From a virus: 23,982 nucleotides of DNA. Under the pieces are notes generated by a model that searched no databases, was not told the DNA's origin, and saw only the letters and a list, made by a program, of their open reading frames with translations. Location: positions 1 to 23,982 of the IMG/VR virus record IMGVR_UViG_3300027759_000421; one strand, written 5' to 3'. Within the stretch, counting starts at the first letter, position 1; each line of letters starts with the position of its first letter. Both the position numbers and the translations under genes were made by a program. Of the stretch, positions 1 to 23,982 are shown one piece after another.

Positions 1-784
1 CGGTAAGTCTTAATACGCCAGATGTACCGGTATTAATTCCTGTTAGAGAATATACTTGAAACTTACCTGGAGTTTGTGATGATCTAAGAGATACGTATCC
101 CAAAGATGTTGCAGAATTAGAATCATCCCAAGTAGTAATAAGTGAGTTAATATTAACACCACTGTATTCTAATATGTCTAAACCGATTTCAGTAACTGAG
201 GCAGGCGTTGCATTATTAAGTCTAATTGTACCTGCACCGGTATCTTGGGCAGTATTAGTATTAGTACTGAACTGGTATGTTAGTGTAGAGTATGCTTGTA
301 GTGGAAATACGGTTGTACCGTCGTTGGTAAACTTCCACATATTATCAGATTCATCGTATATGATGCTGACGTTGGCTGCAGAACCACGATTAATTACTAT
401 TGAAGAGTTGGTTGCTGGTTCAGGGTCGCTACCAGTTAATTGACTGTTAAGAACAATCTTATTGGTACCAACTTCTAATGTCTGAGTGCCCTGGAATGAT
501 GTGACGCCAGTTACAGTAAGATTACCAGATATAACAAGGTTGTTGCTAACGGATAAGTTACCGTTAGAAATAGATATATTTCCCTTGGTTACCACCAGTC
601 CACCATTAGCCACAGTCAATGTATTTGCTACATTGATCTTAGCATTGGCTTCAATATTACCCTCTACATTGAGGTTCTTGCCACCGGAGATGTTGACGTT
701 ACCGGTGATGGTGGTTGTGTTTCCAACTGTTAAGGTGTTAGAAACGATCAGGCCATTTTTGACTCTGAAATCTTGATTAGACAT
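1..784 (-). CDS. Tail fibre-like structural protein, 3' end outside window
   Basis: The minus-strand frame from the ATG at 784 is open to the window edge, giving 261 codons with no stop. I translated it by hand because it runs off the edge. The protein starts MSNQDFRVKNGLIVSNTLTV and continues with short beta repeats of the type N-x-L-T/S-V-x-N over residues 10-85. Next comes a motif GTNKIVLNSQLTG, then a segment with MWKFTNDGTTVFPLQAYSTL near residue 150, which resembles the data-bearing part of marine phage fibre proteins. It has no transmembrane segment in the visible part. Repeats of this kind build trimeric beta-structured fibres in phages, so a virion fibre role is likely; the receptor-binding end is not visible. 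A late promoter octamer and a strong GGAAAGGGAA ribosome site precede it. The specific role and the full length are unknown. Confidence 0.8.
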   Translation of the reverse strand, partial: MSNQDFRVKNGLIVSNTLTVGNTTTITGNVNISGGKNLNVEGNIEANAKINVANTLTVANGGLVVTKGNISISNGNLSVSNNLVISGNLTVTGVTSFQGTQTLEVGTNKIVLNSQLTGSDPEPATNSSIVINRGSAANVSIIYDESDNMWKFTNDGTTVFPLQAYSTLTYQFSTNTNTAQDTGAGTIRLNNATPASVTEIGLDILEYSGVNINSLITTWDDSNSATSLGYVSLRSSQTPGKFQVYSLTGINTGTSGVLRLT

Positions 785-807
785 TAGTTTCCCTTTCCAC
801 TAATATC
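780..807 (-). promoter_or_regulatory. Hairpin with ribosome binding site in its loop
   Basis: On the minus strand the arms GATATTAGT and ACTAATGTC can pair over nine positions with one U-G wobble. They enclose a 10-base loop, GGAAAGGGAA, that contains the Shine-Dalgarno sequence. The second arm includes the ATG start codon of the fibre gene at 784. The structure could hold the start codon in a stem while leaving the ribosome site exposed. The pairing is seen in the sequence; a regulatory effect is inference. Confidence 0.45.
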
Positions 808-810
808 CTT

Positions 811-818
811 TATTTATA
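811..818 (-). promoter_or_regulatory. T4-type late promoter TATAAATA
   Basis: The minus strand reads TATAAATA directly after the TAG stop of the short fibre gene and 26 bases before the ATG at 784. This is an exact match to the late promoter octamer of T4-like phages, recognised by the phage late sigma factor gp55 with the sliding clamp. Its position in the only gap here of more than 30 bases, and right before a gene start, supports function. A transcript starting about six bases downstream would have a leader of about 20 bases that includes most of the hairpin. Confidence 0.7.
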
Positions 819-1763
819 CTACTTTAACGTTGTGCGAATAAGCTTGTAAGTTAGATTATTTGCAAATGTATAATCGACAGTAGCAGAATAAAGTCTTGCG
901 TGGGTTGTATTAGAATTAGCTGTAAAACTCACCAACTGACTGTTTGCATAAACAGTGCCATATTCTGTAGTGAACACATTACTAAAACCATACACAAGAG
1001 AAATCTCTGTCATGGACACTTCATTGGCTGTTGAAGACTGAACTTGAATCGTATACTTAGCTGTTTGATAAACCGACACATCAATTGCATCGATCAGCTG
1101 TGCATTATTATTTGCGAATGTTAATTGAACAGTATTGGCTACTAAAGATCCAATGCCGTCAAATGTAATAGAATTACCAAAATAAGATTCACCAACTACG
1201 TTTAACGAGCCACCAATATTAGCAGAACTTGTAATATTGGCTGACCCGGTTAAAGTCAGTAGTGTGGTGTTGATGTTAAATGTATTTGAATTTGCAGTGA
1301 AGTTGACCGCGGTGCTATTACCAGTAAGTGCAAGAGCATTGAATGACGTATTTACTGCGAAAGTAGCATTTCCTGTAAGTCTGGCAGATGCATAGTTGAT
1401 TACAAGATTAGAAGCTGCTATAATCGTATTATCGGATGAAAGTAGAATATTATTAGATGTTACATTGGTGTAATGGCCAACTATTGTAACATTACTAGAA
1501 TTAGTAGCATTTGAAAAGCCTATAGTGAGGCCTTGAAGGGTTGCTGTGTTACCGGCAGCACCACCTCTTAATAAAGGGGTAGCAAGAACGTTTGCTGAGA
1601 ATATTCCAATTACAGATCCATTGCCGTTAGTATTGGCACCTGCGGTAGATCCAAGCACGGTCATTGCCTCGCTGGTCATAGCACTAGCTAGAGTATTAAC
1701 TCTTTCAACTACTGTTTGAAATGTATCAGTAGCAATAACTACATTGGAAACGGCTTTTGTCAT
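819..1763 (-). CDS. Short tail fibre-like structural protein
   Basis: A 314-residue protein with N-terminus MTKAVSNVVIATDTFQTVVE, an opening I associate with marine T4-like phage fibre proteins. The central part, about residues 45-215, is rich in Asn, Thr and Ser with short beta-strand repeats such as SANIGGSLNVVG, typical of trimeric fibre shafts. The last 90 residues form a distinct domain beginning AIDVSVYQTAKYTIQVQ. Domains of this type (x-x-Y-R/Q-T/S-A-K-Y, then a YGTVY segment) sit at the C-terminus of many marine phage fibres. There is no catalytic motif. The start overlaps the stop of the upstream coiled-coil gene in an ATGA arrangement, with AGGAT about seven bases before the ATG. 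It is likely a virion component at or near the baseplate; receptor binding is possible but unproven. Confidence 0.75.
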   Translation of the reverse strand: MTKAVSNVVIATDTFQTVVERVNTLASAMTSEAMTVLGSTAGANTNGNGSVIGIFSANVLATPLLRGGAAGNTATLQGLTIGFSNATNSSNVTIVGHYTNVTSNNILLSSDNTIIAASNLVINYASARLTGNATFAVNTSFNALALTGNSTAVNFTANSNTFNINTTLLTLTGSANITSSANIGGSLNVVGESYFGNSITFDGIGSLVANTVQLTFANNNAQLIDAIDVSVYQTAKYTIQVQSSTANEVSMTEISLVYGFSNVFTTEYGTVYANSQLVSFTANSNTTHARLYSATVDYTFANNLTYKLIRTTLK

Positions 1764-1963
1764 TTATCTATCCTATTTGCTAACATCATTAGCATATCTT
1801 TAATATCCTTGATATCACTTTTTAAGGTGGTTACCTCTACCTCTAGAGCTCTTTGAGATAGGATCTTTTCTTTTTCTTTTCTATACGTATTTAACGATTC
1901 CTGATCTACAGATATAACTGCATTAGATTTTGGATCTCGTGTAAACCCTTTAGCCTGTGTCAT
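1760..1963 (-). CDS. Small coiled-coil protein, virion-associated candidate
   Basis: A 67-residue protein starting MTQAKGFTRDPKSNAVISVD. The first 20 residues contain the pattern GF-x-RDPKSNAVI, which I recall from small proteins at this position in T4-like marine phages. Residues 25-66 are charged and heptad-like (EKEKILSQRALEVEV and onwards to MLMMLANRI), consistent with a single coiled coil. I chose the ATG at 1963 because it overlaps the upstream stop as ATGA, matching the other junctions here. A longer reading from a TTG at 1975 with AAGAG four bases upstream is possible and would add four residues. The gene also overlaps the next one by four bases. It may act as a small assembly or connector factor for the adjacent fibre proteins; this is inferred from position only. 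Confidence 0.7.
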   Translation of the reverse strand: MTQAKGFTRDPKSNAVISVDQESLNTYRKEKEKILSQRALEVEVTTLKSDIKDIKDMLMMLANRIDK

Positions 1964-4155
1964 ACTGTAGTACAAATAACTCTTAGGTCATCAACGGTCG
2001 GAAAATCGGTAGAACTATCAGAAACGAACACCAGCTTAACAGCGAATGATTTATATGTATCAAATGCAGAATACTTACCGTTATAGTAACGAATTACTCC
2101 ACCATTAATAAAGTTCTTATAAGCTGAGTTAGGTCTTGCACATACCTCAACTACTTTACCACCACCTCTAAAGTTACTGAATACTGAATTGCTTGTATCA
2201 ACAACTTGCTCAACTGTAAATGTAGTTGTATTAGCTGCTGTTACCACAGAGACAATACTATTGTTAGGAGATACTTTATCGTATATTCTCAATACTTGCC
2301 CTTGTGAAATAGAGCTGCTAACTGTTATAGCCGTATTATCTCTTACAAATACACCAGTATTAGATGTTGCTAATGCAAACGTAGTTGGAATAGCAGTAGT
2401 ATTGCTAGCAGGTAGACTGGCTAATGTAAAATCATTTACAGGGTATGGTGGTAATGAATATTGTAAATCTACGTAATCTTTTCTATTATCCGGATTACTA
2501 ATTAGATTAGGAGGGGCTAAGGATTGTAGTTCGGTCCAGTTCTTTAATTCCATACCCTCTGTATCTAAAGGATTAAAGAACTTAACATAAGCTTTAACAT
2601 CCGTTCCAGATGGTCTGTGAGCAGTTACAAATACTTTAATATCTTCTGAATCTTGACCTTCCGCTAACGTTACACGCTTGGAGATGAACTTAGCTTGTGC
2701 ACCACCCTTATTAGGTAGGTGTTCGTTTACTGTATTTGCATTACATACAAATCTCCATGCATCGAACTTTAAATACTCTTCATTTACAACCGGAGACGTA
2801 TATTCATTAACTGTACTTAGTGTCAAGTTAATATTAACAGACTTACCGTTTTCTAAAGTACCTGCATTCTGTGCTTCGTTAGATCTAGAATAAATGTATG
2901 CTTCAAAATCACTAAACCCTGTCTTCTCGTTAAATAAGATAGGATAGCGCTTGGTGTTTGTAGTATGACCAGTTCCTGCAAAACTTACCGATCCTGTTAC
3001 CTCAGTGCCAGATGGTAGGAATGGTAGATAGTCGGTTCGGAACGCATTAATTCTAAAGTCGTGTAAACCGGCTACTGATACATATGCTCCGGACTCAACC
3101 CCAACTACGTTGGATGAAGGTGCAAAGTAAGCGGTAGCATTAGAGCTTGATGCAATTAAAGCCAGTTGATTGGCTGAAGGGTAGTGGTGGAACACTCTTG
3201 CAATGACTGTGTCTTGATACTTTGCTGTAGTGTTAGAGAAAGATGGAGGGTCCTCTAAGGTCATAAACGTATTATTGGTAATAGCCTTAATAGCTCTTAC
3301 ATTATAATTTGTAGCCGATCTTAATACAATAAGATCGCTAGGGGCAAAGGTTGTAGAGAATACTGTATTGGTACCTACAATGTTAGCAGAAGATGAATTA
3401 GTAGATACTGTTTGACCGGCAGGGTCACCTACGTTAATATAAACAGGTTCACCTCCAATAAAATTACCAGATAAATTTGTAGCATTATAATAAAGCAATT
3501 CATAGTTTCTGTTAACAGCTCTATATGTTTTATTGTTGGCAGTAAACTTAGCTATGTTTACACGCATCATTAAGTCTGTGTCGTTTAACGGGGTAGTAAT
3601 AGTACCGTTAGTAAGTACAAATAGCTTGCCTGACATAGCACCGGCAGAAACTGCACCCGCAACACCTACGTTATATTGTTCGTTTGATCTATTTTTAAAT
3701 AATTGAAAACCTGTATCACCACCATCAAATTTAACTACAATAGAATAAAAGCGATTTGTTTTTAACGCTACTGGAGACGTAAACTTAAATATTGTACCCT
3801 TACCGCCCTGGTCTAGCCCTACTTGCCCCCCGCTAGAATATTCTGCGGTACCAGTTGCTGAATAAGGGTTTGGATTATCTTCTGGTTGTGTAGATACTAT
3901 AACATCTTTCCACTCCACCCTTGATCTACCATATTTCATGTAGTCAGTAAGTACAGGTTCTTGAGTACTGTTTTGATCTCTTGTTTCACAAAGGTAAACA
4001 GTTACACCTGGCTTTGGTAAATTAGTAGTTGTTGTACCTGGGGCAGGTTTGGATCTAAAGTAAAGAACAACACTGGTTACGAAAGCATAATCAGACTGTT
4101 TTACCGCTGACGAATCAACAGAAAAGGATTGTGCTAAATCAGCTATAATAGCCAT
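1960..4155 (-). CDS. Baseplate/fibre structural protein, C-terminal part of split DUF4815-type chain
   Basis: A 731-residue protein with no signal peptide or membrane segment. Residues 1-200 form a beta-sandwich-like module: LAQSFSVDSS, then FVTSVVLYFRSK, PGVTVYLCETRD and NRFYSIVVKFDGGDT. I recognise this as the QTF-type carbohydrate-binding-like module of giant marine phage structural proteins. The C-terminal half contains KFISKRVTLAEGQDSEDIKV, VTAHRPSGTDVKAYVKF, then a tail ending YSAFDTYKSFAVKLVFVSD and DDLRVI. The same order closes the large DUF4815-containing proteins of related phages. Here it is a separate gene with its own GAGG ribosome site seven bases before the ATG, seven bases after the 178-residue gene. 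It probably assembles with the two upstream gene products at the edge of the baseplate. Family correspondence is from memory. Confidence 0.75.
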   Translation of the reverse strand: MAIIADLAQSFSVDSSAVKQSDYAFVTSVVLYFRSKPAPGTTTTNLPKPGVTVYLCETRDQNSTQEPVLTDYMKYGRSRVEWKDVIVSTQPEDNPNPYSATGTAEYSSGGQVGLDQGGKGTIFKFTSPVALKTNRFYSIVVKFDGGDTGFQLFKNRSNEQYNVGVAGAVSAGAMSGKLFVLTNGTITTPLNDTDLMMRVNIAKFTANNKTYRAVNRNYELLYYNATNLSGNFIGGEPVYINVGDPAGQTVSTNSSSANIVGTNTVFSTTFAPSDLIVLRSATNYNVRAIKAITNNTFMTLEDPPSFSNTTAKYQDTVIARVFHHYPSANQLALIASSSNATAYFAPSSNVVGVESGAYVSVAGLHDFRINAFRTDYLPFLPSGTEVTGSVSFAGTGHTTNTKRYPILFNEKTGFSDFEAYIYSRSNEAQNAGTLENGKSVNINLTLSTVNEYTSPVVNEEYLKFDAWRFVCNANTVNEHLPNKGGAQAKFISKRVTLAEGQDSEDIKVFVTAHRPSGTDVKAYVKFFNPLDTEGMELKNWTELQSLAPPNLISNPDNRKDYVDLQYSLPPYPVNDFTLASLPASNTTAIPTTFALATSNTGVFVRDNTAITVSSSISQGQVLRIYDKVSPNNSIVSVVTAANTTTFTVEQVVDTSNSVFSNFRGGGKVVEVCARPNSAYKNFINGGVIRYYNGKYSAFDTYKSFAVKLVFVSDSSTDFPTVDDLRVICTTV

Positions 4156-4162
4156 AAATTCC

Positions 4163-4699
4163 TCATTCCCCTAAAATAATTTGTTCTGCTTTTTCAGAAC
4201 CTGCCTGCCAATAAGCAGGTGCATTAAAGTTTTGTACTTGCAAGGTATTAGTTGATCCAACTGCTGCTTCTGTAGAATCTGAATAATTAATTTCTTTAAT
4301 AGTTGCAGTATATGAAATTTTAATAATAGCTTCAGCAAAACATCTGGCTACGTTTCTAAAATTAGAAGGTAGAGTTTGATAGCCTGTAAGGCTAGCTGAA
4401 TCCGTTAATACTAAAGCTTTATTGCCAGCATTTAAGAGACTCCATCTAAACAACTCTTCTTCATTAGTAAAGTTTTGTCTACTTACAGTGTCCCTGTAGT
4501 AGAAAACAAACCTTACATGTCCATGATCGTCAGTCATGATATCAGTACTACCATTAGTTAATTTAACTTCATCTCCCTCTATTAATCTGACGCTATTAAA
4601 CCAGACGTCAAGAGGGGTGGATGTTAAAAGACCTTTAGCAGTAACTACAAAATTTTGTTCTTGTTGCTGTTGTAAAAAAACTTTTCTTTGTTTTGGCAT
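4163..4699 (-). CDS. Small beta-rich structural protein, middle part of split DUF4815-type chain
   Basis: A 178-residue protein with a Gln-rich start (QQQQEQ) and a core beginning VVTAKGLLTSTPLDVWFNSV. It continues with MTDDHGHVRFVFYYRDT and NAGNKALVLTDS. In giant marine phage fibre proteins I recall a comparable segment of the type 'GLKPNTRYYxFFD...D..G...G.F.IP...F..G.R.LRLTD', directly after the DUF4815 part. The spacing of the conserved features matches here, so I read this as that Ig-like or fibronectin-like segment encoded separately. A late promoter-like AATAAATA and an AAGAGA ribosome site lie just upstream. The downstream 731-residue gene starts seven bases after its stop. No function beyond a structural one can be supported, and a simple hypothetical protein is the fallback call. 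Confidence 0.6.
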   Translation of the reverse strand: MPKQRKVFLQQQQEQNFVVTAKGLLTSTPLDVWFNSVRLIEGDEVKLTNGSTDIMTDDHGHVRFVFYYRDTVSRQNFTNEEELFRWSLLNAGNKALVLTDSASLTGYQTLPSNFRNVARCFAEAIIKISYTATIKEINYSDSTEAAVGSTNTLQVQNFNAPAYWQAGSEKAEQIILGE

Positions 4700-4715
4700 G
4701 GTAATCTCTTAATAC

Positions 4716-4723
4716 TATTTATT
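4716..4723 (-). promoter_or_regulatory. Late promoter-like AATAAATA
   Basis: The minus strand reads AATAAATA, overlapping the TAA stop of the 2131-residue gene and ending 16 bases before the ATG of the 178-residue gene. It differs from the T4 late consensus TATAAATA only at the first base, which is variable in late promoters of T4-like cyanophages. Position at a gene boundary supports it; the AT-rich background and the stop codon make chance possible. Confidence 0.45.
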
Positions 4724-7700
4724 TGAACAATCTAGCAATTTTCTTAACCACATAGTCCACACCTTGTGCAACTACCGATGTTACTAGTAATACGGTTGTA
4801 ATACCCCATACAGCATAACCTCTTAGTAGTGAGCTCTTCTCAACCGGCTTAAAGCCCATTGCGCCCATTGCCCAGGAAATTGGTATACCAACTGCCATGA
4901 TAATCTTACCTGCTAGATTACTTTCTTTTCTCGCACCCATTCTATAAGCCATTTCGTACGCCCATGGCTTAGCTAACCAGCACAAATATTCAATAGTAAT
5001 TTTAGACGCAACTCTATCATGAGTTTCCTGATCTAACCAGAAGATACAACGTGGACCTAAGCCTTTGCCGTCCATCCAATCTACTACAGTCTGGGCCCAT
5101 GCAAGATATCCATAGTATGTATTAGGATATTTTTCACGTAGTAATTCTCCAAACTGTTGATCAGCAGCAAAGATGTCTTCTTCTAGCAATCCGAGCTCAT
5201 ATAGCTTAGTACAGATGATCTTACAACCACCGCCGCCGCCACCGCCGCCACCGCTTGGAGGAGGTGGAGGAGGTGGATCTGGAGTGTTGATAACTTCAAG
5301 TGTAGCTTGTACTCTAAACTCAGATGGCTCAACGAACATATCACCTGAGTAAACAGCGTTATATCCTGCACCTGTAATAGCAGAAGTAAATTTCTCTTGT
5401 CTAATAATAGCTACCTCACTAAAAGGTAACATCAAAGTAGCTTCTTGATTAGATACTTGACCTGGCTCATATAAGTTATGAGATTTTTCATTAGCATTAA
5501 TTGACACATTAGAGCTAGGTGAAACTTCTCTAGGCTTAATAATGTCAGCTTGTACGTTAGGATCAACGTAATCAAATCTCATTTGGAAGTTATAAGTTGC
5601 ATCTTCAGGATCTGCAACACCAGCAAGATCATCAATATGGATAAAGAACTCAGGGTTAGAAGTATCTGCACCTTCATATCCGTTAAATTGCTCTACATAG
5701 AATCCGTTCTTATGTCTATTCAAATATGGGTCAACAGAGCTTGGAATAAACAAATCTTTAGTCTTGGCTTCTAATTGATTTAAGCTTGTATAGAATTCTA
5801 TCTGTTCAATCCTTCTTTCCAATTGCCCGATATCCTTCATGGTATATCTTTTTGGCTGGAAAAACTGTGCCACAGTGTTTTCTGAATCTACTGTAAACTG
5901 AAAGTCTCTAATTCTTTTAACTGTAGGTTTATCCGTGTACACACCCCTAGACATAAATCCAAGGTTAGTATTGGACGGAATTCTAGCTACAGATGGGAAT
6001 GGTGGAACTATTACTGTTGCTACAGTCATAGTATCTGATGGTTGTGGAGGTGGTATTAGAGAGCCTTCACGTTGTGGAGTACCTTCAATATTTTTAATAG
6101 CCCCGCTACTATCAATAACTATTCTATCTAGTCTTGGTAAATATCTAGTAGCAGAGAACACGTAATCTGAATCAGGTACTGGGAATAATTTATCAGTTAT
6201 TCCAAATGCAACTGTATTGGAAGGATTAACACTAGCCGATGCAACTGAACCTGTAATAGTAGCAGTAGCAGTAGCGTGCGGTCTAAAATCTATAACATCG
6301 CTTAATATGTAAAAATCACCTTTGTTGTCCGTATAGTCAGGAATTTCTAACGGGTTAATTGCAGTGTTACCGAGAGTCGCTCTATTGCCAGTATTACTTG
6401 TAACGTATGAATCAACGTTATAGAATCTTCCAGTACCAGAGGTAGTGAATACATCTAGGTTAAGTAGTAGCCAAGCAGATCCGAGTGAGACATCAGCAAA
6501 GTTTTTCTTATGTAGATAAGCAAAGTCATAGTAGTCGTCTTTTTGACCCGACGTTACAAAGAAGTATTGACTTACATCAGGATCAGAAGTACTTACAGAA
6601 GAGTTAGATCCTAAGTATACTCCGTTCAATCTAAACACATCAGGTAAACCAATACACCAAGGACCAGTAGCACCTGCTGCATTATTAGCAAGACTTAACT
6701 TAACGTATACATTACGATTAATTGTCTTAGTAGTTGCCTGTGCTTGAGAGCGCTTTACATCAAAAGTTACAATAGCATTGGATTGACTTTGTAAAGTAAA
6801 TGTGTTACCGGCCGTGTTTCCTATTAGCCTTACATTTAAAGTTTGACCGCCAGATGTAGTATTAGCGTATAAATTCTTTAGAGATATCGGATGGTATTTT
6901 GGATAGTGCAATCTCATAATTGCGCCGTCAGCACTATTATAAGGCCATACTCTATTTAAGATTATATTACCTGAAGATAATCTGTTAGCAACTTTTGCAT
7001 AGTGAATATCTTCACCACCTGATGTGTTAAATGTACGAATCTCAACATGATCACCAATATCAAAATAAGTATTAATACCTGTAGCAAATACATTATCAGA
7101 ACCAAGCTGGCAATAAACAGCATAACCTGTTGTTGCGGTTGTATTTGATGTGGGTACTATAATTAAATCGTCTCTCTGTGATGGTGATAATTCAACAGAC
7201 GGTCCGTATTTAATAGTATCAGCACCACTGACTGAAACTTGTAATGCTCCATTTGTACCAATAACAGCAGATGTATCTACTTTCTTATATGTAAGAGTAG
7301 CGTTACTACCTGACTTAAGTGCTTTTGATCCAGTTCTAAAAACTAGTTTACTTTGACTTGGATTATAGAATATAGTACCAGTAGCACCGGTGGATGGAAT
7401 TAGCTCCTGTATTGGATCAGCAGTACCTTTAGGTGTACCTGGATAGGTAACGTTTTTAATTAACGACGTGCTCTTAGCTGGATTCATCTTGATATCATAC
7501 AGATACATTCTGTATAATGCTTCTGGAGTACCTGGTACACCTTCATGATGAACTAATGATCTTATTTTACCGGTACCAATTTGAGTACCTGGATCTTGGT
7601 CTAGTGTTACACCAATTAGCGGGGCTATGTTTGCTCCGTTAGGCAGGGCAACTAAGTTTGCAGAAATCGGTACACCTACATCTGCAATACCACTAACACC

Positions 7701-10700
7701 ACCTATAGCTTTAAATCCGATAACAGCATCAGCTGCAGTATTAAATTGACCTACTAATGCCTTTAAAATAGCGTTTTTACCGCCAGCGGAAACCGGGGTT
7801 AGAGTAGGAGGTTTAGTATACCCTATACCGTTATTAGAGAATGCAACACCAGTAATACCGCCGTTAAAGTCTACAGATGCAACATTACACGCAGCGCCGT
7901 ACCCTTTACCGTCTTGTGGAGATACAGTAATACTTTCTCCTACTTGATAACCCACACCACCTGAAGTTACTGTTACACCAGAAATACGAGAACCTATTTC
8001 TACTTTAGGTACTCCAATGTAATGGCCTGTTCTCCAGGTTGGAGTAAACGTAATACCGTTAACTTCACCTGTTGCAGTAGTAGTAAGTATTGCATTTGCA
8101 TGTGAATTAGAAATTAAAGTAACAGTAGCTGTATTACCGTTAGCCCAAGCAAAAGCCGTAGCATTTGCGTTAAACGGACCTGTACAATTAACCAACAGAT
8201 AGGTATTACCTGCAGCATCCCCTTTCGCAACATATGCTCTAGAGTTACCTTGAGATACACTAACACCTAGTGCCGTCGCAACAGTATGTGAAACATTAAG
8301 TGTAACATACATGCTGTTAGAAAGATTGTTACCTGTAAAGTAAACTACTCCACCTTGAGCAGCACCAGTTCCTGAGTTAGAATAATTTAATTGCTTACCT
8401 GCGGCGACATCTACTTTTGTAAGTTCAAAAGTAGGTACAGTTTTAAATGCAGTTCTAGTACTTGAAACATAACCGTTTCCTGCAGTTACAATTACTGCAC
8501 CGGTGTTAGCACCAGTGGCTATAATACCAGAGGCTACGTTAGATAATTTAAGGAAAGCTGAATTAGAGGTACTATATGCTACTGCATTAATGGTTTGTGT
8601 ATTAGGGTCATCTACAATAGCAACAGGGAATGAATTACTATAACCTGTACCACCAGAAGTAATATTAATAGATTTAATAGGTCCAACTGCAGTTAATGTT
8701 GGTGGGGTACTGTAAATACCAGGGTTTAAGATGTTTACACCTGGTTGAATTCTTCCTGTAGCATCTGTAGTTATTCTTATCTCAGCACTTGCATCATCCA
8801 CTACAGTAATATCGGTATTTGTACCAATATAATTTGCAGTATTACAGAGACTATCATTAGCCCCTGAACCAATCGTAACACGGAATGTACCTGTTGTATT
8901 AGCAACTACTATCTTATTAACTCCACCACCACTAACAGTTGCAGTAACTAGATTAATAATTGTACCACTGGCAATCGTAGTAGAAGAATTACCTTGTGCA
9001 ATAACATCACCGATGTTGAAATTAGTAGCACTACTGACAGTAAGAGTGGCGGCACCGGATAGAGAACCGCCAGTCACTCTTAAAGGAACTGTGTTAGTAA
9101 AATTAGAACCGCCGTCTACAACTCTTATACCAGTAACTCCAGAAATAACAGTTGCATTTGCAGATGAAGAGTAATTACTTCCTGGTGCTGAAATTGCAAT
9201 TGAGGTTATACTACCTGTATTATTAGTGGTTAAATAAGCTTCGGCTGCAGTACCGTATACGTCGTTTAATGTAACGTATTGATTATTAGTGTAACCTTCT
9301 CCACTACCTCTAATATTAAATCCGTATATACCACCTTGATATGCAGATGGGTACGCTGATAGATATGCACGAGGAGTGTCGTAGAAGTTAACGTTGGCAC
9401 CGGTGGATGTATTAAAGTATCCAGCCATCTCTTTTACATAAAGAAAGTTACCATAGTTTAAAGAAATGGTCTTTGTGTTAGAAACGTCTGTATCAGTACC
9501 TCTTCTAATATCAAGAACAGTATTTCTCTCTGATTCAATTCTCTTTCCCGAGATATATGCAACGCCTGGATCAACAATTAGTTCAGCATAGTCTGTATTA
9601 GCTGTTTGTTTATCTTGAGTAGAAGTAATAAATGTATCTAGAACGTAATCACCAGCGCTTTCAGAAGTACGTCTTTCAAATTCTTTAGCTAGAGTATTAT
9701 AAACTGTAGATTTATTTTGTTTGAATGGAAACCCATCTCTAAATTCTACTAAAGGTAAGAGCGAGTTATTAGCTGCCGCTGACGACACATTCAATGTAAC
9801 TAGGGTAGGTACCATTTTTAAACGATTGGCGCCTGGAGCTGCCTCGTTTGGTGTACCTAATGCATTATCCAATAGTGTACTATCTACACTACTATTAACA
9901 ATACTTTCATCAGTCGTAAACGCAACTATAGCATCGTTTACATAAGAGGAATAGGAATTTACAATTAATGTCTGACTGTCAACTCTTAAGAATTGTCCCT
10001 TCTGATACACAATACCATCTGTTACACTAAAAGCATATCCATTACCTGTAGGTGTAGTGCCGCTAGCGTTAAATGTACCATCAAGTACAGTAACTTGAGA
10101 CTTGTAGTTTCTAGGTAAGAGATCTAAATTAGTTAGAACTCCAGTTGCAGATCTAACCGTTACATACGGTAAGAATGAATAATTAGACCCCGACGATACC
10201 ATAGAGATATCGTTAATAGTACCCTGACTATCTGTTGTAAGAACGGCAGAGGCACCTGCACCTAGGATAGCAACCACGTTAGCAGTATTAGATGCACCTT
10301 GTATAACATTATATCCTACTGATGTAGTCCATTTGGTAGATGTTACTGAGGTATTGGATAAATCTGTTTGAATTGGCTTAACAGAAAGAATTTTATAGTT
10401 AGTATCTGTATAGGTAACAGAAGAAGTATCCCCGTTAGCCTCTACGGTGGTTAGCGTAACGGAGCCAAAAGAAGAATTAACAGAGAGAACATTTAAATTA
10501 GCGGTCGCGGTTTCTATAGTTTGAGAGATATTATTACCAGCACCAATTGTGCCATTGGTAAACTCTACTAAAATTTGACTTACTATTTGAACGGTATCAG
10601 AATTAGAGAATCCTGTACCTCCATTATTAACATCTATACCAAAGATATAGTTTGCATCACTGTAGATAGTTAGGACTTCTGAATTACTAAAAGCTGAGTA

Positions 10701-11114
10701 GGTTCCATCGTTACCTGAGTTCATGTAACGAAGGTATAGGTAATTTACATCAGGGTCACGGGATTTAAAACCTGTCTTATAATTAATAATCTTAGCAACA
10801 AGATTTGCAGAGTTTCTAATACTATAACCGTTATAACCTGGAAGGTCAACTGGAAGACTGTCTACCTGTACATCATCAATTTTAACGTATTCATATCTCT
10901 CATTAAAGTTAAAATTGACACCGCTAATAATAGTGCCGCTTTTAAATATGTGATCACCAAAACGCTCAATTTGATTCTGAAGTATTGTTTGAAGCTGGGT
11001 CAGCTCGCGGGCCTGTACGGAAACGCCAGGTCTAAAAAGAATCTTGTAGTAATCCTTATCTTGATCGTAGTCGTCAAAATAAGGGGAAATATTTAAATTT
11101 GTCTCTATAGGCAT
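4719..11114 (-). CDS. Giant DUF4815-type baseplate/fibre protein with C-terminal helical domain
   Basis: A 2131-residue protein. Residues 1-75 contain DYYKILFRPGVSVQARELTQ and QNQIERFGDHIFKSG, the hallmark start of DUF4815 proteins of marine T4-like phages, often annotated as gp10-like or as structural. Residues about 165-1110 carry at least nine repeats around a G-x-G-Y/F-T/S core. Residues about 1595-1830 regain conserved family features: YILSDVIDFRPHA, KPTVKRIRDFQFTVD, RYTMKDIGQLERRIEQIEFY. Residues 1947-1962 are a PDP7SG9C-type linker, about 1946-1963. The last 168 residues hold a helical domain (CKIICTKLYELGLLEED, LCWLAKPWAYEMAYRMG) and a hydrophobic stretch (VWGITTVLLVTSVVAQGV) before a basic end. 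The ribosome site is AGAGGT just before ATG. It likely forms the peripheral wedge or fibre attachment. The C-terminal domain is of unknown role and may touch a membrane. Confidence 0.85.
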   Translation of the reverse strand: MPIETNLNISPYFDDYDQDKDYYKILFRPGVSVQARELTQLQTILQNQIERFGDHIFKSGTIISGVNFNFNERYEYVKIDDVQVDSLPVDLPGYNGYSIRNSANLVAKIINYKTGFKSRDPDVNYLYLRYMNSGNDGTYSAFSNSEVLTIYSDANYIFGIDVNNGGTGFSNSDTVQIVSQILVEFTNGTIGAGNNISQTIETATANLNVLSVNSSFGSVTLTTVEANGDTSSVTYTDTNYKILSVKPIQTDLSNTSVTSTKWTTSVGYNVIQGASNTANVVAILGAGASAVLTTDSQGTINDISMVSSGSNYSFLPYVTVRSATGVLTNLDLLPRNYKSQVTVLDGTFNASGTTPTGNGYAFSVTDGIVYQKGQFLRVDSQTLIVNSYSSYVNDAIVAFTTDESIVNSSVDSTLLDNALGTPNEAAPGANRLKMVPTLVTLNVSSAAANNSLLPLVEFRDGFPFKQNKSTVYNTLAKEFERRTSESAGDYVLDTFITSTQDKQTANTDYAELIVDPGVAYISGKRIESERNTVLDIRRGTDTDVSNTKTISLNYGNFLYVKEMAGYFNTSTGANVNFYDTPRAYLSAYPSAYQGGIYGFNIRGSGEGYTNNQYVTLNDVYGTAAEAYLTTNNTGSITSIAISAPGSNYSSSANATVISGVTGIRVVDGGSNFTNTVPLRVTGGSLSGAATLTVSSATNFNIGDVIAQGNSSTTIASGTIINLVTATVSGGGVNKIVVANTTGTFRVTIGSGANDSLCNTANYIGTNTDITVVDDASAEIRITTDATGRIQPGVNILNPGIYSTPPTLTAVGPIKSINITSGGTGYSNSFPVAIVDDPNTQTINAVAYSTSNSAFLKLSNVASGIIATGANTGAVIVTAGNGYVSSTRTAFKTVPTFELTKVDVAAGKQLNYSNSGTGAAQGGVVYFTGNNLSNSMYVTLNVSHTVATALGVSVSQGNSRAYVAKGDAAGNTYLLVNCTGPFNANATAFAWANGNTATVTLISNSHANAILTTTATGEVNGITFTPTWRTGHYIGVPKVEIGSRISGVTVTSGGVGYQVGESITVSPQDGKGYGAACNVASVDFNGGITGVAFSNNGIGYTKPPTLTPVSAGGKNAILKALVGQFNTAADAVIGFKAIGGVSGIADVGVPISANLVALPNGANIAPLIGVTLDQDPGTQIGTGKIRSLVHHEGVPGTPEALYRMYLYDIKMNPAKSTSLIKNVTYPGTPKGTADPIQELIPSTGATGTIFYNPSQSKLVFRTGSKALKSGSNATLTYKKVDTSAVIGTNGALQVSVSGADTIKYGPSVELSPSQRDDLIIVPTSNTTATTGYAVYCQLGSDNVFATGINTYFDIGDHVEIRTFNTSGGEDIHYAKVANRLSSGNIILNRVWPYNSADGAIMRLHYPKYHPISLKNLYANTTSGGQTLNVRLIGNTAGNTFTLQSQSNAIVTFDVKRSQAQATTKTINRNVYVKLSLANNAAGATGPWCIGLPDVFRLNGVYLGSNSSVSTSDPDVSQYFFVTSGQKDDYYDFAYLHKKNFADVSLGSAWLLLNLDVFTTSGTGRFYNVDSYVTSNTGNRATLGNTAINPLEIPDYTDNKGDFYILSDVIDFRPHATATATITGSVASASVNPSNTVAFGITDKLFPVPDSDYVFSATRYLPRLDRIVIDSSGAIKNIEGTPQREGSLIPPPQPSDTMTVATVIVPPFPSVARIPSNTNLGFMSRGVYTDKPTVKRIRDFQFTVDSENTVAQFFQPKRYTMKDIGQLERRIEQIEFYTSLNQLEAKTKDLFIPSSVDPYLNRHKNGFYVEQFNGYEGADTSNPEFFIHIDDLAGVADPEDATYNFQMRFDYVDPNVQADIIKPREVSPSSNVSINANEKSHNLYEPGQVSNQEATLMLPFSEVAIIRQEKFTSAITGAGYNAVYSGDMFVEPSEFRVQATLEVINTPDPPPPPPPSGGGGGGGGGCKIICTKLYELGLLEEDIFAADQQFGELLREKYPNTYYGYLAWAQTVVDWMDGKGLGPRCIFWLDQETHDRVASKITIEYLCWLAKPWAYEMAYRMGARKESNLAGKIIMAVGIPISWAMGAMGFKPVEKSSLLRGYAVWGITTVLLVTSVVAQGVDYVVKKIARLFK
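5226..5276 (-). repeat. Poly-proline/poly-glycine codon tract (interdomain linker)
   Basis: On the minus strand seven CCA/CCT codons, one AGC and nine GGT/GGC codons follow one another, encoding Pro7-Ser-Gly9, then Cys at 5223-5225. The tract is strongly GC-rich compared with the AT-rich surroundings. The pyrimidine and purine halves are partly complementary, so the RNA could fold back imperfectly. It marks the boundary between the conserved DUF4815-type chain and the C-terminal helical domain. Trinucleotide runs of this kind can change length by slippage without breaking the frame. Confidence 0.85.
7810..10625 (-). repeat. Degenerate G-x-G-Y protein repeats in the DUF4815-type protein
   Basis: Nine related segments are visible: NNGGTGFSNSD, SSGSNYSFLP, GSGEGYTNNQ, APGSNYSSSA, DGGSNFTNT, NPGIYSTPP, TSGGTGYSNSF, TSGGVGYQVGE and SNNGIGYTKPP. 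Each is preceded by a hydrophobic strand such as ITSIAI or ISGVTV and often followed by a strand such as PTLTPV. They are irregularly spaced and diverged at the DNA level. The same repeat occurs in the gp7-like and gp8-like proteins. They probably form small repeated beta units that extend the protein. Confidence 0.7.
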
Positions 11115-11123
11115 CGTGACCTC

Positions 11124-13133
11124 TTAAAACTCCAAAACAAGTCTGATAGTTTCTGATTGTGATATGGATCTAGATATAGGATCGCTGCTTTCTATGTATA
11201 GAAGTTTACCGCTGTTTTTTACTATATCTGGGGTATACTTAGTTGTTACATTTGCTGTCGCCTGGCTATCTAAACCTCTAACTGTATTTAGCGTGCCAGC
11301 GCCAATGTATCCAACTTCTCCTGTGTAATAAATTACTGTGGAGTTTGCTTTGTGAATAATTCCAGAGGAACTCGTAGAAGATTGAACTAATCCTTCATCC
11401 TCCACAAATGTACCTGATATGTTACTAATATAGATTCTGCTTCTAGCATCAAAGGTCTGCCAGTTATTAAAATCTTTTGTATTTTCACCTACTGTAATAT
11501 TTGTAACGTTACCGATAGCCCCAGAATCCGCTCCTATGACTAAAAGCCCTTCTACAAATTTAGGTTCTGCGTTTGTTAGATATAAATCACCGCCGGAATA
11601 ACCTGATCTAACACCCACGGCTGTAACAGTTGCTAATGCAAATTTAGTAGCTGTACATGAAAAAGATACATTTGAATTAACTTGTATATGAGTAGTATTG
11701 ACCGCAGTTACTGTTCTAATACATTGCACACTATTAGTAGTATCGTAGAAATAAACATAATCTCCAACTCTCACACTATTACCAATGTCAAAGACTGACC
11801 CAGAGGTATTAGAGTAATTATTAGAAGAAGAGCTTACATTAAGAGTTCCAAGTAGTGTACTATATTTAAATTGATAGATATTTTCTGTACCAGAAGTTGC
11901 GCCTTGTTCACCGCTCAATGAAAGAGTGACATTATCAAAGTATGGATCTTTTAAGATACTAATTTTTCTATAGTCATTATTGACAGGAATATAGCCTGTT
12001 TCGTTAGTTTGATATTGTACAGATATACCAAGCTTGCTGCTGCCTAATTCTTTTGCAACATCATAGCCGTGTCCACCAGCTGGAGTAATAATTGGTACTA
12101 GAACAGCAGCGTTGGATGCAGCGTTTGAAGTTCCAGTATTTCCTATAACGGTTGCAGTGGCATACGTGTAGCCAATACCAGTGTTAACCATCACTACACC
12201 AGTGATAGGGTATGCTGGAGTAACTGATGTTGTATTTACTACTGCATATGCTAGAGCCCCTTCTCCATCTCCTGTAATATATACTTCCGGTCTAACAAGA
12301 TAAGAAGTAGTATCGTCCGGAGTAGTATCAAAAGCTTCATCAATTGTAGCAACTCTTGCTGATGTAAAATCTATAATACGACGCATTTGACCGGCACCTA
12401 CACCTTCATTCAAATAGAGAACGCACCCAGTATAAAAATCCGTGTTGCTAGAAGATGTACCAGTCAGTCTGTAAGTAGTGTTGTTAGATACTTTAACGTC
12501 GCCAGAAGTAAATGTTCCATTTACAGAAGAATAGTAGCTTGAACCGTTAGATGTAATATCAACAGTAAGAATAGAATGGTTTACAGTATTACCTTGAACA
12601 GCAGTATTACTGTATACAGGCATGTAGTTAGAAGTAGCAAACTTTTCAAATGTAGTTTCGGATACTTGATATAAGAATTTCCAAACATACCCGTCAGCAG
12701 TTTCAAAATAATCTGCCTCTGCATCGGTATCAGTAGGTGCTTGTGTTGAGGTAGAATCAAAGTTATTATTTAAACATTTGTATATGTTGTATACCGATCC
12801 ATTTTTATGCACCACATAAAATTGCTTGTCATATAATGTTTCATCTAAATGAGAGTATTTGGCATACACCGTGTTAGAGGTCCAGGTATATTTGTTTACC
12901 ATCAAAGCAATATCGCTGCTTGATATTTTTTTACCAAAAATTAATTCATTATAATAATCTATTTCAGTTTCTTTTACAGAATCGTAGAGGGTAGGGATAT
13001 TATCGTCTCCCGAATCATATTCTGTATGACGGGATGCAGTTACGTAATACACGTTATTAGCCGGCTCAGTCAACGATTCGTATAACTGATTTGCTACGTG
13101 TCCTCTAAAATTTGAAAGTATTGTCTTTGCCAT
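11124..13133 (-). CDS. 8: gp8-like baseplate wedge protein
   Basis: A 669-residue protein about twice the length of T4 gp8 (334). The N-terminal 190 residues contain the gp8-type series YDSVKETEIDYYNELIFGKK, NGSVYNIYKCLNNNFDSTST, ETADGYVWKFLYQVS and FATSNYMPVYSN. The C-terminus closes with GKLLYIESSDPISRSISQSE, the usual end of this family. The added length lies in the middle and C-terminal part, with a G-I-G-Y-T unit at about residue 319 and a GTFVEDEGLVQ unit at about residue 580. In T4, gp8 dimers join gp7 and gp10 in each wedge. It lies between the gp7-like and gp10-like genes, as expected. The ribosome site is weak (AAAGACAAAA), but a late promoter-like octamer sits 18 bases upstream of the ATG. 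Confidence 0.88.
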   Translation of the reverse strand: MAKTILSNFRGHVANQLYESLTEPANNVYYVTASRHTEYDSGDDNIPTLYDSVKETEIDYYNELIFGKKISSSDIALMVNKYTWTSNTVYAKYSHLDETLYDKQFYVVHKNGSVYNIYKCLNNNFDSTSTQAPTDTDAEADYFETADGYVWKFLYQVSETTFEKFATSNYMPVYSNTAVQGNTVNHSILTVDITSNGSSYYSSVNGTFTSGDVKVSNNTTYRLTGTSSSNTDFYTGCVLYLNEGVGAGQMRRIIDFTSARVATIDEAFDTTPDDTTSYLVRPEVYITGDGEGALAYAVVNTTSVTPAYPITGVVMVNTGIGYTYATATVIGNTGTSNAASNAAVLVPIITPAGGHGYDVAKELGSSKLGISVQYQTNETGYIPVNNDYRKISILKDPYFDNVTLSLSGEQGATSGTENIYQFKYSTLLGTLNVSSSSNNYSNTSGSVFDIGNSVRVGDYVYFYDTTNSVQCIRTVTAVNTTHIQVNSNVSFSCTATKFALATVTAVGVRSGYSGGDLYLTNAEPKFVEGLLVIGADSGAIGNVTNITVGENTKDFNNWQTFDARSRIYISNISGTFVEDEGLVQSSTSSSGIIHKANSTVIYYTGEVGYIGAGTLNTVRGLDSQATANVTTKYTPDIVKNSGKLLYIESSDPISRSISQSETIRLVLEF

Positions 13134-13151
13134 TTTTGTCTTTAAAAATGA

Positions 13152-13159
13152 TATTTATT
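13152..13159 (-). promoter_or_regulatory. Late promoter-like AATAAATA
   Basis: The minus strand reads AATAAATA, overlapping the TAA stop of the gp7-like gene and ending 18 bases before the gp8 start. It matches the T4-type late octamer at seven of eight positions, with the mismatch at the variable first base. The 24-base gap here breaks the chain of overlapping genes upstream, which fits a fresh transcription start. Chance occurrence in AT-rich sequence cannot be excluded. Confidence 0.45.
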
Positions 13160-16100
13160 AACTGATTGTAATAGTGTTTGAAGTACCTACTACATTGGCT
13201 GTCAAACCAACAGTTTCTGTTTTTATTACTCTACCAAAATACTTAGTACCTGCAACGTGTAGAACTTCTTTTAATACATCTGCATACGTCTCTAAAGGTA
13301 TTGCTGACTGTACCTCGTAAGAGTATTCTTGATAGTAATCACCATCAAATATTTTTTTAGAATCACTTAAGAAGCCATCAGTAGATGCGTATCTACCTTG
13401 TGCTACACCTTGTCTATTAACAGTAGCTTTAGCTGTACCAACATAACCAAGTTTGTTTGTCATACTTACAGTCTCATCTTGTATGTATCCAAGGCCAGAA
13501 TCAATAACATCAGCAGCAACTAGGCTACCGGTAGCAGCAACAACATTAGCAGATATACTAGAATTGAGTCCTATTGGTAATGCCCCTTGTTCATCATATA
13601 CTGATGTGGTATTTGCAATAGTACCTGAAGTAGTACCTATGATAGCGGTGCCGTCTCCTTTAAAATCATTAAACATGGATAAACGTCTAATTAAGACTCG
13701 ACCTGAAATTGCACCAGTATAAAAATCTGTTATTGAAATTGCGCCTTTGACATATCCCTTATACACTAAATTATTAGAAGTAGAATTAGTACTAGCCACG
13801 TTAATTGTGGCTAAAGAAGCTCTACTATAATAATTACCTGACGTAAAACTAGCGCCGGTAGTATTTTCTAAAATAATGGAGTAGGAGTTACTAACCGCAT
13901 TATACTCTGATGAATAAACATACCCATAATTTGAAGTATTGCTTTCCTTATAATATACATCCCCAACCCTAGGTAATACTGGTTTTGTATTTGCTGTTAA
14001 AATAGCGTCAATGTAAGCAGTTAGAGATTGCCCTGTACCACCTGTTACTCCTACTAAAGGTGCAGTAGTATATCCAATACCATTATTAGTAAACGTTATG
14101 CTGGTTATAGAACCAATAGTATTAGTTGTAATAGTAGCTACTGCATTAGTGGTCGCACCTCCACCAGTAAATGTAATGCTTGCACCGTTAGTATATCCAG
14201 AGCCTGGATTATTAATATTAATTGCTCTTACTTTACCTATGTCCGCCGCTGCACCTTTTACTGTTAGAGATGCAGCATTGGTTATACCAACACCGTTGTT
14301 GGCATATGTAAAACTAGTTATAGTGCCGTTGGCATTAGTATTAATAACTATATTGGCCGATTGCACAGAGCCTGGTACTGGTAGCATTATACCCCCTAAC
14401 CAAGCCCCTATCTTTATATTATAGGTATGAAAGGTATTAATAGCTTGCCCGTTAGTATACCCATATCCCCCGTTAGTTACAGTAACTATATTAATTTGAG
14501 AATTACCTGATATAGTGTTAGCTGTAAGAGTGCGATATAATTTAGTTTGGGACTGCGTTACTAACTCACCTTCAGTAAACATGCCTGTTGAATTTGCATA
14601 TTCAATAAAGAAATCTTTTTTATCATAGTAAGAAACAGTTTTTTCTACTGGAAGTACAAAAGGATCTACATTATAATTTTCACCTGGGTTAATATTAGTC
14701 AATGAGCTAATAGAACCAATGGTTAATAATTTTGTACCTAACAAGTTGTTAAGTGGGGTATTAAGAGTGCCTGTAACATCTTTATTAAACCCGTACGGGA
14801 AAAGCGGTACTACATTAGCACCAGAACCAGTAGGTAGGGTAATTGTAGGTAAAGATGAATATCCATTTCCAGTGTTTGCAGGATATACTGCAACAATTAC
14901 TCCGCTATTGCTAGTTACAATTTGTAAGTTAGCAGCAAGGGAAGGGGAGCCACCTGTCGTAGTAGTGTAAGAATTTGTATATCCAGTACCCCCGTTTGCA
15001 ACATACGTATCAAGTATGTAATTGTAACCGGAGTTAACACCAGTTAACTTTAACGTTAGATAAGGTATAGTGTATGAGCTTGGACCGTCGTTATTAGCTG
15101 CTAATCTTTCTTCACTAACAACTACAGTTTCAGAATTTTCTATTGTACCTACCGTAGCATTAGCACCGCTGCCTGAAGAAACGGTTAATACTTTGTAAGT
15201 AGTATTAGCTGTCTCTACACCATTCAAATAACAATTGTTACCTGCGTAGAAGGTATTAATTACATCAATCATGCCAATATACCCAGTATTACTTACACTA
15301 GTGGCAAATAAAACGTTAGATCCAATTAGTGTACCGACTGCAGATACGTCGGTGTTGCTTATGATAGTAAACTTACCTCCAACGTTTGCCGACCCAATAA
15401 TAGTTGCGCGTTGACTGGTGTTAGAGATATTAACTACGGTATTACCTTCATACCAAGGAGTAGAGTTACTTGATTGTATGGTTATTAAGGAAGTAGTATT
15501 AACTGATGTAACTTGGGAGTTTCCAAGAAATGTGGTTGTATTAGCACTATTAGGATAAGCTGAAATTATAGAAGATGTAGTAAATGTGCCCTGCACGTTA
15601 GAGAGCATTAAGTAATTTGTGTTAGCTTGATTAAAATTTGAACGCCATGGAACCCCTGCTACAATACCATTAGCTGTACTACCCTGTCTTACAAATTGTC
15701 CAGGCGCAAAACTACCCGCAATAGAACTGACATTGAGCGCAAGTACTACAGAATTAGCAACACTTAGTACCGTGGCGGTATTGTATGAGTTACCGTACGT
15801 TGCATTAGATTGCTGTAACACTAATCCAGTAGATAGTGTGCTGTTGTTTACCGCAAGTATCTTTAAACTGCCATCATAGAAGTAAGTGTTGGAGGCTACT
15901 ATATCTCCAGAAAATTTAGGTCGATTAATAGTAACGTTTGCAGTGTTTGAGCTTCCTGTTTGCTGTACTACTACTAAAGAGGCTTGTCCAGATCCCGCTG
16001 CATTATAAATTACACTCCCATTAGATAAGCTGCCAGTGACGGAGGTTACTGGTATACTTAATAAATTTTGACTAACGGTTTCAAATAATAATATAGTATT

Positions 16101-17228
16101 AGAAGATGCTGTGTCATATTTTTGAACGTTCAACATCTTTTGAGAAACTAATACATTGGCTGTATTAGAATATCCAAACCCTCCACCAAAATTAGTTACT
16201 GGTGTAGGAGTTGATACACTGATTATTAACCAATTAGTTAATACATATGTAAATGTAAAAAATTTAAACGTAACATTATAAGGAAGATATTCTATAATGT
16301 TACCGGTTCTAGGATCATTCCAAAGTGATGTATTACCGCTCTGACCAAGATATGTAATTTGATTTCTAGGAGCCGGAGTAGATCCTAAGTAAGCAGAGCC
16401 AGCTGGATATGTAATGTCTGTTATTGCAAAATTAACTAGACCAGTTTCAGTAGCTACCTCTGTAATTAATGCTTTACCTCTTATTCCATTATCTGAAACA
16501 ATATTAACAACCTCACCAACTTCAAAGGATTGTCCTCCAGAAGTTATAGTTAGAGAGTTTAGAGAGCCAGTTATCTTAGGGGCGTCTAGAATAATACCAT
16601 TATCTGTAACTAATTCACCTCGTGAAAAATTGCCTCTAACGTTGCTTAAGTATAAAACATCAACTGTTTTTCCGCTAACTTGTCTAGTAACTAAATCCTC
16701 TACAAACGCTTTTGCACCAGACTTTGTACCAGTTATTTCTTTGTTTAGTAGAGATGGGTTTCTAGTAGATTTAGTGACTTCGATATATTTCGGTAATACC
16801 CATTTACCTGAGGAGGCTTTAAATATGTCCCTGCTCGGCAAATATACTTCTGCTGAAGTACCGTAAAGCAATCTGAACAAAAGGTCTACAGATTTTTCAC
16901 TACCCTTACTTTTGTATAAATCATGGGCAGCTTTAATAAGTAATTTCTTATTTGATAGAGTACTAAATTGAATATTCTTTAAATACTTTTCCTTGAAGTA
17001 TACAATAAACTCATCTAAAGTTCTATCTACATCTCGGTTATCTAAAAGAGTTCTTGAGTAGTACGCTACCTTGCCGGCAACATCTACACCGTCTACTTCA
17101 GCTATTTGAGTCTCAAGCCATCTGTAATATTCTTCTGCAAAAAGAATAAACAAAGGACCTTCGTCCTGATAGAATGCAGGAAACTGAGACTTAACTAAAG
17201 GACTAATAAACTGTTCTACTTGACTCAT
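13158..17228 (-). CDS. 7: gp7-like baseplate wedge initiator, very large
   Basis: A 1356-residue protein, longer than T4 gp7 (1032). Residues 1-155 contain ISPLVKSQFPAFYQDEGPLF, FAEEYYRWLE, FIVYFKEKYL and LYKSKGSEKSVDLLFRLLYG. This resembles the tail protein I domain that starts gp7 and P2 gpI-type wedge proteins. The C-terminal 80 residues contain DGFLSDSKKIFDGDYYQEYS and EVLHVAGTKYFGRVI, which I recall as the conserved end of marine phage gp7. Between them lies an Asn/Thr/Ser-rich beta region with about nine G-x-G-Y repeats and several F-x-x-G-E-L-V units. In T4 gp7 starts wedge assembly and binds gp10, gp8 and gp6. The start overlaps the gp6 stop as TAATG, with AAGAG just upstream. Assignment rests on ends and position. 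Confidence 0.8.
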   Translation of the reverse strand: MSQVEQFISPLVKSQFPAFYQDEGPLFILFAEEYYRWLETQIAEVDGVDVAGKVAYYSRTLLDNRDVDRTLDEFIVYFKEKYLKNIQFSTLSNKKLLIKAAHDLYKSKGSEKSVDLLFRLLYGTSAEVYLPSRDIFKASSGKWVLPKYIEVTKSTRNPSLLNKEITGTKSGAKAFVEDLVTRQVSGKTVDVLYLSNVRGNFSRGELVTDNGIILDAPKITGSLNSLTITSGGQSFEVGEVVNIVSDNGIRGKALITEVATETGLVNFAITDITYPAGSAYLGSTPAPRNQITYLGQSGNTSLWNDPRTGNIIEYLPYNVTFKFFTFTYVLTNWLIISVSTPTPVTNFGGGFGYSNTANVLVSQKMLNVQKYDTASSNTILLFETVSQNLLSIPVTSVTGSLSNGSVIYNAAGSGQASLVVVQQTGSSNTANVTINRPKFSGDIVASNTYFYDGSLKILAVNNSTLSTGLVLQQSNATYGNSYNTATVLSVANSVVLALNVSSIAGSFAPGQFVRQGSTANGIVAGVPWRSNFNQANTNYLMLSNVQGTFTTSSIISAYPNSANTTTFLGNSQVTSVNTTSLITIQSSNSTPWYEGNTVVNISNTSQRATIIGSANVGGKFTIISNTDVSAVGTLIGSNVLFATSVSNTGYIGMIDVINTFYAGNNCYLNGVETANTTYKVLTVSSGSGANATVGTIENSETVVVSEERLAANNDGPSSYTIPYLTLKLTGVNSGYNYILDTYVANGGTGYTNSYTTTTGGSPSLAANLQIVTSNSGVIVAVYPANTGNGYSSLPTITLPTGSGANVVPLFPYGFNKDVTGTLNTPLNNLLGTKLLTIGSISSLTNINPGENYNVDPFVLPVEKTVSYYDKKDFFIEYANSTGMFTEGELVTQSQTKLYRTLTANTISGNSQINIVTVTNGGYGYTNGQAINTFHTYNIKIGAWLGGIMLPVPGSVQSANIVINTNANGTITSFTYANNGVGITNAASLTVKGAAADIGKVRAININNPGSGYTNGASITFTGGGATTNAVATITTNTIGSITSITFTNNGIGYTTAPLVGVTGGTGQSLTAYIDAILTANTKPVLPRVGDVYYKESNTSNYGYVYSSEYNAVSNSYSIILENTTGASFTSGNYYSRASLATINVASTNSTSNNLVYKGYVKGAISITDFYTGAISGRVLIRRLSMFNDFKGDGTAIIGTTSGTIANTTSVYDEQGALPIGLNSSISANVVAATGSLVAADVIDSGLGYIQDETVSMTNKLGYVGTAKATVNRQGVAQGRYASTDGFLSDSKKIFDGDYYQEYSYEVQSAIPLETYADVLKEVLHVAGTKYFGRVIKTETVGLTANVVGTSNTITIS
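13470..15000 (-). repeat. Degenerate G-x-G-Y protein repeats in the gp7-like protein
   Basis: Seven units lie in this part of the gene: ANGGTGYTNSY, NTGNGYSSLP, TNGGYGYTNGQ, NNGVGITNAAS, NPGSGYTNGAS, NNGIGYTTAP and DSGLGYIQDE, with two further weaker units upstream (TSGGQSFEVGE near 16535, GGGFGYSNTA near 16175). Three of them, between about 14065 and 14300, are spaced about 30-40 residues apart, and strands such as ITSFTY and ITSITF precede two of those. They are the same family as in the DUF4815-type protein. Confidence 0.7.
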
Positions 17229-19021
17229 TATGCTCTTATAGCTTCTACAGTTACATTAATATCGGCATCTCTAATTTCTAGGATGACATTTTTGGTAGAG
17301 AAGATGTCTTTGGTTAATGCATCTACAAATATTCTTACACCTTCACCCTCATAGCTGTCTACAATAAATCCATTTAAGTTAATGACTCCGGAAGTGTAAT
17401 TAACTGTACCTACTTGTTTTACTATTTGATGAGAATTGTTAACCAAACTAACAATATTTAATATACCCAATCCATCATCTTCTATTAAGCACTGTCTATT
17501 GTTATAGGTAAAGTATGAGGAGGTAATAGCACTTACTTCATTAGGTAAATTAAACGGAGTAGAGTTATTAAAGTTAGATAACTGAAAACCGTAGTTTATT
17601 GTGTAATTAGCCGCTTGAGAAAGCGATGGGACTATAGTTTTAAATGGTCGTATGAAGGTGTCATTACTAATAATACTGAAGTGGGCTGCATCAATAGCTT
17701 CTACGAACCGACTAAATCGTAATGTCTTTTTAAAATCATTAAGGTAGTCAGCGTTGAATTGTGATACAGCAGACGTAACTAAGGTTTTAATATCACTTAG
17801 TTTAAGACTGGTTTGATTAATACCGTATCTAACATTAGTATCCACTTCAAGAAACAAGTATTCAGGGTCAATGAATACAGGATCAATGGAGAGCGGTGAA
17901 CGTGGTTTAATGAAGTTGTACAGCTCGTCTTTTAAGCCTTGAGGAGTCCCGTCAGCGTTATTAACGTCGACAGAAATGTACACCTTACCGTATTGAGGGG
18001 GATCTAGCTCTTCACCACCAAACGCTGATACTGCTGATATGACGGGAAAATTGGATCTTAGTAAATTTTCATAGTCAGATGTTGTAACGGCACGGTCTTG
18101 GTTTTGATAGTATCTTGGAGCATTAAATTTAATAGAAGCTACAGTTTCGTTAATTGCACCGTTGTAAGCGCTCTTTGTAGTTATAATGTCCGATATATTA
18201 TTCTCACCTTGTATGCTGGAGTCAATATCAAATAAGTCTGAACCGTTAGCAAGTTCTCCAGAACTGATCCTATATTCTACTACTACAGTAGCGCCATTTT
18301 TTGGTCTTCTTGATATAACATCATCTCCAAATATTAATTCATATTGCTCGTTTTCTGCACCCTGCAAAAAGTAAACTTTTGAATTAGCATTTAGTCCAAG
18401 GAAGGATGATGCTTTAGTGTATGTAATTGCATTAGCGCCATTATTCTCATAAACAGTAACTAGTAGGCTTCTTGTATCTACTGTAGGATTAGATAATACA
18501 AATCTTTGAGTGTTGTTTGAAGAAACATATACAAAGGATTCAGTCAGGTAAGTACCTTCATAAATTGTTAAATCAATATCAAACACTCCATTACTATTAA
18601 TAGATACAACTTTATTTTCTTCTGTACTAAAAGTGAATGTATTACTTCCGATTCTAGAAGTAAAAGTTTGTCCTCGCGGAATAATTAATTGAGTAGTAGT
18701 AACACTAGAAGGCGTTACAGTAAAGTTAATATCTGCCTCAGATGATCTGTATGATCTAGGCACGTAGTTTAACTCTTTACTATGGGATACCACACTATCT
18801 CTTAACTGAGCGGTATCTAAGAACATCTCGCGCGAGATCATATTTAAATAGAAAGAGTTTAGATACGTGTTGTACGCCAATACATCTAACATGCTCGCCA
18901 TGTTAGAGCCTTCAAAATCATAGTCCTTGAAAGGGGAATTTGATCTTCTTAAATATGTCTTTAAATTATCCTTGATCGTATTGAAATCAAGGCTAACTAA
19001 ATCTGCTGTGGTGTTAGCCAT
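17228..19021 (-). CDS. 6: gp6-like baseplate wedge protein
   Basis: A 597-residue protein close in size to T4 gp6 (660). The N-terminal 100 residues carry the family pattern: LDFNTIKDNLKTYLR, FEGSNMASMLDVLAYNTYLN, NMISREMFLDTAQLRDSVVS, LNYVPRSYRSSEA. A core near residues 305-355 contains RAVTTSDYENLLRSNFPVI and PPQYGKVYISVD, matching the baseplate J-like part of gp6. In T4, gp6 dimers form the continuous ring that joins the six wedges around the hub. Its order between gp25-like and gp7-like genes fits. The start overlaps the gp25 stop by one base (TAATG), with TAGGA about eight bases upstream, and its own stop overlaps the gp7 start the same way. No insertion or truncation is apparent. Confidence 0.92.
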   Translation of the reverse strand: MANTTADLVSLDFNTIKDNLKTYLRRSNSPFKDYDFEGSNMASMLDVLAYNTYLNSFYLNMISREMFLDTAQLRDSVVSHSKELNYVPRSYRSSEADINFTVTPSSVTTTQLIIPRGQTFTSRIGSNTFTFSTEENKVVSINSNGVFDIDLTIYEGTYLTESFVYVSSNNTQRFVLSNPTVDTRSLLVTVYENNGANAITYTKASSFLGLNANSKVYFLQGAENEQYELIFGDDVISRRPKNGATVVVEYRISSGELANGSDLFDIDSSIQGENNISDIITTKSAYNGAINETVASIKFNAPRYYQNQDRAVTTSDYENLLRSNFPVISAVSAFGGEELDPPQYGKVYISVDVNNADGTPQGLKDELYNFIKPRSPLSIDPVFIDPEYLFLEVDTNVRYGINQTSLKLSDIKTLVTSAVSQFNADYLNDFKKTLRFSRFVEAIDAAHFSIISNDTFIRPFKTIVPSLSQAANYTINYGFQLSNFNNSTPFNLPNEVSAITSSYFTYNNRQCLIEDDGLGILNIVSLVNNSHQIVKQVGTVNYTSGVINLNGFIVDSYEGEGVRIFVDALTKDIFSTKNVILEIRDADINVTVEAIRA

Positions 19022-19449
19022 TAACGTGTCCTATCTAATAGTATGTCAAGTACTATAGGGTCTTCTTTGTTATAGATTGAAAAAAGTATTCTAACAGTAT
19101 ATGTATTAAGCTCTGGAACCGCTGATACGATGACTTGAATTACTTGGGCTCGCTTTTCAAAATTCTCTATAGTTTTTTGTATAGCGCTTTGAATTGCACT
19201 CTCTGTACCTGGACCAATATTCTCAAACAGGTTTTTAGATATACTGCTACCAATATATGGATTGAATAATCTTTCACCTCTATTTGTTAATAAAAGATTC
19301 CTAATTGAACGTTTAACTGCTTCTTCATTAAAGAAAACAGTTAGGTCTTTCTTGCTCGGTTGAGGATTAAATTCAGTATCAAAGTCTGCATACACTACCT
19401 TCTTTAAAGATAGTGGGGAATAGAGTTCTGCTCTTCTAATAGCTGCCAT
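19021..19449 (-). CDS. 25: gp25-like baseplate wedge protein
   Basis: A 142-residue protein, near the usual size (T4 gp25 is 132). The diagnostic segment is EEAVKRSIRNLLLTNRGERL followed by FNPYIGSSISKNLFEN, the gp25/anti-adapter-like fold with the conserved G-E-R motif. In T4, gp25 sits at the core of each wedge, contacts gp6 and gp53, and joins the wedge to the sheath. The fold has been labelled lysozyme-like in databases, but no hydrolase active site is expected. TAATG overlaps couple it both to the upstream 345-residue gene and to gp6. An AAAGG ribosome site lies before the ATG. Confidence 0.93.
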   Translation of the reverse strand: MAAIRRAELYSPLSLKKVVYADFDTEFNPQPSKKDLTVFFNEEAVKRSIRNLLLTNRGERLFNPYIGSSISKNLFENIGPGTESAIQSAIQKTIENFEKRAQVIQVIVSAVPELNTYTVRILFSIYNKEDPIVLDILLDRTR

Positions 19450-20486
19450 TATGCTGCCTTTGGTTTAATATCGTTAACATTCACTACACAAAATTTAATT
19501 GGTAGATTAACCGCCAACCAGTCAAACCCAAGTCCAAAAAACCTTAACACAGATAAAACAGCATCAATAAATTTTTTAATTAAATTAACTACAAAATTAT
19601 TTAACCATGCTACCATATCAGTCATAATTTTGTAAAAATCAATATTAGGAATTTTTACATTGCTTAGAGGCAGCTTCCAGTCTAAAGGGCTACCAAATAT
19701 CGGTAGTTTAAACTTCTCAATAATTGCAACTAACTGTGCATAAGTTGCTTTAGCTACTCCGTAAATTTCTGCTGCAAGTTTTTTTACTAGTCCAACTAGA
19801 TCATTTAATGTAGGAGGATTGATAAAATAATTTAATACCTCATTTAAAAATGCCTTTATAGCATTTTCCCATGTTACTAGAGTCCATAAAGTACCTTGAT
19901 TGTAAGCAGTATAGATTTTTAAAGCTGCTGTAATAAGATCAATGATTTGTTTGATTTTTTTAATCACCTCTCTTACTAAACCATCTACTATAGACTTAAC
20001 CAACATAGCAATTTCTTTAGCTTTATTAATCACTGAATCAAGTAAAGGAAAGGTAATACCTAAAGCATTTAGAATTTTCATTAGCGTATCTTTAGCGCTA
20101 TCATATAATCTAGTGACAATTTGAGTTAAGGTTGTATAGATATCTTGTCTAAAAAGGTCTCTTACCGATAACTCTAAAACTGGTAATTTAGTGTCAAGAA
20201 AGGCGCCCCCTAAAGCTTGTAAAAGGGCTAGTAGTTTATCAAATACTATTTTAAGGATATCAATACCTCCATAGCTGAACATTCTACTAATAGTTTCTTT
20301 TATATCAATTAGCGGGTTGATAAGCCCTGATGTATTACAATACCATCCAATAAGTGGAAATTCTAATCCTACAACTCTTTGGTTTCCTTTTGGAAAATTT
20401 ACAGACACGGTATCATACATGTTTTGCATGTTTAGAGTGGATGATGGATCTAATCTAAAAGAGCCGTCTATATGATCTATTTGCAT
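19449..20486 (-). CDS. Unrecognised helical hub-adjacent protein
   Basis: A 345-residue protein that I do not recognise by name. After a polar, strand-like N-terminus (residues 1-50, ending LEFPLIGWYCN), residues about 55-320 are long amphipathic and hydrophobic helices rich in Leu, Ile, Val and Lys. Examples are ILKIVFDKLLALLQALGGAF, VREVIKKIKQIIDLITAALK and NFVVNLIKKFIDAVLSVLRF. There is no signal peptide or motif for an enzyme. It differs sharply from the Asn/Thr-rich beta proteins around it. It lies between spike and gp25 genes, with a one-base gap to the spike stop and no clear ribosome site, so translation may depend on coupling. Marine T4-like phages often have an uncharacterised structural gene here. 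A hub or tube-interior component, perhaps membrane-active on ejection, is possible but only inferred. Confidence 0.8.
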   Translation of the reverse strand: MQIDHIDGSFRLDPSSTLNMQNMYDTVSVNFPKGNQRVVGLEFPLIGWYCNTSGLINPLIDIKETISRMFSYGGIDILKIVFDKLLALLQALGGAFLDTKLPVLELSVRDLFRQDIYTTLTQIVTRLYDSAKDTLMKILNALGITFPLLDSVINKAKEIAMLVKSIVDGLVREVIKKIKQIIDLITAALKIYTAYNQGTLWTLVTWENAIKAFLNEVLNYFINPPTLNDLVGLVKKLAAEIYGVAKATYAQLVAIIEKFKLPIFGSPLDWKLPLSNVKIPNIDFYKIMTDMVAWLNNFVVNLIKKFIDAVLSVLRFFGLGFDWLAVNLPIKFCVVNVNDIKPKAA

Positions 20487-20487
20487 G

Positions 20488-21177
20488 TTACGCGTCTAAA
20501 AGAATTGTTTGTCCCGACCCTGCAGTTATTACAATACTGCCCTCGGATGACATATTAATGTTGCCTTTAACAAATATGGTGTAGTCTTTAAGTGAAATCT
20601 CTATCCTATCATCTACTGATTTGTCTACTCTTCTACCTTTGTTATTAACTTCGGTATAGGTACCAGATTTGTGATAAATGTGAATTCGCTCGTTATCTGG
20701 AGTATCATCTAACTCTATAACGTGCCCACTCTTGGATCTAATAACCTTATTGTAAGGATATTTAGCGCGCGAGGCTGACGGTGGCTCTGGACCATCTTGT
20801 TTTTTAACTATCTTTGATCTACCTAATGCTTCGTCAGGAAGATCATTTGTATTGTCATCTCCAACTTTTTCCTTACCTGCAAGAGTGCCTAGAATAATAG
20901 GGTAATTGCCGTCTCGCCCATCCATAAAGAACCCCACAACCGTGGTTCCTAATTCCATACCGGTTGCAAAAGATCCAACCTTTTTCAAGCTTGCACTTGA
21001 AGTTGGTAATAAAATAGTAGCCCAGGGTAAAGCACTTGTAGGTACTTTGGTTTTTTGATCTGGGTGAATACCTTGAATACGAACCTTAACTCTACCGGTT
21101 TTTTCTGGATCTTCTAAATCCTCAACCGTTCCAATAAACCATCTAAAGCCTTCATCGCCAATATTAAGTGTTGTCAT
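20488..21177 (-). CDS. 5: gp5-like baseplate hub/spike protein without lysozyme domain
   Basis: A 229-residue protein. Residues 1-105 form an OB-fold hub domain of the gp5/gpV/VgrG type: FRWFIGTVEDLEDPEKTGRV, VRIQGIHPD, LPWATILLPTSSA, GTTVVGFFMDGRDGNYPIIL. Residues about 145-229 are a spike-stem type segment with SKSGHVIELDDTPDNERIHI and HKSGTYTEVNNKGRRV, followed by short repeated strands (ISLKDYTIFVKGNINMSSEG). T4 gp5 is 575 residues with a lysozyme domain between these two parts; that domain is absent here. The start overlaps the hub gene stop as ATGA. The protein should form the trimeric central spike beneath the gp27-like hub. Confidence 0.88.
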   Translation of the reverse strand: MTTLNIGDEGFRWFIGTVEDLEDPEKTGRVKVRIQGIHPDQKTKVPTSALPWATILLPTSSASLKKVGSFATGMELGTTVVGFFMDGRDGNYPIILGTLAGKEKVGDDNTNDLPDEALGRSKIVKKQDGPEPPSASRAKYPYNKVIRSKSGHVIELDDTPDNERIHIYHKSGTYTEVNNKGRRVDKSVDDRIEISLKDYTIFVKGNINMSSEGSIVITAGSGQTILLDA

Positions 21178-22481
21178 TGCAATCCATTCCCTGCTTTTAA
21201 TCCAAGCTTATTACAATCAAATGCTATTCTATGTCTGAATTTTTTATCTTCTACGTAAATTAAATGTCTTAATTTAGTAATCATATAGTTGCCAGAAAAC
21301 CTTACATCCATCTTTCCTTCATCACCGCTAAGACCGGATGTAGTAGGCATGTCTAGATATATTACGTCTGATACTTTTAATGCACTGTCACCTTGAACTA
21401 AACATCTCATTACATTTTCAGAAAATAAAGCATCATAAGCATTAGTATGTCCAACTAATTTACCTAATTGATCATCTGGCCTTGCTGAGTCTTTAGGTAA
21501 TAAAAATTTTCTTGAACCTGCTTCATACTGATTAACAAATTCTAAACTGTTAGGTAGTTTTGCATCAGGGTCGGTTGTTTTAAATTTTTGAAATTGTTCA
21601 GATAATTTAAACTGAACATCCACGGTTTTTTTAGTAAAGATATCAAACGTACGTATTGTACTGGATACTGCTCCTGATTGTAACTTGGTATAAGTATCAA
21701 ACGTAGCGAGTCTTTCCATTTTTATAATATTTCTGTATTCAGCTACTTGTCTGGCTTCATCAGATCTATCACCAGCTGCTACGTTTGGTCCATGAGTGAA
21801 TCTAAGCTTTAGACCGCTTGTAGGGCTGTCTATTTTTGCTATACCTTCTCTTAGGATATATTCAATACTCTTGAAATTAAACCCGTCTTGATTCTCATAG
21901 AACAAATATGGTCCGCCTCCTGTAGCAGATAAACTTATAGACTTTTGTCTTAAAAAATCAATAGCGGCTAAAGGGCTTAATCTGGGTACCACTATTTCAT
22001 TGATACCTCTGGTAGGTTCAACCACAACATTTTTTTTAGTTTTAATTTCACTAGTAAGAATATTTTTAACAATTTCACTAATGGTAAGTTTATAACTGTT
22101 TTCTATTCTAATATTTGAATTAATAAAATGCTCATTAGATATACATTTCAATAAGTAAGTAGATGACTTTACATTATCATCTACTATAATACTATCCATT
22201 TTATTTATTCTAAAATTATAAGTAGCAGCCTTTGGATGGGCAGGTGAAATAAAAGTCACTTTGATAAACTCTTCACCTATTATAGGAAATGATGTTTGAA
22301 GACCTATAGCATCTTTTAACACAATCTCAGCGTACACTGTAGGCTGATCAATCTCTTCAAAGATTGACATAGTGAGTAACAAATTAGTAATATCTACTTT
22401 GCTTTTGCCATTTGAACTGGTCAGCTCAAGGGCTTGAATCTTTATATCACCATTTTCAAACTTATTACCTGCGGCTGTCAT
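21174..22481 (-). CDS. 27: gp27-like baseplate hub protein
   Basis: A 435-residue protein slightly longer than T4 gp27 (391). Its N-terminal part has the strand-rich pattern of the gp27/gpD/gp44 hub superfamily: DITNLLLTMSIFEEIDQPTV, EIVLKDAIGL, EFIKVTFISP. A helical segment follows, with SYKLTISEIVKNIL and LSPLAAIDFLRQKSIS. Later strands include YMITKLRHLIYVEDKKFRHR, the typical hub C-terminal hairpin with YMITKLRH. In T4 the gp27 trimer forms the channel ring above gp5. Position directly before the spike gene strongly supports the call. ATGA overlaps join it to gp53 upstream and to the spike downstream. Sequence similarity to T4 gp27 itself is expected to be weak. Confidence 0.8.
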   Translation of the reverse strand: MTAAGNKFENGDIKIQALELTSSNGKSKVDITNLLLTMSIFEEIDQPTVYAEIVLKDAIGLQTSFPIIGEEFIKVTFISPAHPKAATYNFRINKMDSIIVDDNVKSSTYLLKCISNEHFINSNIRIENSYKLTISEIVKNILTSEIKTKKNVVVEPTRGINEIVVPRLSPLAAIDFLRQKSISLSATGGGPYLFYENQDGFNFKSIEYILREGIAKIDSPTSGLKLRFTHGPNVAAGDRSDEARQVAEYRNIIKMERLATFDTYTKLQSGAVSSTIRTFDIFTKKTVDVQFKLSEQFQKFKTTDPDAKLPNSLEFVNQYEAGSRKFLLPKDSARPDDQLGKLVGHTNAYDALFSENVMRCLVQGDSALKVSDVIYLDMPTTSGLSGDEGKMDVRFSGNYMITKLRHLIYVEDKKFRHRIAFDCNKLGLKAGNGLQ

Positions 22482-23338
22482 AGAAGAGATACCATTTCTT
22501 TTTCAATCTCATCCACATAGCTTCTATCAATAACTCTTATATGTTTTCTCGATTCATTTATTTCTGACTCGTAATCAAAAGCACTAACCGCCGACCAGTA
22601 TATTAATTCATCTGATGGTATATCTGTACTTAACGTATTTACTTCGCTTACTGTTAACGTTAGAGTGGTGTTATAGCTCTTGGTTAAAGTAGCAGTGGTG
22701 GTAAATTCTCCATCAATAGCATACAAAATAACCGTGGTGTCATCTAGAATAGTTTTTATATAACCAGAGGCAGTAATATTTAATGCACCATCAAATTGTC
22801 GTACTCTTTCACCCTCTAAAAGCCCAGTTGATGAATCAACAGTTAGAGATAAAATTTTATTTGTTTCTACCACGTAATCAATTGGCTTGCGTACATAATG
22901 AATAACTCTATTATTATTACCCACTACCGGTTGCCAGTATTTTTTACGTGAAGATGGAGTAATGCTGTCAAAGGCTTCCGGAGATAGCATTTGATCATCA
23001 CCATACCAATTGACCCTATAAAATAAAATTTGCTCAGTTGCTTTTTCTATAGTGCCGTATTTCTTTACTATGAATTTTTTAAAGTCTCCGGTGGGCATAG
23101 GCCATTGATAGTACGGATCAATAATATCATTTGCCAAATATATTAGCCAGGAATATCTGGCATCACCATAATAGTCTGCAGCAATATGATCTGGACGCTC
23201 ACCATCCTTTACAACATAAGGATAGAATACGTTAACGTTATTTTTAACAACATCTCTAATCTTAACACTTGCTAATAAATTGATAGCAGGATTGTCAAGA
23301 TAATTAATAACAGGAAAATTTGTAAAATATGTATACAT
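22478..23338 (-). CDS. 53: gp53-like baseplate wedge protein
   Basis: A 286-residue protein. The N-terminus has the family pattern MYTYFTNFPVINYLDN, then KDGERPDHIAADYYGDARYS and WLIYLANDIIDPYYQWPM in the LysM-like core of gp53. T4 gp53 has 196 residues. The extra length here includes residues about 160-240, a beta insertion with GLLEGERVRQFDGALNIT, before the conserved end SAVSAFDYESEINESRKHIR. In T4, gp53 binds the wedge core and joins neighbouring wedges to close the hexagonal ring around the hub. The gene follows gp48 after 13 bases with only a weak ribosome site, and its end overlaps the hub gene by four bases. Confidence 0.9.
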   Translation of the reverse strand: MYTYFTNFPVINYLDNPAINLLASVKIRDVVKNNVNVFYPYVVKDGERPDHIAADYYGDARYSWLIYLANDIIDPYYQWPMPTGDFKKFIVKKYGTIEKATEQILFYRVNWYGDDQMLSPEAFDSITPSSRKKYWQPVVGNNNRVIHYVRKPIDYVVETNKILSLTVDSSTGLLEGERVRQFDGALNITASGYIKTILDDTTVILYAIDGEFTTTATLTKSYNTTLTLTVSEVNTLSTDIPSDELIYWSAVSAFDYESEINESRKHIRVIDRSYVDEIEKEMVSLL

Positions 23339-23351
23339 GTCTTATGAGGTA

Positions 23352-23982
23352 TTAAGCAACGTTATTTGGTAGTACTGCGTCACCAGTTGAGAGAGTTGGT
23401 TGCTCTGAATCTCCAGTATCGGCCTGAGCAGAAGCTGATTCACCTGACTCCGTAACTTTGTATTGCTCTAGAATATCTTCTCTTAGTATTGGAGCAATTT
23501 CACCAAACTGCAATGCTACTTCTATTTCAACCGGCTCATTAGTACCGGCAAAGAATGCTGGTGTCCCTTGAGGTGCGTAATTAACAGTCATATTTTTAAG
23601 GAAACATCTCTTTATATAATAGAGGTTATCCAATGCAGGACCAAAAGATATATCACAAGTATCAGGAAAGTTAAATAACGGTATTGCACCTCCAGCTGTT
23701 CTAGGTGCATCTGGGTGCATTCTAATTTTAAATGTTCTAATAATCTTTTTAAGTAATAAACTCTCACTGGCACTGTTTGGTGAAAATCTATAAGTAAAAC
23801 TATGTTCTCTTAGATTAACTCCAGTAAATTGTAGTGCTTGGAATGGATTTAAGACTGTACCTGATACTCTATCCACTGCATTACCTGCACTATCTGAAAT
23901 ACTACCTATAGCACCGCGTCCAAGGTACATAAGGTTTTGAGGTGCACCCATGTTTAATCCAAAATTCTTACCCATTCGCTCC
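23352..23982 (-). CDS. 48: gp48-like tail tube cap/baseplate junction protein, 5' end outside window
   Basis: The frame is open to the right edge of the window, so the gene probably begins beyond it. The first ATG inside is at 23975, giving 207 residues, but T4 gp48 has 364 and the ATG lies only three bases from GGAG, too close for a normal ribosome site. Recognisable features are NPFQALQFTGVNLREHSFTY, RFSPNSASESLLLKKIIRTF, then FPDTCDISFG, CFLKNMTVNYAPQGTPAFFA and EVALQFGEI. This is the conserved core of gp48/gp54-type proteins, which cap the hub and start tail tube growth. The last 35 residues are acidic, Ser/Thr-rich and probably disordered. A gp54 assignment is the main alternative; order before gp53 favours gp48. 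Confidence 0.82.
   Translation of the reverse strand, partial: ERMGKNFGLNMGAPQNLMYLGRGAIGSISDSAGNAVDRVSGTVLNPFQALQFTGVNLREHSFTYRFSPNSASESLLLKKIIRTFKIRMHPDAPRTAGGAIPLFNFPDTCDISFGPALDNLYYIKRCFLKNMTVNYAPQGTPAFFAGTNEPVEIEVALQFGEIAPILREDILEQYKVTESGESASAQADTGDSEQPTLSTGDAVLPNNVA

Follow-up and report, generated by a model that had tools for sequence, protein, structure and literature searches.

Why does a phage baseplate protein end in a run of prolines and glycines followed by a cysteine-containing domain, and what might such a domain do on a virion? The question is raised by a 23,982-nucleotide stretch of viral DNA (IMG/VR record IMGVR_UViG_3300027759_000421), called the window throughout, in which a minus-strand open reading frame at 4719-11114 translates directly into a protein of 2131 residues. 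The first-pass annotation of this DNA had proposed that the chain carries a mobile, linker-tethered C-terminal domain that resembles CFI-box domains and could insert in or dock to a membrane. Taken as a whole, that interpretation is partly supported, its mobile, linker-tethered, CFI-box-like and membrane-like elements being mostly upheld. Going beyond it, the present analysis finds repeated switching of carriers, partner genes downstream of the domain, and one partner family that is of the CFI-box superfamily.

The baseplate chain and its neighbours

Translation bears out the layout that had been read from the letters, namely a poly-Pro/poly-Gly linker, a C-terminal domain of about 168 residues, and a hydrophobic span with a basic tail at the very end (Table 1). 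Of the four cysteines of the domain, those at domain positions 1 and 5 form the C-x3-C pair that had been pointed out, and the other two are at 60 and 82; the motifs CTKLYELG and PWAYEMAYRMG are both present. In the family alignment, which holds no conserved set of catalytic residues, the cysteine at position 5 (in K-I-I-C) is the only invariant one of the four. The hydrophobic span occupies domain positions 138-156 (AVWGITTVLLVTSVVAQGV) and is overlapped by a 19-mer that reaches the octanol-scale minimum of the domain, -4.9 kcal/mol; the basic tail DYVVKKIARLFK follows it.

Table 1. Features of the carrier locus, with positions in the window.
Feature	Positions	Strand	Basis
731-aa ORF, homologous to the distal part of the single-chain DUF4815 protein	1960..4155	-	Alignment with OC p048; phrog_358
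178-aa downstream ORF without partner-gene similarity	4163..4699	-	Homologues only behind DUF4815 carriers L001, L007, L027
Basic tail, DYVVKKIARLFK	4722..4757	-	Direct translation
Membrane-like hydrophobic span of the last helix, aa 2101-2119	4758..4814	-	Kyte-Doolittle mean 1.73
C-terminal helical domain, 168 aa, aa 1964-2131	4722..5225	-	Profile relatives; AF2 pLDDT 87
Pro7-Ser-Gly9 linker, aa 1947-1963, PPPPPPPSGGGGGGGGG	5226..5276	-	Direct translation
Carrier: DUF4815 / VriC-type baseplate chain, aa 1-1946	5277..11114	-	PF16075 E 1.8e-43; phrog_358 E 3.5e-164

The carrier gene adjoins a gp8-like baseplate wedge gene (11124-13133, phrog_438), and a DUF4815 chain beside the wedge gene is an order also found in the cyanophages P-RSM1 and S-B64. 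Gene p048 of Ochrobactrum phage OC encodes a single chain of 1942 residues, the first part of which matches the window carrier up to its residue 1932 (p048 residues 10-1110 align with it) and the later part of which matches the 731-residue product, whose residues 7-569 align with 1386-1888 of p048 and which also matches phrog_358 at 1851-2021. By this one-chain alignment, the baseplate chain of the window lineage stops with the module, and the distal part is encoded separately. The 178-residue ORF listed in Table 1 lies between these two parts. The DUF4815 proteins of the isolates phage OC, P-RSM1 and S-B64 are continuous chains without the domain, which in the window is an extra suffix on a DUF4815 / VriC protein (PF16075, phrog_358).

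A helical module on unrelated carriers

Searched alone, the last 170 residues have no match in Pfam at E values up to 10, which places the C-terminal 168 residues outside DUF4815 (PF16075), and neither NCBIfam nor the PHROGs contain a match for the domain. A profile of 24 members likewise matches no chain of the PDB by sequence. An AlphaFold2 model built on 24 relatives agrees with the separate, linker-tethered C-terminal domain that had been expected, being confident and all-helical (mean pLDDT 87, pTM 0.78), with six helices at 4-10, 16-32, 34-51, 66-95, 104-122 and 133-167, the last a single helix of 35 residues. Among viral proteins, Foldseek gave only three clear matches to this model (E below 1e-8). 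One has 616 residues, the same length as the domain-bearing gp28 of Synechococcus phage SynMITS9220M01; the others are a DUF4815 protein and a phage protein that is uncharacterized. Among solved structures, Foldseek and VIA-align found no informative fold (best Z 4.1, unspecific for helical bundles). Matches of single members to NrfF (E 3e-4), a class D beta-lactamase and PsbX were weak and not family-wide, and were set aside. Because the domain of the window is from 68% (L001) down to about 37% identical to those of other phages, with dN/dS of about 0.03-0.16 between close pairs, we take it to be a selected protein. No family in the domain libraries searched corresponds to this C-terminal module, which is undescribed and, as set out below, portable.

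Successive profile scans of viral contigs found 30, then 44 and then at least 129 loci. The domain is C-terminal in all cases read, and its carriers fall into dozens of groups without detectable mutual similarity. They include DUF4815 chains (the window and 16 other distinct cases), glycine-rich and LamG fibre-like proteins, small Cys/Asn-rich proteins, an Ig-like plus glycine-rich protein with a long proline run, a gp5-like tail hub (similar to the PHROG of baseplate hub and tail lysozyme, E about 1e-31), and a protein with a Hint domain immediately before the module (L045; E 5e-9). A phage record usually holds one copy (30/35) and sometimes two (5/35); phage L092 has two domains, 91% identical, in adjacent genes. 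The long form occurs in one of 50,697 phage records, that of SynMITS9220M01.

A tree of 80 domains requires at least 17 carrier changes, against 7 if each carrier type had arisen once, and at least 4 changes among DUF4815-borne domains are forced by well-supported branches alone. Domains that are 87-92% identical are found on unrelated carriers (L091/L097, at 91%; L053/L076; L093/L105). Where the carriers are unlike, their DNA becomes similar about 15-22 nt ahead of the domain, within the glycine codons, and stays so past the stop codon into the partner region. A glycine or proline run of at least four residues precedes the domain in 47 of the 80 distinct carriers. The domain is therefore modular, and its carriers have been switched many times with breakpoints in the linker. 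The mobility that had been supposed for the tethered domain is evident in both tree and DNA, and other aquatic phage proteins and alphaproteobacterial proteins do end in the same kind of domain, with a glycine run and K-I-I-C-T-x-L-Y.

Several of these carriers have features of their own. In gp28 of SynMITS9220M01 (L003, 8669-10519) and in L029, L046 and L047 the linker consists of about 33 prolines and then about 8 arginines, an extreme low-complexity tract kept across several phages. In L045 (2247-8528) the intein-like Hint domain abuts the module, ...FIVEGIVVHNK being followed directly by SVICSKLYELG, a junction that suggests a self-cleavage that would free the module. The short gp5-like hubs that end in the module (L034-L036 and L038; OB domain, similarity to the hub PHROG) are followed by a 53-residue ORF that is faintly P1-like (E 0.4; P1 is described below).

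Alongside the long form there is a short form of about 110 residues, found in bacteria and a few phages, that lacks the phage loop and mostly also the final hydrophobic helix. Each of the 70 long forms contains a 19-residue stretch whose octanol free energy is favourable (beyond position 120 in 58 of them), so the membrane-like tail is a feature of the long, phage form. Most bacterial members lack the span, which makes it something that phages have added to a core of about 110 residues; for the same reason membrane insertion cannot be the shared function of that core. The membrane-like C-terminal part described for the window thus holds for every long form but not for most of the bacterial ones.

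The bacterial spread of the short form is rare (4/289 in the class and 2/398 in the phylum of Sneathiella); it occurs in two Sneathiella genomes, near phage-like genes in the one inspected. Elsewhere it is found on an RTX protein (E 1e-35), on a YD-shell/RHS-like protein (L048; a weak match) and at the end of gp49 of Puniceispirillum phage HMO-2011, the gene of which sits between the portal and coat genes, outside any tail-fibre cluster. Short-form genes on Rhizobium and Vibrio plasmids adjoin genes for HlyD and a peptidase-type export ABC transporter, whose highest NCBIfam match, to the NHLM bacteriocin exporter, falls short of the cut-off; in the Vibrio protein a double-glycine leader is apparent (read by eye). 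On the Rhizobium plasmid (L121, 5731-7005) the domain protein lies with a 63-residue hydrophobic ORF and an 80-residue microcin-like ORF with an apparent GG leader (by eye), and the HlyD and peptidase ABC exporter genes follow. On the Vibrio europaeus plasmid (L122, 1315-9804) the domain and exporter genes lie beside genes annotated, by annotation only, as a YopT-type protease and a TcdA/TcdB-type glycosyltransferase.

Partner genes and the CFI-box

A small partner gene lies directly behind the domain gene in 48 of 83 distinct cases, a rate that is conditional because the loci were found by the domain itself; many of the viral contigs are fragments. The partner belongs to one of two families, which never occur together at one locus: P1 (28 cases) is helical-looking and about 60 residues long, and P2 (20 cases) has 110-135 residues. 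In the case of L062 and L066, a short-form domain is fused to the P2 partner itself. A detectable P2 occurs in one of 50,697 phage records, again SynMITS9220M01, where its gene is adjacent to the long-form gene. Reciprocal searches with the partners in viral contigs returned close relatives only. None of the 17 DUF4815 carriers, window included, has a partner directly behind the domain, and the P1 and P2 profiles have no match in the window or in DUF4815-carrier contigs of up to 202 kb, in a scan where the P1 positive controls matched and the P2 run had no positive control alongside. A partner hidden elsewhere in the window phage was accordingly set aside as far as the window reaches, with that same qualification for P2.

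Profile comparisons connect P2 to phage relatives of the CFI-box (E 7.7e-19) and to a broader CFI set (E 1.4e-7), and the phage relatives to the canonical CFI-box (E 1.4e-11). Typical P2 members alone have no match to the CFI-box model NF041770; the partner in L077 passes its cut-off (44.9 bits against 40). On these sequence profiles, P2 belongs to the CFI-box superfamily.

For the domain itself, the likeness to the CFI-box that had been remarked on stands as to layout and fails as to any direct match. The CFI-box proteins that we fetched have a glycine run, a cysteine, helices and often a hydrophobic span and basic tail, in the same order as in the domain. Yet NF041770, with its 40-bit cut-off, has no match to the window domain at E values up to 10, nor to 24 members of the family at E values up to 1, and the family reads K-I-I-C-T/x where the CFI-box has C-F-I-[AV]-T. 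Comparison of the two profiles gives E values of 0.04-0.5, which are not significant; the hhalign score of 15.6 compares with a mean of 10.5 (sd 1.9, maximum 15.3) for column-shuffled profiles. The AlphaFold2 helices of the phage CFI-box relatives (3-10, 18-33, 35-51, 58-74 and 78-96) and those of the domain have their first members in common positions; when Foldseek was searched with the CFI model, the domain was not among the matches listed. That the domain is simply a CFI-box is thus not supported by model match, profile comparison or Foldseek. The two may share a common descent. HMO-2011 gp49 (L229) and a phage protein with an internal CFI-box (L120) share a GEFVxPADVV stretch, in a region 43% identical over 37 residues (pairwise E 5e-4), as if one carrier type could hold either the domain or a CFI-box.

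What the module may do

We favour, with a probability of about 0.42, the view that this undescribed portable module, extended in phages, docks to or inserts into the membrane of the attacked cell, and that the partner keeps it harmless or soluble. In phages a loop, a membrane-like helix and a basic tail extend the all-helical core, which is about 110 residues long and has a single invariant cysteine, and the whole hangs on a flexible Gly/Pro linker from tail-hub, baseplate and fibre-like proteins. When the tail reaches a cell, the tethered domain would dock to a membrane at the envelope and its last helix might insert there, and such docking could help to secure the tail tip or to ready the inner membrane for the entry of DNA. 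Until assembly, the partner, from the 60-residue helical family or related to the CFI-box, would keep the sticky module soluble or prevent it from doing harm; at DUF4815 carriers, which lack a partner, the large chain perhaps shields the domain. This docking role is consistent with the modularity of the domain, the membrane-like helix of every long form, the usual single copy per record and the frequent partner genes, with carriers that meet cells (the gp5-like hub, the LamG and fibre families, the DUF4815 chain) and with bacterial short forms on exported-type proteins (the RTX protein, and those beside HlyD and export ABC genes), whereas the missing P1 and P2 in the window and all 17 DUF4815 carriers, and the place of the HMO-2011 carrier gene between portal and coat genes, argue against it. 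So do the lack of the span in most bacterial short forms and the fact that a hydrophobic helix, here modelled as one of 35 residues, can also lie buried in a protein interface.

The main rival would make the module a virion-borne, membrane-active effector of bacteriocin-like character, brought into or onto the attacked cell, for example so that other phages are excluded, with the downstream gene providing immunity (or a chaperone) and the pair passed as a cassette among the tail hubs, baseplate chains and fibres of aquatic phages; the partner would then have been recruited either from a small helical family or from the CFI-box superfamily, which are unrelated to each other, and the core would arm bacterial secreted weapons. 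A swappable C-terminal domain with a small gene directly downstream is the architecture of polymorphic toxin cassettes (PMC3482391). Relatives behind a Hint domain (L045), on the weakly matched YD-shell/RHS-like protein (L048) and beside peptidase-type bacteriocin-export ABC genes, with the microcin-like ORF and its apparent GG leader in Rhizobium, point the same way. Nevertheless, we consider this account, its parts taken jointly, unlikely: the alignment has no conserved catalytic residue set, the DUF4815 carriers have no detected partner, PADLOC gave no match, and P2 is of the CFI-box type, which in other proteins is a C-terminal tag in its own right and so does not resemble a dedicated immunity protein.

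Chaperones are often encoded by small genes that follow fibre genes, and the usual single copy per record and the many fibre-like carriers would also fit an assembly module, a coupling piece that plugs fibres into the virion with its hydrophobic helix buried in the joint and the partner as assembly chaperone. We nonetheless find a coupling piece quite improbable, given that the domain also ends the core baseplate chain and the tail hub, both already anchored, and that short forms are carried by bacterial exported proteins, where there is no virion. Least probable is a C-terminal tag for sorting or processing that would be cleaved or modified, at the linker or at the invariant cysteine, in the manner of GlyGly-CTERM or MYXO-CTERM. 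The order of glycine run, cysteine, hydrophobic helix and basic tail, shared with the fetched CFI-box proteins, speaks for it; against it are some 130 residues between glycine run and span, usually one protein per record rather than many, the lack of the span in most bacterial forms, and the fact that phage virions normally form in the cytoplasm.

Whichever role it has, this domain family has no name, is missing from the domain libraries and hardly occurs in cultured phages (one long-form record in 50,697). It roams across the tail proteins of uncultivated aquatic phages and gives a handle on the exchange of tail-tip parts. It also gives a handle on the CFI-box, annotated and still unexplained, a relative of which is the genetic partner of the domain, and it may represent a device shared by phage tails and bacterial secreted weapons. 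If the effector account were true, phage tails would carry swappable tips as polymorphic toxins do. In SynMITS9220M01, an isolated phage with the domain as well as the partner, the role of the module is directly testable.

Three known systems invite comparison. The GlyGly-CTERM signal (PMC3237569) is a 22-residue sequence, with no cysteine in its motif, that occurs many times per genome and is paired with rhombosortase. The domain shares with it a glycine-rich motif, a hydrophobic helix and a basic C-terminus, but has 168 residues and a cysteine beside the glycine run, is usually present once per record, and does not have a short, cysteine-free glycine motif directly before a transmembrane helix. 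The CFI-box-CTERM (NF041770) proteins, like the domain, combine a C-terminal position behind a glycine-rich stretch with an early cysteine and small helices. From the polymorphic toxins the domain differs in that no catalytic residues are seen and the partner is absent from DUF4815 carriers; what it has in common with them is a swappable C-terminal domain behind variable carriers, an adjacent small gene, and RHS-like, Hint and export contexts.
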